From: Bacteroidota bacterium | GTDB lineage: Bacteria; Bacteroidota; Bacteroidia; B-17B0; Aurantibacillaceae | Length of the DNA stretch: 64,000 nucleotides | Assembly (NCBI GenBank): GCA_013298715.1 | Contig: JAAFIQ010000001.1 | Coordinates: 1-64,000 of the forward strand | Reading direction: 5' to 3' | Part shown: positions 1-64,000 of the stretch, in pieces | How the letters are laid out: each line of letters begins with the position of its first letter | How positions within the stretch are numbered: position 1 is the first letter of the stretch | Made by a program: the position numbers and the translations under genes | Notes under the pieces: model-generated | Told to the model about the DNA's origin: nothing | Database searches by the model: none | The model's input: the letters and a program-made list of their open reading frames with translations, nothing else

Positions 1-122
1 CCAAGGCGTAATCTCTTTGTTAGTGTACGATACATCGAATTCCATATGAAAAATTTTCTAATGCTAAGCGTTAGGATTTATTCAGGTAATTTAAACACTT
101 TTTTTCTATTACGTAATCTGGG

Positions 123-154
123 TTAAACTACTGTGTTAATTTTGGGGACCAGCA
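123..154 (-). repeat. Solo terminal inverted repeat of the IS3-family element
   Basis: These 32 bases, plus the following TA (34 bp in all), are identical to 5820-5853, the orfA-side end of the IS element in this window, and lie in the same orientation. The bases just inside the repeat (to the left) do not match the interior of the intact copy, so only the terminus is shared. It could be a decayed IS, a related IS, or a MITE using the same ends whose body lies left of the window. Confidence 0.8.
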
Positions 155-290
155 TATTACGTTTAGGTCGATACGTTGTGGTCGATGCGTTAAGGTCGAG
201 GACGAGATTAACATAACGTGCTTGCCGTGTGTCGGCCATTAAATGAAAAAACTTTATAGTAAAGATGTCTTAACGCACCACGCAATGAGA

Positions 291-420
291 GCTAACGGTT
301 GGCGGCTTTGCGAAGAAGCGGATTTCGGAGCACTAAACTGTCAACATACCACAAAAGCTGATGCGAGGTAGAATGTTCAATTAGCCACTGAACCCGCTTT
401 TTTGCAAAACCGCTGTTAGC
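291..420. repeat. attC-like / MITE-like imperfect palindrome
   Basis: The element starts with GCTAAC (291-296) and ends with GTTAGC (415-420). The outer arms pair imperfectly: GCGGCTTTGCGAAGAAGCGG on the left resembles the reverse complement of the right arm, GCGGTTTTGCAAAAAAGCGG. Total length (130 bp) and the AAC...GTT ends resemble integron attC recombination sites, although the flanking bases do not fit the RYYYAAC/GTTRRRY consensus exactly. A non-autonomous mobile repeat is an equally good explanation. It lies 135 bp downstream of the R-M operon. Confidence 0.5.
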
Positions 421-555
421 ACTTCGCCCTTCTTTTCTGTCGTTGTTGTTCGCTGTCATTTCGTATCTGTCTTGGTGCTGTTGCTTGGTGGCTCTTTTGC
501 TGTTTTTTGCTTGGCTTTGAGCGGTTGGAAAAACTGCAAATGTGCCACCAAATGT

Positions 556-1368
556 TTAGGTGTTTACAGAATGATATATTGCCTTTTCTTCTAAAAACAT
601 TCTTAGTTGCTCGTCTTGTTGTAGCAACTTTTCAGAATAAACGACTTTACCGTTTATAGATATTCCGTTTATTCTGTTTTGAGCAATTTCAAAATATACT
701 GGGCTAATTTCAAAACCAATGAAATTTCGTTTAAGTCTTTTGGCTACAACTCCTGTCGTTCCGCTTCCTGTAAATGGGTCAAGAATTGTGTCGCCTTGTT
801 TGCTACCTAACAAAATAATTCTTTCTATAAGTGTTTCGGGTTTTTCGGTTGGATGCGAAGTTTTGTGTCTTTCTGCATTTATTTCCCAAAGGTTTCGCAT
901 TTGTTTTCCTCCATTTATCATTTTTGCAGTGTCGTAATCAAAGTAATATTTCTTTGATTTACTAGCAATCCAAATTAGCTCTGTCGATAGTGCAAGACGA
1001 TTTTTTGACAATAACGGTGCAGCATTTCTTTTGAACCAAATTACATCATTAACAATCCATAAGTTTAATTTTTTCAAAATTACACCTATTGAGGGGTGAT
1101 TGTGCAAAGTTCCCGAAATCCAAATTGTTCCGTCATCTGCTAAAACTCGGATACATTCTTTTACCCACGTTTCGTTAAACTCGTGAATATCTTCAATTAT
1201 ATCCCAATCGCCTTTGTCACAAGTAACCATTTTTCCGCTTTGTACGGTTTGAAATGTTGCTCCCGATAAATTATAAGGTGGGTCAGCAAAAATTTGATTG
1301 ACACTTCCCGAAGGAATTTTTTTCAGAAGTTCAATACAGTGTCTGAGTTGTAATTTTATATCAGACAT
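556..1368 (-). CDS. DNA methyltransferase (N6-adenine/N4-cytosine type) of the R-M locus
   Basis: 270 aa. Transfers a methyl group from S-adenosylmethionine to a DNA base to protect host DNA from the cognate nuclease. The catalytic motif DPPY is at residues 29-32 and the SAM-binding motif DPFTGSGTTG at about 197-206, with HPTEKPETLIERI before it; this order (motif IV first, motif I last) is that of the beta-class N-4/N-6 methylase family. It is the last gene of the minus-strand R-M operon and its ATG overlaps the end of a decayed second methyltransferase. No lesion is visible. Target base and recognition sequence cannot be read from the sequence. Confidence 0.9.
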   Translation of the reverse strand: MSDIKLQLRHCIELLKKIPSGSVNQIFADPPYNLSGATFQTVQSGKMVTCDKGDWDIIEDIHEFNETWVKECIRVLADDGTIWISGTLHNHPSIGVILKKLNLWIVNDVIWFKRNAAPLLSKNRLALSTELIWIASKSKKYYFDYDTAKMINGGKQMRNLWEINAERHKTSHPTEKPETLIERIILLGSKQGDTILDPFTGSGTTGVVAKRLKRNFIGFEISPVYFEIAQNRINGISINGKVVYSEKLLQQDEQLRMFLEEKAIYHSVNT

Positions 1369-1879
1369 ATTCTTTCTTTTTTGGGTTTAAACGTTCTTCT
1401 GCTATTTCTAAATAGTCAGAATTATTCTCTATTCCAATCCAATTTCTTTTTAATTTTTTTGCGACAAAACCCATTGTTCCTGATCCAAAAAATGGGTCAA
1501 GTACAATGTCTTTTTCATTTGAAGATGCTTTAATTATTAGTTCTAAAAGTCATTCAGGTTTTTGTGTTGGGTGTAAAGCACGACCATTTTCTCCTCGCAA
1601 TCTTTCTTTTCCTTGAACGATTGGAAGTTCAATAAAATCAAGGAAATCTCGCATTTGCTTATCTATTCCCTCTTTGGTTTTGTTTGGGTTGAATTTTTTA
1701 ACTTCATCATAATTGAAAACCCAATTTTTCCCTTTCACAAACCAACAAACAAATTCTGTTGAATGTGTGTAAGTTCGTTTTGTAATATTTGGCATTGCAT
1801 TTACTTTATACCAAGTCAAAATATTGTTAAGTTTAAAACCAATTTTTTTTGCTTCAACTAAAATTTCCTAAATCTTCAT
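1361..1879 (-). pseudogene. Decayed second DNA methyltransferase
   Basis: A start codon (1879-1877) overlaps the stop of the upstream gene and is followed by only two codons before an in-frame TAG. The frame then continues with methyltransferase sequence (KKIGFKLNNILTWYK, THSTEFVCWFVKGKNW, HPTQKPE). The N-terminal part that should carry the DPPY catalytic motif is missing. A second lesion, TGA at 1552-1550, interrupts the gene immediately after HPTQKPE. Beyond it the frame remains open to 1361 and encodes VLDPFFGSGTMGFVAKKLKR, the SAM-binding motif. Two independent lesions and the lost catalytic motif mean it cannot be active. It is a relative, not a duplicate, of the intact methyltransferase downstream. 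Confidence 0.88.
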
Positions 1880-2106
1880 TTGTAATAATCAGGATTAAAT
1901 ACTCCTTCTGTTGTGAACTTATCAAGTTTATCAATGATTGCATTTGCATTAACATCAAATCCCATTTTTTCAAGAGAATAAATAACACTTACTAATTTAT
2001 GGTATGATTTTTCTCCAGATTTTGAAAGTCCTGTATATTCTAAATATGGCTTTTTTGATCCAAGTTTTTGTAAAACTTCAAATAAAGCATTGCTATCTTC
2101 CAACAT
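1876..2106 (-). CDS. Small hypothetical protein in the R-M operon
   Basis: 76 aa, charged, predicted mostly helical, no signal peptide or membrane segment. Not recognised. Its start overlaps the end of the PLD-type nuclease gene by 14 bp and its stop overlaps the start codon of the decayed methyltransferase, so it is translationally coupled inside the operon. It could be a small accessory subunit, or the remnant C-terminal domain of a larger protein; the sequence does not decide between these. Confidence 0.55.
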   Translation of the reverse strand: MLEDSNALFEVLQKLGSKKPYLEYTGLSKSGEKSYHKLVSVIYSLEKMGFDVNANAIIDKLDKFTTEGVFNPDYYK

Positions 2107-3019
2107 AATTTTTAGCTTTTTCGGTTAGACAATAAAGACCTCTGCCTGTTCTTCTAAAAAGTTGCATATTATCTTTGTGAGTGCTGTTTTCTTCGTGTTT
2201 ATTTAGTTCTCCTCTGATTGTATTGAAAATCGTATCCATTTTCATATTAAGATTTTGTTTCTCAATTATTTGAGGTAATTTTTCATACATTTCTTCGAGT
2301 GAAACTTCACTTATTCCATTTTTACTTTTCTCTGAAATAAATTCAATGATAACTTTTTTCAATGATGGAACTGTTCCCGGCAGTTTTTGTTCTTCGTTCC
2401 TAAGTTGTTTTAATTCGGATTGTATTCCTTTATCAAGAATATTCTCTGATTTCTCAATTTCCTTTTTAATTCCACCATATCTTTCAATATAATCTTTGCT
2501 TGGTTTAAAAATACTGTCAGTAAATTTTATTTCATTGTAAATCGCTTGTAATTGAGAAAAATATTTGGGTTTATCTTCTCTAAAAACGCTATTTACTTCA
2601 AAATTTGAAGTTAAACCACCGCTTGTCAAATTTGAAGAACCTACAATAGAGGTAAATTTTGTATTTTTTGAGAGTGCAGTTTCAAACAAATAAATTTTTG
2701 GATGAAATATTAAATCATTGTAATTATCCCGTTTATCTCCAAAACAATAAAAACTAAAATTCTTATTTGTGTCTTCTATCTCTTTCAAAGCTAATAATGC
2801 TTTTGTATCAGTCGTTTTAAAATCAAGACCTGCAATAAGTTCAATTTGAGCATTATTGACATTCATTGCATATTCAAAAGATTTATAAATTTCATCAATA
2901 CCTGTTCTTCTCACAAATGCAATCGCCATTTTGACTTGTGTACTTTCAATCAGTTCACTTTTCAAAACATCAACGAGTGAATAATTTGTATTGGATAATA
3001 TTTGAATTTTTTCTGACAT
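2093..3019 (-). CDS. Phospholipase-D-superfamily nuclease, probable restriction endonuclease subunit
   Basis: 308 aa. The N-terminal ~200 residues look like a PLD-fold nuclease with a single active-site motif: H106-P-K108 (FHPKIYLF), then GSSNLTSGGL (N130) and an acidic E141. This arrangement matches the metal-independent PLD restriction enzymes of the BfiI/NgoFVII type, known to cut as dimers with one HKD-like motif per chain. The last ~90 residues (about 215-308) look like a winged-helix/HARE-type DNA-binding domain rather than the B3-like domain of BfiI. The gene lies 3 bp after the AlwI-like gene and overlaps the next small ORF. No truncation is seen. Its role in restriction is inferred from motif plus context. 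Confidence 0.75.
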   Translation of the reverse strand: MSEKIQILSNTNYSLVDVLKSELIESTQVKMAIAFVRRTGIDEIYKSFEYAMNVNNAQIELIAGLDFKTTDTKALLALKEIEDTNKNFSFYCFGDKRDNYNDLIFHPKIYLFETALSKNTKFTSIVGSSNLTSGGLTSNFEVNSVFREDKPKYFSQLQAIYNEIKFTDSIFKPSKDYIERYGGIKKEIEKSENILDKGIQSELKQLRNEEQKLPGTVPSLKKVIIEFISEKSKNGISEVSLEEMYEKLPQIIEKQNLNMKMDTIFNTIRGELNKHEENSTHKDNMQLFRRTGRGLYCLTEKAKNYVGR

Positions 3020-3022
3020 AAA

Positions 3023-4111
3023 TTAAGCGGCAATTTTATTTTCAAAAATTAATTGTCTTGTGTTCAAATCTCTGTACTCCTCAAAAAGAGAAAGTTTTTT
3101 GATGAACATATACAGAACGTGGAAGTTTACAACAAAAATTTCTTCATCTTCTGAAGAAATCAAAGATGTATTTTCAAAAAATCCAATGATTTTTTTCCAA
3201 TTAGAAGAGTTGTTTAAAGCAGTTGTGTCGAACAAACTTTCTAAGTAATAACTCGGTTTTTTGCTTGAAATATCTTTGTGTCTTGATTTTAATTTGTCTT
3301 GAATAAACTTTTTCTTTTTCGCTTCATTCCAAATTTCTTTATTCAACCAATAGGAATAAATGTCGTGAAAAAGTGCAATTGTTTCGTTTTTAAATGTGTT
3401 TCCTTTTCCGTGCGGAAGTAAAGCATACAAGAGTTCTTTTAGTTCATTTTTATCAGAAATACTATGAGTAGCAAAAAAATGCGTAGCATTTTTTGCTACA
3501 ATATTTGTATTCTCTGAATTGAGTGCAGATTGATAAACAGTTTCTTTATAATCCGAATGTTTTTTGTAGTTTTTTATGTTGTCAATCAGTTCTTTTTTTG
3601 TTTGTGAACCTGACCAAACATAAGTAACAAAGTCAATCGGTAATTCGTTGTTAAATTCAATGATTGAGTAGATTAGCGACAGCAAAGGAAGAACTTCAAA
3701 ATCATTTTGCTGGTATTTCAAAAACTGTTTTAGGTAAGTAAAACTTTCATTTGAAATATCAATTTCGTTAGTTTCAAAATTTAAAGAATTTGCCAATAAT
3801 TCTAATCCTGCAGTTGTAATAATTCGTTCGTCTGTTGTGAATCCTAACTGCGAAATGAATCCTGTCTTTACTCTTACATCTTTATCAGAACTAACTTTGT
3901 TATCTGTTTTAATGTCAAAAATTCCAAGTTCGCCTAACAATGCCCCAAACTTTGATTGGTCTGTTGTTTCCCAATTTTTATTTTGTTTTCTGAACTCAAC
4001 AAGTGCGTTCAAAATTTTGACATAGGTTGCTCTCGGGTCGCTTAATCTTGCTCCTGTGTTGCCAAATGAAATTAAGCCACTATTTGCTGTTATTTTTTTG
4101 AAATCGTTCAT
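3023..4111 (-). CDS. Putative AlwI-like restriction protein (DNA-recognition part?)
   Basis: 362 aa, soluble. The first ~110 residues contain SFGNTGARLSDPR, a helical segment with a Q...FG.LL pattern, then an LGF...ITTAGLELL segment. From memory this resembles the N-terminal part of AlwI-family type IIS enzymes. No clear PD-(D/E)xK nuclease motif could be found in the remainder, and the chain is shorter than the AlwI enzymes I recall. It sits between the XRE regulator (1-bp gap) and the PLD nuclease (3-bp gap), which suggests it supplies recognition while the PLD protein cuts. Family assignment is tentative. Confidence 0.5.
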   Translation of the reverse strand: MNDFKKITANSGLISFGNTGARLSDPRATYVKILNALVEFRKQNKNWETTDQSKFGALLGELGIFDIKTDNKVSSDKDVRVKTGFISQLGFTTDERIITTAGLELLANSLNFETNEIDISNESFTYLKQFLKYQQNDFEVLPLLSLIYSIIEFNNELPIDFVTYVWSGSQTKKELIDNIKNYKKHSDYKETVYQSALNSENTNIVAKNATHFFATHSISDKNELKELLYALLPHGKGNTFKNETIALFHDIYSYWLNKEIWNEAKKKKFIQDKLKSRHKDISSKKPSYYLESLFDTTALNNSSNWKKIIGFFENTSLISSEDEEIFVVNFHVLYMFIKKLSLFEEYRDLNTRQLIFENKIAA

Positions 4112-4112
4112 A

Positions 4113-4439
4113 TTAAAATTTCAGCTCACCTTGTTTTACGTTGGTGCTTTTCAGATAATTTACTTTTTCTTCTGCTACAATTAGCGTTTCAATAGAACAA
4201 TTATAAGCATACATTTTCTTTGCGAATTGGTCTCCAAAATATTCTACTTTCAATTTTTCAATGTCAAGGTCTAAAGCGTTTGCCAAATTGTCTAAACATT
4301 TTTCGTCAAACTCTTTTTTGCCTGTTTCGATTTTGCTCAAAGCACCTGAGTCGATGCCAAGTTTTGCACCTAATTGAGTTAGAGTTAATCCTTTTTCGGT
4401 TCTTAATTTTCTAATGTATTCACCAAAATTTGTTTCCAT
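4113..4439 (-). CDS. XRE-family transcriptional regulator of the R-M operon
   Basis: 108 aa. Residues about 8-62 form a classical helix-turn-helix of the Cro/C1 type (IRKLRTEKGLTLTQLGAKLG, then ALSKIETGKKEF). Such proteins at the head of R-M operons (C proteins) usually delay or limit nuclease expression. It is the first gene of the operon, and the AlwI-like gene starts 1 bp after its stop. Direct and inverted repeats that could be its operators lie directly upstream and overlap the probable promoter. The ~45-residue C-terminal extension beyond the HTH is longer than in minimal C proteins and has no obvious family. Confidence 0.85.
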   Translation of the reverse strand: METNFGEYIRKLRTEKGLTLTQLGAKLGIDSGALSKIETGKKEFDEKCLDNLANALDLDIEKLKVEYFGDQFAKKMYAYNCSIETLIVAEEKVNYLKSTNVKQGELKF

Positions 4440-4500
4440 TGTCTTGAAGATATTGTCTTGACGTTTTTTGCAAAAGTATAAATTATTATTCTTTTATACT
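4438..4500 (-). promoter_or_regulatory. Promoter and candidate operators of the R-M operon
   Basis: On the minus strand a Bacteroidota-type -7 box, TACTTTTG, lies at 4478-4471. It is overlapped by an inverted repeat, AGTATAAA/TTTATACT (4475-4482 and 4493-4500). Downstream, a perfect 10-bp direct repeat, TCAAGACAAT, occurs twice 14 bp apart (4461-4452 and 4447-4438), the second copy running into the start codon of the XRE gene. This arrangement suits autoregulation by the XRE protein. The leader would be only about 25 nt. Confidence 0.55.
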
Positions 4501-4599
4501 AACTTTTTAAAGACAAATTTTAAAGTATGCTGGTATCCAAACTTAGAACAATAGTTTGACCTTTCAAAGGTACTTTTTTTAAGTTAATATACACACAGT

Positions 4600-4667
4600 C
4601 ATAAAACGGGAGGTAACTTTTTTTCTGCCCATAAAAGGCAGAGAAAAAAAGTTATCCTCGTTTTATG
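4600..4667 (-). terminator. Long imperfect hairpin at the 3' end of the IS transposase gene
   Basis: CATAAAACGGGAGGTAACTT... at 4600 pairs with ...AAGTTATCCTCGTTTTATG ending at 4667, giving two ~30-bp arms with a few mismatches and a short CATAAAA loop. The structure includes the orfB stop codon and lies before the IS end. It could end IS transcription or shield the transposase from read-through from outside. Confidence 0.55.
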
Positions 4668-5514
4668 CAGCTGTTTTAATTTCATTATACATTTCTCTTG
4701 GTGTTTTGTATTTCATTGTTTCATGTGGTCTATCTTGATTGTAAAATTTAAAATATTTTTTAATTCCTGTTTCTAATTCTGTTACAGCTGTATAGCATTT
4801 CAAGTAAATATCCTCGTACTTAACACTCCCCCACAAGCGCTCTATCCAAATATTATCAAGCGCTCTGCCTTTGCCGTCCATACTTATTTTTATGTTATTG
4901 TTTTTTAAGTAACTTGTATAATCTTCACTTGTAAATTGGCTTCCTTGGTCGGTATTTACTATTTGCGGTTTGCCATAATCAGCAACCGCTTCTTGTAACA
5001 CACCTAAACACCATTCAGCTGTCATCGTATTACTTAATCCCCATCCTACAACAAAACGTGTGTGAGCGTCTATTATAGCGCATAAATACATAAACCCACG
5101 AGGCATAGCAATGTAAGTAATATCTGTACTCCATACTTGATTTTTCTCAGTTATAGATAAGTTACGAAGTAAATATGGATATATTTTATGCTCTTTGTTT
5201 CTAACACTTGTATTTGGTGTACGATAAATAGTTTGCCAATTCATTACTTTCATTAATCCACTCACTCGCTTTCTACAGGCTTTAAATCCTGCTTTTTGAA
5301 GTATCACACACAACTTTCGTGAACCATAAAAAGGGGTTTCAAAATATTGTTTGTCTAAATATGCCATAATTAATAAGTTTTCCTCACTCTCGGTGGCAGG
5401 CGTCTAGTATACACTACTTCTACTAATTGCTAACAAGACACATTGAGCAGATAAACTTAAGTGAGGGTATGAAACGTCTATCAATGTTCGTTTTTCAGAT
5501 AAACTCTTTACCAT
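4663..5514 (-). pseudogene. IS3-family transposase OrfB (DDE integrase), nonsense-interrupted
   Basis: The reading frame begins at ATG 5514-5512, overlapping the end of orfA, and would encode 283 aa. Codon 37 is TAG (5406-5404), inside a motif that normally reads SSVYY; sequence on both sides is normal (ISRSSVY before, ESEENLLIM after). The part after the stop, from a possible restart at 5367, carries the full DDE core: D in WSTDITYI, D in NTDQGSQF, E in IWIERLWGSVKYE. The OrfAB fusion needed for transposition would end at the stop unless it is read through. Confidence 0.85.
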
Positions 5515-5786
5515 AACTTTTTTTTTAGAAAATCATTCTCAACTTTTAACTTCCCTATTTGAGCATACAATTCGTTTGCTTCTGATTCGGTAATTTTATT
5601 TGTTTTGGTTCCTTTTGAAAAATAATTACTAACATTGTCTAATACTAATTTTTTCCAATTTTTTACAACACTTGGATGAACTTCATACTTACGTGCGATT
5701 TCTTCGATAGTTTGTTTTTCTTTTATTGCCTCTAATCCAACTTTTGTTTTGAATTCGATACTGTGATTCCTTTTTGTTGTACTCAT
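5508..5786 (-). CDS. IS3-family transposase OrfA
   Basis: 92 aa. Contains a helix-turn-helix for binding the IS ends (TIEEIARKYEVHPSVVKNWK, about residues 26-45) and a C-terminal leucine-zipper-like coiled coil (ANELYAQIGKLKVENDFLKK). The gene ends in a slippery A9G stretch (5526-5517 on the minus strand) where a -1 ribosomal frameshift would join it to orfB in the known manner of the IS3 family. It appears intact, so a repressor-like OrfA may still be made although OrfAB cannot. Confidence 0.88.
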   Translation of the reverse strand: MSTTKRNHSIEFKTKVGLEAIKEKQTIEEIARKYEVHPSVVKNWKKLVLDNVSNYFSKGTKTNKITESEANELYAQIGKLKVENDFLKKKLW

Positions 5787-5899
5787 CTTTTTTTAGTTTA
5801 AGTTAGTAATAATTGTCGCTTAAACTACTGTGTTAATTTTGGGGACCAGCATACTAAACGCTTAATTCACTTTTATTATAACACAAAAATTCAAACTTG

Positions 5900-5907
5900 T
5901 AAATTTG
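5900..5907 (+). promoter_or_regulatory. Putative -7 box TAAATTTG
   Basis: Matches the Bacteroidota TAnnTTTG consensus 56 bp before the start of the short ALDH-like gene and 49 bp beyond the IS end. No clear -33 TTTG partner was identified. Confidence 0.4.
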
Positions 5908-5962
5908 ATGCTTAATTTTCATTATTAATTCTAACCAAAACTTATTATATTTACTTGTTATT

Positions 5963-6844
5963 ATGGAAAGATTAAACGTTTTAAAAACATATAAAATATA
6001 TATTGGTGGTGCTTTTCCGAGAACAGAGAGCGGGCGCTATTACGAACTTAAAAACAAAAAAGGGAACACCATTGCCAATATATGTTTGAGTAGTCGTAAA
6101 GATTTTAGAAATGCAGTAGTTGCCGCACGTGGCGCTTTTGGCGCGTGGAGTGGACGAACGGCATTTAACCGTAGTCAAATTTTGTACCGTATTGCCGAGA
6201 TGCTTGAAGGCAGAAAATCGCAATTTATAGAAGAGCTACAATTGCAAGGGCTAACAGCTGTGCAAGCAAAAAACGAAGTGTTGCAAAGTATAGATAGATT
6301 GGTGTATTACGCCGGATGGTGCGATAAATACATGCAAATTTACAGTTCCGTAAATCCAGTTGCCAGTTCTCATTTTAATTTTTCAGTGCCTGAGCCAACA
6401 GGCGTTGTAAGTGTTATAGCGCCAGAATCAACCTCGTTGTTAGGTTTAGTTAGTGTTATTGCACCAATTATTTGTGGTGGAAATGTGTGTGTGGTGTTAG
6501 CTTCAGAAAGTTTGCCTTTATGTGCTATTACCTTTGCTGAAGTGCTTGCAACAAGTGATTTACCTGGAGGCGTAGTAAATATTTTGACTGGTACAAGTAA
6601 TGAATTACATGCTCATTTTTCTAACCACATGGATGTAAATGCGGTAATTTATTGCAGAAACAACGAAAAAGAAAAGCAAACTATTTTTGAAAACGCATCG
6701 TTAAATGTAAAGCGTGCTTTTGATTGGAATAAAAAATGGGAAGATAATACAAATCAAAATCCGTATTTAATTTTGGACACACAAGAAATTAAAACAACTT
6801 GGCACCCTATCGAAAACATTGGTATTGGTGGGGCTAAGTATTGA
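5963..6844 (+). CDS. Short aldehyde-dehydrogenase-like protein lacking the catalytic domain
   Basis: 293 aa against about 480 for normal ALDH. The sequence follows the NAD-binding half (YIGGAFPRTESGRYYELKNK, AFGAWSGRTAFNRSQILYRI, VPEPTGVVSVIAPES) up to LPGGVVNILTG, then ends in an unrelated tail. The catalytic region with the nucleophilic cysteine (GQxC) is absent and the Rossmann part has replacements (VIAPEST where active enzymes usually have AFNFP or PWNFP). From memory, short ALDH-like proteins occur beside full-length ALDH and deoC in some Bacteroidota; here the upstream partner is missing and an IS sits there instead. It may be a non-catalytic partner or scaffold, or a gene in decay. 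Start ATG supported by the upstream promoter box. Confidence 0.7.
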   Translation: MERLNVLKTYKIYIGGAFPRTESGRYYELKNKKGNTIANICLSSRKDFRNAVVAARGAFGAWSGRTAFNRSQILYRIAEMLEGRKSQFIEELQLQGLTAVQAKNEVLQSIDRLVYYAGWCDKYMQIYSSVNPVASSHFNFSVPEPTGVVSVIAPESTSLLGLVSVIAPIICGGNVCVVLASESLPLCAITFAEVLATSDLPGGVVNILTGTSNELHAHFSNHMDVNAVIYCRNNEKEKQTIFENASLNVKRAFDWNKKWEDNTNQNPYLILDTQEIKTTWHPIENIGIGGAKY

Positions 6845-6886
6845 GAGGATGGAGTTTGAACTTAGCCCCTAGTTAGCTACAATTTT

Positions 6887-7606
6887 ATGACAAAGATTTA
6901 TTTAATACTGTTTTTTCTTTTCTCATCATTACTTTTATTCTCCAATTGTAGATTTGACTGGCTTGAAGTTTGGCTTAAATCAAATAAAATTAACCTGAAT
7001 TCAATATTCGTTATTAATGGCTACTATTCAGACAGTAGTTTAATTAAGCTGGGTGCTAAACATAATGTATACTTAAAAACAAAGAATGACACAATTAGTT
7101 TAAAAGTTGTACAGATGAATATAGGAGAATATGGTTTAGTGCAAGTTGTTTTAACGCCTAATAGCAAACTAAAGCCTAATACAACTTACAGACTATTTAT
7201 CAAATGGACGGATAAAGGTTTTGAATATGCAAGATGGAGAACAAATAATCATCAAGACCTAACAGCACCTATATTTTCTGAAAAACCTCAGTATGCAAAC
7301 AGTTCTTACATGCTAGCTGGTTGTGGGCCTGAATCTTTTGTTTTCTTTAAAACCAAAATTAAGGATAAATCTGATTTTTTAATTAAGGTTTCAGTTACAA
7401 ATCCTATGGGTAAAACATCTGAGTTTCTGTTAATGTCGAAAAATGATACTATTTCAGTCGGACATGATATGTGTCGTGGAGCATTCGCTTTAAAGGAAGA
7501 TGGTAAATATGACATATCCTTTGACCTAATGGATAGTTCAGGTAACAAAACAAATAATTTAAATAATAAATTATATTTTGTCAGACCTAAATCAATTAAA
7601 GACTAA
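6887..7606 (+). CDS. Hypothetical exported protein
   Basis: 239 aa. Residues 1-20 form a hydrophobic signal segment (IYLILFFLFSSLLLFSN) followed by Cys21, so it may be a lipoprotein although the lipobox (FSNC) is poor. The rest is beta-rich, with NTTYRLFIKWTDKG suggesting an Ig/fibronectin-like or bacterial Ig fold. No family recognised. It lies 42 bp after the ALDH-like gene and may be co-transcribed. Confidence 0.6.
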   Translation: MTKIYLILFFLFSSLLLFSNCRFDWLEVWLKSNKINLNSIFVINGYYSDSSLIKLGAKHNVYLKTKNDTISLKVVQMNIGEYGLVQVVLTPNSKLKPNTTYRLFIKWTDKGFEYARWRTNNHQDLTAPIFSEKPQYANSSYMLAGCGPESFVFFKTKIKDKSDFLIKVSVTNPMGKTSEFLLMSKNDTISVGHDMCRGAFALKEDGKYDISFDLMDSSGNKTNNLNNKLYFVRPKSIKD

Positions 7607-7836
7607 GCCTAACAGCCATAAAGTGCTAGAGAAGCCTTAGAAAACAACTTCTGTTCATATTATTCACGTTCAATAAGTCTCTCCTTTTTTTACTTGCACT
7701 CAAGCTTACTTAAATTTGGAAACAACCTATTTTATAAAGCCTCACATCACTTATATGTCCTTATATGCCTTATATGGTTTAACAATAAACGTGGATTATC
7801 AATGTGAATGTTTTTGTAAAATAGATAGCTCGAAAT

Positions 7837-8391
7837 TTAAAAGGAGGTCAGGTATTCCATTAATTGGGTTTGAGTAAGCGAATTGTTATAATTTCCAATT
7901 CTATATTTAGTGACCTTGTTTGATTTTATGAAGAATGATAAATAGCAAGTTTCATATCTAAAGATGTGATAATCTTTTTTGATTAATTTTTCTTTTCCGA
8001 ATTTTTCAACTAAAGCATTTAAGCCACCACTCAGTTTCATTGATAAAATTGGTTCTATCTTTGAATTATTTTGGTAACACGTTAACTCCACAAAAACCTC
8101 CGATGTATTATCGTATTTCCAATTTTTAACTGTGTCTTGTATTGTTAACTCATAGGAGTTAATGAGGCTATCGTTTTTTTTACACTTTTTATTAATAAAA
8201 TAATATCTACCAAAGAATTGATTTTTATTGGTAATTGTAGAATAAAATTTTGTGTACTTTTTTCCTAATATCCCAGACGTACTAAAGAATTCCGATGACT
8301 TTTTTAATTTACCTAAATCTAAAAAAGTTGCCTGGGAGAAACTGTGATTTAACAAAAGAAAAAATTGGATGAAGATGAGTATTTCCTTCAT
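7837..8391 (-). CDS. Hypothetical secreted protein
   Basis: 184 aa with an N-terminal signal peptide (residues 1-19, ending near FSQA). The mature part is polar, with two cysteines in the C-terminal third (YETCYLSFF and CYQNNS). Function not recognised. It follows lgt by 9 bp on the same strand and is probably the last gene of the purH-lgt transcript. Confidence 0.6.
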   Translation of the reverse strand: MKEILIFIQFFLLLNHSFSQATFLDLGKLKKSSEFFSTSGILGKKYTKFYSTITNKNQFFGRYYFINKKCKKNDSLINSYELTIQDTVKNWKYDNTSEVFVELTCYQNNSKIEPILSMKLSGGLNALVEKFGKEKLIKKDYHIFRYETCYLSFFIKSNKVTKYRIGNYNNSLTQTQLMEYLTSF

Positions 8392-8400
8392 CTATTTTTC

Positions 8401-9267
8401 TTAATTCGTACTAGTAATAGAGCTGTCAATTTTCTCGCCGTAACCCCCCAATTTATTAGCCCTTAGCATAAACACAAGTCCAATCACAATAAATGGTAAA
8501 CTTAAAATTTGCCCCATGTTTAAGGCCATACCACCCTCAAACGCTTCTTGATTTTCTTTTACAAATTCAATAAAAAAGCGTTGTGTAAACATCAACACAC
8601 AAAATAAGCCAAACATAAAGCCTTTGCCAAATTGCTCACGCTTTGTTTTCCATAAAAAAAACATTAAACCAAATAACGCTAAGTAAAAAATTGCCTCGTA
8701 CAATTGCGCTGGGTGCCTTGCTGGCACATCTATTCCTAATTCGTAGTAATTGGATTTATCTTCATCACAATTCATAAATTTAAAAGCCCAAGCTACATCT
8801 GTTACCTTTCCTACAATTTCGCTGTTCATCAAATTCCCAATACGGATACTCATTGATGCAAACGGCACTGCTACAACTAATCTATCAAACAACCACAACC
8901 AGCTTTCTTTAGTTTTGCGGCAATACAGCCACATACCAATTAAAATACCAATTGCTCCGCCATGGCTTGCCAAACCGCCTTCGTAAACTTTTAATATATC
9001 AAGCGGATGCGCCATGTAATCTTTAAATCCGTAAAACAAACAGTGACCTAAACGCGCGCCAACAATGGTTGCCACTAAAATGTAGACAGTTAGTTTATCC
9101 AATTGCTTTTCGGTTCGTAATTCTTTTTTAAAAATTTTATTCATTATAAAATGGCTTCCAATAAAGGCAAACGCCCAACTTAAGCCATACCAGCGCACAG
9201 GCCAGTCAATACCAGGTATTGTAAAAATTTCTGGACTCGGATTCCAAGTTATGTAGTTTAAAATCAT
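8401..9267 (-). CDS. lgt: Prolipoprotein diacylglyceryl transferase
   Basis: 288 aa, polytopic inner-membrane enzyme that moves a diacylglyceryl group from phosphatidylglycerol to the lipobox cysteine of prolipoproteins, the first step of lipoprotein maturation. Family signatures are clear: YEGGLASHGGAIG, the Lgt signature IRIGNLMNSEIVG with conserved Arg and Asn, and ARHPAQLYEA near the C-terminal third. About seven hydrophobic segments; length is normal. It follows purH by 25 bp. The later enzyme, Lnt, is at 46573-48186. Confidence 0.96.
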   Translation of the reverse strand: MILNYITWNPSPEIFTIPGIDWPVRWYGLSWAFAFIGSHFIMNKIFKKELRTEKQLDKLTVYILVATIVGARLGHCLFYGFKDYMAHPLDILKVYEGGLASHGGAIGILIGMWLYCRKTKESWLWLFDRLVVAVPFASMSIRIGNLMNSEIVGKVTDVAWAFKFMNCDEDKSNYYELGIDVPARHPAQLYEAIFYLALFGLMFFLWKTKREQFGKGFMFGLFCVLMFTQRFFIEFVKENQEAFEGGMALNMGQILSLPFIVIGLVFMLRANKLGGYGEKIDSSITSTN

Positions 9268-9292
9268 TTTTGTAAAATTAAGAAATTAATTC

Positions 9293-10819
9293 TTAATGCT
9301 TAAAATGTCTAACTCCTGTAAATACCATGGCTAGTCCGTTTGCATTGCAATAATCTATACTTTCTTTGTCTTTAATACTGCCTCCTGGTTGAATTACGGC
9401 GGCGATTCCGGCCTTATGAGCAATCTCCACACAATCCGGAAAAGGGAAAAACGCATCGCTTGCCATTACAGCACCTTTCAAATCAAAGCCAAAACTTTGT
9501 GCTTTTACTATCGCTTGTTTTAAAGCATCTACACGGCTGGTTTGCCCAGTGCCGCTTGCAAGTAATTGACCATTTTTAGCAAACACAATGGTATTTGATT
9601 TAGTATGTTTTACTAATTTATTAGCAAACAATAAATCCTCTACTTCGCTTGCTTTTGGCTGTTTTGTAGTTGCTGGTTTTAAATCAGCGGCAGTTTCAGT
9701 TTTTAAATCTTTATCTTGTTCAATTACCCCATTTAATAATGTTCTAAACGACTTGTTCCTCAGCGTTACTTTATTTTGAACCAAAAGTATTCTGTTCGCC
9801 TTGCTCTTCAATAGTTCTAGCGCATCGTTATCATAAGCAGGTGCAATTATTACTTCGCAAAATAATTTATTTACTTCGCTAGCAGTAGCTAAATCAATTG
9901 CTCTGTTGGCAATAAGTATCCCGCCAAACGCACTAACGGGGTCGCCCGCCAGTGCATCGTTGTATGCTTGTAAAATGGTTGATCTGCTTGCCACGCCGCA
10001 GGCATTGTTATGTTTTAAAATAGCAAAAGTAGGTTCTGTAAAATCTGCAATTAGGTTTACGGCTGCGTCTACATCTAACAAATTATTGTACGACAACTCT
10101 TTGCCATTTAATTTTGTAAACATTGTATCTAAATCTCCATAAAAAATACCGTTTTGGTGCGGGTTTTCGCCATAACGCAACACTTGGGCTTGCTCAATAC
10201 TTTGTTTAAACTGAGGTATGTTTTCTGTTTGATTAAAATAATTAAAGATTGCAGTGTCGTAATGACTTGAAGTAGCAAAGGCTTTGGCGGCAAATAGTTT
10301 TCTGTCAGCTAAATCGCTTTGGCCGTTTTTAGTATCTAATAAATTTTGTAAGGCACTATAATCTTTTCTTGAAGAAACAATCACAACATCGTTAAAATTT
10401 TTTGCAGCAGCGCGTATTAACGAAATACCACCTATATCAATTTTTTCAATAATTTCTTGTTCTTTTCCGCCGGCAGCAACGGTTTCTTCAAAAGGGTATA
10501 AATCTACAATTACCAAATCAATGTCTGGTATAGCGTGTGTGGTTTTTTCTTGTACATCGCTTGGGTTATCCCTTCTATTTAATATGCCTCCAAAAATGGC
10601 GGGGTGTAAGGTTTTTACACGGCCTCCAAAAATTTCAGGATATTTGGTTAAGCTATCTACAGCTAATACGGGAATGCCTAATTTTTCAATAAAGCTTAAG
10701 GTGCCGCCAGTGCTGTAAAGTGTAACATTTAAACTGTGTAGTTTTTTCACAATTGGTTCCAAGTTATCTTTATAGTAAACCGAAATTAAGGCGCTTTTTA
10801 TTGTTTTAATTGAACTCAT
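9293..10819 (-). CDS. purH: Bifunctional AICAR formyltransferase / IMP cyclohydrolase
   Basis: 508 aa, normal length. Catalyses the last two steps of de novo purine synthesis, AICAR to FAICAR and then to IMP, in the cytoplasm. The N-terminal MGS-like cyclohydrolase domain (about 1-145) has YSTGGTLSFIEKLGIPV and GRVKTLHPAIFGGIL; the C-terminal transformylase domain has RYGENPHQNG, LKHNNACGVA and SDAFFPFPD. First gene of the purH-lgt transcript, with a TATCTTTG promoter box 30 bp upstream. Confidence 0.97.
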   Translation of the reverse strand: MSSIKTIKSALISVYYKDNLEPIVKKLHSLNVTLYSTGGTLSFIEKLGIPVLAVDSLTKYPEIFGGRVKTLHPAIFGGILNRRDNPSDVQEKTTHAIPDIDLVIVDLYPFEETVAAGGKEQEIIEKIDIGGISLIRAAAKNFNDVVIVSSRKDYSALQNLLDTKNGQSDLADRKLFAAKAFATSSHYDTAIFNYFNQTENIPQFKQSIEQAQVLRYGENPHQNGIFYGDLDTMFTKLNGKELSYNNLLDVDAAVNLIADFTEPTFAILKHNNACGVASRSTILQAYNDALAGDPVSAFGGILIANRAIDLATASEVNKLFCEVIIAPAYDNDALELLKSKANRILLVQNKVTLRNKSFRTLLNGVIEQDKDLKTETAADLKPATTKQPKASEVEDLLFANKLVKHTKSNTIVFAKNGQLLASGTGQTSRVDALKQAIVKAQSFGFDLKGAVMASDAFFPFPDCVEIAHKAGIAAVIQPGGSIKDKESIDYCNANGLAMVFTGVRHFKH

Positions 10820-10848
10820 ATTGATTGCTGTGTTTTTTTAAGGAATGG

Positions 10849-10856
10849 CAAAGATA
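10849..10856 (-). promoter_or_regulatory. -7 box TATCTTTG of purH
   Basis: On the minus strand TATCTTTG fits the Bacteroidota sigma-A -7 consensus exactly, 30 bp upstream of the purH ATG. Confidence 0.55.
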
Positions 10857-10982
10857 AGTGAAGGATTGAAGTAGTTGCACAATGTTTAAAAAATGAATTT
10901 TTTGTGAATATTGGCAAAATTAAAGGGGTTAATATTCAAAATATAAAGGGTAAATTTACGGCTTGTTAAAAATTAAATTATC

Positions 10983-12506
10983 ATGGAAAATATATTAAAA
11001 TCGTTAGGGTTAAAAGAGGTAAATGAAGGTTGTAGCACAGGTAACAACTGGTTCGCAAGCGGGGAGGTAATAGAAAGTTATAGCCCGGTAGATGGCAAAT
11101 TAATTGGTAAAGTAAAGGGCGCTACTAAGGCCGATTATTTAAAAATAGTATCGAGTGCTAAAGATGCTTTTGTTTATTGGCGAAGCATACCAGCCCCAAA
11201 GCGCGGTGAATTTGTGCGCCAGTTTGGAGATAAATTGCGCGAAAAAAAGGCAGAACTTGGGAAATTGGTGAGTTATGAAATGGGTAAATCTTACCAAGAA
11301 GGTTTGGGCGAGGTGCAAGAGATGATTGACATTTGCGATTTTGCAGTAGGCTTATCACGCCAGTTATATGGCTTAACAATACAAAGTGAGCGTGCAAACC
11401 ACCGCATGATGGAGCAATGGCATCCGTTAGGATTAGTAGGCATTATCTCTGCTTTTAACTTCCCTGTGGCGGTTTGGAGTTGGAATACGGCCTTGGCGTG
11501 GATTTGCGGAAATGTGTGTATTTGGAAACCATCAGAAAAAACACCATTGTGCTCAATAGCTTGTCAGCATATTTGGAATGAAGTAGCTAAAGAAAACAAG
11601 TTGCCTGAAGGAATAAGCTGTCTAATTAATGGAGGGGCTGAAATTGGCGAATTGCTTAGTACTGATGCTAACGTTCCGCTGGTGAGCGCTACAGGTTCCA
11701 CCAGAATGGGCAGAATTGTTGGTACAAAAGTGGCAGAACGCTTTGGAAAATCTATTTTAGAATTAGGAGGAAATAACGCAATAATCATCACAGAAAATGC
11801 AGACCTTGACAACACCTTAATTGGTGCGGTTTTTGGGGCAGTAGGTACGGCCGGACAACGTTGTACTACAACACGCCGTTTAATTATTCACGAAAGTGTT
11901 TACGATAAGGTAAAAGAAAAATTAGTGAAGGCATACGGGCAATTAAAAATTGGAAATCCTTTAGATGAAACAAATCATGTAGGGCCATTAATAGATAAAG
12001 GCGCAGTAAAAGGCTATTTGAGTGCAATTGAAAGTGTAATTAGTGAAGGTGGAAAAATTATTGTTCCGGGTGGTGTGTTAGAAGGCAAAGGTTACGAGAG
12101 TGGTTGTTATGTAAAACCTGCTATTGCCGAAGCTAAAAACGATATGCGCATTGTGCAACACGAAACGTTTGCACCTATTTTGTACATCATGAAGTATAAA
12201 ACATTAGCAGAAGCAATTGCTATGCAAAACGATGTACCGCAAGGTTTATCGAGTGCTATAATGACCTTGAACATACGCGAAGCGGAATTATTTTTAAGTG
12301 CAGCTGGTAGCGATTGCGGCATTGCTAATGTAAATATTGGCACCAGTGGCGCAGAGATTGGCGGCGCATTTGGTGGCGAAAAAGAAACAGGTGGTGGTAG
12401 AGAAAGCGGTAGTGATTCATGGAAAGCATACATGCGCCGACAAACAAATACGGTGAATTATGGCAATACTTTGCCATTGGCGCAAGGTATTAAATTTGAT
12501 TTGTAA
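10983..12506 (+). CDS. Antiquitin-type aldehyde dehydrogenase (L-aminoadipate-semialdehyde dehydrogenase)
   Basis: 507 aa. NAD-dependent oxidation of alpha-aminoadipate semialdehyde or similar aldehydes, as in lysine breakdown (ALDH7 family). Visible features: cofactor-binding [15 protein letters not shown], the glycine motif GSTRMGR, catalytic glutamate in LELGGNNA, catalytic cysteine in [12 protein letters not shown], and the ALDH7-specific ending [20 protein letters not shown]. Full length and complete, in contrast to the short ALDH-like gene at 5963. It stands alone, divergent from purH, with a weak TAAATTTA box at 10951-10958. Confidence 0.92.
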
Positions 12507-12544
12507 AATTACTGAGGCAGCATTGGTTATTTGATTCTCTTATG

Positions 12545-12580
12545 CTTCTCGATACGCTCGTGCCTCGCTACTCGAAGGGA
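12545..12580. repeat. REP-like palindromic repeat, copy 1
   Basis: CTTCTCGATACGCTCGTGCC followed by TCGCTACTCGAAGGGA. The ends are imperfectly complementary (CTTCTCGATA / TACTCGAAG) around a GC-rich centre. Related copies lie at 13261-13339 and 24319-24375, all between genes. The higher GC than the surroundings suggests a dispersed family. Confidence 0.65.
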
Positions 12581-12665
12581 CTGAGTATGTGTGGACTGGT
12601 TCTGAAATAGCCCTTTAGCTAAGTACTTGTCTTCTTAAGGTAAGCCTAAATAGCACTATTTTTTG

Positions 12666-12673
12666 TATATTTG
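12666..12673 (+). promoter_or_regulatory. -7 box TATATTTG of the toxin-antitoxin pair
   Basis: Exact TAnnTTTG match ending 17 bp before the antitoxin ATG, so the leader is very short. The stretch TTTTAAAATATAGTTTTATG just after it could hold an operator, but no clear repeat is visible. Confidence 0.5.
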
Positions 12674-12690
12674 TTTTAAAATATAGTTTT

Positions 12691-12903
12691 ATGATACGCA
12701 CATTAATAACCCCCACTAAACAAAATACGGTAATACACCTACCTAAAAACTATATTGGTAAAAAGGTTGAGGTTATTATTTTTACAACGGATGAGGTTAA
12801 TGATGAGGATGCGTTTGAGAAAAAAATAAAAAATGGTCACTCCTTAGAGCAATCCCGCCAAGCAGTTTTAAAACACATTGATACGCTGAAATGGGACAAA
12901 TAA
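12691..12903 (+). CDS. Putative antitoxin of a type II toxin-antitoxin pair
   Basis: 70 aa. The N-terminal half (TLITPTKQNTVIHLPKNYIG, KKVEVIIF) resembles a swapped-hairpin AbrB/SpoVT-like or DUF2281-type DNA-binding fold; the C-terminal half is charged and helical, as expected for a toxin-binding tail. Its last 13 bp overlap the start of a RelE/ParE-like reading frame, the normal antitoxin-first layout. The frame is intact. Assignment depends mainly on size, fold impression and the overlapping toxin-like frame. Confidence 0.6.
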   Translation: MIRTLITPTKQNTVIHLPKNYIGKKVEVIIFTTDEVNDEDAFEKKIKNGHSLEQSRQAVLKHIDTLKWDK

Positions 12904-13215
12904 TTTTTTCAGTAGATGTTACCAATTATCTAATTAAAATGGTAACAAAACTACAAACAAAAAATACTTTGGCTTAAACTTAATTCCCAAAAATACGTCA
13001 ATAAAATTTATGACGATTTCAATACAAAGTTATTCAATAAAAAACACATAACTACGCCTACTGGACTTAAGAAGTATGGCCCTTACTATTCAACATTTTA
13101 CATTAATAAAAAAACTACATGGTATGTTTTTTTCGATAAAAAAGATGATGTGATTTTTATACAATTTATTACAAATAATCATATGCCAATTTCAGCTAAG
13201 TTAAAGGGGCTTTAA
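12891..13215 (+). pseudogene. RelE/ParE-like toxin, frameshifted
   Basis: The ATG at 12891 overlaps the antitoxin and gives MGQIIFSVDVTNYLIKMVTK, but this frame stops at a TAA about 28 codons in. Shifting by one base in the A-rich stretch near 12955-12965 restores an open frame to TAA 13213-13215, encoding KLNSQKYVNKIYDDF, GLKKYGPYYSTFYINKKTTW and YVFFDKKDDVIFIQFITNNH. This resembles RelE/ParE-type toxins, with a basic/aromatic middle and C-terminal beta strands. The interval is 325 bp, not a multiple of three. The toxin is therefore probably inactive, unless this is a sequencing error or programmed slippage. Confidence 0.7.
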
Positions 13216-13260
13216 ATTTTTTTGTTAACTGTGCTTACTAAAACTGCCTTTTAAAAAAAT

Positions 13261-13339
13261 TGTATCGAGAAGGGATTGGAGATGATTTTCTTGCGCTTCT
13301 CGATACGCCCTTTTTGCAAAGAAGAGCTACTTGAAGGGA
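13261..13339. repeat. REP-like palindromic repeat, copy 2 (extended)
   Basis: TGTATCGAGAAGGGA (13261-13275) faces CTTCTCGATACG (13296-13307) as an inverted pair; the latter continues to CTACTTGAAGGGA, like copy 1 with a changed centre. The CTTTTTGCAAAGAAGAG centre differs from copy 1 but recalls copy 3. Confidence 0.6.
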
Positions 13340-13385
13340 TATTTAAATAGGGGCTACTCATAAACTCAAGAAACTTTTTTCTTAT

Positions 13386-13561
13386 AACTTTTTTTCTTTG
13401 ATAAAAAAAGTTAGAAAAAAATCAAGTCGCCGCAAACGCCTACCCACACTTAATTTTTCTTGAAAATTCAATTGACGTAACTTTTATTTTGCCAAGAAAA
13501 TTCCCAAAAGCAAAATAAAAAAACGCAAGCGCCCTCAATGAATTTTCAAAGAAAAATTAAT
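13386..13561. repeat. Hairpin plus nested large palindrome
   Basis: 13386-13395 (AACTTTTTTT) is perfectly complementary to 13403-13412. Next, 13449-13474 pairs with 13536-13561 (about 25 bp with one or two gaps; core TTAATTTTTCTT/GAAAATTCA). Inside it, 13481-13492 (CTTTTATTTTGC) pairs with 13510-13521. The whole could extrude as a branched cruciform or fold as a structured RNA. No T-run follows that would mark a simple terminator. Confidence 0.6.
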
Positions 13562-13802
13562 TCTCGCCCACCTTGCCACGCGCGGCGACGGGCCAGCGCA
13601 CACAATCCGTCATCTAACAAAATTCATAAAAAGCGACGATATATTTGTCAATTTTAATGCAAGGCTTTTTAATAGATTTACTGGCATTTGTGATATTTAC
13701 TCTTGCAGATGACTTTTTAATTTTTTCAACCTAAGCCTTGCTATTGTTAACTTTTTTAGTATTTGAGCAGGCCCTAAATAATTGTGCGATACAAAAAATA
13801 GT

Positions 13803-14687
13803 TTAAGGCAAAATAAGATGCTTTACAATTGCTAAAAATCTTCTTTCAAACAAAAAGAAGATATTATACTTTAAACTTTTTAAAGTATATGTTAGTGTTA
13901 GGGCTTTATCTGTTTTTGTAAGTGCTATGTGCAGGGCTATGTATGAGTAGCATGAGGCGTAAAAACGATTGAGAGACTTGCTATAAAAATTCACTAATTT
14001 TTTGTTAGTGTTTACAGTTGCAATAAAAAAATCAAAGCGCTCCATTAAGGCTTTATTATTGGCTTTTAACACACTTCTTTCATCATGATTTACAACTAAA
14101 TTGGTTACTATGGGCAATAGTAATATATCTAAATCAACAGAACATCTTAGCCAAAGTTCCCAATCTTCTAGCGCTGCCAATTTCCTGTTAGAATTAAAAT
14201 AATAATTTTTAAATACTTCTGTTTTTATAAAAACAGAGTTGCACGATAAAAAATTACCTAGGATTAAATTTTGTTTGTTTTGATTAGAGATATTGTATTC
14301 TTGAATTAGCTCTAAATTTGGTTTAACGAATTGATGACTAAACGCAAACCACGCAATGCAATTATTATTTGAAATTATCTTGTTTGCTTCTTCTAAATGC
14401 CTGGGCAACATGATATCATCTGAATCAAAAAAATTAATGTAAGCTCCCTTGGCTAAATTAGCGCCATAATTTCTGGCAACACCTCTTTCTTCGTTGATTT
14501 TTTTATGGTAAAATAAGCGTTTATCGTTAAAGGAATTTATTACCTCTTCGGTATTATCTGTTCCGCCATCATCTACAATTATTACTTCAAAATTTGTGTA
14601 AGTTTGGGCTAGCACACTTTTAATGGTGTCTTTAATTAGCTGCGCCCTGTTGTAGGTGGGTATGATGATGGAGAAGAAATTACTCAT
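13803..14687 (-). CDS. Family 2 glycosyltransferase
   Basis: 294 aa. GT-A fold inverting glycosyltransferase, probably adding one sugar to a surface polysaccharide on the cytoplasmic side. The start FFSIIIPTYNRAQLIKDTIK, VIIVDDGGTDNTEEVI and the metal-binding DSDD in NFFDSDDIMLPRH are standard. Last gene of the glycan operon; it overlaps the preceding gene by 4 bp. Donor and acceptor unknown. Confidence 0.85.
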   Translation of the reverse strand: MSNFFSIIIPTYNRAQLIKDTIKSVLAQTYTNFEVIIVDDGGTDNTEEVINSFNDKRLFYHKKINEERGVARNYGANLAKGAYINFFDSDDIMLPRHLEEANKIISNNNCIAWFAFSHQFVKPNLELIQEYNISNQNKQNLILGNFLSCNSVFIKTEVFKNYYFNSNRKLAALEDWELWLRCSVDLDILLLPIVTNLVVNHDERSVLKANNKALMERFDFFIATVNTNKKLVNFYSKSLNRFYASCYSYIALHIALTKTDKALTLTYTLKSLKYNIFFLFERRFLAIVKHLILP

Positions 14688-15781
14688 TTCTTATACAACT
14701 CTATTAATTCGTTACACATTTTTTCTATTCCAAAATGCTTTATTGAGTATTGGTGAGCTTGTTCTAAAATCGATTCATTTTTTTGTTCAATAACTTTAAC
14801 TAAAGCGTTATAAATACACTCTGAAGAATTGTAATCAACCAAAGAAAATAGATTTTCTTTGTTCTCAATTTCATTTACAATGCCACTAACTGTGGTAATA
14901 ATTGGCACTTTCATATACATGGCTTCTACGTATACTTGTCCAAATGCTTCATCTAAAAGTGATTCAGGTGCATGAATAAAAACATCAAAACATTTATAAA
15001 GGGCAAAAATATTATTTTCAAATTCTATTTCCACATATGAATTTTTTAGAATCTTCTTTAGCTCCTGCTGCACATGTTCATTTTCTGGTCCTCCAACATT
15101 TGCCAATACAATAAATAAATTATGTGTTGTAATTGCTTTTGATAGTGCTTGAATAATAATTGGCACATTTTTGTATTTAATGTAACGCGATATTATACCT
15201 ATTACCTTCTTATCATTAGGGATATTGTATTTTAATCTTAAGTCATTTTTACTTAATTGTTCAATAGTTTTAAAATCAAATCCGTGATGTATTTTAGTTA
15301 TTTTTTTTGGATTTACTTTTTCGTAGTTTAATAAAATATCAGTAGTTACATTACTAATAGAAACAATATCTGTTGCTAGTAAGTTTATGAACTTATCGTA
15401 CTTTAACCCTTTTGGCGCGTACTTAATGTGGATTAGTGCATTATGTTTTGTGTATATTCTTTTTTTTATGCGTAACAACCAAGCAGTCGTAATCCCTAAC
15501 AATGAGGCTTCAAATAAATGGCAATGAACTATAGTGATGTTATTTTTTTTAAGAAAACTACTTAATGTAAAAATCGATTTTAATAATTCAACTTTGTTTT
15601 TGCAAATAATTTGTTTGTAATTAATGTTTGATTTTTTTGCAAATTCCACCAACGAATTTTCGGCATCTGTATCGTTGATTAAAAACAAGTGTAAGTTAAT
15701 TTCTTTTGCTATTAACGTTTCAAAAACCCATTCTAATGGATAAGATTTGGTGACTCCAGATATTATATAACAAATGTTCAT
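14684..15781 (-). CDS. Family 4-type glycosyltransferase
   Basis: 365 aa with GT-B architecture: an N-terminal domain to about residue 170 (IVHCHLFEASLLGITTAWLL) and a C-terminal Rossmann domain with HHGFDFKTI, IGIISRYIKYKNVPIIIQAL and a donor-site region around DEAFGQVYVEAMYMKVPIIT with the EX7E-like glutamates. Retaining sugar transfer in the glycan operon. Overlaps both neighbours by 4 bp, indicating translational coupling. Confidence 0.85.
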   Translation of the reverse strand: MNICYIISGVTKSYPLEWVFETLIAKEINLHLFLINDTDAENSLVEFAKKSNINYKQIICKNKVELLKSIFTLSSFLKKNNITIVHCHLFEASLLGITTAWLLRIKKRIYTKHNALIHIKYAPKGLKYDKFINLLATDIVSISNVTTDILLNYEKVNPKKITKIHHGFDFKTIEQLSKNDLRLKYNIPNDKKVIGIISRYIKYKNVPIIIQALSKAITTHNLFIVLANVGGPENEHVQQELKKILKNSYVEIEFENNIFALYKCFDVFIHAPESLLDEAFGQVYVEAMYMKVPIITTVSGIVNEIENKENLFSLVDYNSSECIYNALVKVIEQKNESILEQAHQYSIKHFGIEKMCNELIELYKK

Positions 15782-16716
15782 TTGATAGAAGTATAACCCT
15801 TGTATATATTTAAAGCTATTAAGGCCTTTATAGCTGAATGAGAAATGAATTCTAATTTACTGCTTTTATCAATTGCTTTTACAAAATTAACTAATGCAAT
15901 TTTGAAGAGGTTAAGCATAGAAAGAATTACTTTTTTAAGCAAAGGGTATTTAAGGTACATGTTTTTATATCCCAGCTGGTGCGCAACTTTTTTAGTTAAA
16001 CCTCTATTATAAAGTCCTTTGAGCCAATTGTTTAAATTTATTTTATTTATTTCATCATGAAAAAGGGTATAGGTTGTGTCAATATAAAATTTAACGTTTA
16101 CCTTTTTTAATTCGTCGGTTAGCACATTATCTTCTGCGCCGGCAAAAGGTATTTTTTCATTATAGCCATTGATTTTGGTGAATAAATCTTTGTTAATGAT
16201 TAAAAAATAACTTGCCAATCCTGAGTTTTCGAATAATTCAGATTTTTTAAAAATCTTATCATTAATATAACCAGCAAGTGAAGTGTAACCATACTTTATT
16301 AAAAATTTACCAAAGTTTGATTTTTCACATTTGTTAAGCAAGTATCGAGGATACGTCCAATTGGGTTGTATTATGCAGTTATTTTTTAGTGCGCTTATAC
16401 TTTTTTGTAAATAGTCATTAAAGCCAGTTTGATTTATAAATATATCGTCATCAATAAAAATTAGAATCTCACTACTTGCAATTTTAGCACCGTGGTTTCT
16501 GGCGGATGCTGCTCCTTTAAAAGGGTTATGTGTAGTTGTTATATTTTTAAATTTATCAAGTGTGGGCAATACACATGGATTATCTATGTTATCATTAACA
16601 ATAATAATCTCGGCTTTATAAGACTTGAGGATTTTAACTAGTTGAACAAGATTTCTAGTAAAATTAGGGTTTGAATTAATAGTTGGGATAATTATTGAAA
16701 AATCAATTGTGGACAT
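15778..16716 (-). CDS. Family 2 glycosyltransferase
   Basis: 312 aa. N-terminal FSIIIPTINSNPNFTRNLVQ, IIIVNDN, GAASARNHGAK and the metal-binding IFIDDDIF mark a GT-A enzyme. The ED in PFAGAEDNVLTDELKK is the usual catalytic base region. A basic C-terminal stretch with hydrophobic patches may dock on the membrane. Its start overlaps the preceding methyltransferase-like gene by 14 bp. Confidence 0.83.
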   Translation of the reverse strand: MSTIDFSIIIPTINSNPNFTRNLVQLVKILKSYKAEIIIVNDNIDNPCVLPTLDKFKNITTTHNPFKGAASARNHGAKIASSEILIFIDDDIFINQTGFNDYLQKSISALKNNCIIQPNWTYPRYLLNKCEKSNFGKFLIKYGYTSLAGYINDKIFKKSELFENSGLASYFLIINKDLFTKINGYNEKIPFAGAEDNVLTDELKKVNVKFYIDTTYTLFHDEINKINLNNWLKGLYNRGLTKKVAHQLGYKNMYLKYPLLKKVILSMLNLFKIALVNFVKAIDKSSKLEFISHSAIKALIALNIYKGYTSIK

Positions 16717-17305
16717 AAATCATCGCAAATCTACTAAATTCATCTTTAGTGCTTCCTTTAAATAAATAGCTTTTTTTTCTATCAAGTACTTCTAATAAAG
16801 CGCTTAAATAATAATCTTTATGAACACCATTAAAAATGTCTTTAGCAACTTTTATTCGCTCCTCAACGTAATTTAAATTTAAAAAAAGTAAAATTCGTAC
16901 TATCTTTTTTAAGCTATTCAAATCAATTATGTTTGATTTAACTTGTTTTTCTAATAAATATTTTTCCGTTTTCCTCGCCCACGCATCATTGTATTCGACA
17001 CTTGTTGCATTTTTATGAATAGAATTAAAAGCGAGAGTACTAAAGCCAGAACCTAAATCTAAAATATTTTTTGTCTTAAAATAGGTATTCAGGCGAATCA
17101 AAACTTTAATTGCCTTAAATGATACAACCATGTTTTTATTAGAAATATGGGTTGTGTAGAACTCGTGCTCTATTTGAAAGTTCTTTAATTGATCGGAGTT
17201 AATTTTTAGAGAGTTATATTTCGCATAATCGATTAAAAATTGAGATTCACTCTTTAATTTAGAATGTAATAAGAATCTTTTTAGCTTATAGTAATAGCGC
17301 CTCAT
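16703..17305 (-). CDS. SAM-dependent methyltransferase-like protein, possibly shortened
   Basis: 200 aa. Residues 80-93 hold the SAM-binding motif NILDLGSGFSTLAF, followed by an acidic residue in SVEYND at the next strand, so a class I methyltransferase is likely. After about residue 130, where an FIDH/YDLI-like strand and catalytic region are expected, the sequence is poor in recognisable motifs and the chain is short. It may have an internal deletion or belong to a divergent sugar methyltransferase family. Located inside the glycan operon between two glycosyltransferases. Confidence 0.6.
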   Translation of the reverse strand: MRRYYYKLKRFLLHSKLKSESQFLIDYAKYNSLKINSDQLKNFQIEHEFYTTHISNKNMVVSFKAIKVLIRLNTYFKTKNILDLGSGFSTLAFNSIHKNATSVEYNDAWARKTEKYLLEKQVKSNIIDLNSLKKIVRILLFLNLNYVEERIKVAKDIFNGVHKDYYLSALLEVLDRKKSYLFKGSTKDEFSRFAMIYVHN

Positions 17306-17309
17306 TTGT

Positions 17310-18167
17310 TTAAATAAAATTAATTTTTTTCTTATTTAGTTCGTCTAATTTTTTGACTGCAAACTTGCAAACCTCTTCATGACTTAAATTATTTTTATAC
17401 TCAACATCATTTTTTATAATTCGTACTAATTTATGTTTTAAAGAACTCATGTCGAACGAATTTTTGTTGAAGTAAAATTGGTTTAGTCGTTTTTTTTCAG
17501 AGTTAAGTTTTTCTATTTTTTTAATTGAATTACTACTTTCAGATACAATATTTGCATAACTGTAAGAACTGCAAAATTTTAAATTTGGTTTTAACACAGA
17601 AATTCGTGAAATGTACTCAAAATCCACCATTGTAAAATTCGTGTGAAACAAGCCTAAATAAGCTAATGATGTTTTTCTTATCATTAAACTTAAGCCACAA
17701 AACCAACAGTTACCATTATTTAATTTCCAATTTTTAATTAGTTCGGTATAATTTGTTATGTCAAAGTTTATTTCTTTTTGTAGCAAATTACAACTAATTC
17801 CATCTGTACCAATTACATCAATGGCTTTATCAGCAAACATTATTTTTTTACATTCGGCAATTATTATGTAATCAAAAATATCATCGTCAGTTATTATTTT
17901 TAGTACTTCTCCTTTAGCCAATAAAAATCCTTTGTTCGTACCATGCGCTTCCCCAAAATCTTTTTCAGAAATAAATTGGTGTATTTTTTTTTCTTGAAAC
18001 AAAGCCTCTAAATATTCTTTTGTGCCATCAGTGCTGCCACCATCTACTATTACAATTTCTTCATCAGCTTTGCAAGCGGCAATTAAATAGGGTAATGTTA
18101 CTTTTAAATATGGCAACTTATTAAAAGTTGTCATAACAAAACTCATGGTTATTTTAGTAGTTTCCAT
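17310..18167 (-). CDS. Family 2 glycosyltransferase
   Basis: 285 aa. SFVMTTFNKLPYLKVTLPYL, EEIVIVDGGSTDGTKEYLEA and the metal site IITDDDIFDY are typical of GT2. The end is lysine-rich. Start lies directly next to the stop of the acyltransferase gene. Substrate unknown. Confidence 0.84.
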   Translation of the reverse strand: METTKITMSFVMTTFNKLPYLKVTLPYLIAACKADEEIVIVDGGSTDGTKEYLEALFQEKKIHQFISEKDFGEAHGTNKGFLLAKGEVLKIITDDDIFDYIIIAECKKIMFADKAIDVIGTDGISCNLLQKEINFDITNYTELIKNWKLNNGNCWFCGLSLMIRKTSLAYLGLFHTNFTMVDFEYISRISVLKPNLKFCSSYSYANIVSESSNSIKKIEKLNSEKKRLNQFYFNKNSFDMSSLKHKLVRIIKNDVEYKNNLSHEEVCKFAVKKLDELNKKKINFI

Positions 18168-18713
18168 TTAGTAGCCAAGTTCTTTAGCGTAAGCAATCAT
18201 TTTTTCGTGTGGTCTTATTTTTACTGCTTTTGCAGGGCTTCCCACATAAATTGTCCAAGGCTCTGTGTCTTTAGTTACTAAGCTGTTTGCACCAATTACA
18301 CTTCCTTGGGCTAATTTTACACCTGGCATAACAACAACATTTGTACCAATGCCAACAAATTTCTCAAAAGTAATGGTCGTAAATTTTACATCGTCTCTGT
18401 ATTTTTCAGGTACAGTTACACTTGTAAAACCTTCGCCCAAAAACGCATCACTTCCTGCTATAATTCTTGTTCCAGCAGCAATTGTAACAAAATTTTCTAA
18501 AATAATTTTACTATGTTCGCCACCAATTACTGTAATGTAAGGTGATAAGTGGATGTAACTGCCAATTTCTGCTTGTGTTGTAATGTAAACGCCGTGGTCA
18601 ATAGCAACATGGTTGCCAATTGTTACTAAGTGAGGTCTTCTTATAACAGCGGTGGGCGCAATAAAAACGTCTTCGCCAATTTTTTTTAATTTACTTTTAT
18701 CAAATTCAGTCAT
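18168..18713 (-). CDS. Hexapeptide-repeat (left-handed beta-helix) acyltransferase
   Basis: 181 aa. Repeating hexapeptides (IGNHVAIDHGVYI, IGSYIHLSPYITVIGG, IGTNVVVMPGVKLAQGSVIG) form a left-handed beta-helix, ending in the common VGSPAKAVKIRP motif. Such enzymes use acetyl-CoA or acyl-CoA to decorate sugars. With the adjacent DegT aminotransferase and SDR, N-acylation of an amino sugar is the likely job. The gene abuts both neighbours. Confidence 0.85.
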   Translation of the reverse strand: MTEFDKSKLKKIGEDVFIAPTAVIRRPHLVTIGNHVAIDHGVYITTQAEIGSYIHLSPYITVIGGEHSKIILENFVTIAAGTRIIAGSDAFLGEGFTSVTVPEKYRDDVKFTTITFEKFVGIGTNVVVMPGVKLAQGSVIGANSLVTKDTEPWTIYVGSPAKAVKIRPHEKMIAYAKELGY

Positions 18714-19646
18714 TTAATATGGATATTTTGTTTGATAATAATTTATGGTGTGTTTTATACCTTCATCAAAATTTTGAAATTTAAAATTAGGAAATACTTT
18801 TAAAAATTTTCTATCATCCATTACTTTTCTGGGGGCTCCATCTGGCATGGTTTCATCCCAATTAATATTAAATTTGTTTTGAAAATAGCCATTGATTAGC
18901 GTAACTAATTCTTTAACGCTTAATCCAAAATTTTGTGCAATGTTAATTGGTTCAGATAAACCTACGGTATTTTTATTTGAAATTATTTCTAAAATTATTT
19001 TTCCAAAATCTTCTGCATAAAGCCATTCTCTTATAGCTACACCTGTACCCCAAATATCTATTTCTGTTTTGTGTTCAAGATTGGCTTTTACGAATTTTGA
19101 AATTAAGGCATTTAATGCGTGCGCCTTGTTAGGGTCTGTAGAGTCGAACGGACCGTACATATTTGGTACTAATAAGTTAATAGTTTGTATTTGGTGTTGC
19201 CACGAAAAACTTTCGGCAATGCTCCACATTAATCTGCGGGTGCTGCCGTAGGCCATTACTGAGCGGTGCAAATGCCCATTCCACCATTCTTCTTCAACAA
19301 AATTGGTAGAAGTGGCAGGATAAGCGCAATTTGCAATGGGGTTAATAACAATGGGTTTAGTTTCCATTTTAGAAATAGCCTCGTACATGTTTAACAACAT
19401 ACGGCTATTATCTAAAATTACTGTTGCGGCATTCTTTGAAACGTAATTTAAACTCCCTACGTGTGCAGCACAATTTATAATGTATTGAGGCGATGTGTTT
19501 TTTAAAAACGTAGTTACATTTTCTAAATCAAGTAAATCAATTCCTAAACTGCGTGATGAAGTAATTACTTCATTATTATTTTGTTTTAAAATTCTTAAAA
19601 CATTTTGTCCAACAAAGCCTGTAGCACCTAATAATACTATTTTCAT
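18714..19646 (-). CDS. NAD(P)-dependent epimerase/reductase (SDR), GDP-fucose-synthase-like
   Basis: 310 aa. Rossmann motif GATGFVGQNVL at residues 8-18. Overall pattern (CAYP, then VPNMYGPFDSTDPNKAHALN, then DDRKFL) resembles GDP-L-fucose synthase-type epimerase-reductases. The catalytic YxxxK is replaced by YGSTR (Tyr then Arg) in MAYGSTRRLMW. Probably makes a modified nucleotide sugar with the neighbouring aminotransferase. Sits 1 bp from both adjacent genes. Exact sugar unknown. Confidence 0.82.
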   Translation of the reverse strand: MKIVLLGATGFVGQNVLRILKQNNNEVITSSRSLGIDLLDLENVTTFLKNTSPQYIINCAAHVGSLNYVSKNAATVILDNSRMLLNMYEAISKMETKPIVINPIANCAYPATSTNFVEEEWWNGHLHRSVMAYGSTRRLMWSIAESFSWQHQIQTINLLVPNMYGPFDSTDPNKAHALNALISKFVKANLEHKTEIDIWGTGVAIREWLYAEDFGKIILEIISNKNTVGLSEPINIAQNFGLSVKELVTLINGYFQNKFNINWDETMPDGAPRKVMDDRKFLKVFPNFKFQNFDEGIKHTINYYQTKYPY

Positions 19647-19647
19647 T

Positions 19648-20757
19648 TTACCACCCTCTTTTTATTAGATCAATAATATACTCTGCATCTTCTATACTAA
19701 TAGCGTCATGTATAGGAATATGAATTTGTGAATTATCAAACTTTTGTTGGTTAATTAAATTTTTTGTTAAACCGCCAAAAACTGAATTTCTATCAATGCG
19801 TTGGTGAATAACAGATGCGGTTATTTGATGTTCTTTTAACTTCCGTATAAAATTTGATCTATCTTCTACATGAAATCCATAAAGCCAGTTGGCACTTTCT
19901 CTGTCGTTTTTATACTGAAATAATTGAATGCCAGTTATCTTGTTTAAATGAGCGTTGTACAAATCAATAATATTCTTTCTATGAAGTAATCTTTCTTTAA
20001 AATTTTCAAGATTAGCGAGTCCAAGTGCGGCAGCGTAATCATTTAGATGGTACTTGTAACCTAACTGTTCGATGTTATAACTACGTTCGCCAAGTTCAGT
20101 TGGTGTGGCAGTGTTTCTGTCAATACCAAACCAACGTTTACTAAACGCTTCTTTAAATTTAGTTTTGTCTTTAATAGCTAAAGCACCGCCATCGCCAGTT
20201 GTAACGTGCTTTATTGCTTGAAACGAAAAGCAGGTATAATCGCTAATACAGCCAATAGCTTGGTTGTTGTGAGTTGCACCAAGTGCATGAGCAGCATCTT
20301 CAATTACTAAAATGTTATGTTGTTTTGCTAACGCATTAATTTCTTTTAAATCGCACGGGTAACCACCCCAATGCACACAGATGATGGCTTTTGTTTTTGA
20401 AGTTATTTTTTGCTTAATAGATTCCAAAGAAATGTTACCATCTTGGTAATTAATATCTGCAAAAACTGGTTTGGCTTTTTGTTGAAGTATAACTAAGCCC
20501 GTTGCAACAAATGTTTGTGCAGGTAATATAACCTCATCTCCTTCTTTAATACCTGCTACATCTAAAGCCAAATGTAAAGCTGTAGTACCCGAATTAAGTG
20601 CTAAAGGGTTTTGTATTCTTAAATAGGTATTGAGTTTGTCTTCAAACTCTTTTACTTTTTTTCCTTCGCTAATAAAAGTAGATTGTAAAACTTCATTTAC
20701 GTATGTTGAAGCATTTGGAGAAATGTGCGTGTTATAAATGTTTAGGTGCTTATTCAA
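19648..20757 (-). CDS. DegT/DnrJ/EryC1/StrS-family sugar aminotransferase
   Basis: 369 aa. PLP-dependent transfer of an amino group from glutamate to a keto nucleotide sugar. Visible: NSGTTALHLALDVAGI, DEVILPAQTFVATG, VIEDAAHALGA and the PLP lysine in CFSFQAIKHVTTGDGGA. Length is normal. Overlaps the upstream glycosyltransferase by 8 bp. With the adjacent SDR and acyltransferase it forms a nucleotide-amino-sugar set. Confidence 0.9.
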   Translation of the reverse strand: MNKHLNIYNTHISPNASTYVNEVLQSTFISEGKKVKEFEDKLNTYLRIQNPLALNSGTTALHLALDVAGIKEGDEVILPAQTFVATGLVILQQKAKPVFADINYQDGNISLESIKQKITSKTKAIICVHWGGYPCDLKEINALAKQHNILVIEDAAHALGATHNNQAIGCISDYTCFSFQAIKHVTTGDGGALAIKDKTKFKEAFSKRWFGIDRNTATPTELGERSYNIEQLGYKYHLNDYAAALGLANLENFKERLLHRKNIIDLYNAHLNKITGIQLFQYKNDRESANWLYGFHVEDRSNFIRKLKEHQITASVIHQRIDRNSVFGGLTKNLINQQKFDNSQIHIPIHDAISIEDAEYIIDLIKRGW

Positions 20758-21814
20758 AACTTAAATTATTTACAATGGTTTTAACGAAAGTACTAGTTTT
20801 AAATATATCTATTTTATCTGAATTTAAAAATTCTTCGGTTGATTTAATATATTTCTCATATTCATTAAAGTTCATAGCCTTAATAAATGAATATAATTGA
20901 TTGTAAGTTTTAAAATCAGCAAAATTTATAAAAGTACTAGCTGGAATAAGTTCTTCAATATTTGGTGCGCCGAAATAAATAGGAACTGTTTTAGAAACGA
21001 AACAGTCAAATATTTTTTCTGTCATATAAGAATTTGTTTTGGAATTCTCGAAACAAATATTGAAGTTATAGTTGTTCTGTATTTCTAATTTTTGCAAAGC
21101 AGGAATGAAGCCTTTAAAAGATTTTTTTATGTATTTAGATTTGAAATTTGCTATTTGTTTAACCAAAAAATTAAGCTTGAATTTTTTCAAATACCTAGCT
21201 CCTTTAAAATGTTCAAATTTATTATCAAGTAAACTTCTTCCAAAAATATCTAAATCCCTTGGGTAATTTTTCCCAAACCAATCCGTAATTTTAAAACGTT
21301 CATGTAATAGTGATTTAGATGTTTCGTGTGGTGGGCTTACCTGCATTGCTCCTGCAATGATTGAACACAATTTTCTTTTTGAAAAAATCACCTCAGTAAC
21401 TGTATCAAACTTTTTATAATTTTCAAAATCAATCGCAAAGTTGTAATGAACGTACTTATCACTAGTAATTAAGGTTTTATCATAAGTAAAAACTTTTTTA
21501 AAGTAGTTATGGTTGTCTATATCCCAGTTTTTGGGGGTGTAAACAGCGGGTTCGCTGATTATTAAATAACTTGGCTTATTAAACACACCAATCTCCTTAA
21601 AGGTATTTACTTCGTCTAAACAAATTATAACGTCTGCATCTTTCGGACTCAATAAATCGTAAGTTGAAAAGGTGTGACCTAAATTTTCGAATGCTTTTTT
21701 TAATGCTTTAAAAGGGAAATTGTCGGATTTCATTCCATACAATTCTTCAGACAGGAAAATTTTGTTTTTCAAAAACTCTGGATCATTTCTAACTATAAAA
21801 GAAATTTTTTTCAA
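20750..21814 (-). CDS. GT10-like (fucosyltransferase-fold) glycosyltransferase
   Basis: 354 aa. The C-terminal third contains NICFENSKTNSYMTEKIFD followed by VPIYFGAPNIEELIP, the signature of alpha-1,3-fucosyltransferase (GT10) C-terminal domains, which bind GDP-fucose in known members. The N-terminal half is the variable acceptor domain. Finding it beside a GDP-fucose-synthase-like SDR and an aminotransferase suggests a GDP-deoxy(amino)sugar donor, which is an inference. Confidence 0.78.
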   Translation of the reverse strand: MKKISFIVRNDPEFLKNKIFLSEELYGMKSDNFPFKALKKAFENLGHTFSTYDLLSPKDADVIICLDEVNTFKEIGVFNKPSYLIISEPAVYTPKNWDIDNHNYFKKVFTYDKTLITSDKYVHYNFAIDFENYKKFDTVTEVIFSKRKLCSIIAGAMQVSPPHETSKSLLHERFKITDWFGKNYPRDLDIFGRSLLDNKFEHFKGARYLKKFKLNFLVKQIANFKSKYIKKSFKGFIPALQKLEIQNNYNFNICFENSKTNSYMTEKIFDCFVSKTVPIYFGAPNIEELIPASTFINFADFKTYNQLYSFIKAMNFNEYEKYIKSTEEFLNSDKIDIFKTSTFVKTIVNNLSFE

Positions 21815-22977
21815 CGTAATTTAGCTGAAACAATGTTTAATAAATTATTTATTGAATCGTGATAACTCTTTATTGTAAATTTAGTTGATGCGTATTTGAA
21901 ACATTCATAGCTAAGTTCAGAAAGTTGAATCTCGCTCATTTCAGATACTTCTCTAACACAATCAATCAGTTGATTTAAGATATCTTGTACGTTATTCGTT
22001 TTAATTATCTTACAAAGGTGTTCTGGAACATTTAAACAGACTGATTCTGTAATTATTGGTAGAATGCCAAAGTGCATTAATTGACCTACTGAACCAGCGC
22101 CACCTTCGGATGAACTAGGGAATATTTGAGCTGCGCAATCTTTAATTAACTCATAAAACTTAGGTTCGTTCGGGGTTATCCAGCCATAATAGGTGATGTT
22201 TTTATTTTGTTTTATTTTTTCTTTTGCCCAGATAGCAAATTCAGTGTTTGAATCTAAATTACCAATTATAATTAACTCTTTATCCTTCAGTTTTTCAAAC
22301 ACATTAATTGCTAAATCTAATCCTTTATGGAAAGCGCCATAACCACCAAACCAAATAAATTTATTTTTATTTCGTTTAGTATCATTAAAAATAGTTACCT
22401 CTTTACTTACACTTATATTTAAGTTTATAAATTTTTCATACGGTTGAAAAAAGGTAGCTTTTAGGGAATCATTTCCAAATGTTGTAATAAAATCTGCTCT
22501 TTTTTCATTTTCAAATTGACTTATTGGTCTATCTGTTCTTAATAGAATGCCTTCTCGCTCATAAAAGGAAGTAATTCGTTGATTAATATTTTTAGAATAA
22601 AATAGCCAATGACATGAGGTAGCGTAATAAATCTTTAAACAATTTTTATTTTCTATTTTACGCAAATTATCAGCGATATCTATTACTAGATCATAGTTAT
22701 TGTAATCTAAATAATAAATTTCATCATAATTTACGTAGTCTACAGTAAATTGATTATGATTTAAACATTTTAAAAGTTCTATTGATTCGATAAACCCACT
22801 ATGAGAATTAATTTTAGAATTATTTACATGTCTGTTTTTTAAAAATAGTTTTACAGCAAAGTTTGAATAAATAACTAATGCCTTGTATTTAGCTTTTTTA
22901 GCTTTATTATCATATAGGTTATATAGTCCAGTATTATTTATGTAATTCCGATATAGTTTCTTAATACGATCTTTCAT
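21811..22977 (-). CDS. Glycosyltransferase, GT-B fold (family 4-like)
   Basis: 388 aa. The C-terminal domain has FIWFGGYGAFHKGLDLAINV, KELIIIGNL and FPSSSEGGAGSVGQLMHFGI, matching the donor-binding domain of family 4-like enzymes. The N-terminal ~180 residues are divergent. Overlaps the GT10-like gene by 4 bp and follows the Wzt-like gene with no gap. Confidence 0.75.
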   Translation of the reverse strand: MKDRIKKLYRNYINNTGLYNLYDNKAKKAKYKALVIYSNFAVKLFLKNRHVNNSKINSHSGFIESIELLKCLNHNQFTVDYVNYDEIYYLDYNNYDLVIDIADNLRKIENKNCLKIYYATSCHWLFYSKNINQRITSFYEREGILLRTDRPISQFENEKRADFITTFGNDSLKATFFQPYEKFINLNISVSKEVTIFNDTKRNKNKFIWFGGYGAFHKGLDLAINVFEKLKDKELIIIGNLDSNTEFAIWAKEKIKQNKNITYYGWITPNEPKFYELIKDCAAQIFPSSSEGGAGSVGQLMHFGILPIITESVCLNVPEHLCKIIKTNNVQDILNQLIDCVREVSEMSEIQLSELSYECFKYASTKFTIKSYHDSINNLLNIVSAKLR

Positions 22978-24204
22978 TTAAATACTATTCTGCCAAGCAA
23001 GTTTAGGTTGTAAAATAAAATTACTCGTGTCAATTCCAACAAAATCTCCTTTAAGTTCTTTTACAATTTCATAGTTATCAATAACGCTAAAATGTAAAAA
23101 ATTTAATTTCATATCATAATTTTTTTGTGGAGAAACAGAGTCTAATCCAAAATGTAAAGCGTATGTTCCGTTATTCAACAAGTATTTAGGTATAATTACT
23201 GTACTATTTATTTCACCAATTACTTTAGTATTATCGTAATTTAAGTTTATTGAGTAAAAAATTCGTTCTCCTTTATTATTTAATAACTCAATAGCTAAAA
23301 AGATTTTTATTTCTACAGTTTTATTCCATTTTATTTTTAAACAAATATTTTCGTTTACTAAAAATTCATTTCTTAAAGAGTTCCTTTCATCAAAACAATT
23401 TACATCTATAATTTGAGTTTTATTTTTATCGTAAGAATATATTTCCTTTGGCGCTAAGTAGTTTTGAAAATAGGCATTAATTATCTCAGAGGCTTTGCCT
23501 TCCGATGACAACTCTCCAGCCTTTAGTAATAGCGCTTTCTTACATAAGCTTTGAAGAACTCCCATATTATGACTTACAAACAAAACCGTTCTCCCGGTTT
23601 TTGTTACATCCTCCATCTTCCCCAAACACTTTTTTTGGAATTCTGCATCACCAACAGCTAGTACTTCATCTATAATTAAAATTTCGTTTTCTAAAAAGGC
23701 TGCTACGGCAAAGGCTAAGCGTAATTGCATGCCGCTGCTGTAATGTTTAAGTGGTGTATCAATAAATTTTTCTACGCCTGCAAAATCAACAATGGCATCA
23801 AAGTTTTTTTTTATTTCCGTTTGGCGCATTCCTAAAATACTGCCATTCATAAATACATTTTCTCGGCCACTAAGTTCTGGGTGAAAACCTGTACCAACCT
23901 CTAACAAACTAGCAATACGCCCTCGGCAAATAATTTTACCAGAAGTGGGTGGTGTAATTTTACTTAAAATTTTCAGTAAGGTACTCTTTCCTGCGCCGTT
24001 TTTACCAATAATACCAACTGTATCACCTGGCATTACATTAAAACTTACATCTTTTAACGCCCAATACTCGCTTGTGGAATTGCCCTTTAAGGGTGTTTTA
24101 ATAAAGTTTACCAAACTGTCGCGCAAGCTTAAGTAAGGTTGTTGCTGCACGGCGTTAATAGTAAATTTTTTACTAATGTTTTGTATTTCGAGTATGGGTT
24201 TCAA
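22978..24204 (-). CDS. Wzt-type ABC transporter ATPase for polysaccharide export
   Basis: About 408 aa from the TTG at 24204; an upstream TTG at 24243 would add 13 hydrophobic residues that do not look like an ABC N-terminus. The nucleotide-binding domain has GKNGAGKST (Walker A), HYSSGMQLRLAFA (signature), ILIIDEVLAVGD (Walker B) and VSHNM (switch His). The last ~170 residues look like the Wzt carbohydrate-binding beta-sandwich that selects the finished O-chain. First gene of the glycan operon. Its permease partner Wzm is not adjacent and is not present in the window. Confidence 0.88.
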   Translation of the reverse strand: MKPILEIQNISKKFTINAVQQQPYLSLRDSLVNFIKTPLKGNSTSEYWALKDVSFNVMPGDTVGIIGKNGAGKSTLLKILSKITPPTSGKIICRGRIASLLEVGTGFHPELSGRENVFMNGSILGMRQTEIKKNFDAIVDFAGVEKFIDTPLKHYSSGMQLRLAFAVAAFLENEILIIDEVLAVGDAEFQKKCLGKMEDVTKTGRTVLFVSHNMGVLQSLCKKALLLKAGELSSEGKASEIINAYFQNYLAPKEIYSYDKNKTQIIDVNCFDERNSLRNEFLVNENICLKIKWNKTVEIKIFLAIELLNNKGERIFYSINLNYDNTKVIGEINSTVIIPKYLLNNGTYALHFGLDSVSPQKNYDMKLNFLHFSVIDNYEIVKELKGDFVGIDTSNFILQPKLAWQNSI

Positions 24205-24318
24205 CCAAGGTAAATATAAAAACAAAAACCCGATTTTAATCAAAATTCATCTAAAAATACATTAAGTTAATGTGTTTAATTTTTATTAATTGCACTGAAT
24301 ACGTTTGTTATTACGCCT

Positions 24319-24375
24319 TCGTCTCGATACGTTTTTGCCAAGAATTTTCTTCAAGCAAAAACTACTCGACGTGAC
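24319..24375. repeat. REP-like palindromic repeat, copy 3
   Basis: GTCTCGATACGTTTTTGCCA ... AAAAACTACTCGACGTGAC. It has the CTCGATACG...CTACTCGA ends of copies 1 and 2, with a different centre in which AAGAATTTTCTTCAAG is itself partly palindromic. It lies between the glycan operon and the LytTR regulator gene. Confidence 0.6.
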
Positions 24376-24396
24376 TATTTAACATATGGGTTTATA

Positions 24397-25152
24397 TCAC
24401 CCATCCAACCAGTCTTTAAACTCTGGCACCCTTTCGCGGCTTACCACGCATAATTCATCTTCCAAACCCTCTACTACTAATTTATAACGGCTGTTAAAGT
24501 AAGAGCTTACTTTTTTTATAGCATCTATGTTTAATAATACTTTACGGTTTATTCTAAAAAATTGTTTTAAGTCAATAAGCTCTTCTAATTCGTTTAATGT
24601 ATAGTCTAAGGTATAGCGCTTACCTTGCTTGGTAGTTAACATTTGCGTGCCATCTTCTGTACTAAAAAATGCTACTTCTTCTATTTTTACGGAAGATAAA
24701 TTGTCGCCGATTTTAACCATGAAGCGAGTTTTGTATTGCTTGGTAATTAGGTTAAACGTATCTTCTAATTTTTTTGAAGAATTTGCACTATTTGTGGGGT
24801 TGTACTTTTTATATTTTTCTATAGCAGCTTTAAGCTCCGTTATATCTATTGGTTTTAGTAAATAATCAATGCTGTTTAATTTAAATGCTTTAACGGCATA
24901 TTCGTTGTATGCTGTTGTAAAAATTATTGGAATATCAATAGGTAATTCTTTAAAAATATCAAAACTTAAACCATCCGATAAATGAATGTCTAAAAACAAC
25001 ACGTTAACCTCATTATTTTTGACAATTAACGAAATGGCATTTTTTACGGAGGCTGCTTTTCCAACTACTTCAATTTCCTTGCTAATTCTACCAAGCAGCG
25101 TTTCTAGATGTTCGGCAGATAAGGGTTCGTCTTCTATTATTAAAACTTTCAT
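24397..25152 (-). CDS. LytTR-family response regulator
   Basis: 251 aa. Receiver domain (1-120) with EDEPLSAEHLE, the phospho-acceptor aspartate in VLFLDIHLSDG, threonine in IIFTTAY and lysine in YLLKPID; C-terminal LytTR DNA-binding domain (about 150-248) with FFSTEDGTQMLT and FFRINRKVLLNI. Follows the kinase gene by 3 bp, so the two form a two-component pair. Confidence 0.93.
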   Translation of the reverse strand: MKVLIIEDEPLSAEHLETLLGRISKEIEVVGKAASVKNAISLIVKNNEVNVLFLDIHLSDGLSFDIFKELPIDIPIIFTTAYNEYAVKAFKLNSIDYLLKPIDITELKAAIEKYKKYNPTNSANSSKKLEDTFNLITKQYKTRFMVKIGDNLSSVKIEEVAFFSTEDGTQMLTTKQGKRYTLDYTLNELEELIDLKQFFRINRKVLLNIDAIKKVSSYFNSRYKLVVEGLEDELCVVSRERVPEFKDWLDG

Positions 25153-25155
25153 GTA

Positions 25156-26190
25156 TTATAGCAAAGGTAATTTAACTTCGAAGTATGTTTGGTTTGAATT
25201 TATTACAATTTCTTTATTTGTAAAATGTTTGTAACGCGAGGTTATATTTTTTAATCCAACTTTTGAACTTGGCTCGTTTAAGGTTCTTAGCAACAAATTA
25301 TTTTTTACAGTAATATAATCTTCTTCAATAGATAGAGTTACTTCCAAAGGATTTTCTTCGTTAGTTTGGTTGTGCTTAATGGTATTTTCTACCAGCAGTT
25401 GAAGCACCATAGGTGGTATTAACTTTTTGTAAAAAGCTTTTTCAATGGTATTAAAATAGTGAAATCCTTTTTCAAAACGAATCTTTAATAAAAAACAATA
25501 CGACTCGATAAACTTTAATTCCGTTTCTAATTCAACTAACTCTTTGCTTTGGTTTTCTAGAATATACCTATATACTTTTGAAAATTGATTAATAAAATCT
25601 ACCGCACTATCTTGATTTTTATAAACCAACGAAGAGAGCACACTTAAATTATTAAATAAAAAATGCGGATTAATTTGATTTTTTAAATTTTGTAATTGCG
25701 CCTCTGTACTTTCTTTTTTGTACTTCTCAGCCTCTATTAATGAGGCTTTCCAGTTTTGAAAAAACTCTATTCCAATATGTGCAGCAATTAAAATGGCCGT
25801 AAACAAAGTGCCCAAAATAATGGAAGTTCGGGTAAGTTTCTCACTAACCTCAATGGGTAAAGTACATAAATACACATCGAAATAATGAACGGCATATTTT
25901 ATAATTAACGCGCTAAGCAAAATGCCAATGCTTACTTGAATGAGTAAACGTTTTACGGGGTGTTTTTGCCACGAATAAATTTTCCCTAACTCGCAATTTA
26001 TAAAACTATTTAATTTCCATACAAATGCAGTAATTGAAAAACATAGTAAAAAAACTAATAGTGAAGTGTAAGGCTTCGTTAACCTTGTGTCTACAGGAGT
26101 TATATTGTGAATTAAAATAAAAATAACCGAACTGATAATCACCATATAGGTAATTTCTTTTGTAAACAGGTATTTTAAAATTTTAATCAA
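25156..26190 (-). CDS. LytS-like membrane sensor histidine kinase
   Basis: 344 aa. Four hydrophobic segments in the first ~150 residues, then the His_kinase domain: LKNQINPHFLFNNLSVLSSL with the phospho-accepting His, and LVENTIKHN in the ATP-binding part. The short ATPase portion is typical of LytS/YehU-type kinases. Lies between a TonB receptor gene (15-bp gap) and its response regulator. Signal unknown; no large periplasmic sensor domain is present. Confidence 0.9.
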   Translation of the reverse strand: MIKILKYLFTKEITYMVIISSVIFILIHNITPVDTRLTKPYTSLLVFLLCFSITAFVWKLNSFINCELGKIYSWQKHPVKRLLIQVSIGILLSALIIKYAVHYFDVYLCTLPIEVSEKLTRTSIILGTLFTAILIAAHIGIEFFQNWKASLIEAEKYKKESTEAQLQNLKNQINPHFLFNNLSVLSSLVYKNQDSAVDFINQFSKVYRYILENQSKELVELETELKFIESYCFLLKIRFEKGFHYFNTIEKAFYKKLIPPMVLQLLVENTIKHNQTNEENPLEVTLSIEEDYITVKNNLLLRTLNEPSSKVGLKNITSRYKHFTNKEIVINSNQTYFEVKLPLL

Positions 26191-26205
26191 GTTTGATGGG
26201 TAAAG

Positions 26206-28578
26206 TTAAAAAGTAAATTTAAACATTGGTACTGGAAAAAAGCCTTGTTGGTATTGCGTTGAAATAGAATTGTTTCTCGCATTATATCCTTGCAAAAATA
26301 CGTTTTTATGGTTAGTTATGTTTTGAAAATCAATGGCAAATTCTAGGGTTGATTTTTTAAACTCTTTTCTATAAGCAATTTTTGCATCGGCTCTAAAATA
26401 ATCGGGTTGTTTTTCAGTAAAGGCTCTACTTTCATCAAACACAGCAATTCCAGCTAATTTCGATTTTTCTAAATCCAAAGGAGTTAAATATTTTCCGCCT
26501 ACCGATGTTACTTTTATATTAAGCGCTAATACATTTCCTTTTTTTCCTAATTGAAATTCTTTACCCATTAAAACATTGGCTGCGTACTTTGTATTAAAGC
26601 CAGTATTGCGCTCAATGCCATCACTCCCTTTGTATTTACTATCAAACAACGAGCCTGTAATTAAGTAATAAAATCCTTTATTAAAGAACCGTTCTAACGT
26701 TAATTCTATTCCATAATTTGTGCCTGTTCCTTTATTTACAAGGTTTGTAGCTTGCGAAGGTATAAAACTTGTTCCATCATTTAATGCTGAAAAAGATGTT
26801 GGCTGTTGGTTTACAGGAATATTGCTTAAGTATTGGTAATATGTTTCAAGTTTTACTCGGGTATTCTCTGTAATGTTATTGTCATAACCTAAAACATAGT
26901 GCTGGCTTTGTGTAAAGCCCATGTTTTTATTGGTATAGGTAATTTCATCGCCCACTTTTGATTGAATAAAATAATTATAAACTGTTTGTATTTGGTTGTG
27001 AATGCCATAACCTGCATTTAAAGATGACCTAGAGTTTAAGGCCCATTTAATGCCTGCTCTAGGCTCTAAAGCCATAGTATTATTTAAAGATAAATGTTGA
27101 AAATGAACACCAACATTTGCACTTAATTTGTTGTTAAAACGGTGTTTAAATTGTGTAAACGCTTGCGACAATACGGTGTTGTTTTTAACATCCACATAAA
27201 CTAAATCTGTTGCGCCACCATAAATTATTTTGTTGTAATAATCAAACATAATTAAGTCGGAGTTGCCGCCAAACACCACTGTATTACGCGAATTAAATTT
27301 ATGTGTTACACTTAATACAGCGCTGTATTTCGAATTAAGAAATTTTGCAACCGAACTCGGAAAAAGTTTATCAGAATTATAAGCAATGGAATCTGTTGTG
27401 TAATCTTGTTGTTGCGCCGTTGCTCCTAACGTAAATTTTAAAAATGTCTTTTGCGAAATGTTTTGTTGATAGCTGGCGCCAATGGTTCCCATTTTAAAGC
27501 GTGGGTAAGCGTTTTGTTTTGGGTCGCCATAAAAATCAACAGAAGCAGTGTCTACTTGTTTTCCTAATAAATCAATGGTGCTATTACCGCCAATACCAAA
27601 CAGCGTAAATTTGCCATTATTCTTTTTTGTAGGAACAGTAATTTTAAAATTCACATCTTGGTAATTTGGTGTTGCATTGCCAGTACCAAAATTTATACCC
27701 ATTGCCTGAAACAAACCTAGGGTAGAGTAGCGGTAATTTACTAAATACGATGCTTTCGAATTTTTTGAGAAGGGACCTTCGGCACCTAACTCCACGCCAT
27801 TAAAACCCATTTGTGTTAAAAATTCGTGTTTTTGATTGTTGCCATCTCTCAATCGTAAATCAAACACACCAGCTGTGGCATTGCCATATTGCGCTGGAAA
27901 AGCCGAGGTTAAAAAATCTGATTTGTCTAATGTGTTATTATTTAGCATACTTACAGGACCGCCTGTGCTGTTAAACGATCCAAAATGATTAGGATTATAA
28001 ACATTCAAGCCTTCTAATTGCCACAACATACCGTTTGGTGAATTACCCCTAATTACAATATCATTTCTACTATCATTACCTGCCACTACACCTGCAAAGT
28101 TAGCAGCCATACGGCTTGGGTCGCCCAAGGCACCTGCGTATTTTTTTGTATCTTCAATGTTAAACGAACGTGCGCTTACCGTTGTCATATCATTATTAGT
28201 AACAGTTTTATCTTTACTTCTATCGTAAACCACCTCTACTTCATCAATATTTGTTACCTTTTCTATTAGCGAAATATTCAAAATCACTTCTTTACCTGCT
28301 GTTACAATAATATTAGGAATAGTTTGTGTTTCATATCCCAAGTATGAAATTTTTAGTGTTTGTCTTCCTACTGGCACATTTAACAATTTAAAATCGCCTT
28401 CTAAATCAGTAACAGAACCTTTATTGGTACTATCCTTAAGCACCACTACCATTGCACCTGGTATGGTTGCTTTTGAGGCATCGTCTACTACTTTTCCCCT
28501 AATTGTTTGTGTTGCAGTTTGTGCGTTGATTTGGCTTAAACCTAAAACCAAAAACATAAATGATATAATTTTCTTCAT
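26206..28578 (-). CDS. TonB-dependent outer-membrane receptor with CarboxypepD-like N-terminal domain
   Basis: 790 aa. Signal peptide (1-19, ending NAQT), a carboxypeptidase-regulatory-like domain (TIRGKVVDDASKATIPGAM, GSVTDLEGDFKLLNVPVG), a plug domain (RMAANFAGVVAGNDSRNDIV, IRGNSPNGMLWQLEGLNVYN) and a long beta-barrel ending FKFTF, whose terminal aromatic is typical of outer-membrane barrels. Substrate unknown. The linked LytS/LytR pair suggests the receptor and regulator act together, perhaps in sensing an oligosaccharide or peptide. Confidence 0.88.
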   Translation of the reverse strand: MKKIISFMFLVLGLSQINAQTATQTIRGKVVDDASKATIPGAMVVVLKDSTNKGSVTDLEGDFKLLNVPVGRQTLKISYLGYETQTIPNIIVTAGKEVILNISLIEKVTNIDEVEVVYDRSKDKTVTNNDMTTVSARSFNIEDTKKYAGALGDPSRMAANFAGVVAGNDSRNDIVIRGNSPNGMLWQLEGLNVYNPNHFGSFNSTGGPVSMLNNNTLDKSDFLTSAFPAQYGNATAGVFDLRLRDGNNQKHEFLTQMGFNGVELGAEGPFSKNSKASYLVNYRYSTLGLFQAMGINFGTGNATPNYQDVNFKITVPTKKNNGKFTLFGIGGNSTIDLLGKQVDTASVDFYGDPKQNAYPRFKMGTIGASYQQNISQKTFLKFTLGATAQQQDYTTDSIAYNSDKLFPSSVAKFLNSKYSAVLSVTHKFNSRNTVVFGGNSDLIMFDYYNKIIYGGATDLVYVDVKNNTVLSQAFTQFKHRFNNKLSANVGVHFQHLSLNNTMALEPRAGIKWALNSRSSLNAGYGIHNQIQTVYNYFIQSKVGDEITYTNKNMGFTQSQHYVLGYDNNITENTRVKLETYYQYLSNIPVNQQPTSFSALNDGTSFIPSQATNLVNKGTGTNYGIELTLERFFNKGFYYLITGSLFDSKYKGSDGIERNTGFNTKYAANVLMGKEFQLGKKGNVLALNIKVTSVGGKYLTPLDLEKSKLAGIAVFDESRAFTEKQPDYFRADAKIAYRKEFKKSTLEFAIDFQNITNHKNVFLQGYNARNNSISTQYQQGFFPVPMFKFTF

Positions 28579-28740
28579 AATTAAAATTTTTTGTAAAAGT
28601 ATTTAGGCGCTATAACATGCTAAACACATATTTGGGTGAATTGTAGAATTTTGTGGTTAAGTTGTAGTAATACTATTTATCAAACTTGCACTTAATCATT
28701 TCATAACATTTTCAGTATTAGGTTATTCCTAAAAAACAAC

Positions 28741-28748
28741 TATCTTTG
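28741..28748 (+). promoter_or_regulatory. -7 box TATCTTTG of typA
   Basis: Exact match to the Bacteroidota TAnnTTTG consensus, 19 bp before the typA ATG. Confidence 0.55.
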
Positions 28749-28767
28749 CGCCCTTAAAAATCAAAAC

Positions 28768-30579
28768 ATGTCAAGTATTCGTAACATTGCTATTATTGCC
28801 CACGTTGACCACGGTAAAACTACCTTGGTTGATAAAATTCTTCACACCTGTAATTTATTTCGCGAAAATCAGGCAACTGGCGAATTAATACTTGATAACA
28901 ATGACTTAGAGCGTGAGCGTGGTATCACCATTCTTGCTAAAAACGTTTCTGTTCAATATAAAGGAACAAAAATTAATATTATTGATACTCCTGGTCACGC
29001 AGATTTTGGTGGTGAGGTTGAACGTGTAATGAACATGGCCGATGGCGTAATTTTATTGGTAGATGCTTTTGAAGGGCCAATGCCGCAAACCCGTTTTGTT
29101 ACTCAAAAAGCTATTGCTGCTGGTAAAAAAGCAATCTTGGTAATTAATAAAGTTGATAAACCAAATTGTCGCCCGGATGAGGTACACGATGCGGTTTTTG
29201 ATTTGTTTTTTAATTTAGAAGCAAGCGAAGATCAATTAGATTTTAAAACTGTTTATGGTAGTAGCAAACAAGGTTGGATGGGTCCAGATTTTAAAACACC
29301 AACTGAAGATATTACGTATTTATTAGATACAATTATTGCAAACATACAAGAAGCTCCAAAACGCGAAGGTACTTTGCAAATTCAAATTACTTCGTTAGAT
29401 TATTCATCGTTTATTGGGCGTATTGCGGTAGGCCGTGTTTACCGTGGCACTATTAAAGAAAACATGCCAGTAAGCGTTGTAAAACGTGATGGTAGAATTC
29501 AAAAAAGCCGCGTAAAAGAATTATTTATTTTTGATGGTTTAGGAAAAATTAAAGTTCAAGAAGTTCAAGCTGGCGATATTTGTGCGTTTACAGGGATTGA
29601 AGGTTTTGAAATTGGTGATACTATTGCCGATTTTGAAAATCCTGAAGGGTTACCAAACATTAGTATTGACGAACCAACTATGAGCATGTTGTTTACTATT
29701 AACAACTCGCCATTTTTTGGTAAAGATGGGAAATTTGTAACATCGCGCCACCTGCGTGATAGGTTAATGAAAGAATTAGAGAAAAACTTAGCGTTACGTG
29801 TTGAAGAAACTGGAAGCCCCGATTCTTACTTGGTTTTCGGACGTGGTATTCTCCATTTATCTGTATTAATTGAAACAATGCGTAGAGAAGGTTACGAACT
29901 TCAAGTAGGGCAACCACAAGTTATTGTGAAAGAAATTGATGGCGTAAAATGTGAGCCAGTAGAGGTTTTAACCGTTGATACACCTGAAGAGTCAAGCAGT
30001 AAAGTAATTGACTTGGTTACACAGCGTAAAGGCGATATGTTAATGATGCAACCAAAAGGCGATTTAATTCACATGGAATTTCAAATTCCAAGCCGTGGCA
30101 TTATTGGTTTGCGTAATAATATTTTAACGGCTACAGCTGGCGAGGCTATTATGGCACATCGTTTTAAAGCATTTGAACCTTGGAAAGGCGCTATTCCTAG
30201 CCGCATTGCTGGGGTGTTGTTAAGCAAAGAAAAAGGAACTGCAGTTGCCTACAGTATTGATAAATTGCAAGATAGAGGTCGTTATTTTATTGAACCAGGT
30301 GAAGAAATTTATCCAGGTATGGTTGTTGGTGAGCACATTCGTCCTGATGATTTAGTGATTAACTTGTGCGGTGAGAAAAAATTAACCAATATGCGTGCTA
30401 GTGGTAGCGACGAAAAAATGCGTATTGCTCCAAAAATCAGATTTAGTTTAGAGGAAGCAATGGAATATATTCAAAATGATGAGTATGTTGAAATTACACC
30501 GCTTAACATACGTATGCGTAAAATTATTTTAGATGAAAATGAGCGCAAGCGTGTAAGCAAGCAACAATCAGAGGCTTAG
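28768..30579 (+). CDS. typA: Ribosome-associated translational GTPase BipA/TypA
   Basis: 603 aa, normal length. Elongation-factor-like GTPase that binds the ribosome and helps 50S assembly and stress translation. G1 [15 protein letters not shown]2/G3 [11 protein letters not shown] and [16 protein letters not shown]4 NKVDKP are complete; EF-G-like domains and the BipA-specific C-terminal domain ([20 protein letters not shown]) follow. Monocistronic, with a promoter box upstream and a strong hairpin terminator downstream. Confidence 0.97.
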
Positions 30580-30600
30580 GTTTTTAGAGCATATATATTA

Positions 30601-30639
30601 AAACACACATTATTTTTTTAATGTGTGTTTTTTATTTTA
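30601..30639 (+). terminator. Rho-independent terminator of typA
   Basis: AAACACACATTA (30601-30612) is perfectly complementary to TAATGTGTGTTT (30619-30630), loop of six T, followed by TTTATTTT. Confidence 0.85.
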
Positions 30640-30701
30640 GGTGCGCAACATTTGAATTAAAATTTCGTTCAAAGAAAAAAAATTCACAATTTGCAAGGTA
30701 A

Positions 30702-32525
30702 TTGAAAGCATGGGTAAATAAAAATTTGGCAAACAGCACCTTGTGCGTGTTAATTTTACTAATTGTAGGTTTCGTAATTTTTTTACCTCCAATAAATGTT
30801 TTTTGTTACGATGTGTTTGGTTACTATATGTATTTGCCGTTACAATTCAAGTACAACGACATTTATATTCATGATTTTGATAAATTCAATGAGTTACTTC
30901 AGCAATACAAACCAAGCGAAACATTTTACCAGGCTATACAATGGAAAAACGGAAATTGGGTAATGCGCTACCCGTGCGGTGCAGCAGTGCTTTACTCGCC
31001 ATTTTATTTTTTATCTGATAGTATTTGTGGCTTCACAAATTATGCACAAGATGGTTTTTCAAAACCTTATCAGTGGGGCATTTTATTGGGTTGTGCGTTT
31101 TATACATGTTTAGGTTTGTTTTTTATAAAGAAAATTCTATCGCTTTATTTTAATCAAATTATCACCTCTATAACGCTAGTTGTTTTAGTTGTTGGCACTA
31201 ATTATTTTTTTAATGTTGCGTGTCATGGCGGCAATGCCATGACACATAATTTGCTTTTTACTTTATATGCCATTTTAATTTACAATAGCATCTTATGGCA
31301 CAAACAGTTTCAAATAAAACGACTTATTGTAGTAGCGATTTGTATGGGCTTATGTTTTATTTTGCGTGCTACCGAAATTTTGTGTGTGTTGTTTCCGTTA
31401 TTATATGGCGTTTATAACAAAGAAACCTTTTTTAATAAAGTAAAAATAATTAGAGTGTACGCCAATCAATTTTTTATTGGGGTAATTATTATTTTAGCAA
31501 TTGCCTTTATACAATTTAGTTACTGGAAATATGTTTCAGGGAGTTTTTTTATAAACCCTTATGGTGCTAGCAACCCGGGTGAAGGATTAGAATTATTTAA
31601 GCCCCATATTATAGAATCCTTATTTAGTTTTAGGAAAGGCCTTTTTATTTATTCCCCTTTATTAATTTTGGCTTTTGTAGGTTTTTTTTATTTGTATAGA
31701 GCTAAAAAATCCTTATTTGCTTCTACTTTTATTTATTTTGTTATTAGCTTTTATGTTATTACTTGCTGGAGTTGCTGGTGGTATGGGGCTTGCTATGGCA
31801 ATAGGGCCTTAATTCCTACCTATGTTGCTTTAAGTTTACCGTTGGGTTTTTGTATAGAACGAATTTTGAAGAACCGCTTCAAAGTTCTATTTTTAGGAGT
31901 GATGTACTTGCTTGTAGGATTTAATTGTTTTAAAATGTGGCAAGCGCATGTTTACATTTTAGATTTGTGCGATGTAACCCGTGATTATTATTTTTCAACG
32001 CTCTTTCAAAATAAGTCTACAACTGAAAGCCAGCGCTTATTGTTACACAAAGGAAAAAGTAATTCAGGAACAGAGATTTTTACTAAGAACGATAGTTTAA
32101 CACACACGCTTGCTTTTGCCAAGTTCGAAAATTTTGAGTCAACCCGAACAATTAATTTATCAAGAACTGATTCTTGCTTTAATTTCGAAATTCCAATCAA
32201 TCAAATCACAAATAAACGCTATACTTGGATACAAGCAGGTGCAAGCATAAGTATTGAAGATACAATTAATTTATCGGGAGAATTTAATATTCAAATGAAA
32301 CATAAAGGTTATATTTTTAAATTAAAGCGCCGTTCATTTAAAGGATTAAGCCTTGTTCCAAAAACTAACAATAAGCTGCAATTTTATTATTTAGTTCCAG
32401 AAGATTTAAGAAGTAAAAAAGATTTGGTTTCAGTATCAATCGTCAATAGAGGTAAAGAAAGCATCAAAATTAACAATGTCTTTATCAAGTCGTATGAGCC
32501 AATTATTGATAAGTCGTTCTATTAG
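30702..32525 (+). CDS. Polytopic membrane protein, GT-C glycosyltransferase-like
   Basis: 607 aa from TTG 30702. About ten hydrophobic segments in the first ~430 residues, then a soluble C-terminal region of ~170 residues that is beta-rich. The first extracytoplasmic loop has CYDVFGYYMYLP with an aspartate placed like the catalytic acid of GT-C (PMT/GT39-like) enzymes that use polyprenyl-phosphate sugars. Family-level identity is uncertain. It stands alone between typA and tRNA-His. Confidence 0.6.
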   Translation: MKAWVNKNLANSTLCVLILLIVGFVIFLPPINVFCYDVFGYYMYLPLQFKYNDIYIHDFDKFNELLQQYKPSETFYQAIQWKNGNWVMRYPCGAAVLYSPFYFLSDSICGFTNYAQDGFSKPYQWGILLGCAFYTCLGLFFIKKILSLYFNQIITSITLVVLVVGTNYFFNVACHGGNAMTHNLLFTLYAILIYNSILWHKQFQIKRLIVVAICMGLCFILRATEILCVLFPLLYGVYNKETFFNKVKIIRVYANQFFIGVIIILAIAFIQFSYWKYVSGSFFINPYGASNPGEGLELFKPHIIESLFSFRKGLFIYSPLLILAFVGFFYLYRAKKSLFASTFIYFVISFYVITCWSCWWYGACYGNRALIPTYVALSLPLGFCIERILKNRFKVLFLGVMYLLVGFNCFKMWQAHVYILDLCDVTRDYYFSTLFQNKSTTESQRLLLHKGKSNSGTEIFTKNDSLTHTLAFAKFENFESTRTINLSRTDSCFNFEIPINQITNKRYTWIQAGASISIEDTINLSGEFNIQMKHKGYIFKLKRRSFKGLSLVPKTNNKLQFYYLVPEDLRSKKDLVSVSIVNRGKESIKINNVFIKSYEPIIDKSFY

Positions 32526-32558
32526 AAGAAAGGGAAGCCTTTTATGAATCCAATAAAA

Positions 32559-32582
32559 AAGCCTCAACTTATGTTAAGGCTT
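32559..32582 (-). terminator. Terminator hairpin after tRNA-His
   Basis: AAGCCTCAAC and GTTAAGGCTT pair in 9 of 10 positions around TTAT. On the minus strand a T-run (TTTTTTATT) follows, so it would end the tRNA transcript; it may also slow the opposing membrane-protein transcript. Confidence 0.65.
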
Positions 32583-32589
32583 AATTTAG

Positions 32590-32664
32590 GGTAAGTAATG
32601 GGATTCGAACCCACGACCCCTAGAACCACAATCTAGTGCTCTAACCAACTGAGCTATACCTACC
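32590..32664 (-). tRNA. tRNA-His (anticodon GTG)
   Basis: The minus strand gives the acceptor GTAGGTA pairing with TACTTAC, a D arm with AGCTCAGTTGGTTAGAGC, the anticodon stem-loop CTAGATTGTGGTTCTAG with anticodon GTG, and a T arm with GGTTCGAATCC. An extra G precedes position 1 (32664) and the discriminator base is C (32590); G-1 and C73 are the identity elements of histidine tRNA. The CCA end is not encoded. Confidence 0.96.
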
Positions 32665-33064
32665 GTTTTGAGGGCGTAAATATACAATTTTTCTTACAAT
32701 TCACCAAGCGAATTATTCTTCATTCAAAAATTCAAAGCAACTAAGTAAAAATTTCCTCTTCCTATTGTTTAACCCTATCTAGGCAGTAGAAGTCGAGTTT
32801 TCGACGTACTATCTGTCTTATTTCGCGTAATTCCCGACATAAAGTCGGGACAGGCTCCGATTTAGCAACGGTTATGTTTTCTTGCACAGGATTTTTCTGG
32901 AAATCCTTATAGTTGCTTAAACGCAGACAGTAATTTTTTTGAACTATCCGTTTAGGGTTTAAATTGGTTACATTTTAAACAAAATCACCTATAATCCCTT
33001 TTTTAAACCCCACATATTATGCGTAAATTTGCATTCTGAAAATTTAACCAAAAGCCTTTAGTAC
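32665..33064. other. 400-bp gene-free spacer with small palindromes
   Basis: No gene seen. It contains GTCGAGTTTTCGAC near 32788 and CCCGACATAAAGTCGGG near 32833, two short perfect hairpins in a locally GC-richer stretch that resembles dispersed palindromic repeats, and, at its right end, the probable promoter of the ccm genes. Confidence 0.55.
33024..33031 (+). promoter_or_regulatory. -7 box TAAATTTG of the ccmCDEF operon
   Basis: TAnnTTTG match 33 bp before the ccmC TTG start, at the end of a gene-free spacer. Confidence 0.5.
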
Positions 33065-33730
33065 TTGAAAAAAAATTGGTATAAACTAGTTGCAGTAATT
33101 TTTGTTTTATATACATTAATTGCAGGTATGTTGGCACCCGTTCCAAGGCTCGATATTTTAAATGAAACCATTCGTAATCTTTATTACCATGTGCCAATTT
33201 GGTTCGCTATGATTGCATTAATGGCTGTTTCGGTTTTTTACAGTTGCAAATTACTTTTTACAAACAATAACAAGTTAGATTATAAAGCTTACAACTCGGC
33301 TCTAGTTGGTTTCTTTTTCACAATTCCAGGAATCACTACTGGTTCGCTGTGGGCAAAGTACACATGGGGTGCTTGGTGGACAAACGACCCTAAGTTAAAT
33401 GGTGTGGTAATTGCCATGCTTATTTATTTGGTTTATTTTATTTTACGTTCAAGTATTGAAGACGAAAATAAAAAAGCCACGGTTAGCGCAGTATACAACA
33501 TTATTGCCTTTGTAATGATGAATGTGTTTATTATGATTTTACCACGATTAAACGATTCGCTTCACCCTGGTAATGGCGGTAATCCTGCGTTTAAGCAATA
33601 CGATTTAGATAGCGGTATGCGTTTAATTTTTTACCCAGCAGTTATTGGATGGATATTTTTTGCATACTGGCTTTTTGAAATTAAAAACAGATTATCGCAA
33701 CTAAAATTAAAAACAGAAGAAAATGATTAA
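33065..33730 (+). CDS. ccmC: CcmC-like heme-handling protein (cytochrome c biogenesis)
   Basis: 221 aa, six hydrophobic segments, TTG start. Moves or presents heme to CcmE in the inner membrane. The WWD-type heme motif appears as WAKYTWGAWWTNDPK, with flanking histidines in YYHVPIWFAM and SLHPGNGG. It overlaps the next gene by 8 bp and begins a ccmCDEF run. The usual exporter genes ccmA and ccmB are not beside it. Confidence 0.9.
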   Translation: MKKNWYKLVAVIFVLYTLIAGMLAPVPRLDILNETIRNLYYHVPIWFAMIALMAVSVFYSCKLLFTNNNKLDYKAYNSALVGFFFTIPGITTGSLWAKYTWGAWWTNDPKLNGVVIAMLIYLVYFILRSSIEDENKKATVSAVYNIIAFVMMNVFIMILPRLNDSLHPGNGGNPAFKQYDLDSGMRLIFYPAVIGWIFFAYWLFEIKNRLSQLKLKTEEND

Positions 33731-33956
33731 AACAAAATTTATGCTGCTACTTGCATTCTCCTTATTAAGTTTGATTTCTTTTTCACAAGAAGTAGCTCCA
33801 AGTCCAGCAATGGCAGATGCTTTTAGAGCAGAAGGAAAAATTTATGTTGTTATAACTGTTATAGCTTTAATTTTTGTTTCTATTGTTGGATTCTTGATTT
33901 ATTTAGAGAGAAAATTAAATCGTATTGAAAAACAAATTAATACATCTAATAGATGA
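33723..33956 (+). CDS. CcmD-like small membrane protein
   Basis: 77 aa. A cleavable or anchoring N-terminal hydrophobic segment (ending FSQE) and a second membrane segment (about 43-62) followed by the basic tail YLERKLNRIEKQI. CcmD proteins are short, with one membrane helix and a charged tail, and stabilise CcmC-CcmE contact. The call rests on size, topology and position. Confidence 0.75.
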   Translation: MIKTKFMLLLAFSLLSLISFSQEVAPSPAMADAFRAEGKIYVVITVIALIFVSIVGFLIYLERKLNRIEKQINTSNR

Positions 33957-34339
33957 AAAAATTACACATTATAGGAATATTAATTATTGCGGTTGCAATT
34001 GGTGTTATTTTTATCTCGCTTAATAACACAAGCACTTATGCAGATTTTACTGAGGCGCTGGCAAATCCAGATTCAGAATTTCATATTGTTGGAAAGTTGG
34101 ATAAATCGCAGGCGCAGGTTTACGATCCAAAAGTGAACACTGATGAATTTTTATTTAGCCTAATTGATAATAAAGGCATTAGCAAACCTGTGGTGCTTCA
34201 CAAAAGCAAACCACAAGATTTCGAAAAAAGCGAGCAAATTGTTTTAATAGGGAAAATGAAAGATGGCGCATTTCACGCAAATGATATTTTAATGAAATGC
34301 CCAAGTAAATATGCGGATGGAGCGCCACAAGTAAACTAA
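33953..34339 (+). CDS. ccmE: CcmE-like heme chaperone, CxxxY variant
   Basis: 128 aa, one N-terminal membrane anchor (4-22) and an OB-fold domain. Known CcmE proteins carry heme covalently on a histidine in HxxxY; here the motif reads C116-P-S-K-Y120, so cysteine takes the histidine place. This CxxxY form is known from the system I* variant in some bacteria and archaea. It overlaps ccmD by 4 bp and lies 3 bp before ccmF. Confidence 0.88.
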   Translation: MKKLHIIGILIIAVAIGVIFISLNNTSTYADFTEALANPDSEFHIVGKLDKSQAQVYDPKVNTDEFLFSLIDNKGISKPVVLHKSKPQDFEKSEQIVLIGKMKDGAFHANDILMKCPSKYADGAPQVN

Positions 34340-34342
34340 ATT

Positions 34343-36955
34343 TTGAACCAAACTCACACGATACAACAATTACTACCAGGCTTTATTGGCAATGGCTTTG
34401 TGGTTATTTCGTTTGTTACTGCGTTACTTTCATTTATTGGTTATTGGAAATCTAAAAATGATCCCTCTTACAAACAACTGGCGCGTATAGCCTTCAACCT
34501 GCACTCCACAGCGGTAATTGGAATTATTGCCACCTTGTTTTACATGTTGTTCACGCATCGTTTTGAATATCAATATGTGTGGCAACACAGTAATACTAGC
34601 ATGGATATGAAATACATACTTTCATGTTTTTGGGAAGGACAAGAAGGCAGTTTTTTGCTATGGACATTTTGGAATGTTGTATTAGGGCGAATTTTAAAGC
34701 AGCAATTGAGGTCAACAGAATGGGAAGCGCCTGTAATGACAATGTTTGCGTTGGTTCAGGTTTTTTTAGCAAGCATGTTATTAGGAATTTATGCAAGTGA
34801 TATTTTATTACTTGTAGGAATCGACATTGAAAATTATAAAATAGGCACGAATCCTTTTTTACTTTTAACAGAACATGCTGATTATAAAGATTTACCATTT
34901 GTAAAAGGAGTTATTACTGACGGGCGTGGTTTAAATCCTTTGTTAATGAACTACTGGATGACCATTCATCCACCAACCTTATTTTTAGGATTCGCTTCAA
35001 CCCTTGTGCCATTTGCCTTTGCAATTGGCGCTTTATGGAATAAAAAATACAACGACTGGCAAAAATATGCCTTGCCTTGGACGTATTTTGGGATTTTAAT
35101 TTTAGGAGTTGGTATTTTAATGGGTGGTGCTTGGGCTTACGAAGCGCTTAGCTTTGGTGGCTTTTGGGCCTGGGATCCGGTTGAAAACTCGAGCCTGGTG
35201 CCTTGGTTGGTTTTAGTAGCCGCAGGGCATACTATGATAATCAATAAAAATAAAGGCGGAAGTTTATTCACCACACATTTATTAGCAATTGGTTCGTTTT
35301 TATTAGTGCTGTATTCTACTTTTCTAACAAGAAGCGGTGTTCTAGGAAACGCTTCAGTACACGCGTTCACAGATTTAGGGATGACAGGGCAACTCGTTAT
35401 TTATGTGCTCACTTTTCTATTTATTACAGTGGCTTTACTCATCAACAATAAATTGTACCAAGTTGCTTATATGACTTTTTCACTTTTGTTGTTCTACTTC
35501 AGTATACAATTTGGAGGAAAGAAAATTTTATTAATGATTTGGTTAATTGTTTCTACAATTGTTACGGCCCTGAGTTACATTTATTATTTCCCTAAAGAAA
35601 AAGAAGAAGAAGATTTTTTTTCACGCGAGTTTTGGATGTTTTTAGGTTCTCTCGTGCTTTTAAAAATCAGTTTAATAATTACGTACTTTACATCAATGCC
35701 AGTAATTAATAAATTATTTCGCACCAATTATGCGCCTCCAAAAGTGCCTGTTTACAATACGTGGATGGTTCCGTTTGCAATAGTATTACTCATACTAATT
35801 GCCGCCGCACAATATTTAAAATACAAAAAAACAAATAAACAAGGTTTTGCAAAGCACCTCTTATGGCCAGGGTTACTTTCTCTTTTATTTGGGTTAGCTT
35901 GTGCTGTGCCGCTTTATTTTTTAAATGATTTTTCGAGCAAAGAGAATAAATGGGATCTAATTTCTTACGCACTCTTGTTTATCGTGAGTTTATTTGCAAT
36001 TTTTTCTAATGCCGACTATTGGTTAAACGTTTTAAAAGGAAAAATTAAAAAAAGCGGCGCATCTATTGCCCACATTGGTTTTGCATTTATTTTATTAGGT
36101 GCATTAATTTCTACAAGTAAAAAAACTACACTTTCAAAAAATACATCTGATAGAAAAGTGAGTAGCTTTGGAGCAGACTTTGATGACAATAAAAGTATTT
36201 TGCTAACTCAAGGCGATACATTGCCTATGGGACCGTATTATGTTTCTTACAAAAAGAAAAGACGAGAAGGAATAGATGTGTATTTTGATGTAGATTATTT
36301 TAAATTGAATAAAGAAAATAAGTTAGAGTACGATTTTACACTTACACCACACATTCAAGATAATCCGCGTATGGGTAAGGCTCCAGAACCTGATACAAAA
36401 CATTATTTGGATAAAGACATTTATACGCATATTGTTTTGGCAGATTTGAATATTGATACCGTTAAGGCGAACAAAGATAAATATGGCACTGAGAAAAATT
36501 TTATTGGTCATGTTGGTGATACAATTTTTTCATCAAACGCAATTATTGTTTTTGAAAAAATAAATTCTGATTTAACAAAGGAACAATTTGAAAAAGATGG
36601 TTCGCACCTTGAAATTACTTTAACCATAAAAGCTGTAACAACAGATAAAAAAGAATACTTTGCTTACCCAAAATATATCATTCAAAACAACACGGTAATC
36701 CCAAAAGACGATGTGATAAAAGAACTAGGATTAAATTTTGCTTTTTGGAAAATAAATCCTGAAGAGAATACGGTTGAAGTAATTTTACGCGAAAAACTAT
36801 CTAACGAAAAAGATTTTATTGTTATGGAAGCACATGTTTTTCCGTACATAAATATTTTGTGGATAGGCTGTTTGTTAATGGCCTTTGGTACTGCAATTGC
36901 AATTATTGAGAGAATTAGACTTCTTAAACTTAGTAATGTAAAAAACGATGCCTAA
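34343..36955 (+). CDS. ccmF: CcmF-like cytochrome c heme lyase
   Basis: 870 aa, TTG start. Polytopic inner-membrane protein that joins heme to apocytochrome c. The WWD domain is GGFWAWDPVENSSLVPWLVL; NYWMTIHPPTLFLGFAS and HLLAIGSFLLVLYSTFLTRSG carry the conserved histidines. A soluble C-terminal region (about 600-850) makes it longer than proteobacterial CcmF. Overlaps the DUF2520 gene by 8 bp. Confidence 0.93.
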   Translation: MNQTHTIQQLLPGFIGNGFVVISFVTALLSFIGYWKSKNDPSYKQLARIAFNLHSTAVIGIIATLFYMLFTHRFEYQYVWQHSNTSMDMKYILSCFWEGQEGSFLLWTFWNVVLGRILKQQLRSTEWEAPVMTMFALVQVFLASMLLGIYASDILLLVGIDIENYKIGTNPFLLLTEHADYKDLPFVKGVITDGRGLNPLLMNYWMTIHPPTLFLGFASTLVPFAFAIGALWNKKYNDWQKYALPWTYFGILILGVGILMGGAWAYEALSFGGFWAWDPVENSSLVPWLVLVAAGHTMIINKNKGGSLFTTHLLAIGSFLLVLYSTFLTRSGVLGNASVHAFTDLGMTGQLVIYVLTFLFITVALLINNKLYQVAYMTFSLLLFYFSIQFGGKKILLMIWLIVSTIVTALSYIYYFPKEKEEEDFFSREFWMFLGSLVLLKISLIITYFTSMPVINKLFRTNYAPPKVPVYNTWMVPFAIVLLILIAAAQYLKYKKTNKQGFAKHLLWPGLLSLLFGLACAVPLYFLNDFSSKENKWDLISYALLFIVSLFAIFSNADYWLNVLKGKIKKSGASIAHIGFAFILLGALISTSKKTTLSKNTSDRKVSSFGADFDDNKSILLTQGDTLPMGPYYVSYKKKRREGIDVYFDVDYFKLNKENKLEYDFTLTPHIQDNPRMGKAPEPDTKHYLDKDIYTHIVLADLNIDTVKANKDKYGTEKNFIGHVGDTIFSSNAIIVFEKINSDLTKEQFEKDGSHLEITLTIKAVTTDKKEYFAYPKYIIQNNTVIPKDDVIKELGLNFAFWKINPEENTVEVILREKLSNEKDFIVMEAHVFPYINILWIGCLLMAFGTAIAIIERIRLLKLSNVKNDA

Positions 36956-37733
36956 TAAGCTCACTATGGTAATTATTGGTTGTGGCAATGTTGCTTGGCA
37001 TCTTGCAGAAAAATTGTCAAGTTTAAAAAAATATAATATTTACGTTGTAAATCATAAGGAGAATCTAATTCTTGAAAAATTTTCTTCTAAATTAAAATGT
37101 GTTACGTTAGTTGATCCAAACTTTGAATTACTTCCAACTGGTGCCGATTTTTATTTTTTCTGTGTAAAGGATGAATTTATAAAATCTACGTCAAGCAAGT
37201 TAGGAATTTCGAATCCAAGAGCCGTTTTTTTGCATACATCTGGAAGTGTTGATATTAAAGGACTTGAAGGTAATGTAAAACATAAAGCGGTTTTTTATCC
37301 ATTGCAAAGTTTCAGCATTAATACAAAAGTAGATTGGAAGAAAATACCCATTTTAATTGAAGCGAATTCTAAACCACTCGAGAAATTAGTTACCGAATTA
37401 GGTATCCAATTTTCCAATGATGTAACACCCGTAAATAGCAAACAGAGGTTGTTGTATCATTTGGCAGCAGTTTTTGTAAATAACTTTAGTAATTATTTAT
37501 ACTCCGCTGCAGATGATTTGTTGAAAACTGAAAAACTACAGTTTAAATTATTATTGCCTCTGATTGAAAACACGTATAATAAATTACAGGTATTAACTCC
37601 GCTTGAAGCCCAAACAGGGCCAGCAAAGCGAAAAGATAATGTAACAATTAACAAACATTTAAATTTACTCGAAAAAAATAAAGAGTTAACGGAGTTATAT
37701 AAATTAATTACCAAACAAATAGAAAAACAATGA
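36948..37733 (+). CDS. Rossmann-like/DUF2520 protein
   Basis: 261 aa. N-terminal NAD(P)-binding pattern VIIGCGNVAWHLAEKLSS, then VFLHTSGSVDIKGL and a C-terminal helical DUF2520 domain (LYHLAAVFVNNFSNYLYSAA, GPAKRKDNVTINKHL). Looks like a pyrroline-carboxylate- or F420-type reductase, but the substrate is unknown. It overlaps the next gene by 4 bp in a block commonly kept in Bacteroidota. Confidence 0.85.
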   Translation: MPNKLTMVIIGCGNVAWHLAEKLSSLKKYNIYVVNHKENLILEKFSSKLKCVTLVDPNFELLPTGADFYFFCVKDEFIKSTSSKLGISNPRAVFLHTSGSVDIKGLEGNVKHKAVFYPLQSFSINTKVDWKKIPILIEANSKPLEKLVTELGIQFSNDVTPVNSKQRLLYHLAAVFVNNFSNYLYSAADDLLKTEKLQFKLLLPLIENTYNKLQVLTPLEAQTGPAKRKDNVTINKHLNLLEKNKELTELYKLITKQIEKQ

Positions 37734-38245
37734 GCTTAAATTTTAAACAACGTCTCACAAAAATTACTACCCTAATGTTTGATGTTGATGGAGTAATGAC
37801 GGATGGTAGAGTTTTAGTATTTGAGAATGGTGAAATGGTACGTAACATGAATAGTAAGGATGGTTATGCTATACATTTAGCAGTTCAAAAAAATTACCGA
37901 TTCGTTGTTATAACTGGAGGAAACAATGTTGCCGTAAAAAATGCACTCACTAAAACAGGCGTAAAAGATATTTTTATAAACCAGCATGATAAGCTGCAAT
38001 GTTATAATGATTATATTTATTCAAACAACATTACTGATGAAGAAGTGCTTTACATGGGGGATGATTTGCCAGATTGGGAAGTGATGAAGCGGGTAGGGGT
38101 AGCTGTTTGTCCGTTTGATGCAGCAACTGAAATAAAAGAAATTTGTCAATATGTTTCTCCTTTTGGCGGTGGCTACGGTTGTGTGCGCGATGTTATTGAG
38201 CAAGTATTACGTGTGCAAGGAAATTGGGAAATTGTAAAATGGTAA
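37730..38245 (+). CDS. KdsC-like HAD phosphatase
   Basis: 171 aa. HAD motif I MFDVDGVMTDGR (nucleophile Asp and acid Asp), motif II in FVVITGG, and the motif III/IV region YMGDDLPDWEVM. This is the size and pattern of KDO-8-phosphate phosphatase, which makes KDO for lipopolysaccharide. Related enzymes act on other sugar phosphates, so KDO-8-P is likely but not proven. Confidence 0.87.
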   Translation: MSLNFKQRLTKITTLMFDVDGVMTDGRVLVFENGEMVRNMNSKDGYAIHLAVQKNYRFVVITGGNNVAVKNALTKTGVKDIFINQHDKLQCYNDYIYSNNITDEEVLYMGDDLPDWEVMKRVGVAVCPFDAATEIKEICQYVSPFGGGYGCVRDVIEQVLRVQGNWEIVKW

Positions 38246-38326
38246 AGCACTTTTGAAAGCATTTGTAAGCCTAACGATTTATTAAATTTATAGAAGCCAA
38301 GTAACAAAAAAATAGTAATTTTAATT

Positions 38327-39283
38327 GTGTTAAACAATAAGCTCATAGCTTTTTTAAAATTAATTAGAATAGAAAACCTAATTATTATTGCATTAACGCA
38401 TTACCTTATGCGGTATTATGTTTTACAAAAAATATTACACCTTCACAGTTTAGATTTAGAATTAAATAGCTATTTGTTTTTTTTACTTGCCGTAAGTACT
38501 ATTTTAATTGCTGCCGCTGGATATATCATAAATGATTATTTTGATGTTAAAACAGATTTAATTAATCATCCTGATACCGTTGTAATTGATAAGGTAATTA
38601 AACGCCGTTGGGCAATTATTTTGCATATTGCATTTACAGGTGTTGGAATTTTATTAGGAATTTTTGTAGCATTAAAAACAGGTTATTTGCGCCTAGCAAT
38701 ATTCCATTTTGTGGCCGCAATAGTACTTTGGTTTTATAGCACCCATTTTAAAAAACAATTGTTGGTTGGAAACATAGTGGTATCAATACTATCAGCGGCT
38801 GTGGTGTTTTTGCCTTTTGTGTTTGAAATGGGCGTAATGCAAAAAGTACACTATGATTTTAACGATAATTATTTAGAGCTAATAATTTCGGCTTTAAAAA
38901 TTACAGTTATATTTTCTCTTTTTGCTTTTATAACCAGCTTGGCAAGAGAAATTATTAAAGATATGGAAGATTTTATTGGAGACAAGGCCACGGGTTGCCA
39001 AACACTCCCAATTAAATGGGGAATGACTACTGGGAAAGTTACCGTGTTTTTTTTATTATGCATTACATTAATTTTACTTTTGGTTACTATATATAATAGT
39101 ATAAAAGCGCAGCGAATTATTTTTACTCCTAGCAATGTTTATGTTTTTTTTGCACTAATTCTACCAATAGTAATGCTTATTCTTTTGGTAGTAAAAGCCA
39201 ATACACCAAAGCATTACAAACAGAGCAGTTTATTACTTAAATTTGTAATGTTAACTGGATTGTTATACGCAGTAATTTTTTAA
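38327..39283 (+). CDS. UbiA-family prenyltransferase (GGGP-geranylgeranyltransferase-like)
   Basis: 318 aa, GTG start. Eight or nine hydrophobic segments, first aspartate-rich motif NDYFDVKTDLINHPD and second DMEDFIGDKATGCQTLP. This subfamily is usually annotated as geranylgeranylglycerol-phosphate geranylgeranyltransferase, an archaeal-lipid-type step; in Bacteroidota the true prenyl acceptor is not settled. It lies 81 bp after kdsC and 9 bp before maf. Confidence 0.85.
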   Translation: MLNNKLIAFLKLIRIENLIIIALTHYLMRYYVLQKILHLHSLDLELNSYLFFLLAVSTILIAAAGYIINDYFDVKTDLINHPDTVVIDKVIKRRWAIILHIAFTGVGILLGIFVALKTGYLRLAIFHFVAAIVLWFYSTHFKKQLLVGNIVVSILSAAVVFLPFVFEMGVMQKVHYDFNDNYLELIISALKITVIFSLFAFITSLAREIIKDMEDFIGDKATGCQTLPIKWGMTTGKVTVFFLLCITLILLLVTIYNSIKAQRIIFTPSNVYVFFALILPIVMLILLVVKANTPKHYKQSSLLLKFVMLTGLLYAVIF

Positions 39284-39292
39284 GATATAATT

Positions 39293-39889
39293 ATGGATAA
39301 AATAGAAGAGATGATTAAAGATTTTCCGTTTCAATTAATATTGGGTTCGGCAAGCCCGCGCAGGCAAGAACTATTGAAAGGGTTGGGATTTGATTTTTTG
39401 AACAAGCCTGTTAAAGTTGATGAGGAGCAATGGCCAAAAGATTTAGAAGCTCAAGAAATTTGTATTTATTTAGCTGAGAAAAAAGCCGATGCTTATGAAG
39501 AAGATTTAAAAGAAACGGATTTACTAATTACTGCGGATACAATTGTTTGGTGCGAAGGCAAAGTATATAACAAACCTGCAAACTTTGCTGAAGGAAAAAA
39601 AATGTTAGAAAGCCTCAGTGGAAAAATGCACCAAGTGTTTACGGCAGTGTGTTTAAAAAGTGCTAATAAACAAACCACTTTTTTTGATGAAAGCAAAGTG
39701 TATTTTAAAAAATTAAAAGCTCACGAAATAGAGTATTACTTAACTAATTTTAGTCCTTACGATAAAGCTGGTGGCTACGGTGTACAAGACTGGATTGGAT
39801 TTGTAGGCATAGATAAAATTGAAGGTAGTTTTTATAATATTATGGGCTTACCTGTAAAAGATTTGTTTGAAGAATTGGTGAAGTTTTAG
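39293..39889 (+). CDS. Maf-family nucleoside triphosphate pyrophosphatase
   Basis: 198 aa. Hydrolyses non-canonical or methylated NTPs. Motifs: LGSASPRRQELLKGLG, TADTIVWCEGKVYNKP and GGYGVQDWIGFVGIDKIEGS. Length is normal. Last gene of the plus-strand block; convergent with the beta-lactamase-like gene. Confidence 0.93.
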   Translation: MDKIEEMIKDFPFQLILGSASPRRQELLKGLGFDFLNKPVKVDEEQWPKDLEAQEICIYLAEKKADAYEEDLKETDLLITADTIVWCEGKVYNKPANFAEGKKMLESLSGKMHQVFTAVCLKSANKQTTFFDESKVYFKKLKAHEIEYYLTNFSPYDKAGGYGVQDWIGFVGIDKIEGSFYNIMGLPVKDLFEELVKF

Positions 39890-39905
39890 AATTTATAACT
39901 TAAAT

Positions 39906-41684
39906 TTATTTTACTTTTTCAAATTCAAATCCTTGAAAATACAAATTACCATTTGGTAAAATTTTTATTATGTCACCAGTTGCTCTGCCCATGCCTGCTG
40001 TAACTGCATCTTGATTGTTTAAAATACTTGCATAAAAATTATCATTGCCAAATCCTGTTCCTTTTGATTTTAATTGTAATAAACCATTTTTAGTATTTAG
40101 TTTTATACTCATGTTTTTTGGATCGCCTAAGACACACTCGTTGCAGGTATAAAATCCTTGTTTGATTTTGTAATTTCCAAATTGTTTTTTCCAAGTATCG
40201 GGTATTTCTTTCGTTAATTCTTTAGCTGCCATAAAGTCTGTTTGTTTTATGCTAGGTTGCACAAATTTTAAATACACTCTATCATTAAGCTTCGCAAATG
40301 TTGCTGCTTGATCTTTAATTTTTATTGGAATAAATCCAAATAATTTTGCTTTTACGGTATAGGTATTTGAGTCATTTTTTATAAAACAAACCTTAGCCGG
40401 GCCTTGTTTAAATTTTATTTTATCTAAGTTTTTAACTTCTATAAGCGAACCGTTTATCACATAGCTTCCTTTAATTTCATCATCGCTGCATGCTACGCCT
40501 TCATTATTAGTTATACGTTTTGGTTTGTATTTAGAGTTTATTTTTTTACCTTTTTCTTTCTTTAAATACAAAGATAATAAGGAAGTTGCGTCCGCAATTT
40601 CTGTCCCACTATCAGTATTAGTAAGCACTACTGCACCAATTCCTAAAGCAGGGATGTAGGCAAAATCTGAATGATATGCATATGTATCTCCACCATGCTG
40701 AGGGATGGAAATTACTGTTGTATCTTTTTTTTCTAAATCAATTAGTTGAGCTTTTGATGTGTATAAACCAAATCCCCAGTTTTTGTTTTTACTAAATAAG
40801 CTTTTCGAAAGTTGATTCTTACTCATTTCTTGATAGGATGTTGAACTAATGAGTTGTTTGTCGTTTGATCTACCCTCATTAATCAAACAGTTTAAAAATT
40901 TACAAACATCAATAGCGCTACTGTGTATTAAGCCCGCTGCTTGATCGCGAATTAGCGGTTCGTACACTTCTTTTTTCCCAAAATAGGCTTTAGAGAAACG
41001 GGGTTTTAAATTGTTATCCATTTCAATAAAGCTACTGGTCATTTCAAGTGGTGCAAAAATTTTTTCTTTTACATAGTTACTATATGATTGTCCTGAAAGT
41101 CTAGAAATCACCTCTCCGAGCAACCCATAACCTACATTCGAGTAAGCGTGTTTGTATTGGCGAGGCGCTGCTGTTGTATAATTATTTAATTGTTGAATTA
41201 GCCATTTTCCATTAGGTGGGGCATCACAAAAAAAGCCATTATAAATATCGCTTGGTAACCCTGAAATATGTGCCATAACTTCATTTATATAAATCTCGTT
41301 GGTATCGTTAAATCTGCTTTTAATAGTTAAATCAGGTAAATAATTTTTTATAGATTGAATAATGTTTAATAACCCTTTTTCTTGCAGTTGCATAATTGAT
41401 AAACATGTAAACGCTTTTGTGCAGGATCCTATTCGGTAAATTGTATTTTCATTTGCTTCAACCTTATTCTTTAGGTCAGAAAACCCATAACCAGTAGCAT
41501 AAACAATTTTACCATTATCAATTATTGCAATACTTGCTCCAACAATTTTATTTTTTTTAATACGTGCCTTGTAGGTACTATCAATACATGTTTTTGTGTT
41601 GGGGTTTAATAAATTGTTTGTTTGAGAATTATACTTTCCTATTACTAGTAAAATACCTATAATGAGTAGATTTTCAGTTTTCAT
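39906..41684 (-). CDS. Beta-lactamase-fold serine hydrolase (class C/PBP4*-like)
   Basis: 592 aa. Signal peptide, then a beta-lactamase-fold domain with S87xxK90 (RIGSCTKAFT), YSN in HAYSNVGYGLLG and a third motif around PQHGGDTYAYHS (HxG type). A C-terminal domain of ~200 residues may be a lipocalin-like extension. Such proteins are esterases or D-amino-peptidases more often than beta-lactamases; the substrate is unknown. Single gene. Confidence 0.86.
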   Translation of the reverse strand: MKTENLLIIGILLVIGKYNSQTNNLLNPNTKTCIDSTYKARIKKNKIVGASIAIIDNGKIVYATGYGFSDLKNKVEANENTIYRIGSCTKAFTCLSIMQLQEKGLLNIIQSIKNYLPDLTIKSRFNDTNEIYINEVMAHISGLPSDIYNGFFCDAPPNGKWLIQQLNNYTTAAPRQYKHAYSNVGYGLLGEVISRLSGQSYSNYVKEKIFAPLEMTSSFIEMDNNLKPRFSKAYFGKKEVYEPLIRDQAAGLIHSSAIDVCKFLNCLINEGRSNDKQLISSTSYQEMSKNQLSKSLFSKNKNWGFGLYTSKAQLIDLEKKDTTVISIPQHGGDTYAYHSDFAYIPALGIGAVVLTNTDSGTEIADATSLLSLYLKKEKGKKINSKYKPKRITNNEGVACSDDEIKGSYVINGSLIEVKNLDKIKFKQGPAKVCFIKNDSNTYTVKAKLFGFIPIKIKDQAATFAKLNDRVYLKFVQPSIKQTDFMAAKELTKEIPDTWKKQFGNYKIKQGFYTCNECVLGDPKNMSIKLNTKNGLLQLKSKGTGFGNDNFYASILNNQDAVTAGMGRATGDIIKILPNGNLYFQGFEFEKVK

Positions 41685-41791
41685 GCAACTTGTTTTGCGT
41701 AATACGAAGTAAGCAATAATAATGTTACAATTGATTGAAAATTATTTTTATTATTGTTTTAATAGTTAAATACCTTGAAAAATCGTTGACT

Positions 41792-42583
41792 TTAATTCAT
41801 TTGATTGCATATAATTTTATTATTTAGCCTAATATTTAAGCCAATTCCGTAAAAAAAGTACCAATCTTTACTACGAGGATTTCCGCGCATTGTACCAGGT
41901 GTTCCTCCCCCATTTAAACTTTGATTTGTTTGTGCTGTGCCTCCAATCATAGGGTAACTGCTACTAACATCATCCAAGTAGTCTGTAAATAATTTACGAG
42001 GCCCCCATTCAACATTTAATCCAACTCTTTCAGTTACATTCCACTTAAAACCAACGCCAAATGGTAGGCACAACTGAATTTTACTATAATTTGCGCCTTC
42101 CGTTTTTTTATTTTGTAACTCTTCGTAGCCTTCACCAATATTAGATTTTGGGTTGATGTAAGTCGTTCCAATTCCTCCAAAAATATACATACACCTGTAA
42201 TGTTTTTCGTGCCCAAGGCGGTACTCAACAAAGTTAAATTCACTAACAGCGCTAAATTCATACAAACGTGATTTAAAATTTAAGTTACGTTCAATTTGAT
42301 CTGGCTCGTTACTGGATTTATCAGTTGCATTTATGTTACCATAATTAAAAGCAAATTTAAAAGCAAATCGGTAGTTAGTAGAGTAACGAAAAAGTGCACC
42401 AAAAGCTGGCTGAGAAAACTTAAAATGCGAGCGTTGATTCAAATCACCAATGTAATAACTCGCGCCACCAAAAAAACCAATTTCTTTTTGTTTAAAATGT
42501 CGTTTTCGTGTTTGAGCAGTTGAAGTGAAAAATGTAAAACTCAATAAAATTACAACTAGTATTTTTGCGAAATTAAACGGCAT
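41792..42583 (-). CDS. porG: PorG-like T9SS outer-membrane protein (DUF6089)
   Basis: 263 aa. Signal peptide (1-23, ending STAQ), then EIGFFGGASYYIGDLN and beta-barrel sequence ending with aromatic-rich strands (YFFYGIGLNIRLN). The motif and length match the PorG/DUF6089 family, an outer-membrane part of the type IX secretion system. Divergent from murI with only 44 bp between, so their promoters overlap. Confidence 0.8.
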   Translation of the reverse strand: MPFNFAKILVVILLSFTFFTSTAQTRKRHFKQKEIGFFGGASYYIGDLNQRSHFKFSQPAFGALFRYSTNYRFAFKFAFNYGNINATDKSSNEPDQIERNLNFKSRLYEFSAVSEFNFVEYRLGHEKHYRCMYIFGGIGTTYINPKSNIGEGYEELQNKKTEGANYSKIQLCLPFGVGFKWNVTERVGLNVEWGPRKLFTDYLDDVSSSYPMIGGTAQTNQSLNGGGTPGTMRGNPRSKDWYFFYGIGLNIRLNNKIICNQMN

Positions 42584-42627
42584 CGAATTAATAAACGTAA
42601 AATTAGTACTTTTATTGCTTTAATTTC

Positions 42628-43461
42628 TTGGAAAATAAGTACACATATAAACCCATTGGCGTTTTTGATAGCGGTTTTGGCGGTTTAACAATACTTAAGG
42701 AAATAGTATCGGTATTACCGCAATACGATTATTTGTACTTGGGTGATAATGCGCGTGCTCCCTATGGGTCAAGAAGTTTTGAGAGTGTTTACGAATATAC
42801 CTTGCAATGTGTTAATTATTTATTTAACCAAGGTTGTGAGCTAGTAATATTGGCTTGTAACACTGCATCAGCAAAGGCTTTGCGTAACATTCAGCAAAAA
42901 GATTTACCTTTAGTAGCGCCTAACAAAAGGGTTCTGGGGGTTATTCGCCCTACTACAGAGGTTGTTGGCAACTACTCAAAAACTAAACATGTTGGCTTGC
43001 TTGCTACAAGCGGAACTGTTGCATCAAACTCTTATTTGGTAGAGATTCAAAAATTTTTCCCTGAAATACATTTGTACCAGCAAGCTTGTCCAATGTGGGT
43101 TCCGCTCATAGAAAATAACGAATTGAGCAATGAAGGAGCTGATTATTTTATTAAAAAAAATTGTGCAGAGCTAATTATACAACAACCGCTGATTGACAGT
43201 GTTATATTAGGTTGTACACATTACCCGCTTATTGCCGATAAAATAAAATTATATTTACCTCCACGCATAAACTTAATTTGGCAAGGAACTATTGTTGCAA
43301 GCGGTTTAGAGAATTATTTGTTTAGACACCCTGAAATGGCCGACAAATGCAGTAAACAAGGTACATTAAAATTTTTAACTACCGATGTTCCTGATTTATT
43401 CAACAAATCGGCAAGTAGATTTTTTGGAAACGATGTAAAGGCGGATAGAATAGAATTGTAA
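42628..43461 (+). CDS. murI: Glutamate racemase
   Basis: 277 aa from a TTG start. Makes D-glutamate for peptidoglycan. The two catalytic cysteines are in ILACNTASAKALR and LGCTHYPLIADKI, and the substrate-binding aspartate in GVFDSGFGGLTILK. Followed by a very strong terminator. Confidence 0.96.
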   Translation: MENKYTYKPIGVFDSGFGGLTILKEIVSVLPQYDYLYLGDNARAPYGSRSFESVYEYTLQCVNYLFNQGCELVILACNTASAKALRNIQQKDLPLVAPNKRVLGVIRPTTEVVGNYSKTKHVGLLATSGTVASNSYLVEIQKFFPEIHLYQQACPMWVPLIENNELSNEGADYFIKKNCAELIIQQPLIDSVILGCTHYPLIADKIKLYLPPRINLIWQGTIVASGLENYLFRHPEMADKCSKQGTLKFLTTDVPDLFNKSASRFFGNDVKADRIEL

Positions 43462-43480
43462 GTTTAGGTAAATGTTTTTT

Positions 43481-43538
43481 AATCAAAACAAAAAATCCAC
43501 TTCTAGAACGAAGTGGATTTTTTGTTTTGATTTTTTTT
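43481..43538. terminator. Bidirectional terminator between murI and the T9SS cargo gene
   Basis: AATCAAAACAAAAAATCCAC plus TTC (43481-43503) is perfectly complementary to 43510-43532; the loop is TAGAAC and a T-run follows. A 23-bp perfect stem with flanking A and T runs can stop both convergent transcripts. Confidence 0.9.
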
Positions 43539-43547
43539 AGGAGTGTA

Positions 43548-45794
43548 TTATTGTTTCACAACTTTTTTAACATCTACAACCTTCCCATTTTCAATTAATT
43601 TCACAAAATAAATTCCGTTGGTTAATGATGAAATGTTTATAGTTTGTGTTTCTCTGGTTATGTTTTCAGAAACAACAGTTTGACCCAAAGCATTTACAAA
43701 TTCAATGGTGCCGTTAATTAAATCTGATTTAATAGTTAAAACACCATTTGTTGGATTTGGATATAACATCATATTGGCTGAACTAATAGAAGCTAAGTTG
43801 TTAATGCCAGTACAAGTACTAACACTTTGTGTAAAGGCTGTTGATCCAACGCAACCTGCGGCAGATGTACCAGTTACAGTATAGGTTGTTGTTACTGTTG
43901 GAGAAATTGCAAAACTACCGCCAGTAATGCTGTAGGTAGAAGCGCCACTTGTAGTTAAACTTGCACTTTGTCCAACACAAATTAAAGTGTTAGAGGTAGT
44001 TACACCAATTGCTGGTAGTGCATTTACTGTTAAAGAAGTTATGGCAGACGAAGAACAACCCGCAGAGTTAGTTCCAACAACTGTATAAGTGATGTTAGCT
44101 GTAGGAGAAACACTAATGCTTGCTGTTGTTGCATTGGTATTCCAAGAATATGTATTTGCCCCATTTGCAGTTAATCCAACTGAAGAACCTGCACATAAGC
44201 TAGAAGTGCCAGAAATACTAACCGATGGATTAACGCTAACAGTTAACGATTTAATTGCAGATGATGAACAACCTGCTGTATTTGTTCCAACCACTGTATA
44301 AGAAATGTTAGTCGTTGGCGTAACACTAATACTTGCTGTTGTTGCATTCGTATTCCAAGAGTATGTATTTGCGCCACTTGCTGTTAGTGTAGCAGATGCG
44401 CCACTACATAAAACAGATGCACCAGCAACACTAATGGTTGGGCTAGCAGCTACGGTTAACGATTTTATTGCTGATGAAGAACAACCTGCTGTAGTTGTCC
44501 CAACCACGGTATATGTAATATTAGCTGACGGAGTAACACTAATACTAGCTGTGGTTGCGCTTGTGTTCCACGAATAAGTGTTTGCGCCACTTGCAATTAG
44601 AGCAACTGAAGAGTTAGCACATACACTTGATGCACCAGCCACGCTAATTATTGGATTAACATTAACCAGAACGGAAGCAGTGGCAGACTTAACGCAGTTG
44701 TTGGTGCTAGTACCTGTAACTATATAGCTTGTATTAGTTGTTGGGGCTACAGATATTGACGGGGTTGTTGCGTTAGTGCTCCAAGAGTATGTATTTGCGC
44801 CGGTTGCTGTGAGGGTTGTAGCTTGCCCAGCACAGGTCGTAGCATTAGTTACGCTAACATTTGGTAAGGCATTTACATTTAATGTATAGGTGCTTTGAGC
44901 GCTACACGTTGAGATTCCGCCACTAACAGTATAAATTGTTGTAGCAGTAGGGGTAACGCTTATTGAATTAGTTGAAGCTCCTGTGCTCCAAGTGTAAGTA
45001 TTAACAGTTCCAGAGCCTGTTAATACTGCATTTTGTCCGTTACAAATAGCTGTTGGGCCTGATATACTTAATGTGCCAATACTTGGAGATGTAGCTGCGT
45101 AAATTGCTGCAACTTGTGAGGCAGTTAATGCAGAGCCGTAAATTCTAAAATCGGCCAGTAAACCCGCTGGACTTAAGCCAGTATTAGCTGAGTAAGCACC
45201 AACTTTGAAAGGACCCGTTCCTACAATAGAAGGTGTTCCAGTTTGTGCAACAGAAACTGTTTGTACACCGTTTATGTAGCCAAATGAGGAATTGGTGGAT
45301 TGATCGTACACAAACGTTACCATGTTGGCACTCGGTGTAGCTGCTCCTGTTATCAAGATATCCGTAAATCCTCCACGTAGAATCCAGTTATTTGGACCCG
45401 CAACGCCGTTTGTAAAGCATCGTAAACCACCAGCGGTATTATCACCAAAAATATAGTACAATGTAGAGTTAGGTTGAATGTTAGAGGTCCAAAATGAGAT
45501 AGTCCAATTGCTTGGCATACTGGTTGCCCAACCTGTATTTACAAAGTCGCTCGAGCTGGTTACACCTGTTCCAACCAGGGCATTCATACAATTTATTGCC
45601 CCGGTTTGAGTTTGTCCTCCTACAATTGTTCCCGTGGCTGTTCCTAGCGGAGGATTGGTTGCATAATTTGTTACCGTTGTTCCTACATTATCAAATTTGT
45701 AATGGAAAAGGTCTGGTACCGGTGCTTGTGCCTTAAGTAAACTTAAACTTGTTAAGCAAAATAAAATTACATTTGAGAATAAATTTTTTTTCAT
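43548..45794 (-). CDS. Secreted T9SS cargo protein with LamG-like domain and tandem repeats
   Basis: 748 aa. Signal peptide (1-22, ending KAQA), a LamG/concanavalin-like beta-sandwich (about 25-235; WTISFWTSNIQPNS, TLYYIFGDNTAGG, IYGSALTASQVAAIYA), then a series of ~70-residue Ig-like repeats, each with GANTYSWNTNATTASISV and ITYTVVGTNTAGCSSSAIKS, and a C-terminal type A sorting tail (LYPNPTNGVLTIKS ... NISSLTNGIYFVKL). Probably exported by T9SS and attached to or released from the surface, possibly an adhesin. Confidence 0.9.
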   Translation of the reverse strand: MKKNLFSNVILFCLTSLSLLKAQAPVPDLFHYKFDNVGTTVTNYATNPPLGTATGTIVGGQTQTGAINCMNALVGTGVTSSSDFVNTGWATSMPSNWTISFWTSNIQPNSTLYYIFGDNTAGGLRCFTNGVAGPNNWILRGGFTDILITGAATPSANMVTFVYDQSTNSSFGYINGVQTVSVAQTGTPSIVGTGPFKVGAYSANTGLSPAGLLADFRIYGSALTASQVAAIYAATSPSIGTLSISGPTAICNGQNAVLTGSGTVNTYTWSTGASTNSISVTPTATTIYTVSGGISTCSAQSTYTLNVNALPNVSVTNATTCAGQATTLTATGANTYSWSTNATTPSISVAPTTNTSYIVTGTSTNNCVKSATASVLVNVNPIISVAGASSVCANSSVALIASGANTYSWNTSATTASISVTPSANITYTVVGTTTAGCSSSAIKSLTVAASPTISVAGASVLCSGASATLTASGANTYSWNTNATTASISVTPTTNISYTVVGTNTAGCSSSAIKSLTVSVNPSVSISGTSSLCAGSSVGLTANGANTYSWNTNATTASISVSPTANITYTVVGTNSAGCSSSAITSLTVNALPAIGVTTSNTLICVGQSASLTTSGASTYSITGGSFAISPTVTTTYTVTGTSAAGCVGSTAFTQSVSTCTGINNLASISSANMMLYPNPTNGVLTIKSDLINGTIEFVNALGQTVVSENITRETQTINISSLTNGIYFVKLIENGKVVDVKKVVKQ
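43980..44660 (-). repeat. Tandem ~213-bp coding repeats in the T9SS cargo gene
   Basis: At least three neighbouring units encode near-identical 70-71-residue modules (each with SGANTYSWN and AGCSSSAI); less similar units lie towards 44900. The DNA itself is well conserved between units, so copy number may change by recombination. Confidence 0.8.
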
Positions 45795-45901
45795 AAAATA
45801 GATTTTTGTAGACCGAAGATAAGAAATTTTTTAGACCCAAGGGTCTGTTAACATTAATTTAAAGTTGAAAAATTGAAATCATTTTAAAGCTTGTTTCTTA
45901 A

Positions 45902-46576
45902 TTATTGATTCAAATTAGGCCTTCTTTCCTTTGTTCTCAACAAACTTTGTTCGTGGCGCCATTTCTCAATATTAGCTGTGTGGCCACTTAATAAAATATC
46001 TGGGACTTTATATCCGTTAAATTCCGCAGGGCGCGTATAAACTGGTGGTGCTATTAATCCATCCTGAAAAGAGTCGCTTAAGGCTGAAGTCTCATCGTTT
46101 AAAACACCAGGTAACAAACGAATAACGCTATCGCTCAAAACCGCCGCTGCAAGTTCACCACCGCTTAAAACATAATCGCCTATACTTATTTCTTTAGTGA
46201 TTAAGTGTTGTCGTACACGTTCATCCACGCCTTTGTAATGGCCGCAAAGTATAATGAAATTTTGTAGGAGTGATAATTGATTGCTTAATTTTTGCGTCAA
46301 CAATTCCCCATCCGGACTCATGTAAATTACTTCATCGTAAGTGTTTTTACTTTTTAAATCGTTAATGCAAGCCGCAATAGGCTCTATCATCAACACCATG
46401 CCAGCGCCTCCACCAAAGGCATAGTCATCTACCGATTTATGTTTATCGGTAGCATAATTTCTTAAGTTAATGAGATTTACTTGAACCAAGTTTTTGTTAA
46501 TAGCACGTTTTAAAATGGAATGATTAAAAGCACTCTCCATTAATTCAGGCACAACAGAAATTATGTCAATTCTCAT
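45902..46576 (-). CDS. trmD: tRNA (guanine-37-N1)-methyltransferase
   Basis: 224 aa. Methylates G37 of tRNAs to prevent frameshifting. [46 protein letters not shown] and the knot motif [14 protein letters not shown] are complete. Overlaps lnt by 4 bp; last gene of the MATE-lnt-trmD transcript. Confidence 0.96.
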
Positions 46577-48186
46577 ACTAATATTAGTTTTTCTTTAAAC
46601 GTAAATTTTAAGTAAATACCGTAAACGATTATTAATAACGCAAAAACACAACTTGCATAAGAAATTAAATCTCCAAAAAGTACAAAAAAAGTTTTGTTGT
46701 TTTTAGGAGTAATAATTTGAGAAATAACCGCAGGTTCCCAATAATTTGTTGCTTGTTCAATTTTGCCAAACTCATTTATAAAACAGCTAATTCCTGTATT
46801 AGCGCTTCGGGCAATTTGTCTTCGGTTTTCAATAGCGCGTAAGGTGCCGTATGCTAGGTGTTGCCTATGCCCTGGCGTACTTCCCCACCAACCATCGTTA
46901 GTAATAATAAAAAACAGGTCGGCATTTTTTTGAGTGTAACCTATTGTAAAATCAGCGTAAATACTTTCGTAACAAACAATTGGCGCAATGCTTGTTTTGT
47001 TATTTGCAATTAAATTTGTTCTTTCCTTTTGTGTGCCAAGTGTGCCGGTTGTTCCACCCAAATCCAATGCAAATTTTTCAATGTATTTAAAAATAAAACT
47101 TAAAGGCATTACTTCTGGCCCTGGTACCAATTTAGATTTGTGATAAACTTGACATCCATTTTTATTAATCAAAATAGCTGTGTTATACATGTCATAATGC
47201 AATTTACTTTGCTCATCAAATCTGGCAGAGGAACTTACTTTTTCATTCGGCTTAAAAAAACGATACGAACTGGCACCAGTAACAATATTTATGTTTGGGT
47301 ATTTTGCTATAATACTATCTTGAAACAATTTAATATCCAAATTACTATTAATTTCATCTTCATTAATATCATTTACAATAAAGGTTTCTGGCAAAACAAG
47401 GTATTTTGTGTTTTGGTTAACTTTTCCTTCAATCTGCTTCAGTACTTTTAAAAACTGCGATTCAAAACTTGTTACAAATTTTTCGTTGTATGGCTCAATG
47501 TTTGGCTGAACAATTACACAATTAGCACCGCCTTTTGTAAAATTCATTCGCGCAAATAAAATTATGTAAGATAAAATTATAGGAGCGATAATAATTGTTG
47601 CAATTCTAATGGTATGTTTATTTACGAACGTTTTTAATTGCATATATCTAATAAATTTGAAAACTAAAATATTTACAACTAATACCCATAAGCTGCCGCC
47701 ACTTGTGCCAGTAAATTCGTACCATTGCACCCATTTATTCGTAAACGCAAATACATTTCCTAACGTAAGCCACGGCCAAGATGCATCCCATAAAGTATGT
47801 ACATGCTCAAAGGCCAACCAAAGCGGAATTAAAATCCAAATACTATGTTGTGTTTTAAAACGCATTCGGTTTTTAATAGTTGAAAAAACAACAAATACAA
47901 TTGTCATTAATAAAGCATTGGCAAAAAATGCCATCAACGCTCCGCCAAAACTGGCATTCACAAGCCACCAGGTAACACCTAAATTCCAACATAAAAAAGT
48001 AAAATAATAAATTAAATGAAGTGTGATTTTTCTTTTTGGTTTTGCGGGAGTTGAGGTTAACGAATCTTCAATTAATAATAAAGGAACAAAACCAAAAAAT
48101 ATAAGAAAGCTTAAACCAAAATACCAACTTAAAGAAAGCACGGCAGATGATAGGAGTGAGAGAAACAATAAATTTTTTAGTTTCAT
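46573..48186 (-). CDS. lnt: Apolipoprotein N-acyltransferase
   Basis: About 537 aa from ATG 48186; a longer frame to 48285 would run backwards into the MATE gene and lacks a credible N-terminus, while 48186 gives [20 protein letters not shown] and an ATGA overlap with the upstream stop. N-terminal membrane segments are followed by a nitrilase-like domain with catalytic Glu (LVLPETFI), Lys ([11 protein letters not shown]) and Cys ([13 protein letters not shown]). Completes lipoprotein maturation after Lgt. Confidence 0.93.
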
Positions 48187-49541
48187 AATTTTGTAGGTAA
48201 AGATAAGTTTTTTACAAACAAAACCCGAATGCGCCAATATAAGCCAAAAGAAACTAGAGCTAGACTGACAAGCAGGCCAATCCAAACACCATACACTTGT
48301 AAAGTAGTTTTAAACGCTAATATGTATGCCAGAGGCAATGCTATTCCCCAATAAGCAATTAAGGTAATTAATGTAGGAATTTTCACATCCTCTACTCCCC
48401 TTAAAATGCCCACTAAAGTTACTTGTGCACCATCAAATAATTGAAAAAGTGCAGCAATTAAAATTAAGTTAGAACAAATAGAAATCACATTTTTTTCATC
48501 GGTAAACATAAATGGTAAAAAATTATGTGTGGCAACAAAAATTAAAGCACAACAAGTCATACATAAAAACATAAGTTTTAAGGCAGCGTTGGTAGCATTT
48601 TTAATTTCAACCCAATTTTTTTGAGCTGCAAAATTACCCACTCGTATAGTTGCTGCAGATCCTATGCCACTTCCAAACATATATGTAAACGAGGCTAAAT
48701 GCAAGGCAATGCCATGTGCATCAATTGTTTCTTTACCAAAAACACCAGCCATTAAACCCGCAGCTACAAAGGCGGCTACTTCAAACGTAAATTGCGCCCC
48801 TGAGTTTAAACCAATTTTTGCAAGAAGTAGTAATTCTTTAAAATTAATTTTTGCCCTTTTGTAAGCCGAGCTAATTTCGTTTGTAAGCGGTGATTTAAAA
48901 ATAAAAACTAAAAATGCAATTCCCATACAAGCCCTAGCAATAAAGGATGCCCAAGCTGAACCCATGTAACCCATTTTAGGGAAAAAGGCTACGCCATAAA
49001 TTAAACAATAATTTAAAATAATGTTTAACAAATTTCCTACGATACTTATTGCAAGCGCCATCTTGGTAAAACTTAATCCTTCGCAATATTGTTTGCTAGT
49101 AAAAAATAGCGAAATTGGAATCATAGAAAAAATAAGCACATTGTAAAACGGAATGGCAAGCGCTACAACTTCTGGTGGTTGTTGCATATAACTTAGCAAA
49201 GGTGATGCGAAAAACAAAACAGCAAAACTTAAAATGGCAATAACTAAATTTAAGAATAAAGAATTTTTAAAAAGAGATGCTTTTTTTGCAACATCGTTAT
49301 CGTGATTTGCAGTGGTTATTAAAGGTGTTAAAGCAAAACTTACACCAATGCTAAAAACAAGGGCAAGCACATATAAACTACTGGCCAAAATACCCGCAGC
49401 TTGTTCTGTAACGCTAAGTTGCCCTAAAAAAATAGTATCAACAATATTTGTAATTATATGACCTACTTGCGTAAGAACCAATGGCCAAGCCAGCTGTGCG
49501 GTTTCCCTTATGTGAGAATTATTTATAAATTTTTTTAGCAA
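48183..49541 (-). CDS. MATE-family efflux transporter
   Basis: 452 aa, about twelve membrane segments. LAWPLVLTQVGHIITNIVDT with FLGQLS at the N-terminus and MGYMGSAWASFIAR in the centre are typical of MATE (NorM-like) cation-coupled drug or metabolite exporters. Substrate not predictable. Its stop overlaps the lnt start (ATGA). Confidence 0.92.
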   Translation of the reverse strand: MLKKFINNSHIRETAQLAWPLVLTQVGHIITNIVDTIFLGQLSVTEQAAGILASSLYVLALVFSIGVSFALTPLITTANHDNDVAKKASLFKNSLFLNLVIAILSFAVLFFASPLLSYMQQPPEVVALAIPFYNVLIFSMIPISLFFTSKQYCEGLSFTKMALAISIVGNLLNIILNYCLIYGVAFFPKMGYMGSAWASFIARACMGIAFLVFIFKSPLTNEISSAYKRAKINFKELLLLAKIGLNSGAQFTFEVAAFVAAGLMAGVFGKETIDAHGIALHLASFTYMFGSGIGSAATIRVGNFAAQKNWVEIKNATNAALKLMFLCMTCCALIFVATHNFLPFMFTDEKNVISICSNLILIAALFQLFDGAQVTLVGILRGVEDVKIPTLITLIAYWGIALPLAYILAFKTTLQVYGVWIGLLVSLALVSFGLYWRIRVLFVKNLSLPTKL

Positions 49542-49573
49542 GATGTAAATTTAGTTTTAATTTATAAATAATG

Positions 49574-49581
49574 TAATTTTG
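49574..49581 (+). promoter_or_regulatory. -7 box TAATTTTG close to the oxygenase start
   Basis: TAnnTTTG match ending only 4 bp before the GTG start at 49586, so transcription would begin at about the start codon: a leaderless mRNA, or the box is accidental. Confidence 0.35.
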
Positions 49582-49585
49582 ATTT

Positions 49586-50158
49586 GTGTTAATAGAAAAT
49601 ATTGTAAATACTATTTACGAAAAAGGTTATTCAATAACTCAAGATTTTGTTTCATCTAAAATTATTGATGATTTATTAATTGAATTCGAAAAACAAAAAC
49701 TAAATTTAAGGGAAGCGAACATTGGAAAAAATGAAAATAAACTCCTTGCTAAAGAAATACGTAGCGATAAAATTGTTTGGTTAGAAAGAACAACTGAGTT
49801 AAGCAATTTATTTTTTAGTAGTCTGGATGAATTGATAATTCAACTAAACAGAAGATGTTTTTTAGGTGTGAACGATTTTGAATTTCATTTTGCGTGTTAC
49901 GAAACAGGAACTTTTTATAAACGCCACAAAGATGCTTTCACAAATGATGCGGCGCGAAAGATTTCGGTTATACTTTATTTGAATAAAAGTTGGCAAGCTA
50001 GTCACGGTGGAGAATTGATGATTTACACCAAGGATTCAGAAATTAAAGTAGAGCCAAAAGCTGGAACATTGGTGGTTTTTGAAAGCATATTAGAACATGA
50101 AGTTTTATTAAGCAACGCAACTAGAATTAGTTTAACAGGGTGGCTGAAAAGAGGTTGA
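49586..50158 (+). CDS. Fe(II)/2-oxoglutarate-dependent dioxygenase, prolyl-hydroxylase-like
   Basis: 190 aa, GTG start. Iron ligands: H and D in YKRHKDAF, distal H in ILEHEVLLS; the 2-oxoglutarate-binding Arg is in RISLTGWL. GGELMIYTKDS and VVFESIL match the SM-20/PHD-type hydroxylase fold. Likely hydroxylates a protein or small molecule; target unknown. Single gene convergent with the DedA gene. Confidence 0.85.
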   Translation: MLIENIVNTIYEKGYSITQDFVSSKIIDDLLIEFEKQKLNLREANIGKNENKLLAKEIRSDKIVWLERTTELSNLFFSSLDELIIQLNRRCFLGVNDFEFHFACYETGTFYKRHKDAFTNDAARKISVILYLNKSWQASHGGELMIYTKDSEIKVEPKAGTLVVFESILEHEVLLSNATRISLTGWLKRG

Positions 50159-50160
50159 GT

Positions 50161-50775
50161 TTATCGTTTGAGTAACAATCTTATAAAAGGAATGGCTGTA
50201 ATTATTATCAACGCTGTAAAAATATAGCCCATGTAATCCATAATGTTTGGAAAAATTTCTCCTAGCGCATATCCAATTGCAGTTAGACCAACTATCCATA
50301 AAAATGCACCTATTAAATTATAAACCACAAAAGATTTAAAATTTTTTTTTAAAACGCCAGCTATAATTGGCGCAAATGTTCGTATATAAGGCAAAAAACG
50401 TGCAATAACAATGGTTTTGTTGCCGCCATATTTTTCGTATACCTTGTTGGTAGCTTCTAAATGTTTTTGCTTAAAGAAAAAACTATCCTTTCTAGCATAT
50501 AATTTAGATCCTGTTTTATAACCAAACCAATAGCCTGTAAAGTAGCCTAATACTGCTGCAAAAAACATTAAACTAACTAATGGGAAATAACTTAAGCCAA
50601 GTAATTCTGGTTTTACTTTGCAAATAATACCTGAAAATAAAATTAAATTATCGCCTGGTAAGAAAAAACCAACGAGCAAACCCGTTTCTGCGAATATCAC
50701 CAATAGCAGTAACCACAAGCCTCCTACTTGAATTATTTTTTCATAATCGGTTAAAATGCTTAAGTATTCCCACAT
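50161..50775 (-). CDS. DedA-family membrane protein
   Basis: 204 aa, about five hydrophobic segments. VIFAETGLLVGFFLPGDNLI and ARFLPYIRTFAPIIAGV carry the conserved acidic and arginine residues of the DedA/SNARE-assoc family, now linked to phospholipid or undecaprenyl-phosphate flipping. Downstream of gapA by 3 bp. Confidence 0.9.
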   Translation of the reverse strand: MWEYLSILTDYEKIIQVGGLWLLLLVIFAETGLLVGFFLPGDNLILFSGIICKVKPELLGLSYFPLVSLMFFAAVLGYFTGYWFGYKTGSKLYARKDSFFFKQKHLEATNKVYEKYGGNKTIVIARFLPYIRTFAPIIAGVLKKNFKSFVVYNLIGAFLWIVGLTAIGYALGEIFPNIMDYMGYIFTALIIITAIPFIRLLLKR

Positions 50776-50778
50776 GCA

Positions 50779-51771
50779 CTAGGCCATTTTTTTAACCAAA
50801 TCAATTAACCTGTTGCAATAGCCCCATTCGTTATCATACCAACCAATTACTTTTACTAAATTGCCTACAATGCTTGTGAATTCTGCATCAAACAATACGC
50901 TGTGACCATTGCCAATTACGTCTATACTCACAATTGGGTCGGTAGTAAACTGTAAAATGTTTTTCAAATACGTTTCTGATGCTTTTTTATAGGCTTCGTT
51001 AATTTGCTCAACGCTAGGTATGGCGGTTAATACACACGTTATATCTGTTAACGACCCATCTGGCACTGGCACGCGCATACCACAACCACCAATTTTACCT
51101 TCAAGGTGCGGAAAAATTTTTGTGATTGCTTTTGCTGCCCCTGTTGATGTTGGAATAATACTTAAAGCCGCGGCTCTTGCTCTTCTTAAATCTTTATGTG
51201 GCGAATCGTGTATGCGTTGATCATTGGTGTAAGAATGTACCGTTGTTATATAAGCCTCCTCAATGCCAAATTGTTCTAACACTTTAAGCATAGGTGCCGC
51301 ACAATTGGTTGTGCAGCTTGCGTTTGAAACGATTGTATCTGTTGGTAATAAAAGGTCATCATTTATTCCTAGAACTAAAGTTTTTATGGAATCATCTTTA
51401 GCTGGTGCCGATAAAATTACTTTTTTTGCTCCGGCTGTAATATGTTTTTTTGCACTTTCGGTATCTAAAAACAAACCCGTACTTTCAATTACAATATCAA
51501 TTCCTAATTTTCCCCAAGGTAAATTTTCAGGATTTTTTTCGGAAGTAATTTTAATCACTTTTCCGTTTACAATAAGTTCATCTTTTGTGAATTCAACAGT
51601 GCCGTTAAATCCACGGTGAATAGAATCGTACTTTAACAAGTGCGCAAGCGTTGCTGTATCGGTAACATCATTAATAGCAACGATATTAAAATTTGTTTGC
51701 GTTAATGCGTTTCTTAAAAATACGCGGCCAATTCTTCCAAAACCATTTATGGCTATGTTAATTTGTTTCAT
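50779..51771 (-). CDS. gapA: Glyceraldehyde-3-phosphate dehydrogenase
   Basis: 330 aa. Glycolytic/gluconeogenic NAD-dependent enzyme. NGFGRIGRVFLRNAL (NAD binding), catalytic cysteine in SNASCTTNCAAP, catalytic His in THSYTNDQ, and WYDNEWGY near the end. Its start overlaps the end of the upstream hypothetical gene by 14 bp, so they share a transcript. Confidence 0.97.
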   Translation of the reverse strand: MKQINIAINGFGRIGRVFLRNALTQTNFNIVAINDVTDTATLAHLLKYDSIHRGFNGTVEFTKDELIVNGKVIKITSEKNPENLPWGKLGIDIVIESTGLFLDTESAKKHITAGAKKVILSAPAKDDSIKTLVLGINDDLLLPTDTIVSNASCTTNCAAPMLKVLEQFGIEEAYITTVHSYTNDQRIHDSPHKDLRRARAAALSIIPTSTGAAKAITKIFPHLEGKIGGCGMRVPVPDGSLTDITCVLTAIPSVEQINEAYKKASETYLKNILQFTTDPIVSIDVIGNGHSVLFDAEFTSIVGNLVKVIGWYDNEWGYCNRLIDLVKKMA

Positions 51772-52663
51772 TTTGCAGTGGTGTATTAGTTTTTTGATTT
51801 GTTATAAAGTTCCACAAATAATTTCCTTTTTTTTCTTGAATGATAAAGTCATCATTTTTATAAAATTTTAAGTTCACGCAATTCACAATTTTTTCTTCTT
51901 TTGATTGAAGGTTGTAAACTATATAATATTCGTTTGGAACAAAAATTTTATGAATAACATAATTTTTATTTACAAAATCAATATGACGTTTAAAAGCCAT
52001 GATTTTTTTTGCTTCGAAATTAAACACTTCGTCATCTCCACCTGCAATATTCCCACTGGTGCAGGCATAAAACAACGAATCCTTTTCGTTCACTCTAATG
52101 TCGGAGTAGTTTGGCTCTATCATCCACTTTTCTTTTTCATTTATCAAACCAGTTAAGTAAGCACCCGATTCTGTTTTTGTTTCTACAATTATTCTATTAT
52201 AAAAGGCAGTTGGTTTTATGCCGTTGTAAGTACCAAATGTAAGTTGTTTAAATTGGTTGTTTGCCAAATATTTATTAGACTTATAAGCTACAATTAGCAA
52301 ATCTTTAGTGTTTAAGAGCTCTATAAAAGAATTTTTATTTAAACTAAATTCTTTTACTGAATCACCTTTATTATCTTTAATTCCAAGCACTGCACCATTA
52401 GCATTAATGTAATTGCAAGCGTAACTGGTTATTGTGGATTTAATAAATTTATTTACACTTTGTGTTGTTAGTTTTTGGCATGCCATACAAATTTGTAAAT
52501 CACTATTAATGCCTATAATTGTGTCGAACTGCTTTGGAAAATCTCCACCAGAGGCTAGTTTAACAGTATACTTGCTTCCATTTTTTATAATCGATAATTG
52601 TGCTGAATTTTTGAGTTGAATTAGCAGTGCAGAGATTAAAAAAATATAGTTTACTTTTTTCAA
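51758..52663 (-). CDS. Hypothetical exported protein upstream of gapA
   Basis: 301 aa with signal peptide (1-21, ending NSAQ). One WG-like piece (YLTGLINEKEKWMIEPNYSD) and a CMAC motif in QICMACQKL, otherwise no known family. Overlap with gapA suggests joint transcription but not a related function. Confidence 0.65.
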   Translation of the reverse strand: MKKVNYIFLISALLIQLKNSAQLSIIKNGSKYTVKLASGGDFPKQFDTIIGINSDLQICMACQKLTTQSVNKFIKSTITSYACNYINANGAVLGIKDNKGDSVKEFSLNKNSFIELLNTKDLLIVAYKSNKYLANNQFKQLTFGTYNGIKPTAFYNRIIVETKTESGAYLTGLINEKEKWMIEPNYSDIRVNEKDSLFYACTSGNIAGGDDEVFNFEAKKIMAFKRHIDFVNKNYVIHKIFVPNEYYIVYNLQSKEEKIVNCVNLKFYKNDDFIIQEKKGNYLWNFITNQKTNTPLQNETN

Positions 52664-52742
52664 TTAACCGAACATAAAATTAAGCAATATATTAGATTGA
52701 AGTATATGTAGATTAACATTAATTTGTATCTTTAGTTTTTGT

Positions 52743-54473
52743 ATGAATTTATTCAGAAAGAAATCTATTGATAAAATTCTTGCTAGCCAAGAAGAAAGCG
52801 AACATGGGGCTGGCCTAGCAAAACATTTGGGTGTAAAAGATTTAACGGCTTTTGGTATTGCGGCAATTATTGGGGCGGGTATTTTTTCTACTATTGGCCA
52901 AGCCAGTGCAGATGGTGGACCTGCCGTTATTTTCTTGTTTCTTTTTACCGCTTTAGCGTGCAGTTTTGCTGCGTTTGCCTACGCTGAGTTTGCCTCTTTA
53001 ATACCAGTGAGTGGTAGTGCATACACATACAGCTATGTCGCCTTTGGCGAATTGTTTGCTTGGATTATTGGCTGGGCGCTTGTAATGGAATATGCAATTG
53101 GAAACGTTACTGTTGCTATAAGTTGGAGCGATTACTTTACATCTTTAGTTAAAAATACAACACCTTATTGCGTAAACGAATGGTTTTGTTTGGATTATTT
53201 TTCAGCTCAAAAAAGTTATGATACCGTAATGGGAATGCTAGCAAACAATATTACAATTGATGAGATTAGAGCCAACCCAGCAATGGCTAAATTGGTGGAG
53301 GGTTTTGATGCTTATGCTGGAGCACCCAATATCTTTGGATTACGTATCATTATGGATTTACCTGCACTGGTAATAAATATTTTAATTACAGCTTTGGTTT
53401 ATAGAGGCATTAAAGAAAGCAGAAACGCAAGTAATTTAATGGTAATTGTAAAAATAGTAATTGTATTGCTCGTAATTTTTGTTGGTGCTTTTTATGTGAA
53501 TACTGATAATTGGAGTCCGTTTGCCCCAAATGGAGTACAAGGATTATTAAAAGGAATAAGTGCTGTTTTCTTTGCGTATATTGGTTTTGACGCTATTAGC
53601 ACAACGGCTGAAGAATGCAGAAATCCGCAACGCGATATGCCACGTGGTATTTTATATTCAATAATAATTTGTACTATTTTGTATGTTGCAATTGCTTTGG
53701 TAATAACTGGGATGGTAAAATACAACGAGCTAGCTGTTGGCGATCCATTGGCCTATGTGTTTGAAAAAATTAAAGACATAAGTTGGTTGAGTGGTATAAT
53801 TGCTGTGAGTGCCGTAGTAGCAATGGCTAGTGTGATGTTGGTTTTTCAATTAGGGCAGCCACGTATTTGGATGAGCATGAGCCGAGATGGTTTGTTGCCC
53901 CCTGCTTTTGCAAAAATTCATCCAAAGTTTAAAACTCCTTCATTTTCTACAATTTTTACTGGAATTTTAGTGGCAGTGCCAATATTTTTTGTAGACATAA
54001 ATTTTGTTACAAATATTTGCTCCGCCGGTACTTTGTTTGCATTTTGTTTGGTGTGCGCTGGGGTGCTAAAACTGCGCATGAATCCTAATGCTCCGCCTTC
54101 TAAGTTTAAAACACCTTTTATAAATTCTAAATATATTATGCCGTTTTTGTTTGTTTTAAGTTTTGTATTGTTGTACACTTTAGGTAAAGAAACCTTTGAT
54201 TACTATTGCAAGTGGGAATCGTTTAGTGCTTTTAAAAGCAAAATTCCTGTCTATATTTTTATAATTGGATTTGCTATTTTTTCAGGAATGTGTTTTAAAT
54301 ATAGCTTTTCACTAATTCCATCTTTAGGCTTAGTGTGTTGCTTTTATATGCTATCACAGTTAGGTTACGAGAATTGGTTGTATTTTACAATTTGGTTAAT
54401 AATTGGTTTGGTTATTTATTTTGCTTACGGTTATCGCAATAGTAAGCTAGCACAATCAAATTTTAAAGACTAA
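52743..54473 (+). CDS. APC-family amino acid permease
   Basis: 576 aa, about twelve to fourteen membrane segments. GIAAIIGAGIFSTIGQAS (first unwound helix, substrate carboxylate site), ALACSFAAFAYAEFASLIPV and FFAYIGFDAISTTAEECRNP match cationic-amino-acid-transporter-like members. An insert of about 60 residues between early helices (NTTPYCVNEWFCLDYF onwards) is extracytoplasmic. First gene of a three-gene set. Confidence 0.92.
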   Translation: MNLFRKKSIDKILASQEESEHGAGLAKHLGVKDLTAFGIAAIIGAGIFSTIGQASADGGPAVIFLFLFTALACSFAAFAYAEFASLIPVSGSAYTYSYVAFGELFAWIIGWALVMEYAIGNVTVAISWSDYFTSLVKNTTPYCVNEWFCLDYFSAQKSYDTVMGMLANNITIDEIRANPAMAKLVEGFDAYAGAPNIFGLRIIMDLPALVINILITALVYRGIKESRNASNLMVIVKIVIVLLVIFVGAFYVNTDNWSPFAPNGVQGLLKGISAVFFAYIGFDAISTTAEECRNPQRDMPRGILYSIIICTILYVAIALVITGMVKYNELAVGDPLAYVFEKIKDISWLSGIIAVSAVVAMASVMLVFQLGQPRIWMSMSRDGLLPPAFAKIHPKFKTPSFSTIFTGILVAVPIFFVDINFVTNICSAGTLFAFCLVCAGVLKLRMNPNAPPSKFKTPFINSKYIMPFLFVLSFVLLYTLGKETFDYYCKWESFSAFKSKIPVYIFIIGFAIFSGMCFKYSFSLIPSLGLVCCFYMLSQLGYENWLYFTIWLIIGLVIYFAYGYRNSKLAQSNFKD

Positions 54474-54475
54474 GT

Positions 54476-55228
54476 ATGATTGCATTAATTACAGGCGCTA
54501 CATCAGGAATTGGTAGAAGTTGTGCTAAACTTTTCGCTAAAAATAATTACAATTTAATAATTACGGGCAGAAGATTAGAACGTTTAAATGAATTAAAACT
54601 TGAGTTAGAAAATACTTTCAACATAAAAGTAACAGTTTTAAATTTTGATATTCGAAACCAAGCTGAGGTTGAAAGCGCGTTGAACTTATTAAGTAGGGAA
54701 GAGAGAAAAATTGAGGTTCTGATTAACAATGCTGGTTTGGCTGCTGGCCTTAATAACTTTCAAAACGGGGAGTTAAGTCATTGGGAACAAATGATTGATA
54801 CCAATGTAAAAGGATTAATATACGTGAGTAAAATTGTAAGTAATTGGATGATTGAATATAATAACGGACAAATAATTAATGTGGGTTCTATTGCAGGAAA
54901 GGAAGTTTACGCAAACGGTAACGTGTATTGTGCAACCAAACATGCGGTAGATGCTTTAACTAAGGCTATGCGTATAGACTTGTTGCCCCATGCAATTCGG
55001 GTTGGCGCCGTGCATCCGGGTATGGTTGAAACAGAGTTTAGCCTGGTTCGTTTTGAAGGTGATACGGAAAGAGCAAAAAAAGTATATGAAGGCCTAACAC
55101 CTTTAAATCCAGATGATGTAGCGGAAACAATTTTTTGGATGACTTCGCGCCCTAAGCATGTAAATATTAACGATGTGATTATTATGCCAAGTGCACAGGC
55201 CACGTCAACTGTTTCTATCAGAAAATAA
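54476..55228 (+). CDS. Short-chain dehydrogenase/reductase
   Basis: 250 aa. ITGATSGIGRSCAKLFAK, INNAGLAAGL, catalytic Ser in VGSIAGKE and YCATKHAV (Tyr-x3-Lys) complete the SDR catalytic site; sequence is close to the YdfG/serine 3-dehydrogenase group. It follows the permease by 2 bp, so it may act on the imported amino acid, which is an inference. Confidence 0.92.
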   Translation: MIALITGATSGIGRSCAKLFAKNNYNLIITGRRLERLNELKLELENTFNIKVTVLNFDIRNQAEVESALNLLSREERKIEVLINNAGLAAGLNNFQNGELSHWEQMIDTNVKGLIYVSKIVSNWMIEYNNGQIINVGSIAGKEVYANGNVYCATKHAVDALTKAMRIDLLPHAIRVGAVHPGMVETEFSLVRFEGDTERAKKVYEGLTPLNPDDVAETIFWMTSRPKHVNINDVIIMPSAQATSTVSIRK

Positions 55229-55230
55229 TC

Positions 55231-56055
55231 ATGTTAAAAAAATATATATTGTATATTTTTTTTATCGCACTAACTCAAAATAGTTTTTCAGTAACTCTAA
55301 AATCTATTTTTACTTTTTCATCTCAAATAGGAATAGTTGCGGAGGGAATTAATAATTCAACTAAGTCAGCTAAATTTAAATTAGCTAATACATTTATAGG
55401 CCCTAAAAGAAAATCGAGCTATAGGTTAAGTATAGCACCAGTTTATGGATTTTACAAAATCAATAAAAATCATGCCACTAAGGTACAGCCGAAACTAAGC
55501 ACTCAATTTAATTTTAAGCATGAGTTTACAACGGACAGGCAATACAAAGCTTTTTTTAGTTACGGCGTTGAGTATTTTTTACACGGACTAAATTACAACT
55601 CTTATTATTTTAAACCAGACACCTTACAACTTTATGATAAAAATTTTGATTATACGCACGGTTTAATTTTACAAGAACTTGCCTTACCATTACAGTTTAG
55701 GTATTCATTTTTTAGAGAGAATAATGCTTTGTTTTCGCCTTATTTTGCAGTTGGTTACCAATTACGTTTTATGCTTCCAGCAAAGTTAAACATTACACAA
55801 AATGGAAATCCAATTAAAGAAGAGTTGGTGGATGTAACTTTTAAGAATCCTTTGTTTTACAAAAATTTAAACAGCGGTATTTATGCGACCGCTGGGTTTC
55901 AAAAAAACGGAATTAACGGCGCTAAAACCGGTTTTTTTATTGAGCTTCAAACAAAATATGGATTTTCACCATATAGTTTTTATACAAAGTATGTAGCTAC
56001 ATCGTTATTTACTAACAGTGTGCATGTTGCCGTAAATATTGGGTTGAAGTTTTAA
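55231..56055 (+). CDS. Putative outer-membrane beta-barrel protein
   Basis: 274 aa. Signal peptide (1-20, ending FSVT), alternating hydrophobic strands and a C-terminal VHVAVNIGLKF with terminal Phe as in outer-membrane barrels. No specific family recognised. It starts 2 bp after the SDR and is probably in the same transcript. Confidence 0.65.
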   Translation: MLKKYILYIFFIALTQNSFSVTLKSIFTFSSQIGIVAEGINNSTKSAKFKLANTFIGPKRKSSYRLSIAPVYGFYKINKNHATKVQPKLSTQFNFKHEFTTDRQYKAFFSYGVEYFLHGLNYNSYYFKPDTLQLYDKNFDYTHGLILQELALPLQFRYSFFRENNALFSPYFAVGYQLRFMLPAKLNITQNGNPIKEELVDVTFKNPLFYKNLNSGIYATAGFQKNGINGAKTGFFIELQTKYGFSPYSFYTKYVATSLFTNSVHVAVNIGLKF

Positions 56056-56061
56056 TTCTAC

Positions 56062-57918
56062 TTAATCAAAAAACTGCCACGCTAAACCAAATCTAAAGGC
56101 CCTATCGGGTTGGTAATAACCTGGTACAAAAAAGTAATCTTTACCAACGAAGCCTTGCAACACATTTTCAAGTTTAATGAAAAAGTTTACAGGTTTTATA
56201 CGTGCGTTAATGTAAGCTGTTGTATAAGGATAAAAACCAGTTTCAGTGTTTTCTTGTAAATAAAAAACTTGGGTTGCAGGGCTGTATTTGTAAGGATAAA
56301 ATTTACTAAAGATATCAACCTGTAAGCCTGTTTTTAATTGTAGATTACCTTTGGCTAAAACACCAGTGTAAAATAATTTGGCAGTACTAACACTTTGCGG
56401 TAAGCGCACATATACGCTATTGCTTGTTTGCTGTATTGTTTGATTAATTGAAATACCTAAATGTTTTAAAAGAGTTATACTTGCAAATAGATTAATACCT
56501 AAAGTAGTAATGGCTTTGTTGTATTGCATTGGTAAGGCTACATTATCAAAATACAAATAGTTGTTTCTGTTTTCTACAAAAACATTAGCGCCAAAATGTT
56601 TTGCATTTGAGTAATTAAAATTTGCTTTAAAAGTTGTGGTTGGTAAATAGCCGTTATTCCACCATTGGTAGTGGTTACTAATCCAATTATTAAAAATATA
56701 ATCTGCTTGGCGTTGCTCTGCTAAAAGATCTAAGGCTAATTTATGTTGCCACTTTCCTAAAAAATTAATTTCAAAATTGTCCTCTAATTTATAGTTGCCA
56801 GTATTGGTTCCAAAAAAAACGTAGCCTCCATAAAAGTTGTTTTCTAAATATATCTTTTTGAATTTCAAACTATCATTGGTAAACACTGCCTTACTATTAG
56901 AGACTCTAACCTCAACTATATCATTAAAAAATAAGCTGTCCTGTAATTGGTAAACTTTATTAATTTCGTTTTTATAGCCAATACTAAATTTTAAATTATT
57001 GTTTTTAGAAATAAAATCATAACTCGTTGTGTTGTGTAATGTTAAATATGCTATGCTATCGCGGGTTTTTAAGGTATCGAAATAAAAAATTAAGTAATTA
57101 CTTCTGTTTATTGCCGCATCTTTAAATTTTAAGATATCAAAACCAGCGCTTGTTTTAAATTGTAAAAAATGTTTAGCAACTGAATCGCCCCCTTTATTTA
57201 GTCTAAACCAAGGATTTATCATGGCATCCATGTTACTATTTTTTCTATTCGCAGTTGAATTTCTAACTTGTAATACTTCTTTTAACTGAAGCACATTGTT
57301 AGTAGAAAGGGTATCAGAAAGTAAACCACCATTTTCAAAATGTTTGTTAGTGTTCGCAAGCACGTAGGCATAAAATCCGCTGCGCTTATTTTTTGCTGTG
57401 TAATTTAAACTCGTATAAAAATTATTGGTGAATGTTTGTTGATTTCTATAAAAACCTTTGCTGCTGTTTCTGTTAAACTTTAAATTAATATTTAGTTTAT
57501 TTTTAAATGTATTTGTAAAATGCAAATTAAACACCTGGTAAGTTCTGCTCCCGGCTATTCCCATTAAGTTGGCGTAAGGTCCTTTGGTTTGTAGGTACTC
57601 TATTTTGTTTCGGGTAAACCTATCGTTAAAATAGGGCGTATTTAATAAATTAAAGCCTAATGGCAGGCTGTTATAATTGAGCAAATAGTTTGGGTTTGGT
57701 AGTCCAATGTTACCCATAAAATTTAATGGAATTAAAACATGAAATTTTTCAATGGCGGTATCAGGAAAATTATTTTTGTAATTACTTATTAAATTATTCG
57801 TTTCTGTTTTGCTTTTTATGTAACTGGAATCGCGGCTGTATTTTACCTGCGCCAAAAGAGTTTTCGTTGTAAAAAACGAAAGAATAAAAATTACAACTAT
57901 AGCTTCAAATTTCTTCAA
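56062..57918 (-). CDS. Porin_10-like outer-membrane protein
   Basis: 618 aa. Signal peptide (1-23, ending LLAQ). GIAGSRTYQVFNLHFTNTFK, NSSKGFYRNQQTF and barrel strands ending RFGLAWQFFD resemble the putative porin family found across Bacteroidota. Has its own TAATTTTG promoter box. Convergent with the operon at 52743-56055. Confidence 0.82.
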   Translation of the reverse strand: MKKFEAIVVIFILSFFTTKTLLAQVKYSRDSSYIKSKTETNNLISNYKNNFPDTAIEKFHVLIPLNFMGNIGLPNPNYLLNYNSLPLGFNLLNTPYFNDRFTRNKIEYLQTKGPYANLMGIAGSRTYQVFNLHFTNTFKNKLNINLKFNRNSSKGFYRNQQTFTNNFYTSLNYTAKNKRSGFYAYVLANTNKHFENGGLLSDTLSTNNVLQLKEVLQVRNSTANRKNSNMDAMINPWFRLNKGGDSVAKHFLQFKTSAGFDILKFKDAAINRSNYLIFYFDTLKTRDSIAYLTLHNTTSYDFISKNNNLKFSIGYKNEINKVYQLQDSLFFNDIVEVRVSNSKAVFTNDSLKFKKIYLENNFYGGYVFFGTNTGNYKLEDNFEINFLGKWQHKLALDLLAEQRQADYIFNNWISNHYQWWNNGYLPTTTFKANFNYSNAKHFGANVFVENRNNYLYFDNVALPMQYNKAITTLGINLFASITLLKHLGISINQTIQQTSNSVYVRLPQSVSTAKLFYTGVLAKGNLQLKTGLQVDIFSKFYPYKYSPATQVFYLQENTETGFYPYTTAYINARIKPVNFFIKLENVLQGFVGKDYFFVPGYYQPDRAFRFGLAWQFFD

Positions 57919-57943
57919 AAAAGAATTAAAAACTAAAAATACT

Positions 57944-57951
57944 CAAAATTA
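57944..57951 (-). promoter_or_regulatory. -7 box TAATTTTG of the porin gene
   Basis: TAnnTTTG match on the minus strand 26 bp before the porin start, in the 46-bp gap after the patatin gene. Confidence 0.45.
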
Positions 57952-57964
57952 AAGGGATGATAAA

Positions 57965-58996
57965 TTAAAGTTTGTCAAAAAAATGTTCTTCTACATCAAA
58001 TGTAGATTTTAAGCCTATTTGATCAAAATCAGATTGTAGCCATTGGTCAGCAATTTTTCTGCCTTTTTCTTTTAATTCTAATAAAAATTCCCAGCTCGTA
58101 TTCATTTTACTGCTATAGCTAAGTTGGCTTAAGGCATCGTAACCGCTTATTGTATGAATAAATATTTCACGGTTATTTTTATCTTCAGATTTTAATATGC
58201 CGTTTCTAATTAATTCGTTGCGGTAATGAATTAGTTTCATTTCATTAATTAAGCTACTATTAAAACTAATTTCGTTTACTCTATCAGCAATATCGCGAGC
58301 GGTTGTTGGTACAGAGTTTATATTAATTGAATTAATTTTTACTAAAACAATATCTTGAATATCTGTATTTGTGATTAACGGAAATATTGGCGGATTCCCC
58401 ATGTAGCCTCCATCCCAATAGTACTCGCCTTCAATTTCTACCGCCTGAAATAAAAATGGTAAACAGGCGCTAGCCATAACTGCTTCAACAGTAATTTCTT
58501 TATTGGTGAAAATTTTTGCGCGATTAGTTTTAACATTGGTAGCACAAATAAATAATTTCTTTTTATTGTAAAGTTGTAGTTCTTTAAAATCGATTAAATC
58601 GGTTAAAATATCTTTTAATGGATTGTAATTAAAAGGATTAAAATTATAGGGTGATAAAACTTGAGAAATTGCATTAAAAAACATATAGCCAGGGCTATTG
58701 TATATATCGCCATTACCATAAGCTTTATCAAACATACCTGGTTTAAATAAAAAACTACCACTTAAAGCAACCTTGCGCCATAGTTGTTCTAATATTTCTT
58801 TTGCTTTTTCGGGTCCGCCAATATGCAAGCCATAAGCCACAGCAACTGCGTTTACTGCTCCGGCGCTTGTTCCGCACATGGTTTCAGCAACAATAGCCTC
58901 TTCTTCCAATAATCTATCCAAAACACCCCATGTAAATGCACCATGAGCGCCTCCACCTTGCAATGCCATTCCAACATTTTTCTTTAAAGTCCCCAT
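57965..58996 (-). CDS. Patatin-like phospholipase
   Basis: 343 aa, no signal peptide. Oxyanion hole GGGAHGAFTWGVLD, nucleophile Ser44 in CGTSAGAVNAV and catalytic Asp in YWDGGYMGNPP. Length and pattern fit bacterial patatin-type lipid acyl hydrolases of the RssA-like group; physiological substrate unknown. Promoter TATATTTG upstream. Confidence 0.93.
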   Translation of the reverse strand: MGTLKKNVGMALQGGGAHGAFTWGVLDRLLEEEAIVAETMCGTSAGAVNAVAVAYGLHIGGPEKAKEILEQLWRKVALSGSFLFKPGMFDKAYGNGDIYNSPGYMFFNAISQVLSPYNFNPFNYNPLKDILTDLIDFKELQLYNKKKLFICATNVKTNRAKIFTNKEITVEAVMASACLPFLFQAVEIEGEYYWDGGYMGNPPIFPLITNTDIQDIVLVKINSININSVPTTARDIADRVNEISFNSSLINEMKLIHYRNELIRNGILKSEDKNNREIFIHTISGYDALSQLSYSSKMNTSWEFLLELKEKGRKIADQWLQSDFDQIGLKSTFDVEEHFFDKL

Positions 58997-59006
58997 AATT
59001 ATTAGT

Positions 59007-59014
59007 CAAATATA
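59007..59014 (-). promoter_or_regulatory. -7 box TATATTTG of the patatin gene
   Basis: Exact consensus on the minus strand, 10 bp before the patatin ATG. Confidence 0.5.
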
Positions 59015-59101
59015 ACGTTTTAGATTTGTTATCAAACTTTCTTAATCTTTATAATCATTTTGTTAATCGAATTTACTAAAAAAATATTCTATAAAAATTT
59101 A

Positions 59102-59109
59102 TATATTTG
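59102..59109 (+). promoter_or_regulatory. -7 box TATATTTG of galE
   Basis: Exact consensus 17 bp before the galE ATG. With the patatin box it forms a divergent promoter region of about 130 bp. Confidence 0.55.
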
Positions 59110-59126
59110 GTTAAAATAAATAAACC

Positions 59127-60155
59127 ATGGGTACAATTATTGTTACGGGAGGGGCGGGTTACATTGGTTCTCACACGATTTTAGAATTACTTGAGCAAAC
59201 CGACTACAATATTATTTCAATAGATAACTTTAGTAACTCCAATAAGAGTTCCTACGAACGTGTTAAGGCTTTAAGTAAACGCGGTTTTTCTACTTTAGAA
59301 TTTAATTTGTGCGATACTGAAAAATTAAATTATGAATTGGATAAAATAGATGCTATAATAGGTATTATTCATTTTGCCGCTTTTAAATCTGTGCCAGATA
59401 GTATGGCAGACCCATTGAGTTACTATAACAATAACTTAACATCCCTAACAAATTTATTAAGCTATTGCCAACAAAAAAACATTAAGCATTTCATTTTTTC
59501 TTCATCTTGTTCAGTTTATGGAAACGCAGATAAATTGCCAGTTACTGAGCAAACACCGCTAAAGAAGGCCGAGAGTGCTTATGGTCACACAAAACAGATT
59601 GGTGAAGAGGTAATAGAATTTTTTTGTAAAGCAAATCCAGATTTTAGCACAGTTTTATTGCGTTATTTTAATCCGGTTGGTGCCCACATCAGCGGTAAGT
59701 TGGGCGAGCTACCAATTAATAAACCAAATAATTTACTGCCAATAATAACACAAACTGCCGTTGGTAAAAACAGTTTAACTGTTTTTGGAGATAATTATAC
59801 AACCCGTGATGGCTCGTGTGTAAGGGATTATATACATGTTAGCGATATTGCTGATGCACACGTAAAAGCCTTAAATTATTTGATAGAAGGCAAAAATAAA
59901 ACTAATAGCTCCTTGTTTAATTTGGGTACTGGTAATGGAGTAACAGTTTTAGAAGCTATAGCATCGTTTGAAAAGGTAGCGAAAAAGAAACTGAACTACA
60001 CGATTGGCCAAAGGCGAGTAGGGGATGTTGAGGCAGTTTATGCAGATAATTTTCTTGCAAAATCAGAGCTGAACTGGATTCCTAAATACAACCTCGATGA
60101 TATGATGCTTAGTTCTTGGAAATGGCAATTAGAATTGGAAAATGAAAAAAAGTAA
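59127..60155 (+). CDS. galE: UDP-glucose 4-epimerase
   Basis: 342 aa. Interconverts UDP-glucose and UDP-galactose, supplying surface glycans. TGGAGYIGSHTILELLEQ binds NAD; SSSCSVYG and YGHTKQIGEEV give the Ser and Tyr-x3-Lys; RYFNPVGAH is typical. The start of the next gene overlaps by 14 bp. Confidence 0.95.
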   Translation: MGTIIVTGGAGYIGSHTILELLEQTDYNIISIDNFSNSNKSSYERVKALSKRGFSTLEFNLCDTEKLNYELDKIDAIIGIIHFAAFKSVPDSMADPLSYYNNNLTSLTNLLSYCQQKNIKHFIFSSSCSVYGNADKLPVTEQTPLKKAESAYGHTKQIGEEVIEFFCKANPDFSTVLLRYFNPVGAHISGKLGELPINKPNNLLPIITQTAVGKNSLTVFGDNYTTRDGSCVRDYIHVSDIADAHVKALNYLIEGKNKTNSSLFNLGTGNGVTVLEAIASFEKVAKKKLNYTIGQRRVGDVEAVYADNFLAKSELNWIPKYNLDDMMLSSWKWQLELENEKK

Positions 60156-61281
60156 TCTTGTATTTTTATTTTTGGTAGTTAGTATTTCGGTTTTTGCTCA
60201 AAAAGAAAATAGACCTGGATATATAAAGAGGTACATAAATAATTTAATAAATGATACCTCTGAATCAAGCGAACCGCAATTTATCTTTTATCCTACATTA
60301 GCGTATGCTCCCGAAACCAGCTGGGAATTTGGCTTTAGTGGTTTGTTTGTTTATTACGCTAAAAAGGACACCAGCAATCGCCTTTCAGAAATTAGTGGCT
60401 TTACGTTTTTTACACTAACGAGGCAATACGGTTTATGGATTGAGAACGCACTTTATACGGATAAAGATAAATGGTTTATTTTAGGAAAAAGTAAATTTCA
60501 AAGTTATCCTTTAGAGTATCATGGTATAGGAATTAACGCTTCAAAAGAACATATTGCCGTTGTTGATGCTATTAGTTTGCAAGTAAAGCAACGCCTTTTA
60601 CGAAAAGTTTGGGGTAATTTTTATATGGGACCCGAGTTTGATTTTCAACAACTATCCTCTGTAAATTTTAAGTTAAATAAAACAGATAGTATTCCTCTTC
60701 CGCTTGGGAATAGAGGTTCGGCTAATTTAGGCGCAGGCTTAGGGCTTGTGTATGATACGCGACATAATGTTTTAAATGTGCGACATGGTGTTTATTCTGA
60801 ATTAGCTTACATAAATTATAACAAGGGTATTGGAAGTCAGTTTGATTTTTCAACAGTAACCGCAGACTTGCGCTTGTATAAATCTATAAACAAACGCGAT
60901 GTGTTGGCCTTTCAAGCTTTTGGTCAGTTTAACAAAGGCACAGTACCATTTAATCAACTGGCCTTAATGGGAGGCGAGAATATTATGAGAGGTTGTTATT
61001 TAGGTAGATTTAGAGATAAAAATTTAGTTGCTACGCAGCTTGAATACAGGATGTTGCCATTACCTTTTAAATTCACAAAACGTTGGGGTTTATCTGGATT
61101 TATTGCTGCAGGAACTATTGCAGATAAAGCTATCAACCTCAACATAAATAAAACCATTGTTGCAGGTGGTGGCGGCATCCGTTTTTTACTATTCCCTAAA
61201 AAAGATGTATTTACGCGCTTAGATGTTGCCTTTACCAGAGAAAGTACTGGCATTTACATTTTTATTGGGGAAGCGTTTTAA
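60142..61281 (+). CDS. BamA/TamA-like (surface antigen) outer-membrane barrel protein
   Basis: 379 aa. Signal peptide (1-19, ending VFAQ), no POTRA repeats, and a bacterial surface antigen-type barrel with GLGLVYDTRHNVLNVRHGVY and LMGGENIMRGCYLGRFRDKN, the conserved region holding the (V/I)RG(F/Y)-type loop as IMRGCY. Ends in IGEAF with terminal Phe. Too short for BamA itself; likely a small Omp85-family protein. Translationally coupled to galE. Confidence 0.82.
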   Translation: MKKSNLVFLFLVVSISVFAQKENRPGYIKRYINNLINDTSESSEPQFIFYPTLAYAPETSWEFGFSGLFVYYAKKDTSNRLSEISGFTFFTLTRQYGLWIENALYTDKDKWFILGKSKFQSYPLEYHGIGINASKEHIAVVDAISLQVKQRLLRKVWGNFYMGPEFDFQQLSSVNFKLNKTDSIPLPLGNRGSANLGAGLGLVYDTRHNVLNVRHGVYSELAYINYNKGIGSQFDFSTVTADLRLYKSINKRDVLAFQAFGQFNKGTVPFNQLALMGGENIMRGCYLGRFRDKNLVATQLEYRMLPLPFKFTKRWGLSGFIAAGTIADKAINLNINKTIVAGGGGIRFLLFPKKDVFTRLDVAFTRESTGIYIFIGEAF

Positions 61282-61319
61282 GGAGAATAATTCTACCAAA
61301 ATAATTCAAACTACTTCAC

Positions 61320-62186
61320 TTAGTTATGCTCGTTATCCAAGTAAAATGCAGGGAAGCGCTGTTTATCAATTCTTGGATTGTAAATTTCGGTTTTGTACCA
61401 ATCAGCATACCATTCACGATAAATTTTTTCTTTGCAAAACAAAACGCCGTAATTTGCAGTTTCAGCAACGGCAAAATCGTACTGGTTGGTGGTACTAAAA
61501 ACAGCTTTTGCGCAACCAGCTTGTTTTCCGTCATGCAATTCAATCAACATACTTGTGGTTTTTGGTAACCAATTTTTGTAATTAGTTTCAAAAACTGCTT
61601 TTTCGCTCCCTTCAATATTCATTTTTAAAAAATCAATTGTTGAAGCATTAAATTCTTCCAAAATTGCATCTACACTTATTCCAATCGTTGCATTTTCATC
61701 CAGCACGTTTTCATCACCTACCTCTTTTACAACAAAGCCATCTTCTTGCCCGGCTTCTATTTTTAATCTGCTTTCTTTACTCCATAAGGCCGCATGTTTC
61801 ACTTTCACATTTGGGTAATTTTTTGTGTTTTCAATGGTTAAGGCATAATTTTCTTTATCCGCTTCAATACTCACAATGGTTGCGTTTGGCCACCAATTGG
61901 CATAAAGTACAGCGGTGTAACCAATGTTTGCGCCTGCATCAATTACAAAGTTGGCATTTTGTATGAAAGGTTTTTTTTCGAGGTAAGGATCTATAAACGT
62001 ATTAATAAACGATTGCATATCGGCGCGAATACATCTTATTTTTAATGGATGTTTAAGCGTGGTAAGTTGCACTTCTAAAACTTTACTTTTGTTATAAGCA
62101 TCATTCTCAATTTCATTAAAAAAATTAATTAAAGTAGTAGATTGGGCTTCACCTAAAAGCTGTATGTATTTTTCTAAATTTTGCAT
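61320..62186 (-). CDS. FkbM-family methyltransferase
   Basis: 288 aa from ATG 62186. A TTG at 62207 would lie inside the TACATTTG promoter box, so the ATG is preferred. Motif I FVIDAGANIGYTAVLYA, VSIEADKENYALTIENTKN and IDFLKMNIEGSEKAVFE are typical of FkbM enzymes, which O-methylate sugars or lipids. Convergent with the barrel-protein gene. Substrate unknown; a surface glycan is plausible. Confidence 0.88.
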   Translation of the reverse strand: MQNLEKYIQLLGEAQSTTLINFFNEIENDAYNKSKVLEVQLTTLKHPLKIRCIRADMQSFINTFIDPYLEKKPFIQNANFVIDAGANIGYTAVLYANWWPNATIVSIEADKENYALTIENTKNYPNVKVKHAALWSKESRLKIEAGQEDGFVVKEVGDENVLDENATIGISVDAILEEFNASTIDFLKMNIEGSEKAVFETNYKNWLPKTTSMLIELHDGKQAGCAKAVFSTTNQYDFAVAETANYGVLFCKEKIYREWYADWYKTEIYNPRIDKQRFPAFYLDNEHN

Positions 62187-62204
62187 TACATGTTTGTTAC
62201 AATT

Positions 62205-62212
62205 CAAATGTA
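62205..62212 (-). promoter_or_regulatory. -7 box TACATTTG of the FkbM gene
   Basis: TAnnTTTG match on the minus strand 18 bp before ATG 62186; it helps decide the start. Confidence 0.5.
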
Positions 62213-62288
62213 ATTTATTTTAGAAGATAAACAAAATGCTAATTAGCTATTCAGCTATAATAATAAACTTGGAGAGAGGAAATGAAAC

Positions 62289-62708
62289 TTATTCCATTGG
62301 ATAGTCTTTGGCAACCCAATCTGGTTTAATGCCCTCTGGCAACTCTAAAACTTTTGTGTTTTTAAATCCATTTTTAATCAAAGCATCGTAGGCAGGTTTA
62401 ATATTAGGGCAATTAGCGTAAGAGCAACATCCACAATAAACCACAATAGATTTATTTTTATTCTCCATAGATAAGGTTTGTTTAATTTTATCGTGGGTAG
62501 TAACTGCTGTTCCAACACCTACGTTTACAGCACCTTTAATCGCTTCCATTGGGCCTACGTTAAAAATAATAGGTTTGTCTTTGCTATTTGCGTTAATTAA
62601 ATCGGCTAAGGTTTTTGTTGGCATTAGTTGATCTTTTGTCCATAAAGGTGCTTGACAAAATGCATTGATTGTAAAAACAGAAAATAAGGTTAAAAATAAA
62701 TTTTTCAT
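62289..62708 (-). CDS. Exported rhodanese-like protein
   Basis: 139 aa from ATG 62708 (MKNLFLTLFSVFTINAFCQA is a clear signal peptide; a longer frame to 62732 overlaps the promoter). Rhodanese fold with the active-site loop VVYCGCCSYANCPN, which holds the position of the catalytic cysteine but with extra cysteines. It may transfer sulfur or bind a metal in the periplasm. Confidence 0.75.
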   Translation of the reverse strand: MKNLFLTLFSVFTINAFCQAPLWTKDQLMPTKTLADLINANSKDKPIIFNVGPMEAIKGAVNVGVGTAVTTHDKIKQTLSMENKNKSIVVYCGCCSYANCPNIKPAYDALIKNGFKNTKVLELPEGIKPDWVAKDYPME

Positions 62709-62729
62709 AATTTTAATTTTAGAGTGTAC

Positions 62730-62737
62730 CAAAATTA
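62730..62737 (-). promoter_or_regulatory. -7 box TAATTTTG of the rhodanese-like gene
   Basis: TAnnTTTG match on the minus strand, 21 bp before ATG 62708. Confidence 0.45.
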
Positions 62738-62798
62738 TACAATAATTGAGCCTATTGCGAATAGCGAATGCTAAAAAATGTAAAATTTAAGAAGCATT

Positions 62799-64000
62799 TT
62801 AGTTAAACCAACTTTTTCCGCCATTTATAATGCCAATAACTTTACTATTAAAAGTCCTACCAAAAAAAGGTGAATTTTTACTTTTAGAGTAATTATTTTT
62901 CTCAGTAAATGTAAAGGATTCGCTTATGCTAAATAGGGTGAGATTGGCTACTTGTTTTTCTTCAATTTGATTCTGTTCAAGTTTAAGAATTTCTCGTGGT
63001 TTGTGTGTAAGCGCATCAATTAAGGTTTCTATATTCTTATCTTTTAAGGCTTCAAAACTGCAATTAAATGCTGTTTGCACACCTAATGCGCCATCATCAG
63101 CTAAATCAAATTCTAGTTCTTTACTTTCAGTATCTTGTGCTTGGTGGTCGCTCACAATCACATCAATCACACCACTTTCAACAGCGTTGCGCAATGATAT
63201 AACATCTTTTTTGGTTCTTAACGGTGGGTTTAATTTTACGTTTGTGTCAAAACTTTCTAATTCACTATCGTCTAATAATAAATTTATTGCTGCAACGCCA
63301 CAAGTAATTTGTAAACCTTTTGCTTTTGCTTTTTTAATTAATTCGCAACTGCCTTTTGTGCTAATTGTTGGTATATGAAGCTTACCGCCAGTATATTCTA
63401 AAATGCTAATATTTCTTTCTAGCATTAATTCTTCGGCTAAGGCTGGCATCCCTTTTAATCCAATACGTGTGCTTACTTCGCCTTCATTCATCTGTCCACC
63501 ATGCGAAATACTTTCATCGTTACAATGAGCAATTACAAAAGCATTAATGTTAGTAGAATATTGAATAGCGCGAAGCAAGGTTCCTGCATCTTTTATAGGA
63601 TGTTTGTAATCGCTAAACGCGAGCGCGCCAGATTGTTTCATATCAAACATTTCTGCCATTTCTTTGCCCTTACATTCGTTGGTTATTGCGCCAATAGGGT
63701 AAACATTGCACACTTTGTTTTTTGTTGAATTTAAAATGTATTCTATTTGTGCTTTGTTTTGAAATTGTGGTTGATTGTTAGAATGTAAACAGACACCTGT
63801 AAAGCCTCCAGATGCAGCACATTTGATTAATGAATCAAAATCTTCTTTAAACTCATAACCCGGGTTACCGCAAGTGGCTTGCATATCTATCCAACCAATA
63901 GAAAGGTGCAAACCGTTAGCTTGAATTAACCTTTCATTGCCGTTGGCAGTGATTGTTTTTTTAATTTCAACTATTTTTCCACCCTCAATTAATACGTCCA
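62799..64000 (-). CDS. Dihydroorotase / amidohydrolase (pyrC-like), 5' end outside the window
   Basis: The frame stays open past the TTG at 63911 to the window edge; the extra 29 codons read DVLIEGGKIVEIKK..., the normal beta-strand start of the family, so the true start lies beyond 64000. At least 399 aa visible. LHLSIGWIDMQATCGNPGYE corresponds to the usual metal-binding HxH region but has no HxH; the later VIAHCNDE, LHIPTIST and IDVIVSDHQAQDTE keep other histidines and the Asp. Such dihydroorotase-like forms may be true PyrC of Bacteroidota or a non-catalytic partner. Confidence 0.85.
   Translation of the reverse strand, partial: DVLIEGGKIVEIKKTITANGNERLIQANGLHLSIGWIDMQATCGNPGYEFKEDFDSLIKCAASGGFTGVCLHSNNQPQFQNKAQIEYILNSTKNKVCNVYPIGAITNECKGKEMAEMFDMKQSGALAFSDYKHPIKDAGTLLRAIQYSTNINAFVIAHCNDESISHGGQMNEGEVSTRIGLKGMPALAEELMLERNISILEYTGGKLHIPTISTKGSCELIKKAKAKGLQITCGVAAINLLLDDSELESFDTNVKLNPPLRTKKDVISLRNAVESGVIDVIVSDHQAQDTESKELEFDLADDGALGVQTAFNCSFEALKDKNIETLIDALTHKPREILKLEQNQIEEKQVANLTLFSISESFTFTEKNNYSKSKNSPFFGRTFNSKVIGIINGGKSWFN

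Follow-up and report, generated by a model that had tools for sequence, protein, structure and literature searches.

The start of contig JAAFIQ010000001.1, from a Bacteroidota bacterium of the Aurantibacillaceae, raises the question of whether a restriction enzyme can be divided between a recognition protein and a separately encoded nuclease of the phospholipase D (PLD) family. A preliminary description of the window, by which we mean the whole analysed stretch of 64,000 nucleotides, had listed minus-strand genes for an XRE regulator, an AlwI-like 362-aa protein, a PLD nuclease, a 76-aa protein and two methyltransferases, and had called this split architecture unusual. The first four genes are present as described (Table 1), and the putative recognition half is indeed encoded apart from the PLD nuclease, in an open reading frame (ORF) of its own. 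We nonetheless consider it quite probable that what the locus holds is the recognition fragment left over from a truncated enzyme, next to a nuclease gene unrelated to it, and not an evolved two-subunit restriction enzyme.

Table 1 Features of the restriction-modification (R-M) locus and its borders, in window coordinates.
Feature	Position	Strand	Evidence
XRE/HTH_3 regulator, 108 aa	4113-4439	minus	PF01381, E 5.2e-11
Truncated AlwI-family endonuclease (R half), 362-aa ORF	3023-4111	minus	alignment to full-length R
Left junction, new tail and stop codon	3023-3049	minus	intact-R homology ends at 3049
PLD-family nuclease, 308 aa	2093-3019	minus	PF13091, E 2.4e-8; PF09565, E 3.5e-8
76-aa ORF, partner in PLD/small/Fic module	1876-2106	minus	start overlaps PLD stop
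M1 methyltransferase pseudogene remnant	~1361-1867	minus	C-terminal 167 codons, in-frame TGA at 1550-1552
M2 methyltransferase, complete, 270 aa, N6_N4_Mtase	556-1368	minus	PF01555, E 2.6e-55
attC-like imperfect palindrome, 3' border of R-M locus	290-421	no strand	palindrome scan and DNA fold
IS3-family insertion sequence, just upstream of regulator	4524-5856	minus	terminal inverted repeats, NF033516

The 362-aa protein consists of codons 1-354 of an AlwI-family endonuclease (R) followed by a foreign tail of eight codons, IFENKIAA; the nuclease half is absent. Over codons 1-354 it is 84-91% identical to the full-length R of three related loci (L002, L004 and L005) and 69% to that of a fourth (L006). 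In all four, R is a single chain of 669-672 aa, followed by the methyltransferases M1 and M2, and PLD is missing. In L002, L004 and L006, an ORF occupies the position of the regulator, immediately upstream of intact R; none is listed for L005, where homology to the window begins only at window position 4266.

Full-length R of L002 scores 123.1 bits against PF09491 (cut-off 23.1) and aligns end to end with annotated plasmid AlwI proteins (residues 8-645, 24%). The shorter protein of the window can itself be tied to the family: HHalign places its residues 15-153 on the N-termini of eight AlwI proteins with a probability of 86.3 and a score of 51.1, against 14.8 for a reversed control and at most 24.9 for 50 shuffled templates. 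The AlwI likeness proposed earlier was therefore right, but it is that of an N-terminal fragment. Within full-length R, the AlwI C-terminus matches residues 491-632 (HHalign), and a profile of the four full-length proteins matches N.BspD6I only over about residues 438-625; both regions lie wholly within the part absent from the window. The N-terminal half that remains is presumably the DNA-recognition half. An AlphaFold model of full-length R had a mean pLDDT of 38.7 and was left out of the analysis.

The preliminary description had seen no nuclease motif in the 362-aa protein, and our searches agree: zero Pfam families are matched at E ≤ 5, so that the PF09491 cut-off is not reached, nor is there a match in NCBIfam or PADLOC (E ≤ 1) or in PHROGs (E ≤ 0.01). 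A hidden nuclease is ruled out by this lack of family matches, the best PDB hit by phmmer having an E of 0.63. Encoding of the missing half elsewhere is ruled out as well, since a profile search of the organism's whole genome found no PF09491 match.

Of the two methyltransferases first described, only M2 is whole, its sequence retaining the DPPY and DPFTGSGTTG motifs. M1 lacks its N-terminal ~110 codons, including DPPY, and carries an in-frame stop; a longer alignment running past the junction contains two TGA and one TAG. Within the same genome, the remnant alone matches M1 closely (92%), three further matches reaching 41-44%. M1 is a pseudogene, dead in the window; reduced to its 3' part and interrupted by a stop codon, it rules out an intact two-methyltransferase system. 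The label of a type IIS-like system with two methyltransferases thus suits the ancestor but not the present locus, where M1 is dead and R truncated. Restriction would be dead in the window, save for possible one-strand methylation by M2.

The PLD gene is full-length in the window. Residues H106, K108, N130 and E141, to which the preliminary description had pointed, are invariant in all six aligned proteins, and the PF13091 match is joined by one to PF09565 (33.4 bits, cut-off 23.8). The single protein retrieved nothing from the PDB by phmmer (best E 0.55); relatives surface only with a profile of six sequences, which matches the chains of SauUSI, NgoAVII R and BfiI. SauUSI is the top match of the PLD core both by profile and by Foldseek, but it is an ATP-dependent helicase-nuclease chain of 953 residues, as against 308 here. 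A winged-helix tail, also proposed earlier, could not be confirmed: beyond residue 165 there is no domain match except DUF7669, below its cut-off, and residues 202-308 have a pLDDT below 50.

How does this arrangement compare with known restriction systems? The endonuclease of AlwI-family type IIS systems (PF09491; AlwI, GGATC 4/5) has an N-terminal half homologous to that of the window, and the AlwI-type relatives of the window combine a single enzyme chain with two methyltransferases; in AlwI itself the two methyltransferases are fused in one chain, according to a review (PMC4081073). The window differs from this family in its R without nuclease half, its M1 pseudogene and the PLD gene standing where the nuclease domain was. 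The type IIT enzymes BspD6I, BtsI and BsrDI resemble it in the idea that one subunit recognises DNA and another chain holds a nuclease, and the catalytic domain of R's full-length relatives aligns with N.BspD6I. In those enzymes, however, site recognition and cleavage of one strand both fall to the large subunit, and the small subunit cuts the other strand (PMC4081073), whereas the recognition fragment of the window has no catalytic domain and its neighbour is of the 308-aa PLD type. With BfiI, NgoFVII and NgoAVII, the PLD protein shares a catalytic core, a PF09565 match and related sequence and fold. In BfiI, a single chain carries a B3-like DNA-binding domain in addition to PLD (PMC4081073); no B3-like domain was found in the window protein, of which residues 202-308 could not be modelled. 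A limited literature search on AlwI and phospholipase D restriction returned only this review, and the arrangement may be published.

The gene order recurs elsewhere: the R half and PLD do co-occur, and on this point the preliminary reading stands. Six loci have this N-terminal half: four encode the one-chain enzyme without PLD, and two, the window and an Amniculibacterium locus (L003), pair the R half with PLD. These two belong to different genera and diverge by ~11% in nucleotides, yet they share the same R-half/PLD junction on the left; the foreign tail reads YPQNNIAA in L003. In both, the replacement begins at R codon 355; it extends to M1 codon ~110 in the window and, with a Fic gene included, to M2 codon ~37 in L003. 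Identity between L003 and L002 is 98.6% through R codon 354 and, resuming at M2 codon ~37-38, 98.3% thereafter; what sets the two loci apart between these flanks is a PLD/72-aa/Fic module. The small ORF has counterparts of 72 aa in L003 and 77 aa in genome G658 (locus L041), with Fic next in both; Fic is absent from the window. The right junction of L003 is shared with G658, not with the window. G658 has lost most of PLD, and the stub that is left has no R half before it. L003 has no M1, its M2 lacks the DPPY motif, and neither L003 nor G658 keeps a complete methyltransferase at the locus. Sliding identities, whose M2 part covers the L003/L041 pair only, did not locate the crossovers.

The window starts at the contig start, and an assembly artefact or chimera close to the contig end might be suspected. 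The left junction and the order of R half, PLD and small ORF are, however, independently present in L003, from a named isolate genome, which makes this explanation very improbable.

The split design is best read as a product of recombination, because four of the six R-half loci have a one-chain enzyme without PLD, M1 is a pseudogene and R is truncated. The ancestor would have been a type IIS-like R-M system of the AlwI family, with an XRE regulator, a one-chain endonuclease of 669 aa and two methyltransferases, the endonuclease joining an N-terminal recognition half to a C-terminal nuclease domain of the PD-(D/E)XK type. A foreign module of PLD, a 72-77-aa protein and Fic then probably recombined into the locus, replacing the nuclease half of R and adjacent methyltransferase sequence, and Fic would have been lost in the window. 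The architecture pointed out earlier is real and recurrent, but the PLD pairing most probably reflects chance recombination and not a new kind of restriction enzyme.

Could the two parts work together all the same? In a functional split enzyme, the AlwI half would recognise DNA and recruit PLD, with the 76-aa protein, to cut, while M2 protected one strand. The identical junction in two genera, the two open and adjacent ORFs and the kinship of PLD in sequence and fold with the restriction nucleases SauUSI, NgoAVII and BfiI would suit such an enzyme. So would the codon tests, in part. The codon-model results come from our home-made branch model with assumed trees. Omega of PLD against L003 is 0.02-0.04, and the gene is under strong purifying selection. 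The R half of the window, still open, has an omega of 0.14, below 1 (2dlnL 35) and not significantly above the background of 0.09 (2dlnL 2.1). The M1 remnant has the same pattern (0.05; 2dlnL 27.5 against 1), and since a dead gene behaves alike, the value of the R half is no proof of present function. On the L003 branch, omega of the R half reaches 0.62, higher than background (2dlnL 8.7) and indistinguishable from 1 (2dlnL 0.3), a signal carried by about six nonsynonymous and two synonymous clearly polarised codons; with these few changes, it looks near-neutral. The 5'-truncated M2 of L041 has an omega of 0.008 over a stretch beginning at about codon 40, in a run with two inner branches at zero; this is unexpected for a long-dead gene unless the truncation is recent, and it counts against the recombination reading. 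Against a split enzyme speak the near-neutral R half of L003, the dead M1 of the window and the state of G658, with neither most of PLD nor an R half before it. In L003, with no M1 and an M2 devoid of DPPY, a site-specific cutter would be left unprotected by its own locus. We therefore hold a functional split enzyme to be unlikely, and marginally less likely still a nuclease swap in which AlwI half, PLD and a small adaptor form the split enzyme and the methyltransferase pieces have taken a new role.

Another reading concerns what works now and is compatible with recombination: the PLD/small/Fic module would be an active defence or toxin unit, to which the R-M fragments give only promoter and regulator. 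Gene starts within it overlap, that of the 76-aa ORF with PLD in the window, and in L003 those of the 72-aa ORF with PLD and of Fic with the 72-aa ORF; the regulator is retained, and Fic, with an omega of 0.06-0.08, is constrained as PLD is. The module is nevertheless incomplete in two of the three loci, the window being without Fic and G658 without most of PLD, and in none of six loci with a Fic relative of 72-81% identity is there a PLD gene alongside, one of these loci starting only 182 bases before Fic. Present activity is thus possible but doubtful. By itself, the module may act, or have acted, as a nuclease/Fic defence or toxin-type unit.

Its native home was not found in plasmids, viral contigs or the sampled genomes, which counts against the recombination reading. 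With at most five candidates scored per genome, PLD matched in 13 of 395 genomes of the phylum, full-length in the window and partial in the rest, and the R-half profile matched in three of 390: the window, G279 (L005) and a 19.5-bit match with a stop. Five of 40 genomes of the genus matched PLD, again full-length only in the window, as did four of 70 in the family of G658, namely its stub and three partial matches. The 76-aa protein was matched in three of 295 genomes of the class: the window, G658 and a third with an E of 0.0098. PLD has no relatives in plasmids or viral contigs, Fic and full-length R have none in viral contigs, and the module DNA of L003 has none in plasmids.

The borders of the locus were inspected separately. 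In both L002 and L003, the R-M system appears to be bounded by integron-like sites. The block common to the two begins at 5484, three bases before a GTTATGC box, and finishes at L003 position 9960, inside a GTTATGT box. Our attC scan, which also gives AT-rich chance palindromes, recovered both sites of L003 (the 5' one only with looser settings) and, in L002, the 5' site; the 3' attC-like site of that locus was recognised by eye alone, and L005 gave no site. The window keeps only its 3' attC-like site, a palindrome with a DNA fold z of -3.16 on the plus and -1.59 on the minus strand. An IS3 element takes the place of the 5' border of the putative cassette, its 234-aa ORF matching NF033516 at 229.3 bits (cut-off 160). 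In Flavobacterium, a whole R-M system appears to lie between integron-type sites, as part of an array that neighbours an integrase-like recombinase. A limited literature search returned no paper on integron attC and restriction-modification in Bacteroidota, although the association may be published.

The apparent integron-type borders of a whole R-M system hint at how such systems may be passed on. The locus itself warns that an apparent split system, described from a single sequence, may be a set of fragments. It also illustrates how the cutting half of a modular restriction enzyme can disappear and a nuclease of another family come to stand beside what is left, whether as a stage of decay or as raw material from which a new enzyme might arise.

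On its minus strand between 556 and 4439, the window encodes a 108-aa XRE regulator, a 362-aa protein, a 308-aa PLD-family nuclease (PLD), a 76-aa protein, a methyltransferase remnant and a complete 270-aa methyltransferase (M2). It covers the opening 64 kb of contig C1; the genome totals 4.0 Mb in 46 contigs. The genes of the preliminary description are present, but of its two methyltransferases only M2 is whole; the other (M1) keeps its C-terminal 167 codons, has lost the DPPY part and is interrupted by an in-frame TGA at 1550-1552. Besides the remnant, the genome holds three matches to M1, 41-44% identical, M2 among them.

Sequence comparison shows that only one half of an enzyme is left in the 362-aa protein. 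Five related loci were found when genome contigs were scanned. In four of them (L002 of Flavobacterium urocaniciphilum, L004, L005 of Candidatus Kapaibacterium, and L006) the frame of this AlwI-family endonuclease (R) extends to 669-672 aa, two methyltransferase genes come next and there is no PLD gene; the fifth is L003 of Amniculibacterium aquaticum. The R of L002 matches RE_AlwI (PF09491) over residues 87-631 (E 2e-35), whereas the window protein has no hit at all in the same family search. A profile of the four full-length R proteins matches N.BspD6I chains at about 438-625 only (best E 1.1e-7), a region wholly absent from the window protein. Full-length R aligns end to end with plasmid AlwI-family enzymes (51 records, 20 of them listed, none reaching 60% identity), and at 491-632 with the C-termini of our comparison set, drawn from the 8 phylum genomes, of 247 searched, in which an AlwI-family protein was found. 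None of these eight is split, since each match falls within an open frame (557-596 aa). The AlwI likeness originally proposed for the 362-aa protein is borne out by its alignment with the N-termini of the same comparison set (HHalign score 51.1, probability 86.3; the reversed control scores 14.8, and none of 50 shuffles exceeds 24.9).

Compared with the intact loci, homology in the window stops at 3049, after R codon 354, and restarts at about 1867, within M1. In L003 R breaks at the same codon; an eight-codon tail follows in both, reading IFENKIAA for the window and YPQNNIAA for L003, with PLD next. Next in L003 come a 72-aa protein, Fic (PF02661, E 1.5e-18) and an M2 without about its first 37 codons, DPPY among them; M1 is absent, and identity to L002 is 98.6% on one side of the inserted genes and 98.3% on the other. 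In L041, in genome G658, PLD is reduced to its last 28-29 codons; this locus also holds IS3-family pieces that score below the family cut-off, a 77-aa protein, Fic and M2, and its right junction into M2 is identical to that of L003. In L073, in genome G789, Fic is 81% identical; ahead of it lies a stub of the small protein, and PLD is absent. Fic is in turn missing from the window. These contents and junctions suggest that PLD, the small protein and Fic form a module which found its way into AlwI-type loci and is now decaying. Five further genomes (L074-L078), all of genus g316 in the window's family, carry a Fic protein 72-75% identical to that of the module with no PLD beside it; L075 begins 182 bases before Fic and has a methyltransferase-like fragment after it.

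Coordinates of features in the window, in related loci and on other contigs of the same genome
Feature	Coordinates	Remark
IS3-family element	window 4524-5856	upstream of the regulator, on the 5' side of the R-M locus
Lone 37-bp IS3 end	window 123-159	no matching IS interior beside it
293-aa ORF	window 5963-6844	presumably aldehyde dehydrogenase-like (by eye); short for that family
R-M system with attC-like borders	L002 2899-9868 / L091; L003 5484-9964; window 290-421	window: 3' site
Two larger proteins, parts weakly similar (29-31%) to the 76-aa protein	L028 1-1543; L042 1-2152	514 and 717 aa; E 0.006 and 9e-5
M2 of L041	L041 7135-7833	lacks about the first 37 codons (no DPPY); new ATG overlaps the Fic stop
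Fic after the 76-aa gene stub	L073 4702-6330	near a small gene pair between repeated attC-like sequences, which we take by eye to resemble a MazF-type toxin with antitoxin
Recombinases 63-64% identical to that of L002	C45:2664-3485; C40:862-1674	window's own genome
attC-like site of C45	C45:667-798	the one site in the scan

A half-enzyme does adjoin a separate PLD gene, as the split R-M architecture first proposed implies; this arrangement most likely goes back to a recombination event in an AlwI-family system. For a split enzyme to function, PLD would have to be recruited by the R half. L003 has no complete methyltransferase at the locus (there is none in G658 either), which speaks against such an enzyme, although other genomic methyltransferases could in principle protect. 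In the predicted PLD structure, residues 13-190 have mostly fair to high confidence, except 96-104. Its matches by profile and Foldseek include SauUSI, NgoAVII R, NucT, Nuc and BfiI; a phmmer search of the single protein against the PDB found nothing. The winged-helix tail attributed to it was not confirmed: residues 202-308 have pLDDT <50, and the sole hint is DUF7669 at E 0.033, below the cut-off.

Selection was assessed by pairwise Nei-Gojobori dN/dS and by a branch codon model. Pairwise omega of the R half is 0.17 between the window and L003, 0.08-0.14 between the window and intact loci, and 0.06-0.10 among the latter; it is 0.08 for Fic (L003/L041) and 0.14-0.47 for the small protein. On the window branch the R half has an omega of 0.14, not significantly different from the background of 0.09 (2dlnL 2.1) and below 1 (2dlnL 35); the L002 branch gives 0.06. 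The L003 branch reaches 0.62 (2dlnL 8.7 against one ratio, 0.3 against omega 1), an estimate based on clearly polarised codons, about 6 of them nonsynonymous and 2 synonymous. As the M1 remnant, now broken, still gives 0.05 on the window branch, the low omega there is mostly a record of the time before inactivation. Nor is the open frame of the R half surprising, since 47% of simulated neutral frames stay open after 15 substitutions (<1% after 100). Counting against the recombination reading, the 5'-truncated M2 of L041 is unexpectedly conserved for a broken methyltransferase (omega 0.008 on its own branch): either its truncation is recent or the gene still does something. The flanks seem to have been swapped independently of the module, since L002 and L003 are near-identical around the module while PLD of the window and L003 differ by a dS of 0.55 (dN 0.022, omega 0.04, Nei-Gojobori); these divergences therefore give no date for the loss of the C-terminal part of R in the window.

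Except for the module, L002 and L003 are near-identical between attC-like sites, suggesting that the AlwI-type R-M system travels as a single integron-like gene cassette. A tyrosine recombinase of L002 passes NF040815 (225.1 against a cut-off of 220 bits) and matches the TIGR02249 integron integrase with E 3.6e-63, yet below cut-off. It is followed by two ORFs, each with an attC-like site of about 134 bp after it, the R-M locus and three more sites beyond. The block shared with L003 starts at 5484, three bases ahead of the upstream site's GTTATGC box, and ends at L003 9960, within the downstream site's GTTATGT box. Recognition was by eye for L004 and, for the 3' site of L002, by eye only, while the 5' site of L003 needed looser scan settings (L090); the scan, which left L006 outside, gave none for L005, and it also yields AT-rich chance palindromes, with five others within the window. 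The window's 3' site has a DNA fold z of -3.16 on the + strand and -1.59 on the - strand. The scan found no site on C40. Since the start of C45 (bases 19-129, L087) is 92.8% identical to window 194-304, beside the attC-like site, an integron-like array may adjoin the window's contig at this point.

Most likely, the system of the window no longer restricts. M2 may still methylate one strand, and PLD, with the small protein, may act alone as a putative nuclease.
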